From a virus: a stretch of DNA of 40,603 bases. Under the pieces are notes generated by a model that made no database searches, was not told where the DNA came from, and saw nothing but the letters and a program-made list of their open reading frames with translations. The stretch is from IMG/VR virus record IMGVR_UViG_3300042884_000935, positions 1-40,603 of that record; one strand, 5' to 3'. The position numbers and the translations under genes are program-made. Shown piece by piece: positions 1-40,603 of the stretch; the stretch's first letter is position 1, and every line of letters starts with the position of its first letter.

Positions 1-154
1 TCAGGAATATCTGACCGCCGTCATGCTGGGAAAACAAGAGGCATGGGCTCGGATGGCCCATTCAATCATTGACCTCCTGGCATCTGAGCCGACACCAAAG
101 GTCGAGCCACGCGAGCTGCCCAACACACGTTATACGACACCCCCTGTCGGATAA
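1..154 (+). CDS. C-terminal part of a small early phage protein (5' end outside window)
   Basis: An open frame enters from the left edge (codons begin at base 2) and stops at TAA 152-154. The visible 50 residues include EYLTAVMLGKQEAWARMAHS and a proline-rich tail, with no domain I recognise. It is followed by an intergenic stretch beginning TAACACCGG, like the spacers between early genes at the right end of the window. This supports its being the end of the same early operon. Function unknown. Confidence 0.55.
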   Translation, partial: QEYLTAVMLGKQEAWARMAHSIIDLLASEPTPKVEPRELPNTRYTTPPVG

Positions 155-224
155 CACCGGACCATCCGTCCCTAAGCCGTTGATTTACAAGGTATCAGCG
201 AATAACTGAGAGGACAAAGACGAC

Positions 225-479
225 ATGAACATGATTAGCGAGATTCGGCGCCGGGTTTCAGCGGATGGGGCGGCGACCATCACCGTCGATGAATACAACC
301 AATTGCAGCGCGAGTGGATCACGCGCACAGGCGCCGAAGACATGGTTGCCGCAGAGCGCGAGCGGTGCGCCCAGGTGTGCGACCTGCACAGCCGACTGAC
401 GTGGAATGACGACCGCAAAACTCAATCTCGCGTGCTGGCGGAAGAGATTCGACGCTGGCCAAACACAGACCCGCTATGA
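225..479 (+). CDS. Small hypothetical early protein
   Basis: 84 residues beginning MNMISEIRRR. The ATG is preceded by GAGGACA about ten bases upstream, a usable ribosome binding site. The protein is charged, with an arginine/glutamate-rich second half (AAERERCAQVCDLHSR) of the kind common in small phage proteins of unknown role. The stop overlaps the start of the next gene as ATGA, so the two are probably translationally coupled. I see no membrane segment or metal site. Confidence 0.65.
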   Translation: MNMISEIRRRVSADGAATITVDEYNQLQREWITRTGAEDMVAAERERCAQVCDLHSRLTWNDDRKTQSRVLAEEIRRWPNTDPL

Positions 480-658
480 CAGACCAGACCGACGAAATCA
501 TCAAGCCGCCAGAGCTGCGAAAGCGGCTGAACGTGTGCCGAGAAACACTGAGCAAAATGATCAAGGCCAAGAAGCTGCCGCCTTTCGATGTGCAGCTATC
601 ACGCAAGACATGCGGTTGGAAGCGGTCAACGCTTCGGGCTGCTGGGGTGGATGTTTGA
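476..658 (+). CDS. AlpA/excisionase-like small DNA-binding protein
   Basis: 60 residues. The core, IIKPPELRKRLNVCRETLSK followed by MIKAKKLPPF, fits the MerR-like winged helix of AlpA/Xis proteins: a helix-turn-helix that selects a site, then a short wing with a Lys-Leu-Pro-Pro turn. Such proteins bend DNA at attachment sites or activate integrase genes. It starts inside the stop of the upstream gene and lies about 300 bp from the convergent integrase, which favours an excisionase (recombination directionality factor) role. The family call is inference from the fold pattern; direct proof of excision activity is absent. Confidence 0.6.
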   Translation: MTDQTDEIIKPPELRKRLNVCRETLSKMIKAKKLPPFDVQLSRKTCGWKRSTLRAAGVDV

Positions 659-689
659 CAGAGTTGGGCTAAAGCCCGGAGAGGGAACC

Positions 690-944
690 ATGCAAGCAGC
701 AGAGAAAAAGGTAGCGATGGCGGCGCAGCTTTACGATATGCGTGACAAGGCACGCCGACTGCTGGGCGAAAAGTACAAACCGCACATGGCCGAGCTTGGG
801 AAGATTTTGAAGATGACTGCTGACCGTGACAAACGTTCGGTGCTGTCGGTGGCGACGGAAGTAGCCAAGAAACGCAACCTGATAGGTATGGACTTGTTGA
901 TGGTGATGGCCGCCGCAGTGGAGCTGACAGAGCCAACGCCTTAA
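690..944 (+). CDS. Small helical hypothetical protein
   Basis: 84 residues, MQAAEKKVAMAAQLYDMRDK onward, predicted mostly helical with basic patches and a hydrophobic segment near the end (MDLLMVMAAAVEL). I chose the ATG at 690 because GGAGAGGG lies just upstream. Before that, GGGCTAAAGCCC (about 666-677) can form a small hairpin that would place the ribosome site at its base. It is the last gene before the convergent integrase, with only 10 bp between them and no clear terminator. Function unknown. Confidence 0.6.
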   Translation: MQAAEKKVAMAAQLYDMRDKARRLLGEKYKPHMAELGKILKMTADRDKRSVLSVATEVAKKRNLIGMDLLMVMAAAVELTEPTP

Positions 945-954
945 ATCCAAACCA

Positions 955-2106
955 TCAGCCCGGAATTAGCCACGCCGCCCAAGCCTCAAGCATGGCGCGG
1001 CGCAACGGCAGATGCTGGGCACGGTTATAGGCTGATTTCACTTTGTTCTCTGGTGCGTGCGAGAGTTGAAGTTCCACGGCATCGGACAAGTACCCGGACT
1101 CATGCGCCCATGTGCTTGCCACGGTCCTGAATCCATGCCCGGTATGCCGCCCCTTGTAGCCCATGCGCGCAATCAGAGCCAACACCGCATTCTCTGAAAT
1201 CGGCCTGTCGGGTCGATGGTCTGCCGGAAACACGTACTCTGACCGGCCAGCGCGCGGCTTGAGGATGGCGAGCAGTTCCTGCGCCTTGGTGGACAGCGGT
1301 ACAACATGATCCCGGCGCCGCTTCATTTTCCCGGCTGGGATGATCCATGTATCGCCCTGAATCTCTGCCCAGCACATGAACCTGAGTTCATTGGTGCGGA
1401 CCCAGGTCAAGGCCAGCAGCTTGAGCGCCAGGACAGATTGAAGTTCACCCTCTGCCGCCAGTCGCTCCATGAACGCCGGAATCTCTCGAGGCTCGAGCGC
1501 GGCAAAGTGTTCTTTCTTCTGCTTGCCAAATGCTCGAGCTGGTTTGATGGCTCGAGGCGGGTTGTCCGTGGCTTCGCCTTGCTCGAGCGCCCAATCCCAA
1601 ACCTGCGCAAGCCACATCCGCACCTTTCGGACGTAATCATGCTTTCCCTTCGCGTCCAGAATGTTCAAAGCCTCGAGAACATCCGCTCGAGATATGTCCC
1701 GGATTGCTCGAGAACCAAGAACCGGCTTCACATGCATCTCATAGGCGCGTCGCTCATTCTCGAGGTAGGACGGCGACAGGTCTTTTCTGCCTGACCAGTA
1801 GGCCTCGTGGGCATCATCCAAGGTCCGGCCTGCTTTGCGAGCCTTCTGCGCGGCTTTCGGGTCTTGCCCGTCTCTCAGTACCGCCTTCACCTTGTCACGC
1901 TTCTGGCGGGCTTCTGCAAGGCTTACCGCAGGGTAAGGCCCGATCACCAGGGTCTGAGCTTTGCCATCGACCCGGTACGTCAGACGCCAGACCTTGGCGC
2001 CGGTGGGCGACACGAAGAGAAACATCCCTCCACCATCGAACAGCTTGAGAGGCTTGCCAGCCTTCGCGCTCTTGCATTTCGCGTCCGTCAACACATTGGT
2101 TGCCAT
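955..2106 (-). CDS. int: P4-type tyrosine integrase
   Basis: 383 residues, the usual length for the P4/DUF4102 family. The N-terminal arm-binding domain (about 1-85) includes KLFDGGGMFLFV and GPYPAVSLAEARQKR. A SAM-like core-binding domain (about 95-185) and the catalytic domain follow. Catalytic residues visible are R237 in TWVRTNEL, the lysine region GKMKRRRDHVVPL, H324 and R327 in HGFR, H350 in LSH and the nucleophile Y360 in SAYNRA, so it appears intact. It should catalyse site-specific integration and excision between attP and attB. Five GATGCCTACA repeats lie upstream of its start and are probably its arm sites. The gene is convergent with the AlpA-like gene. Confidence 0.95.
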   Translation of the reverse strand: MATNVLTDAKCKSAKAGKPLKLFDGGGMFLFVSPTGAKVWRLTYRVDGKAQTLVIGPYPAVSLAEARQKRDKVKAVLRDGQDPKAAQKARKAGRTLDDAHEAYWSGRKDLSPSYLENERRAYEMHVKPVLGSRAIRDISRADVLEALNILDAKGKHDYVRKVRMWLAQVWDWALEQGEATDNPPRAIKPARAFGKQKKEHFAALEPREIPAFMERLAAEGELQSVLALKLLALTWVRTNELRFMCWAEIQGDTWIIPAGKMKRRRDHVVPLSTKAQELLAILKPRAGRSEYVFPADHRPDRPISENAVLALIARMGYKGRHTGHGFRTVASTWAHESGYLSDAVELQLSHAPENKVKSAYNRAQHLPLRRAMLEAWAAWLIPG

Positions 2107-2150
2107 GATGCCTACATCCCTATGTCTCAGTGCCTACCTCGATGCCCACG
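2107..2150 (+). repeat. Integrase arm-site cluster, left (GATGCCTACA family)
   Basis: A perfect GATGCCTACA at 2107-2116 abuts the integrase start codon. Two degenerate copies follow in the same orientation, AGTGCCTACC (2129-2138) and GATGCCCACG (2141-2150), spaced 22 and 12 bp. The same decamer recurs at 2351, 2363, 2915 and 2928. Short direct repeats beside a P4-type integrase are typical arm-type binding sites. Placement over the int start also suggests that integrase could repress its own gene. Confidence 0.6.
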
Positions 2151-2242
2151 CGTAGAGTGTGCGCAAAGGTGGCAGATCGTTGCAAATGTCGGCAAACGGT
2201 CGCACCGACAAGGGCAGATCATAGAGGTACAGACAAGAAAAA

Positions 2243-2276
2243 GGCCCGCAATCGTGGCAAATTGCGGGCCATTTTT
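2243..2276. terminator. Bidirectional intrinsic terminator upstream of int
   Basis: A 10-bp perfect stem, GGCCCGCAAT (2243-2252) with ATTGCGGGCC (2261-2270), encloses an 8-nt loop. It is followed on the plus strand by ATTTTT and preceded by AAGAAAAA, so a T tract follows the hairpin on either strand. It lies between the HNH gene and the integrase and would insulate int from leftward HNH transcription. Confidence 0.8.
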
Positions 2277-2350
2277 GGCGGAGCGAGAGCGAGAGGAACT
2301 AAGGCATTTTCCGCTTATAAATCAACGGTATGTTGCTATCAAAAACATAC

Positions 2351-2372
2351 GATGCCTACAAGGATGCCTACA
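2351..2372 (+). repeat. Integrase arm-site pair, middle
   Basis: Two perfect GATGCCTACA copies at 2351-2360 and 2363-2372 (12-bp period) in the same orientation as those at 2107 and 2915. The second overlaps the 3' end of the HNH gene by a few bases. They are probably integrase arm sites on one side of the recombination core. Confidence 0.6.
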
Positions 2373-2850
2373 AAGTACATCCCTCATGCAGGCGACGTTT
2401 CGCTGCTAAATACACCTCATGCGCCTCCTCCGGCGTCTTGAATCGCCCCAGAGTGCGGTTTTTGCCGTTGTGCCGAATCGATGCGCGGTAGCGGTTGCTC
2501 TTCTTTTCCAGATCAACACCAAGGAAGCCCGTCTTGTTCGTCTTGAACGGCCTGTGAATGTTTTGGTTGTTGGCCTGCCTGGGCACGTCTCGCAGGTTAG
2601 CTATGCGGTCATCCCTGCGGTCGCCGTTGATGTGGTCAATGTGGTTCTTGGGCCAAGTGCCATGCACGTAAAACCACGCGAGGCGCGCAGCCCGATATGC
2701 CCTCCCGCAAATACTCACATACCAATAGCCGTGGCGCTCTACGCCTATGGGCTTGCCAAGGTGGCGCGTGCTAACGCTTGAAAAGATGCCCGTTTCTGGA
2801 TCGTAGCGAACGAAGCCAAAAAGCTGTTTCTGTGTAAAGTCGTTGGTCAT
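2368..2850 (-). CDS. HNH endonuclease with C-terminal AP2 DNA-binding domain
   Basis: 160 residues from MTNDFTQKQL. An N-terminal region (about 5-60) precedes the HNH motif around HIDHINGDRRDDRIANLR (70-87), which has the expected paired histidine/aspartate and two asparagines. Residues 107-157, including KTGFLGVD, RYRASIRHNGKNRTLGRF and EEAHEVYLAAKR, match the AP2 fold found in phage HNH homing endonucleases. It should nick or cut double-stranded DNA and is probably free-standing and selfish. The ATG at 2850 lacks a Shine-Dalgarno site but sits 7 nt from a near-consensus -10, so the mRNA may be leaderless. An upstream TTG start would overlap the promoter. The gene lies between integrase arm repeats, an unusual position. 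Confidence 0.88.
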   Translation of the reverse strand: MTNDFTQKQLFGFVRYDPETGIFSSVSTRHLGKPIGVERHGYWYVSICGRAYRAARLAWFYVHGTWPKNHIDHINGDRRDDRIANLRDVPRQANNQNIHRPFKTNKTGFLGVDLEKKSNRYRASIRHNGKNRTLGRFKTPEEAHEVYLAAKRRLHEGCTL

Positions 2851-2852
2851 GT

Positions 2853-2871
2853 GGCGGATTTTATGTCCGCC
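2853..2871. promoter_or_regulatory. 6-7-6 palindrome over the HNH -10 element
   Basis: GGCGGA (2853-2858), 7 bases, then TCCGCC (2866-2871). It overlaps the -10 of the HNH promoter, as an operator would. The 6-7-6 geometry, between arm-type repeats on both sides, also resembles a tyrosine recombinase core with a 7-bp spacer. I cannot choose between the two from sequence alone. Confidence 0.4.
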
Positions 2872-2886
2872 TAACACGCCTGTCAA
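2858..2886 (-). promoter_or_regulatory. Near-consensus sigma70 promoter for the HNH gene
   Basis: On the minus strand TTGACA (2886-2881), a 17-bp spacer and TAAAAT (2863-2858) match 11 of 12 consensus bases. The ATG of the HNH gene begins 7 bases after the -10, so transcription should start at or within a base or two of the start codon. Confidence 0.75.
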
Positions 2887-2914
2887 ATCAACGACTTACG
2901 CAACTTTCTATCTA

Positions 2915-2937
2915 GATGCCTACACACGATGCCTACA
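2915..2937 (+). repeat. Integrase arm-site pair, right
   Basis: Two perfect GATGCCTACA copies at 2915-2924 and 2928-2937 (13-bp period), same orientation as the other copies. With the pair at 2351-2372 they bracket the HNH gene and its promoter, so the attP core, if here, lies between them. Confidence 0.6.
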
Positions 2938-2945
2938 CTTTCAGG

Positions 2946-2971
2946 CAAAAGAAAACCCGCCGAAGCGGGTT
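2946..2971 (-). terminator. Leftward intrinsic terminator after the structured non-coding block
   Basis: A 7-bp stem, AACCCGC (2954-2960) and GCGGGTT (2965-2971), has a 4-base loop. On the minus strand it is followed by TTTTCTTTTG. On the plus strand no T tract follows. It therefore ends a transcript coming leftward from the region 2979-3440, where no convincing gene exists. Confidence 0.75.
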
Positions 2972-2978
2972 CCCTGGT

Positions 2979-3431
2979 CAGCTTCTGGCGCTGTGCCTTG
3001 CCACTGTAGCCATCCAACGGGGTGCAGGCCCTCGGCTACTGATACTTCCTGCACAGCAATGAAAACCGCAACGTAGCAAGCCAGAGGCTGCGGGCGTGTT
3101 GTTGATGGCGGCCGGGGGACCCCAACCCTACTGCGCCCCATCGGTGCCATTGCGCGACGGCATTCGGCAGCACAGCTTGACCATCAACTCAGCGGCGGGT
3201 TGCGTTCGCGTTAGAAGTCGTGCCTAGCGGGGACCGCCCTCTCGCCTTGAACTGGACCGACCGCCTCCGGTGTCCCGCTTGCGCCATGCGCCGCTGAGTT
3301 GATGATTCCCGCTTCTTTCCCGGGATGGTCAGGACGCTGAACCCTGCGCCAGGGCAAGCGCAAGTGTACCGACGCATCAAAGCTGGAGCACTACCGTTCG
3401 TCGGGTGACCCTTGACCTTGTGACGCGTCAC
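2979..3431. ncRNA. Candidate large structured RNA (or structured DNA element)
   Basis: No convincing gene here; small open frames lack ribosome sites. Several long-range helices can form. 2979-2989 pairs with 3080-3090 (11 bp, one wobble on plus or A-C on minus), stacked on 2990-2996 with 3051-3057 (7 bp). 3006-3011 pairs with 3034-3039. An alternative pseudoknot joins 3022-3028 to 3048-3054 (7 bp). A perfect 16-bp stem joins 3182-3197 to 3289-3304, closing AGCGGG/CCCGCT (3226-3231/3274-3279) and ACCG/CGGT (3233-3236/3268-3271). Another stem is 3369-3374 with 3399-3404. 3101-3108 can compete for 3181-3188. The leftward terminator at 2946-2971 favours a minus-strand transcript, but I found no strong minus-strand promoter. 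I do not recognise an RNA family; it is not tmRNA-like or RNase P-like. Confidence 0.45.
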
Positions 3432-3441
3432 GGACTACATT
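3412..3441 (+). promoter_or_regulatory. Rightward sigma70-type promoter of the accessory cassette
   Basis: TTGACC (3412-3417), an 18-bp spacer, then TACATT (3436-3441), 34 bp before the first gene of the 3475-5637 cassette. The 12-bp palindrome GTGACGCGTCAC lies entirely in the spacer, which suggests repression by a dimeric regulator. Confidence 0.6.
3420..3431. promoter_or_regulatory. Palindromic operator candidate GTGACGCGTCAC
   Basis: A perfect 12-bp palindrome between the -35 and -10 of the promoter at 3412-3441. It does not match the CTAC-N4-GTAG operators of the immunity region, so a different regulator (phage or host) would act here. I saw no second perfect copy in the window by eye. 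Confidence 0.5.
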
Positions 3442-3474
3442 ACATCCATCGCAACACACATCGGAGCAAACAAA

Positions 3475-3687
3475 ATGAACATCGCAGCAGCAAACGTCAT
3501 CATCAACAAAAGCGCCGCCAATGTTGCAGGCTGGATCAATGACGAGGTGTTCTACACGGTCGCTGAAAACGGCACGGTTGCGGTCTGGTTCTCTGATGAC
3601 GAAGAAGCAATTCAACTTGGCGCACGCCACCCTGGCACCAGCGGCAAGTCTGCCGCCACCATCGCCAACGACATCTACGGAGCCTAA
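3475..3687 (+). CDS. Small hypothetical protein, first gene of accessory cassette
   Basis: 70 residues, MNIAAANVIINKSAANVAGW onward, with a GGAG ribosome site 10 bases before the ATG. The sequence alternates small hydrophobic and acidic residues (WFSDDEEAIQLG) without Cys/His metal sites or a membrane segment. It is the first gene after the operator-controlled promoter, and the next gene follows after one base. Function unknown. Confidence 0.65.
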   Translation: MNIAAANVIINKSAANVAGWINDEVFYTVAENGTVAVWFSDDEEAIQLGARHPGTSGKSAATIANDIYGA

Positions 3688-3688
3688 T

Positions 3689-3985
3689 ATGGACGTGAAG
3701 CACTGCGAAGCTGGCCCGGATCACTGCCAGCAATGCGCGTCAGAACACAAAGAGCGTTCAGCCGATGATCTTGTGCACGCGCTTCGTCTCTTTGATATGA
3801 ATTTCCTGCTTGTCGGAAACATTCCTGTTGGAGAGTTTGTTCTGGCCATCCGCCGACTTCAAATCGAGTGCGACAGGCTGAATGACCTGCTTTCAGAAAT
3901 TGGCGACATGGCCCACGACGCCAGCACCGGGCCAGCCGTTCCCGATGTGCTTTGGGAAATCCGTTCAAAGGCTTACCAGCAATGA
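3689..3985 (+). CDS. Hypothetical protein, accessory cassette
   Basis: 98 residues starting MDVKHCEAGPDHCQQC. The N-terminus has a Cys/His pattern (C6, H12, C13, C16, H20) that might bind a metal. The middle is amphipathic helix (LAIRRLQIECDRLNDLLSEI), possibly a short coiled coil. The ATG at 3689 follows the previous stop by one base. The stop overlaps the next start (ATGA). Function unknown. Confidence 0.6.
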   Translation: MDVKHCEAGPDHCQQCASEHKERSADDLVHALRLFDMNFLLVGNIPVGEFVLAIRRLQIECDRLNDLLSEIGDMAHDASTGPAVPDVLWEIRSKAYQQ

Positions 3986-4149
3986 CCCCCAAAGACCCAA
4001 CAGCAGCAAAGCGCCAGCAAGAGCGCCGCGACCGGCTAAAGCTATCCGGCTGGTCGTGGCTTCGCATCCTCGCGCCGAAGTCTGAGCATTCAGCTATCAG
4101 GAAACTTGTTGAGCAGTATTTGGAGAAGAAAAATGTGGAACGTAGTTAA
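3982..4149 (+). CDS. Small basic helical protein
   Basis: 55 residues from MTPKDPTAAKRQQERRDRLK, a strongly basic N-terminal helix, then SGWSWLRILAPKSEHSAIRK and LVEQYLEKK. The pattern resembles a ribbon-helix-helix-like or short DNA-binding peptide but is too short to assign. I chose the ATG at 3982 because it overlaps the previous stop (ATGA) in this coupled gene run. It overlaps the next gene by 17 bp. Confidence 0.55.
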   Translation: MTPKDPTAAKRQQERRDRLKLSGWSWLRILAPKSEHSAIRKLVEQYLEKKNVERS

Positions 4150-4309
4150 AGTGTGGGCCAACGCTGACGCAGAGAAAAGCATGGTCGTTGCCACGCACGA
4201 AACCGAAGACGCAGCTAGGACTGACGCTCAAAAGCGGTTCACCGATCAGTCGATGCCGTGGGCTGCTTTTGTTGTTGAGCCTGCTTTGGAGAAGAAAGAT
4301 GGACGATAG
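4133..4309 (+). CDS. Small hypothetical protein
   Basis: 58 residues, MWNVVKVWANADAEKSMVVA onward. The ATG at 4133 is preceded by GGAGAAGAAAA, and an almost identical GGAGAAGAAAG precedes the next gene, a repeated translation-initiation module. The protein looks like a small alpha/beta domain (VVATHETEDAARTDAQKRF). No known function. Confidence 0.6.
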   Translation: MWNVVKVWANADAEKSMVVATHETEDAARTDAQKRFTDQSMPWAAFVVEPALEKKDGR

Positions 4310-4619
4310 GGAGCTACTTGAGAAAGCGGCTAAGGCTGCTGGGCTTGTCAATGCCTCGTATTTTGCAGGTACTGATAAGTACAAAGAAGGCGTTTGGTTT
4401 GATGACGAGCATGGGCGGTCATGCTTCAATCCTCTAACCGACGATGGAGACGCGCTGCGGCTTGCGGTGAAGCTGCATCTTGAGCTTGATGCGTCAACCG
4501 ATCCTATTTGCGCCGGGGACGGGGTTATCGGAGTGCGCGAACCTTGCGGAACAGACCGATACGCCGCCACCCGCCTAGCTATCGTCCGCGCTGCTGCCGC
4601 TATCGGAGAATCGAAATGA
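4299..4619 (+). CDS. Hypothetical protein, accessory cassette
   Basis: 106 residues, beginning MDDRELLEKAAKAAGLV, an opening seen in many small phage proteins of unknown role. The second half contains GDALRLAVKLHLELD and ends RLAIVRAAAAIGESK. The start has GGAG upstream and overlaps the previous gene. The stop overlaps the next ATG (ATGA). The conserved style suggests a modular early-gene family, but the role is unknown. Confidence 0.65.
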   Translation: MDDRELLEKAAKAAGLVNASYFAGTDKYKEGVWFDDEHGRSCFNPLTDDGDALRLAVKLHLELDASTDPICAGDGVIGVREPCGTDRYAATRLAIVRAAAAIGESK

Positions 4620-4801
4620 GATACACAGTCAAATGCCCTATCTGCGGAGAAAAAGACCGGCCAGAACCGTTTTCAGATCAACACCAGTGCTGGACAAGGT
4701 GTGATTCATGCAAGCAAAGTTATTGGTTTGATGTGCTGAAAAACGCTGCATCTATCGAGCGCCCGAATGAGGAAGCCGCAGCGATAGGAGAACAGAAATG
4801 A
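4616..4801 (+). CDS. Small zinc-ribbon protein
   Basis: 61 residues, MRYTVKCPICGEKDRPEPF onward. CPICG near the N-terminus and CDSC about 24 residues later form a four-cysteine zinc ribbon. An acidic tail with AAAIGEQK echoes the end of the preceding gene's product (AAAIGESK). Coupled to both neighbours by ATGA overlaps. Probably a nucleic acid or protein adaptor; the target cannot be inferred. Confidence 0.65.
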   Translation: MRYTVKCPICGEKDRPEPFSDQHQCWTRCDSCKQSYWFDVLKNAASIERPNEEAAAIGEQK

Positions 4802-5085
4802 TGCCTAAATTGCCTGAGCCTGATTGCAACGCTTATGAGCCCAAGCTTGGGCAATCTGAAGATTACTGGCGTGCATCATCCGTCCGCGCCATCCAAGAAG
4901 AAGCCTATAAGGCTGGTATGGCTGCTGCTGTTCCTGATGGGTGGAAGGTTGTTCCTGTGGTGCCAACCAAAGCAATGGTTGTGCAGGGGGCTGGAATGAT
5001 TGACGACAACGGCGGAAACGCCAGATGGAGCGACATGCGCGAAGCTTGGGAAGCCATGCTCTCAGCATCCCCGGAGGTCAAATGA
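4798..5085 (+). CDS. Hypothetical phage protein of the PDGWKVVPV family type
   Basis: 95 residues. It opens MMPKLPEPDCNAYEPKLG and later has AAAVPDGWKVVPVVPT, then RWSDMREAWEAMLSASPEV. This layout (LPEP opening, WKLVP-like motif, W..ML.A.PE ending) is widespread in small early proteins of lambdoid and related phages, without known function. Translational coupling to neighbours on both sides (ATGA). Confidence 0.7.
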   Translation: MMPKLPEPDCNAYEPKLGQSEDYWRASSVRAIQEEAYKAGMAAAVPDGWKVVPVVPTKAMVVQGAGMIDDNGGNARWSDMREAWEAMLSASPEVK

Positions 5086-5321
5086 ACGATCTTGTTAGGA
5101 GACTGCGCAAACTGAGTGGGCCTGAGTATCCCGAACACATTTGCGGGAAGCTACAAATGGACGAAGCAGCCACCCGCATAGAAGCGCTAGAAGCTGCGCT
5201 TAGACAGGCGCGGTCATGTGCCTACCCTGTTTCTACTGAGATTGATCCTCGTGGGCATCGCTGGTCAGATGCATATCTGGATCAGCTTCTTCCCGCCATC
5301 AACGATCTACTAAAGGACTGA
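5082..5321 (+). CDS. Small hypothetical protein with coiled-coil segment
   Basis: 79 residues from MNDLVRRLRKLSGPEYPEHI. The stretch DEAATRIEALEAALRQAR is a typical short coiled coil in small phage proteins. The start overlaps the preceding stop and has GGAGG about 8 bases upstream. Function unknown. Confidence 0.65.
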   Translation: MNDLVRRLRKLSGPEYPEHICGKLQMDEAATRIEALEAALRQARSCAYPVSTEIDPRGHRWSDAYLDQLLPAINDLLKD

Positions 5322-5322
5322 T

Positions 5323-5637
5323 ATGGAAACTCTTGTTTTGACCGGCGACAACAACACGCCAGCCATGCCGATGATCGAGGCCCAGGTTAACCACCTTCGG
5401 CGTCTTCTGGCTTGGATGCGCTGCGAATGGACCTTGGACGAAGACATGCAGCGCGGCTATCTGAGTGGTGCCTCGGAGTGCGTCCGGCTTGGCATCGCAA
5501 CAGAGGAACGGGCTAGCGAAATCGTCCAGCAGAAAGCCGAGCAGATCAACCAGTGTCCGGCCTACGTTCGGCAGGCAGTGAAGATGCTGACCAAGGCCCT
5601 GCGCGATCATGAGCGGTCATCGGGGATCGTTGGATAG
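5323..5637 (+). CDS. Hypothetical protein, last gene of accessory cassette
   Basis: 104 residues, METLVLTGDNNTPAMPMIEA onward, predicted helical (NHLRRLLAWMRCEWTLDEDM). It starts one base after the previous stop. Its own stop codon lies inside the perfect hairpin at 5636-5658, so transcription or mRNA ends are probably processed there. No recognised domain. Confidence 0.65.
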   Translation: METLVLTGDNNTPAMPMIEAQVNHLRRLLAWMRCEWTLDEDMQRGYLSGASECVRLGIATEERASEIVQQKAEQINQCPAYVRQAVKMLTKALRDHERSSGIVG

Positions 5638-5658
5638 AAGTGAGATTTTCTCACTTCT
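5636..5658. repeat. Perfect 10-bp hairpin AGAAGTGAGA-TTT-TCTCACTTCT
   Basis: The stem 5636-5645/5649-5658 is perfect with a 3-base loop and includes the stop codon of the preceding gene. A close relative lies at 40537-40559. Its loop-side sequence GAGATTTTC is identical, and the two stem changes at positions 6 and 18 compensate each other. No T tract follows on the plus strand, so it may be an mRNA 3'-end stabiliser or protein site rather than a classical terminator. Confidence 0.6.
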
Positions 5659-5661
5659 AAG

Positions 5662-5692
5662 TAAAAAACCCGCTGATTTTTAGGCCAGCGGG
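5662..5692 (-). terminator. Intrinsic terminator of the leftward late operon
   Basis: The stem CCCGCTG (5669-5675) with CAGCGGG (5686-5692) is followed on the minus strand by TTTTTTAC. It lies downstream of the lipoprotein gene, the last gene of the leftward late operon, and faces the rightward cassette. Confidence 0.75.
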
Positions 5693-5738
5693 CAAAGTGC
5701 GGCAACGCACAGGAGACAACGGCAACGTTGTATAGTGT

Positions 5739-5873
5739 GGTTGTAGGTGGTGAATGCGTAGGCTGATACGCAAGGCGGAGACTCCGGCTATCCGGCCAAT
5801 GGTGCTCTATATCGGTTCGACTCCGACAGCCTAGGATGAAGCCGGGGATCAGCACCGGCCACCACCTACAACC
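5739..5873. ncRNA. Candidate structured RNA with tRNA-like T-arm
   Basis: A 14-bp perfect stem, 5739-5752 with 5860-5873, closes a 107-base interior. Inner hairpins are GCGTA/TACGC (5756-5760/5767-5771), CCGG/CCGG (5784-5787/5792-5795), TCGG-TTCGACT-CCGA (5812-5826) and GCCGG/CCGGC (5841-5845/5855-5859). The TTCGACT loop and its distance to TAGGCT/AGCCTA (5759-5764/5828-5833) copy a tRNA T-arm and acceptor stem. No proper anticodon arm is visible, and the TAGGCT pairing competes with the GCGTA hairpin. T-loop features read on the plus strand. A minus-strand copy would form the late mRNA 3' end. Not a functional tRNA. Confidence 0.45.
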
Positions 5874-5877
5874 TTAC

Positions 5878-6312
5878 TTAAGGCGCAGGCTCGGCAGGAA
5901 CCACGAACGGTTCAACAATGACAGGCGGCTTGCTTGCGGCTTCGATGCCTTGGCCTGCAATGCCGCCCAGCGTGCCCATCGTCAAGCCGTACTGCTGCAC
6001 TTCCGCGTCAATCTGTTTCATGGAAATCGCGGCGTTTCGGTTGATGCCGTAGACGTTGGTCAAGCTGGGAATCAGGATCGATGCCCAGGCCATCGCCTTA
6101 TCTTGAGGCACAGCGATAGAACCGGCTGCAGACTTGCGAAGCGCCAGCGCCATGATCGCGCCCTGGTTGCCGGTCGCAGCAGCAGCGGCCAGCGCCATGA
6201 CTGCATTGTTGTCGGCTTCGATGGCCTTGCCTTGGACCTCGTAATACTTGCTCATGTCAGTCGCGCAGCCGGTCAGGAATACGGTCAGCACAAGGGCGAG
6301 AATGGTTTTCAT
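5878..6312 (-). CDS. Small lipoprotein, last gene of the late/lysis operon
   Basis: 144 residues with a lipoprotein signal peptide, MKTILALVLTVFLTGCA, lipobox LTGC with lipidated Cys16. The mature part is Ala-rich (AVMALAAAAATGNQGAIMAL), then has NVYGINRNAAISMKQIDAEV. I chose the ATG at 6312 because the signal peptide begins there and it overlaps the Rz stop (ATGA). Position after Rz/Rz1 suggests an outer-membrane or periplasmic lysis accessory or lysogenic-conversion lipoprotein; the role is not known. Confidence 0.75.
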   Translation of the reverse strand: MKTILALVLTVFLTGCATDMSKYYEVQGKAIEADNNAVMALAAAAATGNQGAIMALALRKSAAGSIAVPQDKAMAWASILIPSLTNVYGINRNAAISMKQIDAEVQQYGLTMGTLGGIAGQGIEAASKPPVIVEPFVVPAEPAP

Positions 6313-6860
6313 GGGTTGCCTTTCAGTTGGGTTTTGAAGGTTTCGAGTCGGCCCTGGAACTCGGTGTAAGCGGGCCATTTGTCGTGGAACTCCCAAGCCT
6401 TTCCAGCCGCTTCAGCCGCCGCGTCTCCCAGCGCTGAATATCGGACTGCACACTCTCCAAGATCGCTTTCGGCTTCTGCGGCATTTGCCCCGCAGGTTTC
6501 GGCGGAAGCTCCGGCCATACGCTGGGCACTAGGCGCGGACTGCTGCAGCCCAGCAGCGCGAGACTTGTTAGAAGCACTGAGAGTCTTAAGCTTGTCTTGA
6601 AGCTCTTGGTTTTTGGCATCGACTTCATTTGCTTGAACCTTCCATTCGAGCGTTTGCTCTTGTGCGCGGTCAATCTGCTTTTTCGCCTGATTTTGTGTCT
6701 CTGTCCGCTCTCGCTTTACACCCTCCTGAATCAGGCTATGCCGGTAGTACAGAAATCCACCTACAACTACCGCCACGCACACAAGGGCTACGGCCCACCT
6801 GTACGGGTTCGCTGCGGTCTTTGCGGCCTCAACCGCAACGTCGCCGATGTCGTCACTCAT
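6309..6860 (-). CDS. Inner-membrane spanin subunit (Rz-like)
   Basis: 183 residues. A short cytoplasmic N-terminus precedes one transmembrane helix (about 21-40, RWAVALVCVAVVVGGFLYYR). A long charged coiled-coil periplasmic segment (about 45-95, QNQAKKQIDRAQEQTLEWKV and following) comes next, and two cysteines later. This is the i-spanin layout. With Rz1 it would fuse inner and outer membranes after the lysozyme cuts the wall. The Rz1 gene is wholly embedded in another frame, which strongly supports the call. It follows the small membrane-protein gene at 6897. Confidence 0.85.
   Translation of the reverse strand: MSDDIGDVAVEAAKTAANPYRWAVALVCVAVVVGGFLYYRHSLIQEGVKRERTETQNQAKKQIDRAQEQTLEWKVQANEVDAKNQELQDKLKTLSASNKSRAAGLQQSAPSAQRMAGASAETCGANAAEAESDLGECAVRYSALGDAAAEAAGKAWEFHDKWPAYTEFQGRLETFKTQLKGNP
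6323..6628 (-). CDS. Outer-membrane spanin lipoprotein (Rz1-like), embedded in Rz
   Basis: 101 residues in a different frame, wholly inside the Rz gene. A lipoprotein signal peptide ends LTSLALLGC, lipidation at the Cys. The mature protein is proline-rich (PSVWPELPPKPAGQMPQKPK), the hallmark of o-spanins. The ATG at 6628 has GGAAGG ten bases upstream. A second ATG lies at 6619. It should sit in the outer membrane and bind the Rz coiled coil across the periplasm. Confidence 0.85.
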   Translation of the reverse strand: MKSMPKTKSFKTSLRLSVLLTSLALLGCSSPRLVPSVWPELPPKPAGQMPQKPKAILESVQSDIQRWETRRLKRLERLGSSTTNGPLTPSSRADSKPSKPN

Positions 6861-6900
6861 GCTGCACCCATTTGTTTGTGATCATGGATAGCCACATCAT
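6853..6900 (-). CDS. Possible 15-residue overlapping peptide
   Basis: The frame MMWLSMITNKWVQHE starts inside the stop of the 37-residue membrane gene (ATGA) and stops inside the Rz start region. Its main effect might be to couple translation of the membrane protein to Rz. It is too short to be sure it is a product. Confidence 0.3.
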   Translation of the reverse strand: MMWLSMITNKWVQHE

Positions 6901-7010
6901 TTCAGTATCCAATCCGATGCAATTGGCCCGATAGAGCCGAACAGCCACACAGCGGCCACCAAAACGACAACGATGGCCACGTCTGGTAAAAATCCGTCTT
7001 CACTGTTCAT
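6897..7010 (-). CDS. 37-residue single-pass membrane protein in lysis cassette
   Basis: The sequence MNSEDGFLPDVAIVVVLVAA continues VWLFGSIGPIASDWILK. An acidic N-terminus and one hydrophobic helix (about 10-30) resemble pinholin/antiholin-size proteins. The ATG overlaps the lysozyme stop (ATGA). Lying between endolysin and spanin genes, it is a good candidate for a lysis-timing membrane peptide. Function is inferred from position only. Confidence 0.6.
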   Translation of the reverse strand: MNSEDGFLPDVAIVVVLVAAVWLFGSIGPIASDWILK

Positions 7011-7696
7011 GCCCAGCCCTCCCGACGTTGCTTGACCCGCTGCCAGACGATGTAGCCGCACAAGCCGACCACCGCCACCAACAGCAAGGGGACCAGGTAC
7101 GGACCCAGCGCGTCACGGACCTGACTCGCTGCAGCAGCGATAGCCGACACACCGCCCGCCGCGCCTGCCGCCTTGTTGATGGCGCTGTCAGTCATTGACG
7201 ACTCAGGCTCCACCGCTTGAGGCATCCCGACACGCGGGCCATACGCCGGATCGCTCACGTCATCATGGACAGGTTCAAGGTACAGCGCAGCTTCTGCGGC
7301 CCTGCGTCTTGTAAGCCCGGGCCAGACCTTTCCCCCCGCTTTGTTCCACAGCGCAAACGCTCGCGCCGCCGCCTGCTTGTCTCCACGCTGGTGCGCCTTG
7401 ATGACGCTGGATCGAGACATGCCAGCCGTGCCCACGTTGAAGGCAAAACAAACCAGCGCGTCAAATTCGTTTTGATTGACGTTGCCGCCAGTGGCCTGCA
7501 TCGTGGCCTGTTCGTATTTCACAATCTCGCGCTTGAGCCTGGCTGTGCCTTGCTCTTTCGTGATCTTGTCGCCCTGCTTCACTCCTTCAATGAACCCGTA
7601 ACCTATGGTCCAGATCCCCACCGGGTCACGGTAAGCAACAGGTGAAAAGCCCTCGAACTCTTGGATCAGCGAAACACCGCGCGGTGATGTTTTCAT
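7007..7696 (-). CDS. GH24 lysozyme (endolysin) with C-terminal membrane anchor
   Basis: 229 residues. Residues 1-145 match T4-type lysozymes. E15 in EFEGF, D24 in YRDPVG and T30 in WTIGYG have the same spacing as T4 E11/D20/T26, so it should cleave the glycan backbone of peptidoglycan. The domain ends with WPGLTRRRAAEAALYLEP. A linker and a transmembrane helix at about 198-218 (LGPYLVPLLLVAVVGLCGYI) then follow, with a positively charged tail. A C-terminal anchor is unusual for GH24, which is normally soluble or has an N-terminal SAR. No N-terminal signal is visible. It overlaps both neighbouring genes by ATGA. Confidence 0.92.
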   Translation of the reverse strand: MKTSPRGVSLIQEFEGFSPVAYRDPVGIWTIGYGFIEGVKQGDKITKEQGTARLKREIVKYEQATMQATGGNVNQNEFDALVCFAFNVGTAGMSRSSVIKAHQRGDKQAAARAFALWNKAGGKVWPGLTRRRAAEAALYLEPVHDDVSDPAYGPRVGMPQAVEPESSMTDSAINKAAGAAGGVSAIAAAASQVRDALGPYLVPLLLVAVVGLCGYIVWQRVKQRREGWA

Positions 7697-8130
7697 GCCC
7701 GTTCCTTTTCTTTGCTTTCGGAATCAGCTACCTCTGAGTAACCGCTTGGTGTAATGAAGTCTTTGACGTTCTCCCAGGGTGTGAGCAATTGGTTTTTGTG
7801 CAGGTTGTAGGCTTGCCGCAATTGCTCTTTCATCCGTTCGCGCTTATCCAGCACCTCACTCATGTAGGCGCCAGCATTCCAGATCACCTTATCCTTGATC
7901 GACAGCAAAACCCACAGCGCGGCGCCGACAAGCATCACCACCCCCGAGCCGTATAACACGGCAGAAAAGCACATCCCTATGTGACCAGCCACCAGCGCAG
8001 GAAAGAGAATCACTTTCTCCCAATGCGCAGCTTTCCTTAGCTGATTCGCCGCAACGAAGTAATGCCCAGCATTCCAAAAGCCGATGACAAAGGCGACGAC
8101 ACGAATCACCAGATCAGAATCAGTTCCCAT
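7693..8130 (-). CDS. Multi-pass membrane protein, lysis region (possible holin)
   Basis: 145 residues with about three hydrophobic segments (LVIRVVAFVIGFWNAGHYFV; ILFPALVAGHIGMCFSAVLY; GVVMLVGAALWVLLSI), then a charged, helical cytoplasmic tail (LDKRERMKEQLRQAYNLHK). I chose the ATG at 8130, which overlaps the upstream gene by 11 bp. Size, topology and place directly before the lysozyme fit a holin-like protein, but I do not recognise the family. Confidence 0.65.
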   Translation of the reverse strand: MGTDSDLVIRVVAFVIGFWNAGHYFVAANQLRKAAHWEKVILFPALVAGHIGMCFSAVLYGSGVVMLVGAALWVLLSIKDKVIWNAGAYMSEVLDKRERMKEQLRQAYNLHKNQLLTPWENVKDFITPSGYSEVADSESKEKERA

Positions 8131-8521
8131 CTGCTGCCCTCCCTGCCCGCCGCTTGAATAAGTCAAGGGCAATAGGCACAAGCCAAGGCCAGCCAGCACC
8201 AAGAACAAACGCCAGAGCCCAATCGTTGATCGGCGCCGGATCAATCCATTCCCACTTGACAAGGTAGGCCCCGAGGAATGGCGCCCCAATCCCTCCAAGC
8301 AAGACGGAGATGACGCCATTGGCGATAGCCTTTGGCTTGTCAGCGGGTCTAAAGTACGCATAGACCACAGTCACCGCAGCCGCCCCGATCAGCCACGGAA
8401 CAGGATCGCGCCCAAGCTGATGCGCGGTGGTCCCTGCGACTCCCGCTGCAACAGCAGACCACGCCGCCTTTGAACTGAAAAGCGCTGCCAGGGCGATGGC
8501 TATTTTTTGTTTCCATCTCAC
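8120..8521 (-). CDS. Small membrane protein, probable holin candidate
   Basis: 133 residues from a GTG that overlaps the previous stop (GTGA). The N-terminus is basic, with hydrophobic segments at about 6-30, 45-60, 72-95 and 105-122 (for example WALAFVLGAGWPWLVPIALD), and the C-terminus is basic (KRRAGRAAD). The pattern and location match phage holins of beta- and gammaproteobacterial siphoviruses, but the neighbouring gene is an equal candidate. Confidence 0.65.
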   Translation of the reverse strand: MRWKQKIAIALAALFSSKAAWSAVAAGVAGTTAHQLGRDPVPWLIGAAAVTVVYAYFRPADKPKAIANGVISVLLGGIGAPFLGAYLVKWEWIDPAPINDWALAFVLGAGWPWLVPIALDLFKRRAGRAADGN

Positions 8522-8943
8522 TTGGGAGCCTCCGCCAGGACAGGGGGATCGGAATCGCAATGTGCGCCCGTTGGGTCGAATGGGTCTGTCAATCGGTAGC
8601 AGATCACATCGGCCACCTTGAATCTCCAGCCGGACCCCTGAGCGATGTATCGGCGTAAACGGTCAGTCACAAACCAGTCACCAACAGGCCAAGGAACCGT
8701 CACGCCCTTAACCTTGCGTTTCTCGAATCCGACGCCCGTAGGCCTTTCCCAAAACACGAGCGATGCGACAGTGAACTGCAGGATGACGTCAAGAATGAAC
8801 GTCACCAGAATCACCGGGATGGACATCACCAAAGGAAGCCCGACCAGACGGCCTTTAAGTCTTGCGCGATAGAGTCCCATTGCGTGGATGTAGCCGTGCC
8901 AGAACACCCAGCAAACCAACAGCGTGTAGATGGCAATCGTCAT
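8518..8943 (-). CDS. Membrane protein of unknown function, tail-lysis junction
   Basis: 141 residues with an N-terminal hydrophobic helix (MTIAIYTLLVCWVFWHGYIH), a second long hydrophobic stretch (GLPLVMSIPVILVTFILDVI) and a soluble C-terminal half containing PWPVGDWFVTDRLRRYI and FDPTGAHCDSDPPVL. It follows the tail-fibre gene by 19 bp and overlaps the next gene (GTGA). The family is not recognised. Confidence 0.65.
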   Translation of the reverse strand: MTIAIYTLLVCWVFWHGYIHAMGLYRARLKGRLVGLPLVMSIPVILVTFILDVILQFTVASLVFWERPTGVGFEKRKVKGVTVPWPVGDWFVTDRLRRYIAQGSGWRFKVADVICYRLTDPFDPTGAHCDSDPPVLAEAPK

Positions 8944-8962
8944 GGCTGGTCCAAATCACTGA

Positions 8963-10267
8963 TCACGATCCAACCTCCGCCGTCAGCGTCACGGCGCCAG
9001 CGGTCGCCTGCGCCAGGTGTGCAGCGGTCGAGGTGTACTGCACCTGCAACGCATCCGGGGCGATGGCAACGACGGTCGCGGCGCTGGCGTTGGTGTAGCT
9101 CCAGGTCAGCGTTGACGCAAGCGTCGGCGTCGCGCGCATCGGCGGCATATCGATCCACGACGCCTCGAAGCCACCGCCCGTGCCGCGGGCGAACACAAAG
9201 CGAGAAAACGGAATCACCCGGCGACGCCGCTTGCACCGCTCCAGCTCATCAAAAGCCCAGTCGTGCGAGGTGTGCATCGCGCCCCGCTCGACCTGGGCCC
9301 GGTTGACCTCCAGGGCTTGGCCTTGGGCCAGCACCGCGTCGGTCCAGATCACCAGAATCAGGTTTTTGGCGCTCGCGCCCACAGTGAAAGAACCATCAAT
9401 CTCACCCCACACCCCGGCGCCAGGCGCAATCGACCCGAGCCGCAACACGTTGACACCCTCGATAAAGAAGTTGCCCGCCGTGTAGGTCGTGCTCGCCCAG
9501 TTGGCGACCACATTCCTCGACACGCTGTCAGCGGACCCAGTCCACTCCAGCACAGCCCATCGAAGCAGCCCCGACGTGCTCAGCTTGACGCGAGCAAACG
9601 CGTTGACCACCGACGACACCACCGACGCGCACCGACTGGCCTCGATCACCTGGCCCAACCCGATGCGCTTGGCGACCGCGGACGGCTGCATCACCCAAAT
9701 ACCCCAGGGCGCCCCCGTCTCGGGATTCGGCATTTGCGCAACCCTGACCTCGCCCGTCTGAGAAAGCACATGCCACCCGTCGAGGCAGTAGTCCCCCGAG
9801 TTGGCATCAATCAGCGCGCGCTGATTGATCTCAAACCCACCGTTGAGCAGCAGGTTCTTGTGACCGAGCACCGCCCCCGAGGTCAGCGCATCGTTGACCG
9901 TGCCTGTGCCGTGGCTGATCTGTGCCGAGTCGGCGCGGATCACCTGCCACGCCGCCGAAACGCCAGGCGTGTGCGCCGTGACGTCCGCGACGTTGGTGGT
10001 CAAGGCGTAGACGCTGCCCGCGTGAGACACAGACGCGGGCATATCCAGCGAGCCCGACAACGCAGACCAGGCCCCCTGAAAATTGATCAGCGCTTCAGCG
10101 GCGCCCACAGCCGCCGACATGTCGTCGAGGTATTCGGCGACGGCGTTGGCCTGGGCGCTGAACGGGTTCAGCGCGGCCGCCAGGGCGAAGGCCTTGGTGT
10201 TAAACGTCGCCTTCGAGTCGCTGGGCAGCGGCGGGTCGAACACGGTGGAGATGATGGGTGCGGTCAT
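8963..10267 (-). CDS. Tail fibre / receptor-binding-type structural protein
   Basis: 434 residues. The N-terminus (TAPIISTVFDPPLPSDSKAT, then NAVAEYLDDMSAAVGAA) is typical of fibre proteins that dock to the tail tip. From about residue 135 (LLLNGGFEINQR) it resembles the carbohydrate-binding jelly-roll domain found in many tail fibres. The C-terminus is Thr/Ser/Ala-rich beta. It is the last tail gene, which is where host-recognition proteins usually lie, and it overlaps the upstream gene (ATGA). Confidence 0.7.
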   Translation of the reverse strand: MTAPIISTVFDPPLPSDSKATFNTKAFALAAALNPFSAQANAVAEYLDDMSAAVGAAEALINFQGAWSALSGSLDMPASVSHAGSVYALTTNVADVTAHTPGVSAAWQVIRADSAQISHGTGTVNDALTSGAVLGHKNLLLNGGFEINQRALIDANSGDYCLDGWHVLSQTGEVRVAQMPNPETGAPWGIWVMQPSAVAKRIGLGQVIEASRCASVVSSVVNAFARVKLSTSGLLRWAVLEWTGSADSVSRNVVANWASTTYTAGNFFIEGVNVLRLGSIAPGAGVWGEIDGSFTVGASAKNLILVIWTDAVLAQGQALEVNRAQVERGAMHTSHDWAFDELERCKRRRRVIPFSRFVFARGTGGGFEASWIDMPPMRATPTLASTLTWSYTNASAATVVAIAPDALQVQYTSTAAHLAQATAGAVTLTAEVGS

Positions 10268-11172
10268 GTCATTCCTTCGATTTCAAGCAGGCATTCGGAC
10301 ATGACCGGGTTCCCGATCACGATCTCGAACTCTTTATAAAAGCCGTACACGGTCAGGCTGTCATAGACCCCGCCCACCCAGAGACAGGGCTCGGCGCGGA
10401 TCTCCGCAAACAGGTCGATCAACCCGTCAACTTCGACGTTCATGACGTTGACCGGGAACGAAGCGCGCCGCGCAAAAGAGCGCCGCACCAGGTTGTATTC
10501 ACCGTATTCGTCCGCCTCTTTGCGGCTGTAGTCCGTGATCCCGACGGCGGCCCCGTGGGAAATGCTGTGCCCGATCACGATCTGTTGCCCGAGCAAGATC
10601 ACGCCGATCGCCATGTCGGGCAGCCCGGTCAGGTCCACGCGCACGGTCGCGTTGGGGTAGCTCGGCAGGTCGGTCAGCGCGACGCTGCTGCGCTCGATCC
10701 GCACACCAAACAGCCAGTCGTGCCAGGTGGATTCGGCGATCGAGCTGATGTTGTCAATCGTCCGGTCATAGACCACCCCGAACGTCGGGTCAGTCATCCG
10801 CACGCGCGCCGTGGTCACGCTGCGCATCGCCAGCAACCCCACGGAGTTGATCACCTGACCCGTCGTCAGCTCGTAATACAGCGACAGGGCCTGCTCGGTG
10901 CGGCTGCTGTTGGCGCGGTCAAAGGCTTTCCAGCGGTTGGTGGGCGAGACACGGATCCACCACTCCGGCGAGGCCGCTGGAGAGCGCCCGGTGTTCGCCG
11001 CCTGCAACGACTCATACACCGCGTGTTCCGCCACCACCATGACCCGCGCCCCCAGCGCATACGTCGACCCGACCAGCCACTCGGGATGATCGGTCTCGGG
11101 AACGTTCGTGCCCGTCAACATGGCGGGCGTGATCGTCACGGGGCGGACCAGCGTCAAGCGGGCGAAACTCAT
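10264..11172 (-). CDS. Tail-tip protein with carbohydrate-binding-like module
   Basis: 302 residues from MSFARLTLVRPVTITPAMLT. Residues about 30-75 (EWLVGSTYALGARVMV, HAVYESLQAAN, SPEWW) fit a small CBM5/12-like module (aromatic, V...Y.S...N...W). The remainder is beta-rich and resembles distal tail or baseplate proteins found just after tape measure genes. It overlaps TMP and fibre genes by ATGA. Only two genes follow TMP, so the tail tip is much simpler than lambda's (no M-L-K-I-J set recognised). Confidence 0.6.
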   Translation of the reverse strand: MSFARLTLVRPVTITPAMLTGTNVPETDHPEWLVGSTYALGARVMVVAEHAVYESLQAANTGRSPAASPEWWIRVSPTNRWKAFDRANSSRTEQALSLYYELTTGQVINSVGLLAMRSVTTARVRMTDPTFGVVYDRTIDNISSIAESTWHDWLFGVRIERSSVALTDLPSYPNATVRVDLTGLPDMAIGVILLGQQIVIGHSISHGAAVGITDYSRKEADEYGEYNLVRRSFARRASFPVNVMNVEVDGLIDLFAEIRAEPCLWVGGVYDSLTVYGFYKEFEIVIGNPVMSECLLEIEGMT

Positions 11173-14100
11173 GCAGACACCTCGCGCGTTTCTGGCATTC
11201 CGTCGGCATCCCAGCGGCGCAGGACCTTGGAAGCGACCTTGGCCTCGGACACCTGAGCGAAGCCGATGGCGTCGATCCGCTCGATCAGCCGGGAAAGAAG
11301 CCGGTTGGTCTGTTCCCCACCACCGCCCAGGAGGCCCTGCGTTTGCGCGGCCGTGTACACCTGGCCGGGGTTTTTGAAGTTGATGATCTCCGGCCCCTCT
11401 TCGCCGACCAGCGCCAGGCCGCCCGGGTAGTAACCGCCACGGGCGAAGGCCCGGCGCTCGTTGGCGCCGTAGGTCTGGTAATGCCATTTGAGGTATTCGT
11501 CGCGCGCCGACAGGTTCGGGTCGGCGTTGAACTGCCGCGCCCGCTCCAGAACGCCCGCGTTCTCGCCCCAGTAGTCCCGCAGGTCCGCGTTCTTGGCCCA
11601 ATAGCCGTCGGCGGTCCAGTTCGCGCCCGACTGCGGCGCCGACTCAAAGCCGCCGCCAAAGCTGAAACCCCCGCCACCCGACGGAGCGCCGCCGGAGCTG
11701 TAGGACTGCGCCATGGCCGCGCTCACCGCGCCGGTATAGGTCGCCATCGCCGATTGAAGATCGACCACCGCCGCGCCCATCGACTTGATCGAGTTGTCCA
11801 CGCCGAACAGCGCATCCACCTGCTTTTGTGCCAGATCAACCTGCAGATCCAGCGCGGTCAATTGGTCCTCCAGCAGCGCGACCTGCTGTTCTGCGTTGGT
11901 CAGCTCGCGCTGAGTGACTTCCTCCAGCGACGAGAGCTCGCCCGCAAACCGCAAGAACGCGCGGTCGCGCTCGAACCGGCTGGCGTAGGCCGAATCGTCC
12001 AGACCCGTGCGGACCGCGTCAATCGCGGTGACCAGGTCGTCGTTGTTGAGTTTGATGGCGCCGGAGATGGCCCGGGCGATCTGATCGCGGGCGGCTCGAG
12101 AGTCCAGCGACGCGGTCGAGTCGACGTCGCCGCGAAGCGACCGGATCGAATCGCGCAGGGTCTTGAAAACATCGTTGAGCCCCGCCTCGGCTTCGGCCGC
12201 GATGTCCAGCAGGCCGGTCAACCGGTCGCGCTCGGCATCGGCCGAACGCTGAATCGCCGACAACGCGCCTTCGACCGCCGCGCGAGAATCCTGCAGCGCG
12301 TACACGTGCAGCTTCAACGCGCGGGCGCTGCCCTCCAGCCCGGCCAGCTCGCGCTCGCGCAGCGCCGTCGTGTTGCCCAGGAGGCCCAACAGCTCCGACT
12401 CGATCTGGTAACGCTGCGATTCAGCTTCGGCCAGGCTGTTGTTGATCTCCGGGACGCTGATCGACCCGACCGCGCCGGTCACGCCGCTGATCGCCTGCTG
12501 GATGCCAGCAATCGCGGAGAGGAACCCCGCGTCGTTGAAGATCGCGTTGAGCGCGGCGGCGGCCTGGTTGGCCGTGGCGACGACGCTGTTGATCGCCGAT
12601 TGTGAGATCGCTTGCGAGATCGGAACGCCAGCGGCCAGGGCCGTGAAAATCGGGGTGATGATCTGGTTGGTGAACGCCTGCGCGATCACGCCCGCGTAGT
12701 TCGACGCGATGGCGGTATAGATCCCGCCGATGATCGTGCTGGCCAGCTGGTCGCCCACCTCCGCCGACGACAGGCGCCCGGTCATCCCCTGCACAAGAAT
12801 TGTGGCGATGGATTCGCCCGTGATGCCCACCGCCGCCATCGACTCGCGCACACCCTCCATCATTCGCTCGAATTCTTCGCGCGAATACTTGCCGCCGGCC
12901 GCTGCCTTCAGCAAGGAGAATTGAAGGTCGTCCATCGCCTTGGCCATGCGCTCGGACTGCTCGGCCGCCGTTTCGGCGCCCTTCATGTTGATGCGGATCT
13001 TGCCGGTGTAGTTGTCGATCGCTTCGCTGGACAGGCCCATCGCGCGGGCCATGGCGCGCGACCCCTCCAGCACCGACTCGACCTGCTGTTTGACGGCCGC
13101 CGAATCGCCGGAATCGACCGCGATCCCGACCGTCTTGTTGGACCGGAACAGACCGCCCTTGTAGCGCGCGAACCCGCCGACGTTGGCCTCGCCGCCCGCG
13201 ATGTCGGCTTCGAAGCCGACCGCCGACAACTTGCGCCCGACCAGCGTCGCCAGCCCGGTGGTGCTGCTCAGGATGTCCGCCCACTTTTCCGAAGTGCCCA
13301 GGGCCTGCAACAGCTTGCGCATGTTGCCGATCTCGTTGCTGGCGAAACCTTTGTTGAACGAGGTCTCGCTGATGCTCTTGTCTGCGGTGTAGGAGGAAAA
13401 CCCGCCAAACCGGACCGTCGACTGGTCGCCGATCCCGAGGGCTGCGCGGGTGTAACCCTTGTCGTACAGGTTGTTCGCGATGGCAATCGCCGCCACGATC
13501 AAGGCGGCGTAACCCGCTGCGCCAATCAGCCCGGACGACGCGCCCGCACCACTGGCGCCCGCGCCCCCGGCGCCAGCGACGCCCGCCGCCCCCGCAGCGC
13601 TACCGGCGCCGCCAGCGCCCGCAGAAACCCCGGCCCAGCCGCCATTGGCCGCGTACAGCGCGCCAATCGAATCGCCGCCGAAAGCGCCGACCGCGTTGGC
13701 ATAGGCCAGCGAGGCCGAACTGGCGCCCACGCTGCCGCCGCTGTAGGCCTGCCAGGCTGCGCCAAGCGCGGAATTGCTCAGGCCGCTGTTGTTGCCCGTG
13801 AGGTAGCTTTGCACGCCGCCCTTGATCGAGTTGGACAGCTCTTGGGCAAACGCCCGCTTGAGCTGAGCGGCCAGGTAATCGAAAAACCCATCGGCGAAGC
13901 CCTTGCCGCTGGAGAACCCCGCCGCGATGCCGCCCGCCAGCGCCTCGCCCAGGTAGTCCGCCGTGCGGTCCCACTCGGTGTCAGCGCGCTGGCCGATGTT
14001 GCGCAACGCCGCGTAAGTCTCTTCCTGTACCGCGTTGGCCGATTCGGCGGCGGCTTTTTCGTCAATCAGCGCCAGGCGCTGACGCCGCAGGTTGATTTCC

Positions 14101-15449
14101 TGTTGCATCAGTGCGATAGACGCTTCGCTCGCGCCGTTGGACTGAGCAACGATCAGATTCAATTCGAGTTGAGCGATGGCCTCGCGCTCCTTGAGCGACA
14201 CGAGCTCGGCGCGCTTGTCGGCGCTGGCCCCCACCATCGCCACCTCTTCGCGCAGCACCTCGTTGGCCTCGATCAGCCCGGTGACGCGGCGCACCACGTC
14301 GTCGGTCTCGCGGTCCGCAATCTCCGCGATGCGCTCGCGCGTCTTGGCGAGATCGGCGGCCACCTTCGCGGCCTCCTTGTCGGCGTCGGTGTTGGCCTTT
14401 TTGGCGGCGGTGTTGCGGCCGGTGGCGCGGGTGGCCTCGTCGATCTCGGACACCCTGGGCGCCTGTGCGCGCAGGACAACCTGGGGATTGATGAACCCGC
14501 GCCCGGCGCCTGCGGTGCTGCTGAGAAACCCGGCCATTTGCTTGGCCAGGGCCGCGCGCTTTTCTTCGAGCGCCAGGGTCTGGGTGACGTTGAGTTTCCC
14601 GCTGGACAGCGCGGCATTCAGCCGCTCAAGTTCGACGCGGGTGTCGGTGTAGGCGTTGGAGGTTCTGTTCTGCCCGAACAAGCGGGCAATCTCAGTCTGT
14701 TTCAGCAAGGTTAGCAGGAAGTTTTCACCCTCCCGCGCGCCTTCTTGAAACTTGCCGATCAAACCGTTGAGCCCCGCCAGGATCGGCCCCGCCAGCGACA
14801 CAGCCACGCCGTCGATCCGGCTTTGCATCAGAAACAGGTCGTCGTTGAACTTCCCCGCAGCCGCGGCGACTTCGCTGCTGATCGTCAGCCCCATCGCCTT
14901 GGCGCGGGCGTCGAACTCGCGCATGGACGCCGCGCCGCCGTTGAGCAGCGGGATCAGGTCGGCGCCGCTCTTCCCAAACAGCTGCATCGCCAGCGCGGCT
15001 TTCTCCGGTCCGTCCTTGTATGTCGAGAACTGGTCGGCGACCTCGCCCAGCAGATCTCGCGTGCTCTTGAGCTTGCCCGACGCGTCGGTCACGCTCAGGC
15101 CCATGGCGACAAACGCCTTGTTGCCGTCGGCGGCGCCCTTGGCCAACTTGGACAGCACCTGTCCAAACTGATCGCCCAGTCCTTCCTGCTTGAACAGCAG
15201 CTGCAACCCGGCGACCTCCTCGGCCAGCAGGCCGGTTTTTTGCGCCAGCTCTTCGGTCTGGTCGGCGGCGTCAATCGCGCCCCGGATCCAGCTCGTGAAC
15301 GCTGCCGCAGAGAGCGTGCCAGCCGCCAGCCCGGTCAGGGCCTTTGCCGCGTCGCTGACGCGCGATTGCACCCCCGCCAGCCCGCGCTCGACAGCGCTGG
15401 CCCCTTCGAGCTGCAGGCGGATGCCGACGGTGGTGGTCGTGGTGTTCAT
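11169..15449 (-). CDS. Tape measure protein
   Basis: 1426 residues, the longest gene here. The N-terminal part (1-250) has QTEELAQKTGLLAEEVAGLQ and LAMQLFGKSGADLIPLL, standard for siphovirus tape measures. Long coiled coils run about 260-520 and 1050-1270. A Gly/Ala-rich hydrophobic region (about 600-660) probably inserts in the membrane during DNA entry. The end holds ARGGYYPGGLALVGEEGPEI, a motif of many tape measure C-termini. At about 1.5 Å per residue the tail would be near 210 nm; that is a rule-of-thumb estimate. A repeat shared with two other late genes lies just upstream. Confidence 0.92.
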   Translation of the reverse strand: MNTTTTTVGIRLQLEGASAVERGLAGVQSRVSDAAKALTGLAAGTLSAAAFTSWIRGAIDAADQTEELAQKTGLLAEEVAGLQLLFKQEGLGDQFGQVLSKLAKGAADGNKAFVAMGLSVTDASGKLKSTRDLLGEVADQFSTYKDGPEKAALAMQLFGKSGADLIPLLNGGAASMREFDARAKAMGLTISSEVAAAAGKFNDDLFLMQSRIDGVAVSLAGPILAGLNGLIGKFQEGAREGENFLLTLLKQTEIARLFGQNRTSNAYTDTRVELERLNAALSSGKLNVTQTLALEEKRAALAKQMAGFLSSTAGAGRGFINPQVVLRAQAPRVSEIDEATRATGRNTAAKKANTDADKEAAKVAADLAKTRERIAEIADRETDDVVRRVTGLIEANEVLREEVAMVGASADKRAELVSLKEREAIAQLELNLIVAQSNGASEASIALMQQEINLRRQRLALIDEKAAAESANAVQEETYAALRNIGQRADTEWDRTADYLGEALAGGIAAGFSSGKGFADGFFDYLAAQLKRAFAQELSNSIKGGVQSYLTGNNSGLSNSALGAAWQAYSGGSVGASSASLAYANAVGAFGGDSIGALYAANGGWAGVSAGAGGAGSAAGAAGVAGAGGAGASGAGASSGLIGAAGYAALIVAAIAIANNLYDKGYTRAALGIGDQSTVRFGGFSSYTADKSISETSFNKGFASNEIGNMRKLLQALGTSEKWADILSSTTGLATLVGRKLSAVGFEADIAGGEANVGGFARYKGGLFRSNKTVGIAVDSGDSAAVKQQVESVLEGSRAMARAMGLSSEAIDNYTGKIRINMKGAETAAEQSERMAKAMDDLQFSLLKAAAGGKYSREEFERMMEGVRESMAAVGITGESIATILVQGMTGRLSSAEVGDQLASTIIGGIYTAIASNYAGVIAQAFTNQIITPIFTALAAGVPISQAISQSAINSVVATANQAAAALNAIFNDAGFLSAIAGIQQAISGVTGAVGSISVPEINNSLAEAESQRYQIESELLGLLGNTTALRERELAGLEGSARALKLHVYALQDSRAAVEGALSAIQRSADAERDRLTGLLDIAAEAEAGLNDVFKTLRDSIRSLRGDVDSTASLDSRAARDQIARAISGAIKLNNDDLVTAIDAVRTGLDDSAYASRFERDRAFLRFAGELSSLEEVTQRELTNAEQQVALLEDQLTALDLQVDLAQKQVDALFGVDNSIKSMGAAVVDLQSAMATYTGAVSAAMAQSYSSGGAPSGGGGFSFGGGFESAPQSGANWTADGYWAKNADLRDYWGENAGVLERARQFNADPNLSARDEYLKWHYQTYGANERRAFARGGYYPGGLALVGEEGPEIINFKNPGQVYTAAQTQGLLGGGGEQTNRLLSRLIERIDAIGFAQVSEAKVASKVLRRWDADGMPETREVSA

Positions 15450-15471
15450 CTCCCGAGACTTTCAGGCGCCG

Positions 15472-15505
15472 GGTGTGTCATCTGGAAGGCGACGGGTGGG
15501 ACGGT
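15472..15505. repeat. Late-gene upstream repeat, copy 1 (before tape measure)
   Basis: GGTGTGTCATCTGGAAGGCG, continuing with ACGGGTGGGACGGT. The same 34 bp occurs at 26103-26136, and a diverged copy lies at 19771-19801. All three lie in short gaps just before a late-gene start on the minus strand, here 23 bp before the tape measure ATG. Confidence 0.7.
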
Positions 15506-15530
15506 TGGCAGCACCAGGTCAGCGGCATCA

Positions 15531-15980
15531 CTAAAACCCCGGGACCGCTGGCGCAGCGGGCGCGGGCCGCCGGGCCTCGTCCGACTTGCGCCGGTCCGAC
15601 CAGACCTCCAGCGTCGCGCGCTCAGCCGCCTGGATGCAGCGCCAGACGTCGGCGCGATCTTCGGCCGGCAGATCGCCCGCGTCGCGCAGCTCTTCAAGGT
15701 GGGCGCGCACGCCTGCGTAATCGAGGCCGGTGGCCCCACCCATACCGACGCGCCATTGGGTCTGGACCCCCACCCAGCAAGCCCAGGCGCTGACGCATTC
15801 GGGCCAGAGGTATTCGGTGCGCTCGTGTTCCTCGGTGTCGACCGCGTCTGGCGCCGACCCCAGCAGACCCAACGCCGCCAGCGGGCCTGCCCAGGCGGCG
15901 CCGGGGTCTTGCTGCTGGGCGGGTTGAGCCCGTTCATGGTCGGGGGCGTCCTGCGCGACTGCTCGAGCGAGCGCCGTCAG
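15531..15980 (-). CDS. DUF1799-like frameshift extension of tail chaperone (gpT-equivalent)
   Basis: This frame has no good start of its own. It is entered at 15980 by -1 slippage on A AAA AAC in the upstream chaperone gene. The first codons read CTG ACG GCG CTC. It contains LWPECVSAWACWVGVQTQWR, the core of DUF1799 proteins that follow tail chaperones. The frameshift product would be 258 residues (109 + 149), equivalent to lambda gpGT, a transient chaperone that coats the tape measure during tail assembly. An internal TTG at 15872 lacks a convincing ribosome site. Confidence 0.75.
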   Translation of the reverse strand: MTALARAVAQDAPDHERAQPAQQQDPGAAWAGPLAALGLLGSAPDAVDTEEHERTEYLWPECVSAWACWVGVQTQWRVGMGGATGLDYAGVRAHLEELRDAGDLPAEDRADVWRCIQAAERATLEVWSDRRKSDEARRPAPAAPAVPGF

Positions 15981-16306
15981 TTTTTTTCTTTGGCGCCGGT
16001 TTCCGACAGGAAGGTCCGGTAGGTGGTCCAGGCCAGGCCCGGCTGATTGAGCAGCTGGCGCAACCCGTCAGCCGAGTAATCGACCGGCTTGTCGTCGTCG
16101 CCCTTCACATCAAACCAGTCGATAACGACGTCAACCATGAACTCGACCAGGTTGACCTCGCCGCTGGTCTTTTCCCGCAGTTCTTCGGCGCCCAGGCGCT
16201 TGGCGAGAAGGCCGAAGTCAAAGGGCTGTGCCTTGCCTTCGGCGTCGGCGAAAGTGCCCTTGACGCGGAATTTCGCGCGAGGCGCGACCGTAATTTTGAT
16301 TGCCAT
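15977..16306 (-). CDS. Tail assembly chaperone (gpG-equivalent)
   Basis: 109 residues from MAIKITVAPRAKFRVKGTFA. Acidic, mixed alpha/beta, with FDFGLLAKRLGAEELREKTS and VDVVIDWFDV. It lies between the tail tube and tape measure genes, the fixed position of siphovirus tail chaperones. The gene ends GAA AAA AAC TGA, so the stop directly follows a slippery heptamer. Most ribosomes would make this short form and a minority the GT fusion. Confidence 0.85.
   Translation of the reverse strand: MAIKITVAPRAKFRVKGTFADAEGKAQPFDFGLLAKRLGAEELREKTSGEVNLVEFMVDVVIDWFDVKGDDDKPVDYSADGLRQLLNQPGLAWTTYRTFLSETGAKEKN
15980..15986 (-). promoter_or_regulatory. Programmed -1 frameshift site A AAA AAC
   Basis: On the minus strand the heptamer fits X XXY YYZ in frame with the chaperone (…GAA AAA AAC TGA). 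Slipping back one base gives AAA CTG ACG, which opens the DUF1799 frame to 15531. Placement right before the zero-frame stop is typical of G/GT sites in tailed phages. Confidence 0.8.
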
Positions 16307-16419
16307 GTGTGTTGCCCGAGAGGTAGTGCCCGAGAGACAGGGGTGTGCGCGGCTGCAGGCTCGGGGCCGACCTGCGGGCGGGGCGTAGTGGCGCCCCACC
16401 CTGCCGCGCACAAAACAGC

Positions 16420-17070
16420 TCAGCTCGCGTAGCTGATCGGGCGGCCCAGCAGCGTGAACGCGGCGCTGACCTGGTTCACCTGGCCTTTGTTGAGCTGCGG
16501 GACTTCGGACACGCTGATGTGACCGTAGCCGTACATCGTGGCGCCGCCACCCAGCACGATCTTGGTCGCCACCTTCGTCAATCGACGGGCCACGGCGAGC
16601 ATGGTCTGGTAATTGGCGTTGGCGGGATCGTGGCCCAGGGTCAGCGTCATCGACGCGGCGTTGAAGCCGACGGGCACGTTGATGTCGTTGCGCTTGGCCA
16701 GGGGAGAGACCGTGGTGAAGCGCGGATCGCCGCCGCTGGTGCTGATCGTCAACACCTGCGGGATCTCGACCCAGGTGCTCACGCGCTGGATCGTGCCCAG
16801 GCCCGACGCAGCCGGGAACCAGTTGAGGTCGGTGGTGTCAAGACCCAGCGGGGAGAGCGTGGTGGTCGAGAACTGATCGGCCTTGTAAACCGAGTCAGTC
16901 GCGTCTTCCCAGCCCGACGTGAACAGAAACTCGTCGTTGTCGACGAGCCCGTGCGCGGCGCTGGTGGTCAGCACAGCGGGGTTGGCGTTGGTCGCGACCG
17001 ACACGGTCGAGGCCGCTGCAAAAGTCTGGCTAAAGTAGAACTTCGAGCCTTCGGGGAAATAGTAGGCCAT
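16420..17070 (-). CDS. Major tail tube protein
   Basis: 216 residues from MAYYFPEGSKFYFSQTFAAA. I chose the ATG at 17070 because GGAG lies 9 bases upstream. The sequence is beta-rich, with a Bacuni-like segment (SAAHGLVDNDEFLFTSGWED), then TLTLGHDPANANYQTMLAVA and a C-terminal QVSAAFTLLGRPISYAS. This fits lambda gpV/TTP-type tube subunits, which polymerise into the tail. It sits between the gpU-like gene and the chaperone gene, the standard order. Confidence 0.82.
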   Translation of the reverse strand: MAYYFPEGSKFYFSQTFAAASTVSVATNANPAVLTTSAAHGLVDNDEFLFTSGWEDATDSVYKADQFSTTTLSPLGLDTTDLNWFPAASGLGTIQRVSTWVEIPQVLTISTSGGDPRFTTVSPLAKRNDINVPVGFNAASMTLTLGHDPANANYQTMLAVARRLTKVATKIVLGGGATMYGYGHISVSEVPQLNKGQVNQVSAAFTLLGRPISYAS

Positions 17071-17085
17071 TTTGGGCTCCAAAAA

Positions 17086-17505
17086 TCAAAGGGCTGCGCC
17101 GTCTCCGGCGCGGTGGTACACAGAAAAAACGAGGGTGGCGCAAGCCACGGCTTCGGCGTCAACGTCGAAGTCGTAGGCCAGCGACTGGGGGGAGACGTCA
17201 GCAACGGCACCCCCCAGCGTTGAATCGGTCAGCAACGCGGCGTAAACCTGAGACACCAGCGGATCGACCGCCTCGTCGGGCGCGTTGCCCGCGCTGACGC
17301 GGGCATAACACTCGACTTCGACGGTGGACCGCCACGTGATCGGCTTGGCGTACATGTCAGACTCAGCCACATCAGCGCGCACAGGGCGCACACACACCGC
17401 TTCGGTCGTCGACGCGGAGAGCGGGCGCATGCGCACGCGGTGCACCGTCACACCACCCGGTAGGGCGGCGATCACGGCGCTGACAGCGGCCAGTACGGTG
17501 CTCAC
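17086..17505 (-). CDS. Tail completion/terminator protein (gpU-like)
   Basis: 139 residues. It begins MSTVLAAVSAVIAALPGGVT, then ITWRSTVEVECYARVSAG and DEAVDPLVSQVYAALLTDST, matching the fold of gpU-type proteins that cap the tail tube before joining to the head. Located one gene before the tube gene, as usual. Start overlaps the stop of the preceding gene (ATGA). Confidence 0.7.
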   Translation of the reverse strand: MSTVLAAVSAVIAALPGGVTVHRVRMRPLSASTTEAVCVRPVRADVAESDMYAKPITWRSTVEVECYARVSAGNAPDEAVDPLVSQVYAALLTDSTLGGAVADVSPQSLAYDFDVDAEAVACATLVFSVYHRAGDGAAL

Positions 17506-17786
17506 GCGGCCACCTCCAGGATCAGGCGCGACACACCCGTGCCGTCGGGCTCGTGGGCCGCGACGGTGAAGTTGAGCGCGCCGATCACCAGCGGCTGCCC
17601 GACCGGATCTGCCGGGGTGACGCTGGCGCTCGGGAGGGTGAACGTGGGTTGCGTGCCAGACATGCCGACCAGGCCCACCGACCCCAGCGCGTAGCCGTTG
17701 TCAAACACCCCGCGCACAGCGTTGCCGCTGAGCGTGGCCGCGACGCCGAAGTCGGCGAAGAAGGCGGGGATGTTTTCGGCGAACAT
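17502..17786 (-). CDS. Head-tail joining protein (gpFII-like)
   Basis: 94 residues. MFAENIPAFFADFGVAATL opens the protein. The rest is a small beta-barrel-like domain ending VAAHEPDGTGVSRLILE, which fits the gpFII / Gifsy-2 attachment family between capsid and tail genes. This family contributes to the interface where tails dock on filled heads. The assignment rests on pattern and gene order. Confidence 0.6.
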   Translation of the reverse strand: MFAENIPAFFADFGVAATLSGNAVRGVFDNGYALGSVGLVGMSGTQPTFTLPSASVTPADPVGQPLVIGALNFTVAAHEPDGTGVSRLILEVAA

Positions 17787-17823
17787 GGCGTCGGGGCGTG
17801 GTGGCTGGTGCTCGGGTCAACGA

Positions 17824-19749
17824 TCAGACGGTCAGCGCGTCAACCATGGCCGAGAAAGACTCGGCATGGCGCACCGCGAGGTCGGCGTCCTGGAAGGCGT
17901 GCACGATGACGCCGCCGTTGGCCGCGTTGGTGTACGGGTTGACCATCAACTCCAGACCACCCCACAGGCCCATGATCAGCTCGGCAAAGTTGCCGAAGAT
18001 GATCGCGGAGCACACCGCGCCGCTGGTGCCCTTGACCAGGTTGGAAGGCACCGCGTTGGTGACCTGGGCCTGGTAGCCGTTGACCTCGCCACCTTCCCAG
18101 ATGAAGCCGTTCTGGCCGCTGACCTTGCTGGTCTGCTTGAGGCGGCCGCGCACGCGGGTGTTGGTGAGGTAGCCGAGGGTGCCTTCGTCGGCGTTGTCCT
18201 GGGCCACTTCGGTTTCCAGGCCCACGATGTGCGACCAGTTCGGCGCCAGGCCGTTCGTGCCACCCGCCACAGAGCCAATGCCCACCGTCGGCAGGATGCC
18301 GCGCGGCTCGGGAGCGGTGCCGCTGCCGTTGATGGCGACGCGCTGCAGCTCCAGGGCCAGCACGCGGGCCAGGTCGTTCTGCACAAAGGCCTCGACGTCC
18401 AGGCTCGATTGCAGCAGCAGCTTGCGGCTGATCGCGGTCTGTGCGCCCAGGGTCCGAGGCGTCATCGCCACCTGATCGAAGGTCTGGCCCGACGCGGTCG
18501 GAGAACCGGATTCAGCCACCCAGTAAGCGGTGGCGCCGCCGGTCACGCGGGGAATCGCGATGTTGCCGACCAGGTCGGTCAACACCTGCATCCCCATCCC
18601 GGGGAGCACCATCTTGTTGCGCAGCAGCTCGATCATGTTGCCCGACAGCAGATTCGTCGCGACGGTGTTGCCGCCAGCGGTCGGCGTGCCCACCGACAGA
18701 TTTCGCTTGAGCACGTCGTGAGGAACGATCAGGCCCTTGACCTCGCGGTGCGTCACCTTGTCGGCGGCGGCGCGGCAGACTTCGTACTCAAAACCAGCGG
18801 CCTTCTGGGCGCGCTGGTCGTCGGGGTTGCCCATGGCGTTGAGCAAGCGCACCAGCGAGAAACGCTGCGTGTCATCCTTGGTCATGCCGATCTCGTTGGA
18901 CGGCAGCGGCTTGGTGGCCATGTGCCGGATCAGCTCGGCCTGGAATTGCTCGGTCGTGTGACCTTCGACGATGGATTTCATCGCCAGGGTTTCGATGCCG
19001 ACGCCGGTCGTGGCCTTGGCGATGGCGGCGATCTCGGCAGCGTGGTTGCGCTGCTGCACAAGGGCAGCAGCAAGGGCCGCAGGGGCGGCGGGGGTGATGA
19101 CTTCGGACATGGTTCGTACCTCTTGGGTTTTGGGGGGTTCGGAAGGGGTTGTGGTGGCCTTGGCGGGCTGCTCAAGCGAACCGGCTCCCGCCGTTTCGAG
19201 GGAGCGGCCTACGCCGACCGTGGCGTCAGCGGGGACACTGACCAGGGAGACTTCAAAGGGCTCCCAGTCGGTCACGCGGTAGGTTTCCACACCCTCCACG
19301 GTCTCGACCAGCAGCGCCTTGTGGATGAGGTAGCCGACGGAGACGTTGCGACGGATGCCGTCTTTGACGTCTTGCCAGACCTCTTCTGCTCGCGCGCTTT
19401 TTCCGAAGCGCACCACGGCGCGGGCCACCCGGTCCGCACCGATTTCGACAGACTCGACAACGCCCACGACATCTCGCGTGTCGTGGTCGCAAAGCAGGTT
19501 CGCACCGCTGCGCAGACGCCCCTGGCGCATCGCGCCGGCCGTGCACTCCAGGATCTCGATCCCCCACCAGCGCTCGTAAGGCTCTTCGCTGGCGAAGGCG
19601 AGCGAGGCGGTGCGGGCCTCTTCGTTGATGGCTGCGCGCTCGAAGAGCAGACCGCGCTGGGTCGACACAGGCCGCCCGGCGTCAAGGTCATCCAGCGCCT
19701 GGCGACGCAATGCGAGGGCTTCAGCGAGAGAGGGGTTTTCGGTGCTCAT
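17824..19749 (-). CDS. Fused prohead protease and major capsid protein
   Basis: 641 residues from MSTENPSLAEALAL. Residues 1-190 are an HK97-type prohead protease: H89 in LLCDHDT and S137 in RRNVSVGY are the expected catalytic pair. After a Pro/Thr-rich linker (about 185-212), residues 214-641 form an HK97-fold capsid protein with a helical scaffold-like delta region, then MTKDDTQRFSLVRLLNA and RVTGGATAYWVAESGSPTAS. The protease would cut the scaffold after prohead assembly. An internal ATG at 19110 with its own AGAGGT ribosome site could also make free capsid protein (428 residues). No separate decoration protein is recognised. Confidence 0.92.
   Translation of the reverse strand: MSTENPSLAEALALRRQALDDLDAGRPVSTQRGLLFERAAINEEARTASLAFASEEPYERWWGIEILECTAGAMRQGRLRSGANLLCDHDTRDVVGVVESVEIGADRVARAVVRFGKSARAEEVWQDVKDGIRRNVSVGYLIHKALLVETVEGVETYRVTDWEPFEVSLVSVPADATVGVGRSLETAGAGSLEQPAKATTTPSEPPKTQEVRTMSEVITPAAPAALAAALVQQRNHAAEIAAIAKATTGVGIETLAMKSIVEGHTTEQFQAELIRHMATKPLPSNEIGMTKDDTQRFSLVRLLNAMGNPDDQRAQKAAGFEYEVCRAAADKVTHREVKGLIVPHDVLKRNLSVGTPTAGGNTVATNLLSGNMIELLRNKMVLPGMGMQVLTDLVGNIAIPRVTGGATAYWVAESGSPTASGQTFDQVAMTPRTLGAQTAISRKLLLQSSLDVEAFVQNDLARVLALELQRVAINGSGTAPEPRGILPTVGIGSVAGGTNGLAPNWSHIVGLETEVAQDNADEGTLGYLTNTRVRGRLKQTSKVSGQNGFIWEGGEVNGYQAQVTNAVPSNLVKGTSGAVCSAIIFGNFAELIMGLWGGLELMVNPYTNAANGGVIVHAFQDADLAVRHAESFSAMVDALTV
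19108..19123 (-). promoter_or_regulatory. Internal ribosome site and start for free capsid protein
   Basis: AGAGGT (19123-19118), 7 bases, then ATG (19110-19108) in frame, giving MSEVITPAAPAALAAALV. It lies exactly at the linker between protease and capsid domains. The fusion would then be the minor product, giving a natural protease-to-capsid ratio. Confidence 0.6.
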
Positions 19750-19758
19750 GCCCCGCAA

Positions 19759-19801
19759 TGTCTGGCGGGTGGTGTGTCACCTGGAAGGCAAACGTTGGGA
19801 C
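19759..19801. repeat. Late-gene upstream repeat, copy 2 (before protease-capsid)
   Basis: TGTCTGGCG (19759-19767), then GGTGTGTCACCTGGAAGGCA and a diverged end. It shares TGTCTGGCG and GTGTGTCA-CTGGAAGGC with copy 3 and the latter part with copy 1. It lies directly upstream of the protease-capsid start at 19749. Confidence 0.65.
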
Positions 19802-19820
19802 AGGCGCGGGCGCCCGGCGA

Positions 19821-20282
19821 TCAGTCGCGCCAGGTGCAAACGAGTTGCGGGTTGGCCTGCTGCGCCTGCTCACACACCGCGTCGAATTCCGCGCGCTTTC
19901 GGCGCGGCGAATCGATCGCCCAGCTCACCAGCCCGGCCGCCACGCCGACAGCAAGGCAAGGCGCGAAACCGCCCGACGCGATCTGTGCAATCACGCACAG
20001 GTTATTGGCGGCAGCGCCCCAGCCGAACGCCTCATACGCCGCCCAAAGCCCTGGCTGCTCGGCTTCTGGCGAGGCTTTGATGCGCTGATAGGCGATCAGC
20101 TTCGCAGGCACCAGCAGCAGGCCCAGGGGATTCGATTCCGCCGCGCCGACCGCCAACCCTGCGCCCGTCGTCGCGACGTCGAAAGCGTGCGCCGAAGCCG
20201 CTTCGATCTTCTGGCGGCGGAAGTCGTCGGCGTGGGCTGGCAGGGCCAGCAGCAGGGCGAGAGAGAGGGCGAGCGTTTTCAT
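19821..20282 (-). CDS. Secreted or membrane-associated protein of unknown function
   Basis: 153 residues with a clear Sec signal peptide (MKTLALSLALLLALPAHA, cleavage after AHA). The mature part has small-residue helices that may span or associate with the membrane (GAGLAVGAAESNPLGLLLVP; GFAPCLAVGVAAGLVSWAI) and four cysteines near the middle and end. An exported protein inside the head gene block is unusual; a superinfection-exclusion or envelope role is possible but unproven. Overlaps the upstream gene by ATGA. Confidence 0.7.
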   Translation of the reverse strand: MKTLALSLALLLALPAHADDFRRQKIEAASAHAFDVATTGAGLAVGAAESNPLGLLLVPAKLIAYQRIKASPEAEQPGLWAAYEAFGWGAAANNLCVIAQIASGGFAPCLAVGVAAGLVSWAIDSPRRKRAEFDAVCEQAQQANPQLVCTWRD

Positions 20283-21796
20283 GGCAACGCAAAGACCCTG
20301 TTGATTTCGGGCGCAGCGGCTGCGGCCAAAAGGCTATTGCCGTAGGCTGTCGGGTGCAGGCCATCGCTGTACAACGTGGTGTTCGACTCCGCACCGGCAG
20401 CGCCCATTGACGCCTCATTGGCGAAGTCCACGAAGCCATCGGCAAAGGCTGCCCAGTTGGTGCGAACCGAGTTGTTAAACGCGGTGAACTCCGCGAGACT
20501 CGATAGGCCGTAGCTGGTGCGCGGCAGCAGGGTTGCGACAATCACAAAACCGCCGTTGGAGCGCACCGACCCACAGAAGGCCTGGAGGTCTGCGTACACC
20601 TGCGCCGATGTCCGGCCACCCGCGCCCATGTCGTTCGTGCCTTTGAACACAAACACCACGCGCCGGTCAGACGTGTACCGAGACAGCACGCCGCCCTCAT
20701 CGCCAGCGAAACCGGACGAACCACCGACCAGGTCGTTGACCAGTTGCTCGCCACCACCGGACAGGTTGAACTCTTTCGGGCTGGTGGCGAGCAACGGGGT
20801 TATCTGGTGCGCGATGCCGTTTCGCAAGGTCGTTGCCGTGCTGCTGGCCAGGATCGAATCCCCTGTGTAAATCAGCACCCCACCGGTAGAAGATGCCTCG
20901 AAGATTCCCGAGGCTGCAGCCTTCAAGGCGGACCGTTCGCCAGCAGAGAGCACCCGGTTATAAAACGCGATCATCCCGTGATGGAATCGGCCAAAGTAGC
21001 CGCCCGTGACGATGCGCCCGAAGTAGCCGCCCGATGATGTGGCGGTGGTCGGCGCCGTTCCGGTCTGCGTCTCGCCATCCTGCTCAAAATACACGCCGGT
21101 GGATGCGCCGTAGTGGTCAATCCAGACCGGCCGCGACTGGGGTTTGAATGCGGCGTTAGAGCCAGGAGGCGTCGCACGAATGGCGCCACTTGCCAGGGTG
21201 AAAACGTTCAAGTTGGCGTTTGCCACCGTGCCGATTTCATAGAACCCGACTTGCTGTTTCGTGGTCCATTGCTCGAAAACTCCGCAAACTTCGCCGTTTC
21301 TGCGATCAATCGATATGCCTGCGGGCAAGTCATACCACCCCGCATCACCCAGAGAGACCGTCAGCCCCCCGGCCATGAAAAGGCTCGCTTGAATGCTGCC
21401 TTGGTTCGCGACAAGCGTTTGCGTCGCGTGCCGCCCGTTGCCGGTCAGGTCATAAAAGGTCGTGACCGTGCCTGTTGCTGTTCCGAGGTGCGCAGTCAGT
21501 GCCGTAAGGTCCAAGTTCTGACCGGAGAACCCGATGTCAACCTCCACCGTATCAGCACGGCGCACGCGGATCGCAGGGCCCGAGTAAGCCGCCGACAGTC
21601 GTTTGACGCCATACGCGGCCAGCGGCAACGCTCCGGCTTCGTCAAGCGGGTACACCAGCGGCAAACTGCCAGCCCCCACACCGACATAAGCGCCCGCAGC
21701 CTTGAAGGCCGAAGCCCCCGCCACATACACCCCGCCCTGCTTGAGCGCGAACTGGTGCGGCACATAGGCGCCGCCGACCTTGATGCTCACTCCCAT
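20279..21796 (-). CDS. Structural protein with lectin-like and SGNH esterase domains
   Basis: 505 residues. The N-terminus has repeats of the GGAYVPHQFALKQGGVYVAG type (about 8-45), a likely virion attachment. Residues about 65-290 resemble a concanavalin/arabinofuranosidase-B-like domain (RLSAAYSGPAIRVRR, FYDLTGNGRHATQ). Residues 305-505 are an SGNH/GDSL hydrolase: S314 in TGDSILASS, N388 in KGTNDMG, and D478 with H481 in SDGLHPT. It should remove acyl groups from a surface polysaccharide. Its place between portal and capsid genes, not in the tail-fibre block, is unusual. Confidence 0.82.
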   Translation of the reverse strand: MGVSIKVGGAYVPHQFALKQGGVYVAGASAFKAAGAYVGVGAGSLPLVYPLDEAGALPLAAYGVKRLSAAYSGPAIRVRRADTVEVDIGFSGQNLDLTALTAHLGTATGTVTTFYDLTGNGRHATQTLVANQGSIQASLFMAGGLTVSLGDAGWYDLPAGISIDRRNGEVCGVFEQWTTKQQVGFYEIGTVANANLNVFTLASGAIRATPPGSNAAFKPQSRPVWIDHYGASTGVYFEQDGETQTGTAPTTATSSGGYFGRIVTGGYFGRFHHGMIAFYNRVLSAGERSALKAAASGIFEASSTGGVLIYTGDSILASSTATTLRNGIAHQITPLLATSPKEFNLSGGGEQLVNDLVGGSSGFAGDEGGVLSRYTSDRRVVFVFKGTNDMGAGGRTSAQVYADLQAFCGSVRSNGGFVIVATLLPRTSYGLSSLAEFTAFNNSVRTNWAAFADGFVDFANEASMGAAGAESNTTLYSDGLHPTAYGNSLLAAAAAPEINRVFALP

Positions 21797-21799
21797 GGC

Positions 21800-22120
21800 T
21801 CAGGCCGCCGGGTAGAAAACGATGGTGCCGTCGGGTCGTCCGTCGGCGTCGATGGGGGCGGCGGCCTGGATCACCAGCGCGGGCGGCGTGGCGGCGCCGT
21901 CGGTGTCGATGTCGTAGTACAGACTCCCGCTGCTGACGGTCACGACGACGCTGACCACAGACGTCCATGGCCCGATGGTCTGGCGCTGGCCGCCCAGGGT
22001 GAAGCCGGCCGAGCGGCCGCCAGGGTCGGCGACCGCGCGGCCACTTCCGGCGGATGGCTCGAAAACAAAGGCTTGCCCGGCGGGCAGGCTGAGCGTTGTG
22101 GTGGTGCTGAGGGTGGGCAT
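21800..22120 (-). CDS. Small beta-rich structural protein
   Basis: 106 residues from MPTLSTTTTLSLPAGQAFVF. The strand-rich, Ser/Thr/Val-rich sequence (TSVVSVVVTVSSGSLYYDID) without charged helices is typical of capsid decoration or fibre-base proteins. It lies between portal and SGNH genes with 2-3 bp gaps. Whether it decorates the head or anchors the esterase protein is not shown. Confidence 0.6.
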   Translation of the reverse strand: MPTLSTTTTLSLPAGQAFVFEPSAGSGRAVADPGGRSAGFTLGGQRQTIGPWTSVVSVVVTVSSGSLYYDIDTDGAATPPALVIQAAAPIDADGRPDGTIVFYPAA

Positions 22121-22122
22121 GT

Positions 22123-23736
22123 TCAGGCTCCAGTCTTGGCGGGTTCGGTGGGTTGGGCGGCGGGTTGTCCGGGCGCGGGCGTGGCGCCGGGGGCGGCGTC
22201 ATAGGCGGGGAGGGTGACGCCGTAGCGGGCAGCGACTTCCTTGGCCATGGCGATAGCCTTGACCGTGTCCAGGAAGTCATAGCCCATCGCGGCGGCCAGG
22301 TCTTGGGGCGACATCAATCCAGCCTTGACCATCAAGATCTTGGCTTCGATGTCACCCTTGGGGTCGACCCACTCCCAGCGTCGGGCCTGCCACTCGTGGG
22401 CGCTGAATTTCGCGAGCTTGGCGGCGGGTAGCTTGCTGCCGTTGGGCATCGTGATCGCGCCACTGAGCAGGGCCAGGCGCAGCCATTCGCGGAAAACCGG
22501 CTCCATGACGGTAGAGATAAACCACTCCTGATCGCTGGTCCAGCGGTCGCGCTCTTCAATCACGCCCTGTCGGATGCTCGAATAGTTGACGCCTTCGAGG
22601 TCGTTGGCGAGGCTCACATAAGCCACGCGCCAGCCGGTCGCGACGCGCTGCAGCGCGGTCTTGACGAAGGGGCCAAACGTTTCGTTGGGGTACGGGCTGG
22701 AAAACGGCGTGAAGTCCACGCCAATCGGCAAAGTGTCGAAGGTGCCCGGCTGGGTGGTGGTGATTTGCGCGCCGGTTTCCGCGTCTTCGCCGCCAATCGG
22801 CGGGGCGCCGTCGGCGGTCTTGAAAAATCCGTAATGGTTCGCGCCGTGTTCGGCCGCCATGACGGCGGACAACATGAACCCGGCCAGGTGGTGCAGGCTC
22901 AACATGCCCGGCGCCATCCACGGGATGCCGCGCAGCTGGCCTGCGCGGTCGACCTTGAACGCGTGGATGATGTCTTCAACGGGCACGCGCACGCGCTCGC
23001 GGCTGGCGTGCTGACCGTCGTTGGGGTGGCCCTGGAAAATGTGGATCGCGACGGGGCGGCGCCACTGGTTGACCTCGACGCCCATGATCACCGCGTTGCG
23101 CCCGTTGGCCGCGGCGATGTTGAGGCTGGTGTCGATCCGGTCAACGTCGATCAGTTGAACCGCATAGTTGAAGCGGTTTCCCGCTTCGGCGCCGCGCACG
23201 TGGCGCAACAGGAATTCGCCGTCAGTCGGCAGGCCGCCGACCATGGTCTCGCACATGTCCCGAAAATGCTGCCGGCCGGTCACGTCCGCCACGGTCTGCC
23301 AGTCATCCCAGGCGGTTTCCAGCGCGTCGTTGGCGAGCTCGTCGGGCTTGCCGGGGCCGTCGACCACGCGCGCCTGGTAGCGCACGCCGCCTGGGCCAAT
23401 GATGTTGTTCTGGCACATGCCGACGAACTTTCGGCCGTAATCGTTGTTGTTCGCCAGGTCCCGGCCCCGGGCGCGCAAGCGGTCGAGGTCGCTGCGCAGC
23501 TCCTGGTTGATGCTGTTGGCCGTGGCGACCCAGTCGGCGCTGAAGCGGTCGAGGCGGGCCGCGTGGAAGGCGCGGGCGGCTTGCTTTTTTGGCTTCACGA
23601 GCTCGCGTGGAACCCGAGTTGCCTTAGGGTCGCGGGAGTCGAGCCACTCGCCAAGAACAACGGACTTTTTTTGTGCCACACGCTCGGCGTTGTAGAACGG
23701 GGCCAGCGCCACGGCTGAAGATGTGGTGTTTTTCAT
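22123..23736 (-). CDS. Portal protein, lambda family
   Basis: 537 residues, the normal length for lambda gpB-like portals. Characteristic parts include NNDYGRKFVGMCQNNIIGPG near 95-115, FRDMCETMVGGLPTDGEFLL, and VEDIIHAFKVDRAGQLRGIP followed by WMAPGMLSLHHLAGFM. A long helix-rich crown follows, and the C-terminal tail is Pro/Ala-rich. Twelve copies form the ring for DNA entry and exit at one capsid vertex. Here the protease is fused to the capsid gene instead of following the portal as gpC. Confidence 0.93.
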   Translation of the reverse strand: MKNTTSSAVALAPFYNAERVAQKKSVVLGEWLDSRDPKATRVPRELVKPKKQAARAFHAARLDRFSADWVATANSINQELRSDLDRLRARGRDLANNNDYGRKFVGMCQNNIIGPGGVRYQARVVDGPGKPDELANDALETAWDDWQTVADVTGRQHFRDMCETMVGGLPTDGEFLLRHVRGAEAGNRFNYAVQLIDVDRIDTSLNIAAANGRNAVIMGVEVNQWRRPVAIHIFQGHPNDGQHASRERVRVPVEDIIHAFKVDRAGQLRGIPWMAPGMLSLHHLAGFMLSAVMAAEHGANHYGFFKTADGAPPIGGEDAETGAQITTTQPGTFDTLPIGVDFTPFSSPYPNETFGPFVKTALQRVATGWRVAYVSLANDLEGVNYSSIRQGVIEERDRWTSDQEWFISTVMEPVFREWLRLALLSGAITMPNGSKLPAAKLAKFSAHEWQARRWEWVDPKGDIEAKILMVKAGLMSPQDLAAAMGYDFLDTVKAIAMAKEVAARYGVTLPAYDAAPGATPAPGQPAAQPTEPAKTGA

Positions 23737-23742
23737 GTGTGT

Positions 23743-24306
23743 TCAGGCTCCCCACCGGACATAGATCCGGCGGTTGTCGGGCAGGCCAGCGGCGACGCGG
23801 GCGGCGGCGTTTTCGCGAGCGACTTCGGCCTGCCACTTGCTGCGCTCGGCGATCAGTTCGGCGCGGGTGTAGCGGCTCAGGCTCCGCCCGGCGATGGTGT
23901 AGCTGGCGGCGCTCAGGTTGTTGGCGTCGGCGAGGTACGCGTCGATGGCGGCCAGGGCCTTGACCGCCGTGGTGCGCAGGTCCAGGGCGGTGGCGGTCGC
24001 GGGGTTGGGCAGGACCTTGACCACGCCCGTATCAAGCGTGTGGCGATCTGGCGACTGCTCGACCCAGTTGACCCAGGTGTAATCAGCGGCCACCCAGGCG
24101 GACGACGCCACGCCGGTCACCACGAACAGGAAGGCGCTCGGGTCCTCGGGATCGGCGGTCGTGCTGGTCAGCTCGAAGGCGGTGCCCACGCCCGCGGAAG
24201 GCACCATGCGGTATTTCATGGTCCAGCCGTCGGCGGGCAGGTAGTCTGTCGCGATGGTGGAAAAACTCAGGCTGTCGCCCGCGACGAGGGTGTTGACGAT
24301 GCTCAT
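23743..24306 (-). CDS. Head protein with gpW-like C-terminal segment
   Basis: 187 residues from MSIVNTLVAGDSLSFSTIAT. The first 110 residues are beta-rich (DGWTMKYRMVPSAGVGTAFE). The C-terminal 70 (LRTTAVKALAAIDAYLADAN, then SLSRYTRAELIAERSKWQAE) resemble the two-helix gpW connector next to portals. It directly precedes the portal gene in transcription order, like lambda W before B. The N-terminal domain is an addition to the 68-residue lambda protein, so this may be a fusion; the family assignment is moderate. Confidence 0.62.
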   Translation of the reverse strand: MSIVNTLVAGDSLSFSTIATDYLPADGWTMKYRMVPSAGVGTAFELTSTTADPEDPSAFLFVVTGVASSAWVAADYTWVNWVEQSPDRHTLDTGVVKVLPNPATATALDLRTTAVKALAAIDAYLADANNLSAASYTIAGRSLSRYTRAELIAERSKWQAEVARENAAARVAAGLPDNRRIYVRWGA

Positions 24307-24548
24307 GGGGCGTTGCCTCGGATAGGGCGGCCGATGGGGGCGCGGCGCTTGATGGACAGGGCGGCGCCGGACCCCAGGCGCGCAGCCTTGAGCGCGGCCA
24401 GGCGCTGGGCGGGGCGGAAGGCTGGGCGGTTGACCGGCGAAGCGGTGGCGCCAGACCAGGGGGCGCGGGCGACGGACTGCGCAGGACCCAGGCGCAGGCG
24501 GCTGGGTATGGCGACTGCGGCGGCGGTGTTGAGCAGTAGCAGCAGCAT
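24303..24548 (-). CDS. Small basic hypothetical protein
   Basis: 81 residues, opening MLLLLLNTAAAVAIPSRLRL and then Arg/Ala/Pro-rich. The start overlaps the upstream stop (TGATG) and its stop overlaps the next start (ATGA), which supports translation. The basic composition might suit a head-interior or DNA-contacting protein, but it could also be a fortuitous frame in this GC-rich region. Confidence 0.5.
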   Translation of the reverse strand: MLLLLLNTAAAVAIPSRLRLGPAQSVARAPWSGATASPVNRPAFRPAQRLAALKAARLGSGAALSIKRRAPIGRPIRGNAP

Positions 24549-26056
24549 CAGACCGTCCGCGACAGCATGACTTTGACTTGACCGGCGGCGACGGCGGTCG
24601 TGTCGTTATCTGCCACTGCGCCAGTAATGCGGATGCCCAGACCCAGGGCGAAGCGGAAGCCAGAGAACCCAATCGGCAGCGTGGCCACGCCCGGCACACC
24701 AGACACAGCGGCAGGAACGGGGAGGATCATTGCCGGTACATCTGTCGAAGCCGGGGCTGTCGCTTTGTTGTACAGCTTCACAAAGGCCACGCTCGCGCCG
24801 GTATTCGTGGCGTAAAAGGCCTGTAGGCCGCTGGTGCCGGTCAGAATCAGCACTTCGTTTGTGCTGGCCAAGCTGTTGAGGATGTAGGGAGTCGCCGGAA
24901 CAACCGGGTTTACCGTGCCAGCCGTGACAGTTGCGGTCACTGTGCCGCTGACCGGCTGGGTTGCGCTCACCTGCGCCGCTGGGATTGGCTCCGTGGCGTA
25001 GGTGCCTTGGACAAAGCGCCATGATTGCGTGCCAGAGGTCCGAGCGGTGCAACGCACACGAACGCGCTTGATCGCGTTGACCGACATCTCCCAGCCATAG
25101 ACGGGCTGCGCAGCAAGGACACCAGTAGCCGTCTCGATGGTGTTGGCATTTGACCTAATCGCCTGAATGCCAAACCAGTTGGTCTCACCCGTGGACTCAA
25201 GACTGGCCTCAAACGTCACGTTGACACCTGCAAAAGTGCCAGTGCAAAAGGCCATGATGTTGGACGCGCGGGACACGTCCCCGCCCACAGTACCCCCAGC
25301 CACAGGCGTACCAATCGTAGGCTGAATCGCAGTGATGTCGCCAGTGATGTCGGGATAGCTGGCAGGCTTCGTTGAAACTTTTAACCGTCCCTCTTCATCG
25401 ATTTTGAGCAGCGTGTAATCACCATCCGCATCTGTCGATGTGGTGTCTGCAATCTGGCGCGTTGCCAGCATTGGCAAACCAAGATCGCCAGACGCTGCGG
25501 GCGCATCTTCGTTTTTGTACGCCGCCAAGATCGCCGCCAGCGTGGCCTGAGTCGCCACCCCAGGCACAGACACCGGCACCGCCGCAGCGCGCAGTTGCGC
25601 ATCGGTCAGTCCCTGGGACAGCCCGGTGTCGACGTTGAAGCCTGCCGGGAAGTTGGAGACCGCCACGGCCCCGCCCACCGAGACAGGCGATGCCCGCAAT
25701 TGCGCGTCGGTCAACCCCCCGGTCGTGGCATTGATGGTCTCCAGTGCGGCCAGGGTGGGCGCGTCGAGCGCGACGGTCCCGGCGACCGCTGAAGTGTTGA
25801 TCGTTCGTCCAGCAAGCGTTTCTGCAGCGGAGCGAATGGCCACGGCCGCCAATCGCAAGGCGTCAAGCGTTGATTCAGTGGCTGCACCGGCTGGAAGCGG
25901 AAGCCCGGCAACCTGCACAGGCAAAGAGGCGGCGCGAAGCTGCGCGTCGGTCAGCGGCTGATCGGGGTGGTTGTCAACACGGACAACCTGGACGTGCTCG
26001 CCTGAGACCACTTGGGTCGCAACGACAAGACCAGCGGCGGGGAGGGTTGCGGGCAT
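24548..26056 (-). CDS. Virion structural protein with LTDAQLRA repeats
   Basis: 502 residues. Three copies of LTDAQLRA followed by a Val/Pro strand occur at about 35-55, 115-130 and 150-168, interleaved with helices that have ATESTLDALRLAAVAI and VATQATLAAILAAY. This repeat type is common in phage structural proteins and tail/head fibres. The remaining part is a beta-rich domain (GTFAGVNVTFEASLESTGET; YGWEMSVNAIKRVRVRCTA). Encoded between the terminase side genes and the connector, it may be a head fibre, neck whisker or decoration. Repeat copy 3 lies just upstream. Confidence 0.65.
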   Translation of the reverse strand: MPATLPAAGLVVATQVVSGEHVQVVRVDNHPDQPLTDAQLRAASLPVQVAGLPLPAGAATESTLDALRLAAVAIRSAAETLAGRTINTSAVAGTVALDAPTLAALETINATTGGLTDAQLRASPVSVGGAVAVSNFPAGFNVDTGLSQGLTDAQLRAAAVPVSVPGVATQATLAAILAAYKNEDAPAASGDLGLPMLATRQIADTTSTDADGDYTLLKIDEEGRLKVSTKPASYPDITGDITAIQPTIGTPVAGGTVGGDVSRASNIMAFCTGTFAGVNVTFEASLESTGETNWFGIQAIRSNANTIETATGVLAAQPVYGWEMSVNAIKRVRVRCTARTSGTQSWRFVQGTYATEPIPAAQVSATQPVSGTVTATVTAGTVNPVVPATPYILNSLASTNEVLILTGTSGLQAFYATNTGASVAFVKLYNKATAPASTDVPAMILPVPAAVSGVPGVATLPIGFSGFRFALGLGIRITGAVADNDTTAVAAGQVKVMLSRTV

Positions 26057-26090
26057 GGGCCAGACGCTCGGACGGTTGAAACGTCACGAA

Positions 26091-26136
26091 TGTCTGGCGA
26101 CAGGTGTGTCATCTGGAAGGCGACGGGTGGGACGGT
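26091..26136. repeat. Late-gene upstream repeat, copy 3
   Basis: TGTCTGGCG (26091-26099), then GGTGTGTCATCTGGAAGGCG and the rest of the 34-bp core (26103-26136) identical to copy 1. It starts 35 bp before the ATG of the LTDAQLRA-repeat protein gene and ends 8 bp before the stop of the next gene. Confidence 0.7.
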
Positions 26137-26143
26137 GGCGGGC

Positions 26144-26419
26144 TTAGGGCCCTTCTTTGATGTGGTCATGACAAATAGGGTCATCGCCGTCGCGCAGATC
26201 ACCCACCACCAAATACCCATAGTCAGACGTGTACAGCCGCACGCCGTGCATCCGGCACACAGCCCGCAGCGCCATCAGAAAACCATCGTATTTGCTCAGT
26301 GGGGCGCGTTCAAAGCCCCTGTTATGCAAAAACCGGGCAGCAGTTTCGGCAGCCTCTTCCCTGGCTTTTGCCACGCGCGCCATCTCTGCTTTTAGCCACT
26401 CTTCCAGATCGTCATTCAT
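26144..26419 (-). CDS. Small hypothetical protein
   Basis: 91 residues from MNDDLEEWLKAEMARVAKAR: a long charged helix, then a small domain with KYDGFLMALRAVCRMHGVRL and YLVVGDL. I chose the ATG at 26419, just after the previous stop. No family recognised; possibly a regulator or head accessory. Confidence 0.6.
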   Translation of the reverse strand: MNDDLEEWLKAEMARVAKAREEAAETAARFLHNRGFERAPLSKYDGFLMALRAVCRMHGVRLYTSDYGYLVVGDLRDGDDPICHDHIKEGP

Positions 26420-26421
26420 AG

Positions 26422-26649
26422 TCACACTTTGCCAACCCCGTCCAGACTTGAGACCTCGGCGCGCAGTGAGTCGACAGCCTGCTCTGCAGTGTCTCCAAAG
26501 CACTCCACACGGTATTCTTCCCGCTCATTCTTGGTACTCACAAGCCGCACGCGCCAGGCGGCGGGCCAATCTGTGCCACCCCTGCGGAAGTCCAGCGTGA
26601 TGCCGTGAAAGCGCTCGCCCAGCGTTTGCAGGTATTGAAGTGAGTCCAT
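26422..26649 (-). CDS. Small hypothetical protein
   Basis: 75 residues, MDSLQYLQTLGERFHGITLD, then WPAAWRVRLVSTKNEREEYR and a C-terminal helix (TAEQAVDSLRAEVSSLDG). It looks like a compact alpha/beta domain; function unknown. Two bp separate it from the next gene. Confidence 0.6.
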   Translation of the reverse strand: MDSLQYLQTLGERFHGITLDFRRGGTDWPAAWRVRLVSTKNEREEYRVECFGDTAEQAVDSLRAEVSSLDGVGKV

Positions 26650-26685
26650 TTTTTCATCTCATCCTAAAAGCAAACCTGACAAGCC

Positions 26686-27051
26686 TCAATCACCCTCAAT
26701 CCCCAGCGCCCGATACACCGTGCTGCGGCTCACATCGTACCGACGGCACACCAGGCTGATCGATGCGCCGTGGCGGATGTCGCGGCGGATCTGCTCGTTG
26801 CGCTCGTTGCGCACATCGCCAACACGGCGGCCAATGTACGGCCGATCACCCCCCCAGTCTGCCCTGATCCTCGCCTCAATGGTCCGCAGGTGATCAGCGC
26901 TGACGCCGGCCATGACGGCGCCAATGATGCGCACGACATCGGCCACAAAGTCATCATGCGCAGGCACGCCGGGGCCGGTGGTGCTTTGCCCGGCGAACAA
27001 GGGCGCGGTGGCGGGACGGGTGCGCTGGGGTTTGGTGGCGACGATGGTCAT
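26686..27051 (-). CDS. Mor/C-like transcription regulator
   Basis: 121 residues. The C-terminal half (RVGDVRNERNEQIRRDIR, then SLVCRRYDVSRSTVYRAL) is the helix-turn-helix of the Mor transcription activator family. The first 40 residues are a Thr/Pro-rich tail. In Mu, Mor/C proteins activate middle and late promoters. Here it is encoded inside the late operon between head genes, so it may amplify late transcription, possibly at the repeated elements before three late genes. That link is inference. Confidence 0.72.
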   Translation of the reverse strand: MTIVATKPQRTRPATAPLFAGQSTTGPGVPAHDDFVADVVRIIGAVMAGVSADHLRTIEARIRADWGGDRPYIGRRVGDVRNERNEQIRRDIRHGASISLVCRRYDVSRSTVYRALGIEGD

Positions 27052-27071
27052 GCGGCGGCGGGTTGGGTTGA

Positions 27072-27779
27072 TCAGCGGGCAGTGGCGAGGGCTTTGGACA
27101 ATTCGCGGTCGAAGTGCTGCGCGAATCGGCGGTCGACGGTGGTCTGCCCCAGGCGCTGGAGGTCGAAGCGGCGGCGGTAAACGGCTTTGGTCTGCTCGAA
27201 CACCACGACCGGGATCAATTTGCCTTTGGCGCCAGGGTAGGCGGGCGGTATGCGGCGCCAGATGCCAATGGGCGCCTTTTCCCAGCCCTTGCCGGTGGGC
27301 TGGCCGTAGAAAAGCTGGATCGGCGCGGCGCCTTTGCGGCGGTTGCCGTCCACGCCCAGGCGCTTACGCACGCTGGCGCCCAGGCTGCCGTCTTTGGCGG
27401 CGCGCTTGAGCGCGGCGATGGTGCCGCGCGGGATGTTCCCGAACGCGTTCAGCTGGATCTCGCCCGGCAACTTGATGCCGCCAGCCTTGGGCTCATAAAT
27501 CCCGCCCTCGATCTGATAGCGCATGTACCGAGACTGGATCGCGCGGAACCCGATTTCAGCCACAAGCCGATCCCTGCGGGCCGGGACGAGATAGGTGCCG
27601 CGCTTGGTGAATTCGGTCGGCTTGTCGAGCGCTTCGTCGAGCGCTGCAGGGATGGCGTTGCGCAAGTCCTGGCCGGTGCGGGTGAGCGCGACAGCCGTGG
27701 CGAATGCAACCTGTTTTGCCTGGCGGCCAAGGCTGGCAGCCAGGGTGTCGAAGTCGTGGGTGACTTTGATGGTGAGCAT
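27072..27779 (-). CDS. Minor tail/tail-completion protein (gpZ-like)
   Basis: 235 residues from MLTIKVTHDFDTLAASLGRQ. It is basic, with AVALTRTGQDLRNAIPAAL near the N-terminus, then FTKRGTYLVPARRDRLVAEI and RYMRYQIEGGIYEPKAGG, a layout like prophage minor tail protein Z. An in-frame GTG at 27794 would add five residues; neither start has a strong ribosome site. Its place between terminase/methylase and head genes is unusual, since gpZ genes normally sit between capsid and tail tube genes. Confidence 0.6.
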   Translation of the reverse strand: MLTIKVTHDFDTLAASLGRQAKQVAFATAVALTRTGQDLRNAIPAALDEALDKPTEFTKRGTYLVPARRDRLVAEIGFRAIQSRYMRYQIEGGIYEPKAGGIKLPGEIQLNAFGNIPRGTIAALKRAAKDGSLGASVRKRLGVDGNRRKGAAPIQLFYGQPTGKGWEKAPIGIWRRIPPAYPGAKGKLIPVVVFEQTKAVYRRRFDLQRLGQTTVDRRFAQHFDRELSKALATAR

Positions 27780-27826
27780 GGTTAAACGCGCCACCGACTA
27801 GGTTTTAGGCTGTCCATCTTGAAGTC

Positions 27827-28285
27827 CTAGACAGCTTCGGCCGCCGTCCATGCCGTCAACAAAAAAGCCTTCGGCCTGAACACAATCACGGCGCTTGGAA
27901 ATGGGGCACTGTTGGTCGCGTCGCCAAACTTCAGACGGCCACGCAAAAGCCGAATCTCGCCCTTCATCGCGTAGCGGTGCCACCAGTCGGTGTCGGTGCG
28001 GCTTGGCACCAGACAGACAACAGTGGCCCCTTCCTGCGCTGCGCCGTAGGCTTTGCGCATCCAGTCCTGGCACTGGCTGTAAGGCGGGTTCATGAACACC
28101 GTTTCGGTGCCCCAGTCTTTCAGCAGGCCGCTGTCGTGGATGCTGTAGAACTTCGCGCACTTCGCATTTGTTCCGTCGCTGCAAGGGTCCAGCGTGAAGC
28201 CAAATTCCTTGTCCAGCGCATCGAACAGCCATTGCGGCGTGCCCCACACGTCAGTTGCCTGGCTGAACATTACTTCGGTGTCCAT
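27827..28285 (-). CDS. Phage DNA N6-adenine methyltransferase
   Basis: 152 residues, the size of Dam-type phage methylases. After DVWGTPQWLFDALDKEFGFT and LDPCSD come the catalytic motif NPPYS (66-70), CLVPSRTDTDWWHRY, LLRGRLKFG and NSAPFPSAVIVFR, the conserved core of this family. It should methylate adenine with S-adenosylmethionine, probably protecting phage DNA from restriction or timing packaging. AAAGGA precedes the ATG. It lies between TerL and the gpZ-like gene. The first 83 codons of the same open frame upstream are not coding. Confidence 0.92.
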   Translation of the reverse strand: MDTEVMFSQATDVWGTPQWLFDALDKEFGFTLDPCSDGTNAKCAKFYSIHDSGLLKDWGTETVFMNPPYSQCQDWMRKAYGAAQEGATVVCLVPSRTDTDWWHRYAMKGEIRLLRGRLKFGDATNSAPFPSAVIVFRPKAFLLTAWTAAEAV

Positions 28286-28331
28286 TGGTGTCCTTTTTTT
28301 GGTTGTCGGTGCAGTTGATGGCGCTAGGTTT

Positions 28332-30392
28332 TCACCAGATGCGCCCACCAGCCGGTCGACCTTGCTGCGGTCGGCGGATGGGTTGGGCGGGTTGCGGGGT
28401 TGGTTTGGCGAGGATCTGCTCGGGTGTGGGCGCCGGGGTGGCAACGGCGCCGCGCGTGAACAGGTCCTCGGGTGGCTGGACGGCGGCCTCAAGCTGCGCC
28501 CAGCGCTTGTCGGTGAAGTTGTGCAGGCCCAGGCCAAAGGCGCCGTGCAACGCGTAGTTGCGACAATCGAGCTCTTCGTTGCGCGGGCGGCGCTTGACCC
28601 ATTTGTAGGTGTCTTTGCCGTTGACCTTGGTCAGGATGCGCTGTTCGGCGGTGAGCTGTTCGTAACGCTCGCGCGGCATGTCCTCCGGGAAGTGCACATA
28701 ACCCGGCCCCGGCTTGTCGATCGACAGTTGACCGAGCAGCAGATCCTTGGCGGTGTCCACGCCGATGCCGTAGACCTTGATCCCGCTCGGGATCTTGACG
28801 CCCTTCCAGCTGATCTCGACGGGCGTTCCTGGCATCAACACCGGCTTGTGTTCCTCGCTGGACCCCTTCACCGCGCGCAACAACGGCAGCGCGTGCTGGT
28901 GTTTTCGGACCCAGTTGTAAACCGCCTGCGTCTGGTCGGACGAGTCGATGCTGATCGCCGACAGTCCGAGGCTCCCGCCGTGCCAGGCCTGCGTGTACCG
29001 GCGCTGCAGGTGCTCCGTCAACCGCTCCCAGTCCTCTTCGCTGGCCGGGTTGCCTTCGATGGTGACCTGATCGACGCGCCAGCTTTCAAGGCCGCGCCCC
29101 CACGCCCACACGCTGTACTCCCAGCGGTCCCGCTGCACATCAACCCCCGCGGTCAGCACCAGGCCGCCCGACGGCACGACACCGCTGGCCAAGCCTTCAG
29201 CCTTGGCCCGGGCCTGCAGCACGTGGTCGTCGCTGCGGTCTCCAACAATCTCCCAGGTCTCGCCCAGCGTTTCGTTGAAAAACAGTTGCAGCGGACCGTG
29301 GTCGCCTTTCTTGGACGACGCCAAGGCTTCGAGAAATTCCTTGACGATGTCGGGCCAGCTTCGCTGCGGACTGTAGGCCGACCAGACGTGAAGCCCGAGC
29401 GACACCGGCGGCTTGCAAGGCTGGCCCATGGCGTCGCGCCAGACGCGGTCGGCGCCGTAGCGCTTGCCCGTCTTGCCGCAGACCCAGGCGCCCTGCGTCC
29501 ACACCCCATCTTTGCGGGCGCCCTGCTTCAGGTAATCGGCCTGGGTGATGCTGTCTCGGCAGTGCGGGCAGACGTGGCGCACGGTCTCAGGCCGCCCGCT
29601 GTCCCACTTGAAGCCGCTGGCCTTGTCCTTGCCGCCCCATGTCAGCGGGTGCTCGGCGTCACAGTGCGGGCAGACCATGTGAAACCGGACCATGCCTTCG
29701 GCCAGCTCGCACGCGGTTTCAGCCTGGTCGATGCCTTTGATCAGCGGCGTGGTGCCGCCGATAAATTTCGGATTGGGTGCGCCCTCCAGGCGCCCTTTCG
29801 CGAGGCCTTTGGCGTCGCCGGTTTTCTCGATGCGCGCGTCGAACTTCGACCACTCATCCAGGATCGCGACCGCCACGGTGATGCGCCGGAACGCCCGCGC
29901 CGCCTTGCCGCCCAGCAGGTGCACCACGCTGTTGCGAAACTGCTTGAGCTTGATCGTGTCGGTGTCTTTGGCGCCGGTCTTGCGGGCCGTCTTGACGGCC
30001 GCGATCTGGTCGAGCACCGGGTCGATTTCGCTCTTGACGTAGCTGTCGCGGTCGTCGTCGGTCGGCTGCCACAGCGCCAGGTTGCGGCGCAGATGGGCGA
30101 TGCTGTAGGCGACGAAGGCGGTGATCATCTTCGTGTAACCGACGCGCTTGGACTTGATGATGTAGAGGTCCCTGATCCGGTCGTCAGACATAAAGTCCAT
30201 CATCCCGATCTGAAACACCCAGGCGACCCAACCGCCCTTCTGTTGCGACGACTCGCCAGCCATGACAAAAAACACCGCCGCCCAGTCGCTCAACCGCTGG
30301 CGCGTCTGCGCCTTCAGCCCGTCCAGCCCGAGCGACACCGCGCGGCGGATGGCGGCAGCGGTCTCGCGGCTGATCGAGGGGTTGCGGCTCAT
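28332..30392 (-). CDS. Terminase large subunit, lambda gpA family
   Basis: 686 residues. The ATPase domain has the gpA-type Walker A KSKRVGYTK (80-88) and an acidic Walker B-like ILDEW (D179/E180). Two CPHC zinc-ribbon halves (CPHCDAEH and CPHCRDS) follow in the middle. A nuclease part begins around LTAGVDVQRDRWEYSVWAWG, and the C-terminal tail is Pro/Gln-rich. It pumps DNA into the procapsid and cuts at cos, so the genome probably has cohesive ends. Stop and start overlaps couple it to the small subunit. Confidence 0.95.
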   Translation of the reverse strand: MSRNPSISRETAAAIRRAVSLGLDGLKAQTRQRLSDWAAVFFVMAGESSQQKGGWVAWVFQIGMMDFMSDDRIRDLYIIKSKRVGYTKMITAFVAYSIAHLRRNLALWQPTDDDRDSYVKSEIDPVLDQIAAVKTARKTGAKDTDTIKLKQFRNSVVHLLGGKAARAFRRITVAVAILDEWSKFDARIEKTGDAKGLAKGRLEGAPNPKFIGGTTPLIKGIDQAETACELAEGMVRFHMVCPHCDAEHPLTWGGKDKASGFKWDSGRPETVRHVCPHCRDSITQADYLKQGARKDGVWTQGAWVCGKTGKRYGADRVWRDAMGQPCKPPVSLGLHVWSAYSPQRSWPDIVKEFLEALASSKKGDHGPLQLFFNETLGETWEIVGDRSDDHVLQARAKAEGLASGVVPSGGLVLTAGVDVQRDRWEYSVWAWGRGLESWRVDQVTIEGNPASEEDWERLTEHLQRRYTQAWHGGSLGLSAISIDSSDQTQAVYNWVRKHQHALPLLRAVKGSSEEHKPVLMPGTPVEISWKGVKIPSGIKVYGIGVDTAKDLLLGQLSIDKPGPGYVHFPEDMPRERYEQLTAEQRILTKVNGKDTYKWVKRRPRNEELDCRNYALHGAFGLGLHNFTDKRWAQLEAAVQPPEDLFTRGAVATPAPTPEQILAKPTPQPAQPIRRPQQGRPAGGRIW

Positions 30393-30973
30393 ACCGGAGC
30401 ACCTTCCCAGATCCCGTCAGCATCGTCTGGCGCAAACGCGGCCAGCGCGTCGGCAGCGTCCTCGGCTTCGTCCTGCTCGGCCGCGTCCATCGCGGCGCTG
30501 ATCAGCTTGGCCGTAGACCTGATCCACTCATTGCGGGCAGACGACACCACCGACAACACCGTCAACAACACGTCGTCGGTAATGTCCGGGACAGCGGTGC
30601 GCAGAGAGCCCTCGATCTGGTCGAAGCGGTCAGCGACCGCGCTGGAGGCATGACCCAGCACATCGGCCAGCACACCAATCGGCGCGAACTCCCCGCGCGA
30701 CACCTGATTCTTCAACTCCTGGGCGATGCGCTGCTCGCGGGCCAGCGCGGCGCGCTCCTGCACCAGGTCAAGCCCGCCGATCTCATTCCCAGCCCGTCCA
30801 GCCGCCATGTCGCGCATTCGCTCGCAGTACGCCAGCAGCATGTTGTGCGCCGTTTCGCCGCGAGGGATCACACCATCGGCCGCAAGCTGACTTACGCGCG
30901 CCTCGGACAACCCCACCATCTCCGCAAAATCGGCCTGCGAACAAGGCTGGTCAAGCAACGGGGTCAGCTTCAC
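30389..30973 (-). CDS. Terminase small subunit (Nu1-like)
   Basis: 194 residues. The N-terminal winged helix (PCSQADFAEMVGLSEARVSQ, then GVIPRGETAHNMLLAYCERM) matches lambda Nu1/DUF1441-like small subunits that bind the cos site. The middle carries DLVQERAALAREQRIAQELK, a dimerisation helix, and the C-terminus is acidic. It directly precedes the large subunit (ATGA overlap). Confidence 0.85.
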   Translation of the reverse strand: MKLTPLLDQPCSQADFAEMVGLSEARVSQLAADGVIPRGETAHNMLLAYCERMRDMAAGRAGNEIGGLDLVQERAALAREQRIAQELKNQVSRGEFAPIGVLADVLGHASSAVADRFDQIEGSLRTAVPDITDDVLLTVLSVVSSARNEWIRSTAKLISAAMDAAEQDEAEDAADALAAFAPDDADGIWEGAPV

Positions 30974-31272
30974 TTAACCCCCTTAGCAGCACCATGAAAC
31001 AGTCCAACCTCGCGCCGCGAATGACCCGCATCGGGGGGGCATGGGAAGGACCCAAACCGGGGGGTGTCGATCCCGATTCGACGCAGCCACTCGACCCGCT
31101 CAGCCACCGCCGAATCAGCAGCAGGCGACCACGACTCACACCCGCGCCAGTGCGCCAGCGTCACAGCCTGCGTGCGCTTGATCGAACAGAACGCCATACC
31201 CATGCGGAAGGCGAAGCGCGGCACGCCACGGGCATCCCAGTTGCTGCATGTGAGACAGGTGCCGCCGCTCAC
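30970..31272 (-). CDS. Cysteine-rich small protein between helicase and terminase genes
   Basis: 100 residues. CLTCSNW near the N-terminus, FCSIKRTQ and HWRGCESW form a C-x2-C...C...C pattern like a small zinc-binding protein often found near replication genes in related phages. It overlaps both neighbours (ATGA). Role unknown. Confidence 0.65.
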   Translation of the reverse strand: MSGGTCLTCSNWDARGVPRFAFRMGMAFCSIKRTQAVTLAHWRGCESWSPAADSAVAERVEWLRRIGIDTPRFGSFPCPPDAGHSRREVGLFHGAAKGVK

Positions 31273-32636
31273 AGATCACCCCCTCGAACCTTGATGCCTC
31301 GACCAGATGGCGCTTCGCCGCTCCATGGCGCGAAGCGTGTCTGATCCCCCTGGTAGAACAGGTTCAGCACACCACATCGACCGTTGCGGTTCTTTGCCAC
31401 GCTGAGCTTGGCGTAGTGTTTGAACTCTTCGCCAGCATCAGGCCGCGCCTGAATCGGTCGGTGAACGAACATCACCACGTCTGCGTCCTGCTCTATCGCC
31501 CCCGAGTCGCGCAGATCGGACAGGCTGGGTGTGTTGTCCGCGCGCTCTTCAACCTTGCGGTTGACCTGGGCGAGACAGACCACAGCGATGCCCAGCTCCT
31601 TGGCCAGCGTCTTGAGTCCTCGACTGATCTCTTCGAGTTGGTAGGCTCGCGGCTGTCGGGTGTCGGTGCCAGACATCAGGCCGATGTAATCGACCAGCAG
31701 GACATTCAGCCCATGTTGCCGCTTGACCGCCCTGGCTTTGCTGCGCACTTGATTGATGTTGAGCCCACCCGTGTCGGTCACTCGGAAGTTCAGCCTTTTG
31801 GCGGCTTCGATCCCATCCACCACACGATCCCACTCCAGCCCTGCCCCGCGCCCTGGGCGCTTGACCGAACTCAAGCTCACACGCCCCAGCATCGCCGTCA
31901 TGCGGTCGCGCAGCTCGACGTGTGGCATCTCCATCGACAGCATCGCCACCGAATACTCACTGGCCATGTGCAGGCCGATGGTCATGGCCAGCGCTGTCTT
32001 GCCCATGCTAGGCCTCGCCCCAACGATCACCAGCTCACCAGGACGCAGCCCGCCTTCGAGCACATCATCGAGGTCTGGCAAGCCTGTTGGCATCGCGCTG
32101 GTCTTGCCTTCTGCCCGGTCCTCCAAGACCTGCAGATGCTCAACCATGCCCGCTTCCGCTGCAACCCACTCATCGAGCGCCTTGCCATCGGCCGCCAGCC
32201 TCACCAACTCGGCTTGAGCGACATCGATACGCTCTTCCAGAGGCCGGCCGTGATCCACCGCGAGCAGCATCAACTGATTGCCCACATTCACCAGCGCCCG
32301 GCTTCCCGACCGCTCGCGCACCACATCGACATAACGCCGCAGGTTCGCGCTGCTGCTCACGTACTGCGCCAGGCCGTTGATCTGAACCAGCGAAACCCTG
32401 GCATCCAGGCCGAGAAACACCGACATCACATCGACCGGCTTACCGGCCGTGTGCTGGCGCAGGATCTCGCCAAACACCTCGGCATGCACAGGGTCGGCGA
32501 ACATCGACGCGGTCAGCTCGTCAGACACGCGATCCAGCGACGCCGGGTCCAGCAACAGCGAACCAATGATCGCAGCCTCAGCCTCAGGCGAGGCCAGCGT
32601 CGAAGCCTCGAACGAATCGCCGTCAAACCCGTTCAT
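31269..32636 (-). CDS. Replicative DNA helicase, DnaB family
   Basis: 455 residues from MNGFDGDSFEASTLASPEAE. I chose the ATG at 32636, which overlaps the initiator stop. The N-terminal helical domain (20-150) begins with PEAEAAIIGSLLLDPASLD. Walker A is GARPSMGKT (206-214), followed by VAMLSMEMPHVELRDRM, then LLVDYIGLM (Walker B) and VNRKVEERADNTPSLSDLRD with the C-terminal arginine finger region. A phage-encoded hexameric helicase means that replication needs less host DnaB. It is paired with the upstream initiator gene. Confidence 0.95.
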   Translation of the reverse strand: MNGFDGDSFEASTLASPEAEAAIIGSLLLDPASLDRVSDELTASMFADPVHAEVFGEILRQHTAGKPVDVMSVFLGLDARVSLVQINGLAQYVSSSANLRRYVDVVRERSGSRALVNVGNQLMLLAVDHGRPLEERIDVAQAELVRLAADGKALDEWVAAEAGMVEHLQVLEDRAEGKTSAMPTGLPDLDDVLEGGLRPGELVIVGARPSMGKTALAMTIGLHMASEYSVAMLSMEMPHVELRDRMTAMLGRVSLSSVKRPGRGAGLEWDRVVDGIEAAKRLNFRVTDTGGLNINQVRSKARAVKRQHGLNVLLVDYIGLMSGTDTRQPRAYQLEEISRGLKTLAKELGIAVVCLAQVNRKVEERADNTPSLSDLRDSGAIEQDADVVMFVHRPIQARPDAGEEFKHYAKLSVAKNRNGRCGVLNLFYQGDQTRFAPWSGEAPSGRGIKVRGGDL

Positions 32637-33526
32637 GCCGCGACCTCGGTTTTCTCGACCACGGTTTTCAAGCCTTTGTCGCCCATCAGAAAATCGAGGT
32701 CGCACTGCCAGCCCTCATGGCCAGCGCTTCGCGTCGTTCGGCCCATCAGGAAGTCCGACCCACGGGCCTGCTCGAAATACAGCCGGAACCAGCCCAACGC
32801 AGCCGCCACCGACTCAGCGCGTCGACTGCCGTCGGACTTGTGGCTCGTGAGCACCCAGCGCCACCGACGCGAGATCGCTTTGCGCCGTGCGTCCGGCATC
32901 AACCGACAACGCGGCAGCTCAGGCAGAACCTCGTGGTACAGCTCGACCACCTGGTCAACCGGACATGTCGGCAACGATGCGGCGGGCGATGTCGACCGAC
33001 CGGACTCGTCCGGGCTGGCGACAGGAGGTTTACCTCCTATCTTCTGCTCCTGTTTCTGTTTCTGGCTTGCAAGGGGCTTCGAAGGGGCTTCATCAAAACC
33101 AGCGTTTTCGCCGCCGATCGGCAGGTTGTACGGCTCGGCATAACGCGCCCTAAATGCTTGCCAGCATTGGTTTTTTGGCACTTTTGCCAGTTCGTTCATC
33201 ACCCCCTTGCTGCGGTTGTCCGATGGCGCCAGAGACTCGCCAACCTGGTGCAAAGCGAACTGGTGGACAAACACATACTCATCTTCCGCATCAAAGGTGC
33301 AAAAATCCGCTTCGATGAGGCTTTGAAGGGCCTTCGAAGCCCCTTCCAAGGTCAAGCCAGTCTCATGCGCCATGTACACGACTGGGCAGTGATAGACGCC
33401 AATCATGTTGGCGTGCGGGCTCGTCATCAGGTACAGCGCCAACACCTGGGCCTCAGCATTCCCGCGCAACGCTTTCCCTGTTCGACCAATCCAGAACTGC
33501 GGCGAAACTTTTCCGTAGTCCCTCAT
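32633..33526 (-). CDS. Replication initiator/helicase loader (O-like)
   Basis: 297 residues. The N-terminal part (1-110) is a winged-helix-like domain with GNAEAQVLALYLMTSPHANM and GLTLEGASKALQSLIEADFC. A low-complexity linker with KQKQEQK follows (about 155-165). The C-terminal domain has WRWVLTSHKSDGSRRAESV and the DFLMGRT...CDLDFLM motif seen in phage replication proteins next to DnaB. The origin may lie within this gene as in lambda. A 15-bp inverted repeat occurs inside it. Confidence 0.8.
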   Translation of the reverse strand: MRDYGKVSPQFWIGRTGKALRGNAEAQVLALYLMTSPHANMIGVYHCPVVYMAHETGLTLEGASKALQSLIEADFCTFDAEDEYVFVHQFALHQVGESLAPSDNRSKGVMNELAKVPKNQCWQAFRARYAEPYNLPIGGENAGFDEAPSKPLASQKQKQEQKIGGKPPVASPDESGRSTSPAASLPTCPVDQVVELYHEVLPELPRCRLMPDARRKAISRRWRWVLTSHKSDGSRRAESVAAALGWFRLYFEQARGSDFLMGRTTRSAGHEGWQCDLDFLMGDKGLKTVVEKTEVAA

Positions 33527-33753
33527 TGATCATCACCCCCGGCCAGGGTATCCACGCCAAAGCGACGAGCCCGGCGCAGCTTCACGACGCTGAACATCGC
33601 CTGTTGGCAGATCAGCGCCAGATCGCGGTCTCCCGCGCCATATGCGGCCTCCAGCAACCGGCCAAAGTGGGCAGCGTGGTCGCGCAAAAGTGTGTCAGCG
33701 AACTCAGCCCCGGAAGGAAGCGGCGGACGGGGCGGAGGCGGAGGGCATCCCAT
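33523..33753 (-). CDS. Small hypothetical protein, replication region
   Basis: 76 residues: MGCPPPPPRPPLPSG opening, then EFADTLLRDHAAHFGRLLEA and LALICQQAMFSVVKLRRARR. The ATG at 33753 overlaps the upstream stop (TGATG) and its stop overlaps the initiator start (ATGA), which fixes the frame. A proline-rich leader and helical body might bind another replication protein. No family recognised. Confidence 0.6.
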   Translation of the reverse strand: MGCPPPPPRPPLPSGAEFADTLLRDHAAHFGRLLEAAYGAGDRDLALICQQAMFSVVKLRRARRFGVDTLAGGDDQ

Positions 33754-34082
33754 CAAATCAACTCCACTTGTTTTTCGACCACCCGATACACCTTGACGGT
33801 CACGCCCGTGACCCGACAAGGGCGCTTGTTTTCCCGGTCACAGAGCACCCGCCTGGCCGCCTCCAGGTTGCCCAGGCGCCCTTCCGCGTGGTTGGGGAAC
33901 ATCGCGTGGCCATAGACCGACTCATAAGCCACACACACCTCGCGCACGGTCATGTCCTTGCCGCCGTCGCGCTGGTGGTTCGCGAGCAGCGACTCCACCC
34001 GATCCGCCTGCGCCTTTGCTTCCGACAGAGGCAGCGGCCCCGTCGTCAGGCGCGTTGCCTGTTGAGACTGAACAGAAGTCAT
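33753..34082 (-). CDS. Hypothetical early protein, replication region
   Basis: 109 residues from MTSVQSQQATRLTTGPLPLS. Helical first half (SEAKAQADRVESLLANHQRD), then MTVREVCVAYESVYGHAMFP and LEAARRVLCDRENKRPCRVT, ending in a beta segment. The ATG at 34082 has GGGGGAT upstream. It is the second gene from the leftward promoter. Function unknown. Confidence 0.6.
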   Translation of the reverse strand: MTSVQSQQATRLTTGPLPLSEAKAQADRVESLLANHQRDGGKDMTVREVCVAYESVYGHAMFPNHAEGRLGNLEAARRVLCDRENKRPCRVTGVTVKVYRVVEKQVELI

Positions 34083-34198
34083 TTCATCCCCCAAGAGAAC
34101 GACGGCACAACGCAGGTATCCATCGCACAAGGGATGCGCGAGGGAGCAGCGACGCGCCCAATGAAGGCATGCACCGAAAGGCACACACCACGATGGAA

Positions 34199-34486
34199 TC
34201 AGGCACTGGCCACCCCTTGTGGTGCGGGTTGGGTATCGGACGCGGCCAGCTCCGGCCAGATTCGCGACCAGCTCTCAGGCCACATCTGCTTTCGGGTCAC
34301 GATCCCGCCCGTCATCGACTCCAGCGTCGCCCCGTGGTCCGTCTTGAGGCGGCGGTCGCCGTCGCGGTAGAAACACACGGTTTGCGTCGTGACGTTCAAA
34401 GCCCTGGCCACGACAGCCGGGCCGCCACTCAACTCGATGGCCCGGGCGACTTCGGCGATCACGGGCTCAGGCATTGGGGTATTCAT
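34199..34486 (-). CDS. Cro/YdaS-like helix-turn-helix regulator
   Basis: 95 residues from MNTPMPEPVIAEVARAIELS. The core GGPAVVARALNVTTQTVCFY with RDGDRRLKTDHGATLESMT is the YdaS/Cro-type HTH found opposite CI-like repressors. It lies divergent to the repressor gene behind the operator-covered leftward promoter, so it should act as the lytic-phase repressor. Its ATG begins 7 bases after the -10, so the transcript is probably leaderless; an ATG at 34495 overlaps the -10 and is unlikely. Confidence 0.78.
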   Translation of the reverse strand: MNTPMPEPVIAEVARAIELSGGPAVVARALNVTTQTVCFYRDGDRRLKTDHGATLESMTGGIVTRKQMWPESWSRIWPELAASDTQPAPQGVASA

Positions 34487-34493
34487 GGCGCAC

Positions 34494-34523
34494 ATTCTAC
34501 AACTGTAGAAATGCATTTGTCTA
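34494..34523 (-). promoter_or_regulatory. Leftward early promoter (PL-like)
   Basis: On the minus strand, TAGACA (34523-34518), 18 bp, TAGAAT (34499-34494). Both elements are overlaid by operators. It should drive the Cro-like gene and then replication genes. Distance to the Cro ATG implies a leaderless mRNA. A weaker opposite promoter, TAGAAA (34506-34511) and TGTAGT (34529-34534) with 17-bp spacing, could express the repressor. Confidence 0.7.
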
Positions 34524-34532
34524 CACCTGTAG
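34495..34532. promoter_or_regulatory. Left operator pair CTAC-N4-GTAG
   Basis: TTCTACAACTGTAGAA (34495-34510) and CTACACCTGTAG (34521-34532) start 24 bp apart on the same DNA face spacing as the pair at 35844 and 35868. They cover the -10 and -35 of the leftward promoter and the space before the repressor gene, the expected CI/Cro operators. Confidence 0.8.
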
Positions 34533-34567
34533 TTGCGGCACACACAACCCCGCCGTAGGGTGCCGCC

Positions 34568-35023
34568 ATGTCACTAGGATCTCAAGTCAAAAAGTACCGC
34601 ACCGCAGCCGGGTGCACCTATGCCGAAATCGAGGCCATGTCGGGCGTCAGCACAGGCAGCATCAACGCGCTGGAAAAGCGCAACAGCAAGCGATCCGAAT
34701 ACGCCCAGGACCTCGCCCGCGCCTTCGGCCTGACCACCGACCAACTGCTTGACGAAGCAGCCGACCACACCGAGCACATCCGCGCCCATATCGCCAACTG
34801 GCGCATCACCAAGGCCCCACCGCCCGGAGAACTGACCGCAAGGGAACCCGCCGCCACGTGGACCGCCGCCTACTGGCCGTTCTCCATCGACCAGAATCGC
34901 GTCAAAACCGCGCTCAACCAGGACGACATCAAGCTGATCGAGGCCTACATCCTCGCGCTCGTCCAGACCCGGGAATCCCACCAGGGAAAGCAGGAACGGC
35001 TACACGGCAACGGGAGGCCGTGA
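34568..35023 (+). CDS. CI-like phage repressor without protease domain
   Basis: 151 residues. An XRE-type HTH occupies 1-62 (VKKYRTAAGCTYAEIEAMSG, then GSINALEKRNS and ARAFGLTTDQLL). After a Pro/Ala linker, a C-terminal helical part (NQDDIKLIEAYILALVQTRE) probably dimerises. There is no LexA/S24 autocleavage domain (no Ala-Gly cut site or Ser/Lys dyad region), so classical RecA-stimulated self-cleavage is unlikely and induction may need an antirepressor or another signal. AGGG precedes the ATG. Expected to bind the CTAC-N4-GTAG sites on both sides. Confidence 0.82.
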   Translation: MSLGSQVKKYRTAAGCTYAEIEAMSGVSTGSINALEKRNSKRSEYAQDLARAFGLTTDQLLDEAADHTEHIRAHIANWRITKAPPPGELTAREPAATWTAAYWPFSIDQNRVKTALNQDDIKLIEAYILALVQTRESHQGKQERLHGNGRP

Positions 35024-35060
35024 TCTACCATTTGGACAACTTCAGACACAACAGAGCGCC

Positions 35061-35759
35061 CTATCGCCCAGTCTGAATCGTCGTCAATACGCCGTCCTGA
35101 AAATACAGGTAGTTCCCGCCACCATAGACCCACTGCTCCCTGTCACCAAAAGCCGTGGTCGTTCGGTTTACCCGCTCAGGACGCCCCCAACTGCTGTCAA
35201 TGGCATCTTGCATTGAAGCCCCTATCGCCACCCCCTCGCTCTTCTTGCGCGCCACGCGCGATTTCTCCAGCAAGGCCTCATTCAGCGCCACCTTTTTGAC
35301 CAGGTCGGCGCGCAGCGTCTGACGCTCCGCCAGCAACGGCTCACCCAGGTCGGTCAATCGATCCAGGGCGTCCAGCCGCAACCATGGCAACGCCTTCGGG
35401 TTTTGTTCCGTCCTCACCAGGTCTGCCCGCTCCGCCGCCTTGACCATTGACTGCAGCTGCGAATCCTGCAAGCGCTCAGCACACACCCGCAAAGACGTGG
35501 CCGCCTGCCACGGGTCAACCTTGATCAGGTCCTGATACTTCGCCAGCAACGCCTCGCGCTCCCCTTTGCACCTGATCACCACAGCATCAACGGGAGGCCG
35601 CACCGCCACCGACGTCGCAGTCGCCACGGGCTCGGACCGATCCACCCCATCATCGACCGCAATGGCGACCACAACGCCCAGCAACACCACCCACACCACA
35701 ACCGAGGGCGACACCCGTGACACCAGTTTGCCCAACTCATACGACAGCGACTTCTGCAT
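35061..35759 (-). CDS. Membrane-anchored moron protein with C-terminal SmpA/DUF2845-like domain
   Basis: 232 residues. A transmembrane helix at about 19-36 (SVVVWVVLLGVVVAIAV) precedes a helical periplasmic region with two cysteines, then IGASMQDAIDSSWGRPERVN, AFGDREQWVYGG and YLYFQDGVLTTIQ. The last part resembles the BamE/SmpA or DUF2845 fold. Strong AAAGGAGGTC ribosome site. It lies alone on the minus strand between the repressor and the rightward promoter, a classical moron position. It may be expressed in lysogens, possibly for exclusion or envelope change; that is inference. Confidence 0.7.
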   Translation of the reverse strand: MQKSLSYELGKLVSRVSPSVVVWVVLLGVVVAIAVDDGVDRSEPVATATSVAVRPPVDAVVIRCKGEREALLAKYQDLIKVDPWQAATSLRVCAERLQDSQLQSMVKAAERADLVRTEQNPKALPWLRLDALDRLTDLGEPLLAERQTLRADLVKKVALNEALLEKSRVARKKSEGVAIGASMQDAIDSSWGRPERVNRTTTAFGDREQWVYGGGNYLYFQDGVLTTIQTGR

Positions 35760-35792
35760 AAGACCTCCTTTGTTGGCGGCGACATTTTGACC

Positions 35793-35811
35793 GGCAAGCC
35801 CGTTGCTTGCC
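35793..35811. other. 7-bp hairpin GGCAAGC/GCTTGCC
   Basis: A perfect stem 35793-35799/35805-35811 with a 5-base loop, without a T tract on either side. It lies in the 5' leader of the moron gene and may affect its translation or stability. Confidence 0.4.
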
Positions 35812-35813
35812 AG

Positions 35814-35881
35814 CTACACATGTTGAATTTTACATTTTCTTTTCTACACCTGTTGACAGTCTGATTTCTACGTTTGTAGAA
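35814..35881. promoter_or_regulatory. Right operator cluster (three CTAC-N4-GTAG-type sites)
   Basis: CTACACATGTTG (35814-35825), CTACACCTGTTG (35844-35855) and TTCTACGTTTGTAGAA (35866-35881). The last two start 24 bp apart, identical to the left pair. They cover the -35 and -10 of the rightward promoter; the first lies in the upstream region of the moron gene. The first two have one half-site mismatch (GTTG). Confidence 0.75.
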
Positions 35882-35882
35882 T
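35853..35882 (+). promoter_or_regulatory. Rightward early promoter (PR-like)
   Basis: TTGACA (35853-35858), 18 bp, TAGAAT (35877-35882), a strong sigma70 match overlaid by operators. The first gene begins 29 bases after the -10 with a GGAGGG ribosome site, so this mRNA has a normal leader. Confidence 0.85.
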
Positions 35883-35911
35883 AGCCTCACGTTCAAACAA
35901 CGGAGGGCCAG

Positions 35912-36076
35912 ATGGCACAGCAACACCCCAGGTTTCCCGACGCACCCAGCGCCACCATCGACGCCCAGTGCGAAGCCGCGATGCAGCGCTTGATCGCGTT
36001 CATCAACCGCGCCGCCGGTCAGCACAAGCGTGCAATCGCCGCCGCTGCAGCCCTTCGCCAGAAAGGCGGCCAGTGA
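35912..36076 (+). CDS. 54-residue early protein
   Basis: MAQQHPRFPDAPSATIDAQC opens the protein, then a basic Ala-rich helix (RLIAFINRAAGQHKRAIAAA). Strong CGGAGGG ribosome site. It is the first gene after the rightward early promoter and overlaps the next start (TGATG). No family recognised. Confidence 0.65.
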   Translation: MAQQHPRFPDAPSATIDAQCEAAMQRLIAFINRAAGQHKRAIAAAAALRQKGGQ

Positions 36077-36237
36077 TGCAAACCAACCGCCTCCCAAACC
36101 CCGCGCCACTCCCACGCGTTGAAGAACAGGAAGCGCGCCAATTCCTTCGTGACTTCTGGCACGGCATCGCGCTGGGCTTCGTCGTTGGCGCCGGCCTGAT
36201 GGTCATGGTCTTGTCTGGTCTCGGGAGGCTGCAATGA
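36076..36237 (+). CDS. 53-residue single-pass membrane protein
   Basis: Soluble N-terminus (MQTNRLPNPAPLPRVEEQEA), then one hydrophobic helix (HGIALGFVVGAGLMVMVLSG). The start overlaps the previous stop and the stop overlaps the next ATG. Possibly a membrane peptide acting early in takeover; unproven. Confidence 0.65.
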   Translation: MQTNRLPNPAPLPRVEEQEARQFLRDFWHGIALGFVVGAGLMVMVLSGLGRLQ

Positions 36238-36320
36238 ACCCCGACGACATCGTCATGCGCGCCTCGCTGATCGCCATGGCCGCGTTCCTCGCCCTCGTTT
36301 TTGCCGGAGTCATCCAATGA
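36234..36320 (+). CDS. 28-residue membrane peptide
   Basis: MNPDDIVMRASLIAMAAFLA then LVFAGVIQ: a short acidic start and one helix long enough to span the membrane. ATGA overlaps on both sides strongly support translation. Two consecutive tiny membrane proteins at the start of an early operon are notable. Confidence 0.55.
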   Translation: MNPDDIVMRASLIAMAAFLALVFAGVIQ

Positions 36321-36730
36321 ACACCCAAACCACCCACACCAGCGAAGGCACCGCCAGCGCCCGCCGCCTGCTGGACAACACCAGCCGCGCCCAGATGCCC
36401 AGCCCCTACCTGCTGGACACCAGGCCAACCGCACCGCGCAAGGCCCCGCCCCCGCTGCGCATGATCAAAACCGAGCACCACGAGAGCGCGGTGTGTGGCT
36501 TCGGCGTGTGCAACCTGACGCCCGAATGCACCAGCCGCTGCCGCTACCGCGAAGCCGCGCAAGCGCTGCAAGGCCAAGCCAGCGAGCGCCACACCCAGCG
36601 CGCCGAGATGCCCCCGATCAAGCCCAAGCGCACCGAAGCCGAGCGCCGCGAAGCTGTGCGCCTGCGGCGCCTGGTGTTCGGTTGCCTGGCCGCGAGCTGG
36701 ATCGTCATGGGCCTCTACATCTTCTTTTGA
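36317..36730 (+). CDS. Hypothetical protein with C-terminal membrane tail
   Basis: 137 residues. N-terminal low-complexity region, then a cysteine cluster (VCGFGVCNLTPECTSRCRYR) that could bind zinc. A basic helix (KPKRTEAERREAVRLRRLVF) leads into a C-terminal transmembrane helix (GCLAASWIVMGLYIFF): a tail-anchored arrangement. Function unknown. Confidence 0.65.
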   Translation: MNTQTTHTSEGTASARRLLDNTSRAQMPSPYLLDTRPTAPRKAPPPLRMIKTEHHESAVCGFGVCNLTPECTSRCRYREAAQALQGQASERHTQRAEMPPIKPKRTEAERREAVRLRRLVFGCLAASWIVMGLYIFF

Positions 36731-36756
36731 CCCACCACGCGCAACACAAACATCAC

Positions 36757-36942
36757 ATGGCACACATCACCATCACCTTGCGCGACACCGACGCCGGAAC
36801 CGTCGCGGTTTACAGCAGCTTCGCGCCCGCCGTTGGCCAGCGCGCCACCCCCGCCCAATCCATCGCCCTGGACCTGCAGCGCGAAGCCCTGCACCGCGCG
36901 GGCGTGGAGTCCGACAAGACGCCCCAGGAGGCCGCGCGATGA
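36757..36942 (+). CDS. Small hypothetical early protein
   Basis: 61 residues, MAHITITLRDTDAGTVAVYS, then SFAPAVGQRATPAQSIALDL. A short beta start and a C-terminal helix, a common pattern in small early phage proteins (ITL.D...G.V.V...P..G). Overlaps the next gene by ATGA. Confidence 0.6.
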   Translation: MAHITITLRDTDAGTVAVYSSFAPAVGQRATPAQSIALDLQREALHRAGVESDKTPQEAAR

Positions 36943-37298
36943 GCCTGCCGATCCTTTACCTCAGCGGCCCCATGTCCGGCATGCCCGAGGACAACTATCC
37001 CGTCTTCCACGAAGCGGCCAGGCAGCTGCGCGAGGCCGGTTACCTTGTCGTCAGCCCAGCCGAGAGCACCATCCCGCGCGGGTCTCCGTGGCTCAGCTTC
37101 ATGCGCAAAGACATCAGCGACATGGTCACCACCTGCGACGCCGTCGCGACCCTGCCCGGCCACGAAAACAGCCGAGGCGCCACGGTCGAGATCGCCCTGG
37201 CCAAGGGGTTGGGCTGGCAAGTAAACACGGTCGATGAGTGGCTGAATCTGATTGCGGCGCAGAGCGTGGTCAAGATGTTTTTGGACAGCGTCAAATGA
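36939..37298 (+). CDS. DUF4406 nucleoside 2-deoxyribosyltransferase-like protein
   Basis: 119 residues. YLSGPMSGMPEDNYPVFHEA with AARQLREAGYLVVSPAE is the DUF4406 signature. DMVTTCDAVATLPGHENSRG and ATVEIALAKGLGW complete the Rossmann-like core shared with nucleoside 2-deoxyribosyltransferases. Phage copies are thought to act on nucleotides or nucleotide signals, but substrate is not established. Confidence 0.85.
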   Translation: MSLPILYLSGPMSGMPEDNYPVFHEAARQLREAGYLVVSPAESTIPRGSPWLSFMRKDISDMVTTCDAVATLPGHENSRGATVEIALAKGLGWQVNTVDEWLNLIAAQSVVKMFLDSVK

Positions 37299-38005
37299 CC
37301 GTCTCCATCATCACCCCCACCCGCGCCAAGCTGCTGACGCACCTGGCCGCCGCCAGCGAGATCGACGCCGACGGCAAGGCAACCCGCTGGACCACCGCGC
37401 CCGACCTGTGCGCCGTGTACGGCGGCGACATCCAGGGCCGGGCCATGCGCAACCGCTTGCGCGACGCCGTCAACGCCGGACAGGTGCGCCGCCTGCTGCC
37501 ACACGCCGACGGCCGCGTGCGCTACGTCATCACCGACGCTGGCCGCGCCGCGCTGCAGCGGCAGGCAAGCGCCACCGCCGCCAAAGCCGACGGACTGCGC
37601 CGCCACAGCGCCGACAAGCCCAGGCGCACCGCGATCAACCCGGCCGCAGCCACACCGCGCGACACCGGAAAAAGCCCACACAGAAAACGCATCGAGGACC
37701 TGCTCAAGCGCCACGACGACAGCGAAGGACTCACCAGCCGACAGATCGCCGCCGCAACCAAGATCCCGCTCAAAGTGACCCGCCACACCATCGGCACCGC
37801 GCAGACCTACGCCACGATCTACAACGTCAGCGACAACCACATCGCCAGATACGTGCACCGCGACACCTGGCTGCGCATCAAAGCCGAGAAACCCCAGCGC
37901 GTCGCGCCCGTGCGCAACAGCAACCAGCCGCTCGGCTCGGTCGACTATTGGCGAAAACACCTGGCGTGGCAAAACACCCCGGCCAGGGTGGAGCTACTGG
38001 CATGA
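37295..38005 (+). CDS. Protein with two winged-helix-like regions
   Basis: 236 residues from MTVSIITPTRAKLLTHLAAA. The N-terminal part (1-90) is a winged helix (LCAVYGGDIQGRAMRNRLRD, then YVITDAGRAALQ). A second HTH-like segment (about 128-190) has RIEDLLKRHDDSEGLTSRQI and AAATKIPLKVTRHTIGTA. The end carries GSVDYWRKHLAWQN. It probably binds DNA and could regulate early genes or replication. Overlaps neighbours by ATGA. Confidence 0.65.
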   Translation: MTVSIITPTRAKLLTHLAAASEIDADGKATRWTTAPDLCAVYGGDIQGRAMRNRLRDAVNAGQVRRLLPHADGRVRYVITDAGRAALQRQASATAAKADGLRRHSADKPRRTAINPAAATPRDTGKSPHRKRIEDLLKRHDDSEGLTSRQIAAATKIPLKVTRHTIGTAQTYATIYNVSDNHIARYVHRDTWLRIKAEKPQRVAPVRNSNQPLGSVDYWRKHLAWQNTPARVELLA

Positions 38006-38559
38006 CCCGCCGCAAACGCACGCCCGCGCACGCCTACACCTACAGCGTGATCGACGAACTCATGGCCAGCACCACCGAACCGCTCAGCGCCGACAAGCGC
38101 GCCTGGCAACTGGGCCGCATGCGCGACGCCCTGCAGACCATAGAAAGCGGAGAGCAGCCGACGCCGGGCGACTGGCGGCTGTGCAGCGACGCCGTCAACA
38201 TGCTCGAAACCCTCACCACCGCAGGCGGCACCCTGCCCGACGAAAACGGCGCGCTGTGCGATGGCTGGTGGCTGGGCTGCGATGGCGAACCCGTGCGCGT
38301 CACCGACGCCAGCGGCATGCTGCAAGACGCGATCACCGCGCTCGCCACAGCCGCAGGCCGCAAAAGCCGCCACGGCTCGATCCGCCTCGACGGGCCAGGC
38401 ATCAAAACGATGCGCGCCGTGCTCGACGATTACGCCGATCTGCTGGCCGCCCTGCCCGCCCGGACCACCATCCGCGCCCACCGCCAGACCGAGCGCCGAG
38501 TCCACGAGATCAGCACCGGGAAAAAGCGCCCGCACGACGTGGAAGTCGTGAGCCTTTGA
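38002..38559 (+). CDS. Hypothetical early protein
   Basis: 185 residues, MTRRKRTPAHAYTYSVIDEL onward. Helical, with AWQLGRMRDALQTIESGEQP and TMRAVLDDYADLLAALPART, typical of phage-conserved proteins of unknown role coming after DNA-binding early genes. Start overlaps the previous stop. Confidence 0.65.
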   Translation: MTRRKRTPAHAYTYSVIDELMASTTEPLSADKRAWQLGRMRDALQTIESGEQPTPGDWRLCSDAVNMLETLTTAGGTLPDENGALCDGWWLGCDGEPVRVTDASGMLQDAITALATAAGRKSRHGSIRLDGPGIKTMRAVLDDYADLLAALPARTTIRAHRQTERRVHEISTGKKRPHDVEVVSL

Positions 38560-38601
38560 AGGCGCGCGCCCACAACACCTCAACCACCGAAGGACAAAGA
38601 G

Positions 38602-38736
38602 ATGAACACGCCAACGATTGAAGAACTGACCGCCGCGCACGACAACCTTGCAGCCATTGCTACTGCCGAGGGAAGTTTCGAGCGAGTGATGCAGGAAGCT
38701 GTGTTGCTGGTGCTTCGCAAAATGATTGCCGGTTAA
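38602..38736 (+). CDS. 44-residue early protein
   Basis: MNTPTIEELTAAHDNLAAIA, then TAEGSFERVMQEAVLLVLRK and MIAG: one or two amphipathic helices. The start is preceded by GAAGGACAAAGAG. The stop TAA begins the repeated intergenic module that is shared with 39527. Function unknown. Confidence 0.55.
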   Translation: MNTPTIEELTAAHDNLAAIATAEGSFERVMQEAVLLVLRKMIAG

Positions 38737-38779
38737 CACCGAAGGCCAGAGGGCGTAGGTCCGGCTGGGCCGCAGAGTT
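38735..38779 (+). repeat. Early intergenic module, copy 1
   Basis: AACACCGAAGGCCAGAGGGCG, then GGTCCGGCTGGGCCGCAGAGTT. The hairpin GGTCC-GGCT-GGGCC is followed by GCAGAGTT. The second copy is at 39527-39577. Read in the right frame, the first part spells NTEGQRA and a stop, as at the end of the gene at 39347, so it may be a remnant of a lost gene end. Confidence 0.6.
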
Positions 38780-38805
38780 GAACAACACCATACCGGAGAA
38801 AGACG

Positions 38806-39144
38806 ATGACAAGAGCGCAAGAGCTTGCAAAGCAACTGCCGACATACCAACACCCTGGACTTGGGCGCGCAATGGTCGATGAGGCTTGCGCAGAACTGCT
38901 GCGCCTGGACGCCATTGAAGCCGCTGCAAAAACCTTGCGCGAAGCCTCTGGGGTGGTGCTGGCGGCACAAATCAGGACGCACGGAGACGGCGAGACGCTG
39001 ACCCTCCCACTGCCGCGCGAGTACGCCAACGAAATGAAGGCCGCAATGGACGCCCAGGCTGCGCTTTATCGCCTTTTGGACGCTGACGTGTTGTTCAACA
39101 CCACCGCTGAGACGCGCCAGACGGCGCAGAAGGACACACCATGA
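38806..39144 (+). CDS. Hypothetical early protein
   Basis: 112 residues, MTRAQELAKQLPTYQHPGLG onward. It is helical, with AELLRLDAIEAAAKTLREAS, the kind of Leu-Arg-rich segment often found in small phage early proteins. GGAG lies upstream of the ATG, and the stop overlaps the next start (ATGA). Confidence 0.6.
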   Translation: MTRAQELAKQLPTYQHPGLGRAMVDEACAELLRLDAIEAAAKTLREASGVVLAAQIRTHGDGETLTLPLPREYANEMKAAMDAQAALYRLLDADVLFNTTAETRQTAQKDTP

Positions 39145-39350
39145 ACACGAACACACCCACGCCGACTGGCGTCGTTTCGAGCACAGAGTTGGGCGAACGC
39201 ACCTGCGAACAGGGCTGCAACGGCCGCGATGACTGCACCGACTATGACCAATACGACGCAGAGTGCGACCGCTGCCACGGAGACGGGCGCGACCCGTGGA
39301 ATGATTACATGTTGCCGTGCCATTTGTGCGGCGGAAGGGATTCACGATGA
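39141..39350 (+). CDS. Small cysteine-rich, zinc-binding protein
   Basis: 69 residues with six or more cysteines: CEQGCNGRDDC, then CDRCHGDG and CHLCGG. The last two resemble DnaJ-type CxxCxGxG zinc halves. The protein is probably a zinc-stabilised adaptor. Coupled to both neighbours by ATGA overlaps. Confidence 0.65.
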   Translation: MNTNTPTPTGVVSSTELGERTCEQGCNGRDDCTDYDQYDAECDRCHGDGRDPWNDYMLPCHLCGGRDSR

Positions 39351-39553
39351 AAACCGGGCACGACCATGACGAAGTGCGCTGCGCAACCATGGAGGAGCTT
39401 GATCACGACTGCAAGTTGGTTGGCGAGCCGCGCACTTGCTGTGTGTGCATCGGACATGGTTGCGCAGAAGCTTTGGCGGAGATTGCAAAGCGCCAGGAAA
39501 AACTAACCGATGGCAGCAAGAAGCCCAACACCGAAGGCCAACGGGCGCCGTAG
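39347..39553 (+). CDS. Small Cys/His-rich protein
   Basis: 68 residues, MKTGHDHDEVRCATMEELDH, then EPRTCCVCIGHGCAEALAEI. Histidines and cysteines could bind one metal. The C-terminal codons (KPNTEGQRAP) belong to the repeated intergenic module, so this gene end may have been created by recombination. Confidence 0.6.
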   Translation: MKTGHDHDEVRCATMEELDHDCKLVGEPRTCCVCIGHGCAEALAEIAKRQEKLTDGSKKPNTEGQRAP

Positions 39554-39577
39554 GCGGTCCGGCTGGGCCGCAGAGTT
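39527..39577 (+). repeat. Early intergenic module, copy 2
   Basis: AACACCGAAGGCCAACGGGCG, then GGTCCGGCTGGGCCGCAGAGTT, identical over the last 22 bases to copy 1 at 38758-38779. Here the first half is coding (end of the gene at 39347). About 40 bases downstream the next gene has a CCGGAG ribosome site, also like copy 1. Confidence 0.6.
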
Positions 39578-39617
39578 ATCCAGGCCTCTCCAAAACTGGA
39601 ACAACCGGAGAACCACT

Positions 39618-39806
39618 ATGCAGACCATGAACCAACTTATGCGCGACGCCTTGGACTCGAAAACGTTTGTTGACGGGATCAAACGGCAGGCACTGGAATT
39701 CCCTGCGCACGCGATCAACCCGGAGCGCTACGCAGGCGAGAGCCGCACCGAGCGCCGCGCCCGCGAGCGGGCCGAAGCCAAAGCCGCAAGGAAGGCCAAG
39801 GCGTGA
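39618..39806 (+). CDS. Small basic early protein
   Basis: 62 residues, MQTMNQLMRDALDSKTFVDG, then a highly basic tail (SRTERRARERAEAKAARKAK). It may bind nucleic acid. The CCGGAG ribosome site is 9-10 bases before the ATG, and the stop overlaps the following GTG start (GTGA). Confidence 0.6.
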   Translation: MQTMNQLMRDALDSKTFVDGIKRQALEFPAHAINPERYAGESRTERRARERAEAKAARKAKA

Positions 39807-40141
39807 GCGCTTCGCACCGCATCAGCATTGCCTTGCCCACGGTGGCAAAGCACATCGACGCGGCGCTGACCGACACCGCAGGCGCTGACGTGCCTTGGGT
39901 GTTGGTCTGTCAGGTCGATGGCGTAGCGCAGTACGTCAGCAACACACAGCGAGCAGACGGAACGGCACTGATTGAAAGCCTGCTTGATCGTTGGAAGGCT
40001 GGGCGCGCAGACATACCAGCGCACTACAACCCGGACTTGAAAGAGTGCGATCACAAGTGGGTTGCCACACAAGCTGGCGTGAACTACGTCGATTGCAAGT
40101 GCAAAGTCTGCGGCGCAAAAAAGCGCGAAACTTGGGATTGA
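39803..40141 (+). CDS. Hypothetical protein with C-terminal zinc ribbon
   Basis: 112 residues from a GTG overlapping the previous stop. The N-terminal alpha/beta part contains DVPWVLVCQVDGVAQYVSNT. The end (CDHKWVATQAGVNYVDCKCK, then VCGAKKRETWD) has the C-x2-H ... C-x-C-x2-C spacing of a zinc ribbon. Function unknown. Confidence 0.65.
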   Translation: MSASHRISIALPTVAKHIDAALTDTAGADVPWVLVCQVDGVAQYVSNTQRADGTALIESLLDRWKAGRADIPAHYNPDLKECDHKWVATQAGVNYVDCKCKVCGAKKRETWD

Positions 40142-40157
40142 AACGAAAGGATTTGAA

Positions 40158-40478
40158 ATGAACGGATGGGCAATCGTCAGCGCTGACATGCGCAAATTTC
40201 ACTACGTTGGAGCGACGCAAGAGAGCGCTGCAAAGTGGCTGCGCTACCGGCTCAAGCATCAGGCGCGAGGCGAGCAATACGTTGGGCCGGTTGAGGTCCG
40301 CGTGATCGCTCCAAGCGATGGCGACCCGCCTGCATCGGTGCCGCGCTCCGAATTTACCGGCGAACAACTGCTGGCCGCCTATGGGGCATCGGCGGAGCGT
40401 GAGCGGTGCGCAAAGCAGATGGAACGATTAGGCCAGCACGAGGTAGCGCACTGCCTGCGCAACTACCCACTTGGATAA
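40158..40478 (+). CDS. Hypothetical early protein
   Basis: 106 residues, MNGWAIVSADMRKFHYVGAT onward. A small beta-alpha start (GATQESAAKWLRYRLKHQAR) is followed by an Arg/Glu-rich end (GASAERERCAKQMERLGQHE), resembling the AERERCA segment of the protein at 225-479. Its stop begins TAACACC, the start of the early intergenic module type. Confidence 0.6.
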   Translation: MNGWAIVSADMRKFHYVGATQESAAKWLRYRLKHQARGEQYVGPVEVRVIAPSDGDPPASVPRSEFTGEQLLAAYGASAERERCAKQMERLGQHEVAHCLRNYPLG

Positions 40479-40536
40479 CACCCCCGATGACCGGCGCTAG
40501 TCCGGTCGATTTAAGAGTTGGGCTTCGCCTACTTTT

Positions 40537-40559
40537 AGAAGCGAGATTTTCACGCTTCT
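40537..40559. repeat. Hairpin AGAAGCG...CGCTTCT, relative of 5636-5658
   Basis: A 7-bp stem, 40537-40543/40553-40559, same 23-base length as the copy at 5636-5658. The change T to C at position 6 is matched by A to G at position 18. It ends 17 bases before the last gene start of the window. Confidence 0.6.
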
Positions 40560-40576
40560 ATTGAACAGAGAAAAAG

Positions 40577-40603
40577 ATGACCGAACCGAAGAAATTGCTT
40601 GAG
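40577..40603 (+). CDS. Start of an early protein (runs off the right edge)
   Basis: Nine codons, MTEPKKLLE, after an AGAGAAAAAG leader. Joining base 40603 to base 1 does not continue the frame that ends at 154. If the molecule is circular, a few bases are missing or the two pieces are different genes. Confidence 0.45.

Follow-up and report, generated by a model that had tools for sequence, protein, structure and literature searches.

The known RNAs nearest to the locus analyzed here are STnc100 (RF02076) and PasD, enterobacterial prophage small RNAs that carry an intrinsic terminator at their 3' end and whose copies are found in lambdoid prophages and tRNA clusters. PasD and STnc100 have a common fold with different seed regions and targets (PMC13192938), and a Northern blot showed one STnc100 copy (STnc100_4) in EHEC (PMC5331693). 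The antiterminator put RNA of HK022, in turn, is about 70 nt long and consists of two stem-loops that sit near early promoters or directly downstream of them (PMC9378689). HEARO, GOLLD, and ROOL are large structured noncoding RNAs in or near phage genes, with HNH genes nearby.

We examined a 495-nt block (2946-3440) in a 40.6-kb viral record (IMGVR_UViG_3300042884_000935), the whole of which is referred to as the window. Our preferred reading, which we hold with a probability of about 0.5, is that the block encodes a leftward noncoding RNA, which may act like the STnc100/PasD-type small RNAs. The block resembles these RNAs in having an intrinsic terminator where the 3' end of a phage noncoding RNA would lie (2946-2975, minus strand). 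It differs from STnc100 in that GGUCAA replaces GGUGAAU, though P1, P2, and P3 come in the same order, and from both RNAs in its additional type A stem and other modules, its position adjoining an integrase, and its different phage group. Type A and type B are RNA elements defined in the present analysis and represented by models R2 and R1, respectively. Type B is like STnc100 and PasD in its closing stem with GGUGAAU, its P2, its variable insert, and a P3 adjoining the closing stem.

The block is also like arrays of type A and type B elements in its order (A, B, terminator, as in its relative L020), in the bases shared between adjoining stems, and in a hairpin with a GGAAAG loop, but its stem sequence and junction diverge from the canonical elements and are not scored by the models. 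Like put, it would form a structured nascent RNA in a temperate phage, although its architecture is a long stem and a three-way junction before a terminator rather than two stem-loops. It is comparable to HEARO, GOLLD, and ROOL as a structured RNA candidate near an HNH gene, and unlike them in matching no Rfam family, in having relatives without HNH, and in being composed of small repeated domain types. The initial annotation had suggested that this could be a new large phage RNA, which comes near the mark: the block looks like a structured RNA that is read leftward, ends at a terminator, has support from comparison, and matches no Rfam family at gathering threshold. It appears to be a modular array, with parts (type A and type B) that recur, mostly without annotation, in many Proteobacteria phages, rather than a single new class.

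Setting and structure of the block

The block lies between an integrase and HNH gene on its left and a rightward operon on its right. The features of the window considered here are as follows.

955-2106, minus strand: integrase gene, left of the block
2368-2886, minus strand: HNH gene, left of the block
2946-2975, minus strand: intrinsic terminator, an 11-bp hairpin (2950-2975) with a T-rich tail, assigned from sequence, fold, and annotated phage terminators
2976-3098, minus strand: 3' module holding a previously suggested bipartite pairing and pseudoknot; about 98% identical in relative L037 and absent from relative L038
3101-3188, minus strand: type B-like three-way junction, from a predicted fold shared by the window and L037
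3182-3304, minus strand: type A-like stem-loop with a perfect 16-bp closing stem (3289-3304 with 3182-3197), from fold, simulation, and relatives
3227-3237, minus strand: inner hairpin with two compensatory pair changes in the alignment of the window with L038
3308-3324, minus strand: GGAAAG-loop hairpin CCCG-GGAAAGAAG-CGGG just before the stem, identical in L038
3369-3404, minus strand: 5' module with CCGACG/CGTCGG arms, which are identical in the window, L037, and L038
3412-3441, plus strand: putative sigma-70-like promoter, divergent from the block RNA and serving the rightward operon; its operator is GTGACGCGTCAC at 3420-3431, from sequence and a scan
from 3475, plus strand: rightward operon of small genes, right of the block
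5739-5873, plus strand: canonical type B element with a 14-bp closing stem, scoring 87.3 bits with R1 as a training member

In agreement with the initial annotation, no gene fits the block. Its longest open reading frame (3189-3431, minus strand) is interrupted in L038 by a 2-base indel and by an in-frame stop (CAA to TAA at 3281). Third codon positions are not enriched in substitutions between the window and L038. A covariance search of the block against Rfam matched no family at gathering threshold. STnc100 in particular (gathering threshold 47 bits) had no match at that threshold in the window, and none in 2880-3500 up to an E-value of 10. Weak Rfam matches at the terminator end (rsmX, ErsA, istR, and others, with E-values of 0.07 and above) were judged to be chance matches driven by the terminator.

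Compared with shuffles, the whole block gained only a modest amount of stability, and the two strands gave similar values (z = -1.9 and z = -1.75), so it is homology rather than folding energy that picks the strand. No clear leftward promoter was found for the block RNA. The promoter and operator of the rightward operon are conserved in L037 and similar in L038, and the fold of 3320-3424, around the 5' module, was no better than that of shuffles. At the other end, the terminator would act leftward only, as had been claimed, and its sequence matches features annotated as terminators in Pseudomonas phage D3 and Klebsiella phages. A simple terminator scan did not list it, probably since the stem search extends into the T tract. 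Repeats of GATGCCTACA at 2104-2150, 2345-2372, and 2905-2937 are probable integrase arm sites; the HNH gene sits between two groups of these repeats, as if inserted, and L037 has kept the right-hand group without integrase or HNH.

The 16-bp stem described in the initial annotation is exact and is the unique perfect inverted repeat of its size in the window. Repeats of at least 16 bp (loop up to 150) numbered one in 40.6 kb and none in 60 simulated windows, and simulation gave an expectation of 0.05 per window even at a length of at least 14 bp. On the minus strand, the fold of 3176-3312 beat 200 of 200 shuffles (z = -3.2), and the same stem is present in L038 and L020. Changes between the window and L038 cluster inside the hairpin at 3227-3237, where the plus-strand letters are GCGG-GGA-CCGC in the window and GCAT-TGG-ATGC in L038, amounting to two compensatory base pairs. 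Hairpins similar to that with the GGAAAG loop occur upstream of type A in L089, L090, L160, and L195. Other readings of the long inverted repeat were rejected: an integron attC site, there being no attC core at the stem base; a MITE-like mobile element, the flanks being conserved in L038; and an embedded tRNA, ARAGORN being negative.

The window and L037 are predicted to form the same three-way junction despite about 44% interior identity. It consists of P1 (3180-3188 with 3101-3109), J1/2 (CAA), P2, J2/3 (AG), and P3 (3110-3127), the last with 7 bp and a 4-nt loop and abutting P1. A 7-bp P3 at this position arose in 0.8% of shuffles. The adjacent 3' module does not bear out two earlier suggestions: complementarity is present both for the 18-base strand at 2979-2996 and for the 7-bp pseudoknot, but the predicted fold of 2975-3098 has no advantage over shuffled sequence (z = +0.52), since 130 of 200 shuffles matched or exceeded its stability. 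The sole homolog of this region is about 98% identical, too close to be informative on covariation.

Relatives and exchange of modules

The block's own sequence is common to only two other phages. Scans with 16-mers found real relatives only in L025/L038, L037/L079, and L020, and most other matches were chance matches inside genes. L038/L025 share 3177-3691 of the window, L037/L079 share 2912-3124 and 3357-3691, and in L020 the shared part is limited to the stem and a terminator. A candidate in L032 (86.8% identity over 38 nt) was rejected because its second arm is absent and the repeat is coding-like. No match to the block sequence turned up among 50,697 phages or among 72,556 plasmids, and a search of viral contigs for further window-like stems returned known loci only.

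Between the window and L037, sequence is swapped exactly from 3124 to 3357, with flanks that are 97-99% identical. A canonical type A element in L037 fills precisely the slot of the window's 16-bp stem: R2 built without L037 matched L037 4680-4828 on the minus strand at 57.3 bits (E = 5e-16, a rough value as model E-values came from a short calibration) versus 18 bits on the other strand. This held-out match implies that the stem in the window is an alternative form of type A and that the RNA strand is minus. In L020, a stem like that of the window is followed by a canonical type B (46.4 bits with R1) and then by a similar terminator. Neither model scored the block itself above threshold, with R2 giving no match anywhere in the window and R1 giving 4.9 bits (E = 0.23) on the minus strand at 3099-3190, which covers P1 only and is below threshold. 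Since the block is below threshold in R1, R2, and Rfam, its classification as a divergent relative comes from where it lies and from homology, and not from a score.

The exactness of the swap would also suit a role at the level of DNA, in which the inverted repeats are linkers at the borders of exchanged cassettes and have no function as RNA. Features annotated as 'boundary sequence' (bsq3 and bsq4) flank the R1 matches of phage CUS-3 on either side, consistent with such linkers. We regard this as very unlikely given the compensatory pairing, which includes loop-loop complementarity and G-U pairs, the strand asymmetry of the model scores, and the expression of the homologous STnc100 RNA (PMC5331693).

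Noncoding positions 3182-3404 are 94.2% identical between the window and L038, compared with 75.2% for the adjacent 70-aa gene at the DNA level. L038 is missing the 3' half of the block and the terminator at the corresponding place. This absence might be taken to mean that the block is a decaying remnant of an RNA array or tRNA-like gene that is no longer expressed, as might the lack of a match to the canonical models and of a tRNA in ARAGORN. However, the part that is retained is more conserved than the neighboring gene and includes compensatory change, and the stem and junction are intact, which makes decay an improbable account. As to the proposed link with HNH, both L037 and L038 keep the RNA sequence with neither HNH nor integrase adjacent to it, and the association looks incidental. 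L038 (967-1008) retains a 42-base match to the 3' end of the integrase, and L037 has a short remnant similar to that end at 4380-4430. Loss of the integrase from both implies either a swap of the temperate module or its repeated deletion.

At the level of sequence, comparison with these relatives shows the strand, the folds of the type A stem-loop and the type B-like junction, stronger conservation than in the neighboring gene, the lack of a protein, and the interchangeability of the modules.

Type A and type B elements in other phages

The 17-base core of type B was present in at least 120 viral stretches, and a 21-base version occurred in 11 genome records, comprising ten beta-/gammaproteobacteria and one Bradyrhizobium. 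The element is ordered as the closing stem P1, TGAAT, P2 (GCGTA and TRCGC around the loop GGCTGA), an insert of 27-209 nt, P3 (GCCGG and CCGGC around AGATCAGCA), and the second strand of P1. Five bases of the P2 and P3 loops were complementary in 50 of 50 aligned sequences. Covariation was strong in P1 and P3, with 84 double-change cells against 23 in shuffles and 7-46 in slid controls. Because an exact 17-mer was used to collect the type B sequences, the identity of TGAAT, P2, and the P2 loop is inflated, and the case for covariation rests on P1 and P3.

Type A is often directly upstream of type B, with ACGCATGNGGATTG and CAGTCCNCAGYCGT around a variable insert, and showed 28 double-change cells against 6.6 in shuffles. 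Adjoining elements share bases, such that the 3' arm of type A is the 5' strand of the type B P1. The L020 element continues into GTGAATGCGTAGGCTGATGCGC, which is nearly the same as 5750-5771 of the window. Type A stems were of several sequence kinds (including those starting GCTCTTCGG and AACAAGTCTAGG), all long and near-perfect with differing inserts; such varied stems lie upstream of or near type B in L101, L177, L090, L104, L155, and L151, and R2 recognizes some of them.

The canonical type B of the window (5739-5873; R1 match at 5741-5871) contains GGUGAAU and has a fold z-score of -4.2. The rightward operon ends with this element, which has a TATAGT -10-like box just upstream and lies antisense to where the leftward structural operon ends. 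Rfam gave no STnc100 match in 5630-5900 up to an E-value of 5, leaving this element unrecognized. A leftward terminator-like hairpin (GCCCGCTGGCCTAAAAATCAGCGGGTTTTTTAC) at 5658-5690 on the minus strand would end the structural-gene transcript.

Although R1 contains no STnc100 sequence, with filters off it recovered three STnc100 copies in L150 (21.6, 19.0, and 11.6 bits) that coincide with their Rfam placements. From this recovery, type B and STnc100 look like one clan. In the same prophage tRNA cluster (L150 1507-3075), three STnc100 and a long-insert type B alternate with tRNA-Met, tRNA-Gly, and tRNA-Arg. When R1 was run across genomes class-wide, the stringency used was such that even its own positive genome went undetected, and the outcome carries no information on prevalence.

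Type B occurs in HK620 between pR'/qut and the holin gene (R1 80 bits; L207 1210-1309), between Q and S in CUS-3 (35 and 24 bits; L209 1010-1233), next to tRNA-Arg in the Klebsiella phage ZCKp20p (84 bits), among tRNAs in a gene-free region of 2 kb in the N4-like phage IME11, and in the Ackermannviridae phage Magnus. R1 did not match lambda, though the end of orf-64 matches the flank of an enterobacterial copy. A tRNA was near type B in 15 of 103 contexts, on the same strand in every case. The gene-free RNA arrays of IME11 and Magnus also hold tmRNA-like sequences (L206 903-1105 and L205 896-1058) with the frame ANDDVVLMAA followed by a stop; sub-threshold Rfam matches were to permuted and alpha tmRNA (33 and 21-25 bits), and ARAGORN was negative.

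T7 has intergenic processing sites, and the elements may similarly be cis-acting leaders or spacers within longer phage transcripts. Type A would then be a processing site (e.g., for RNase III), type B, as a stable structure at the 5' end, would protect the mRNA that follows or control it, and the leftward RNA of the window would be a processed leader or by-product. Where type B lacks an upstream type A, -10 boxes cluster 16-17 nt before TGAAT, as if the RNA began at P1. Moreover, a gene start with a Shine-Dalgarno sequence is found no more than 60 nt from 19 of 78 type B copies, versus 1 of 73 in the control, and the position of the HK620 element places it within the late transcript. On the other hand, terminators within 200 nt of type B were on the same strand in 18 of 78 cases and antisense in 6 of 78, the conserved loop sequences exceed the needs of a protective hairpin or cleavage site, and the RNA of the window would terminate short of HNH and integrase, and no gene follows its elements. 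These promoter, gene-start, and terminator statistics suggest that some type B copies are leaders and others terminated small RNAs. The block looks like the latter kind, and we consider the leader or spacer reading unlikely here, albeit worth retaining.

A proposed model for the block RNA

That the block is a leftward phage RNA gene is probable. Under the preferred reading, an STnc100/PasD-like small RNA would start near 3440 at a presumed promoter, run leftward, and end at the terminator. Its domains, each folding on its own, would follow one another as the 5' module, the GGAAAG-loop hairpin, the type A stem-loop, the type B-like junction, and the 3' module. A conserved scaffold with a U-rich terminator would carry a variable segment for base pairing to RNA targets, in the way proposed for STnc100/PasD. 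GTTGATG (3182-3188) could pair either upstream in the type A stem or downstream in P1 of type B, giving two mutually exclusive folds. Action in trans is possible but somewhat doubtful.

A broader and speculative idea, to which we assign little weight, is that types A and B are mobile scaffolds used by Proteobacteria phages to carry fast-changing inserts, both in gene-free arrays alongside tRNAs and tmRNA-like genes and in late leaders. The inserts would serve as guides or decoys, such as tRNA mimics directed against RNA-cleaving host defenses, and the block would be an array with a switch between exclusive stems.

The small RNA reading would turn an unannotated gap into an RNA gene tied to a family of structured RNAs in lambdoid, N4-like, Ackermannviridae, and Klebsiella phages. 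This family includes the late leader of HK620, and Rfam covers only its enterobacterial branch, STnc100. Phage annotations leave such loci empty or assign them dubious small ORFs. The R1 and R2 models make the role of prophage RNAs such as STnc100 testable across many phages.
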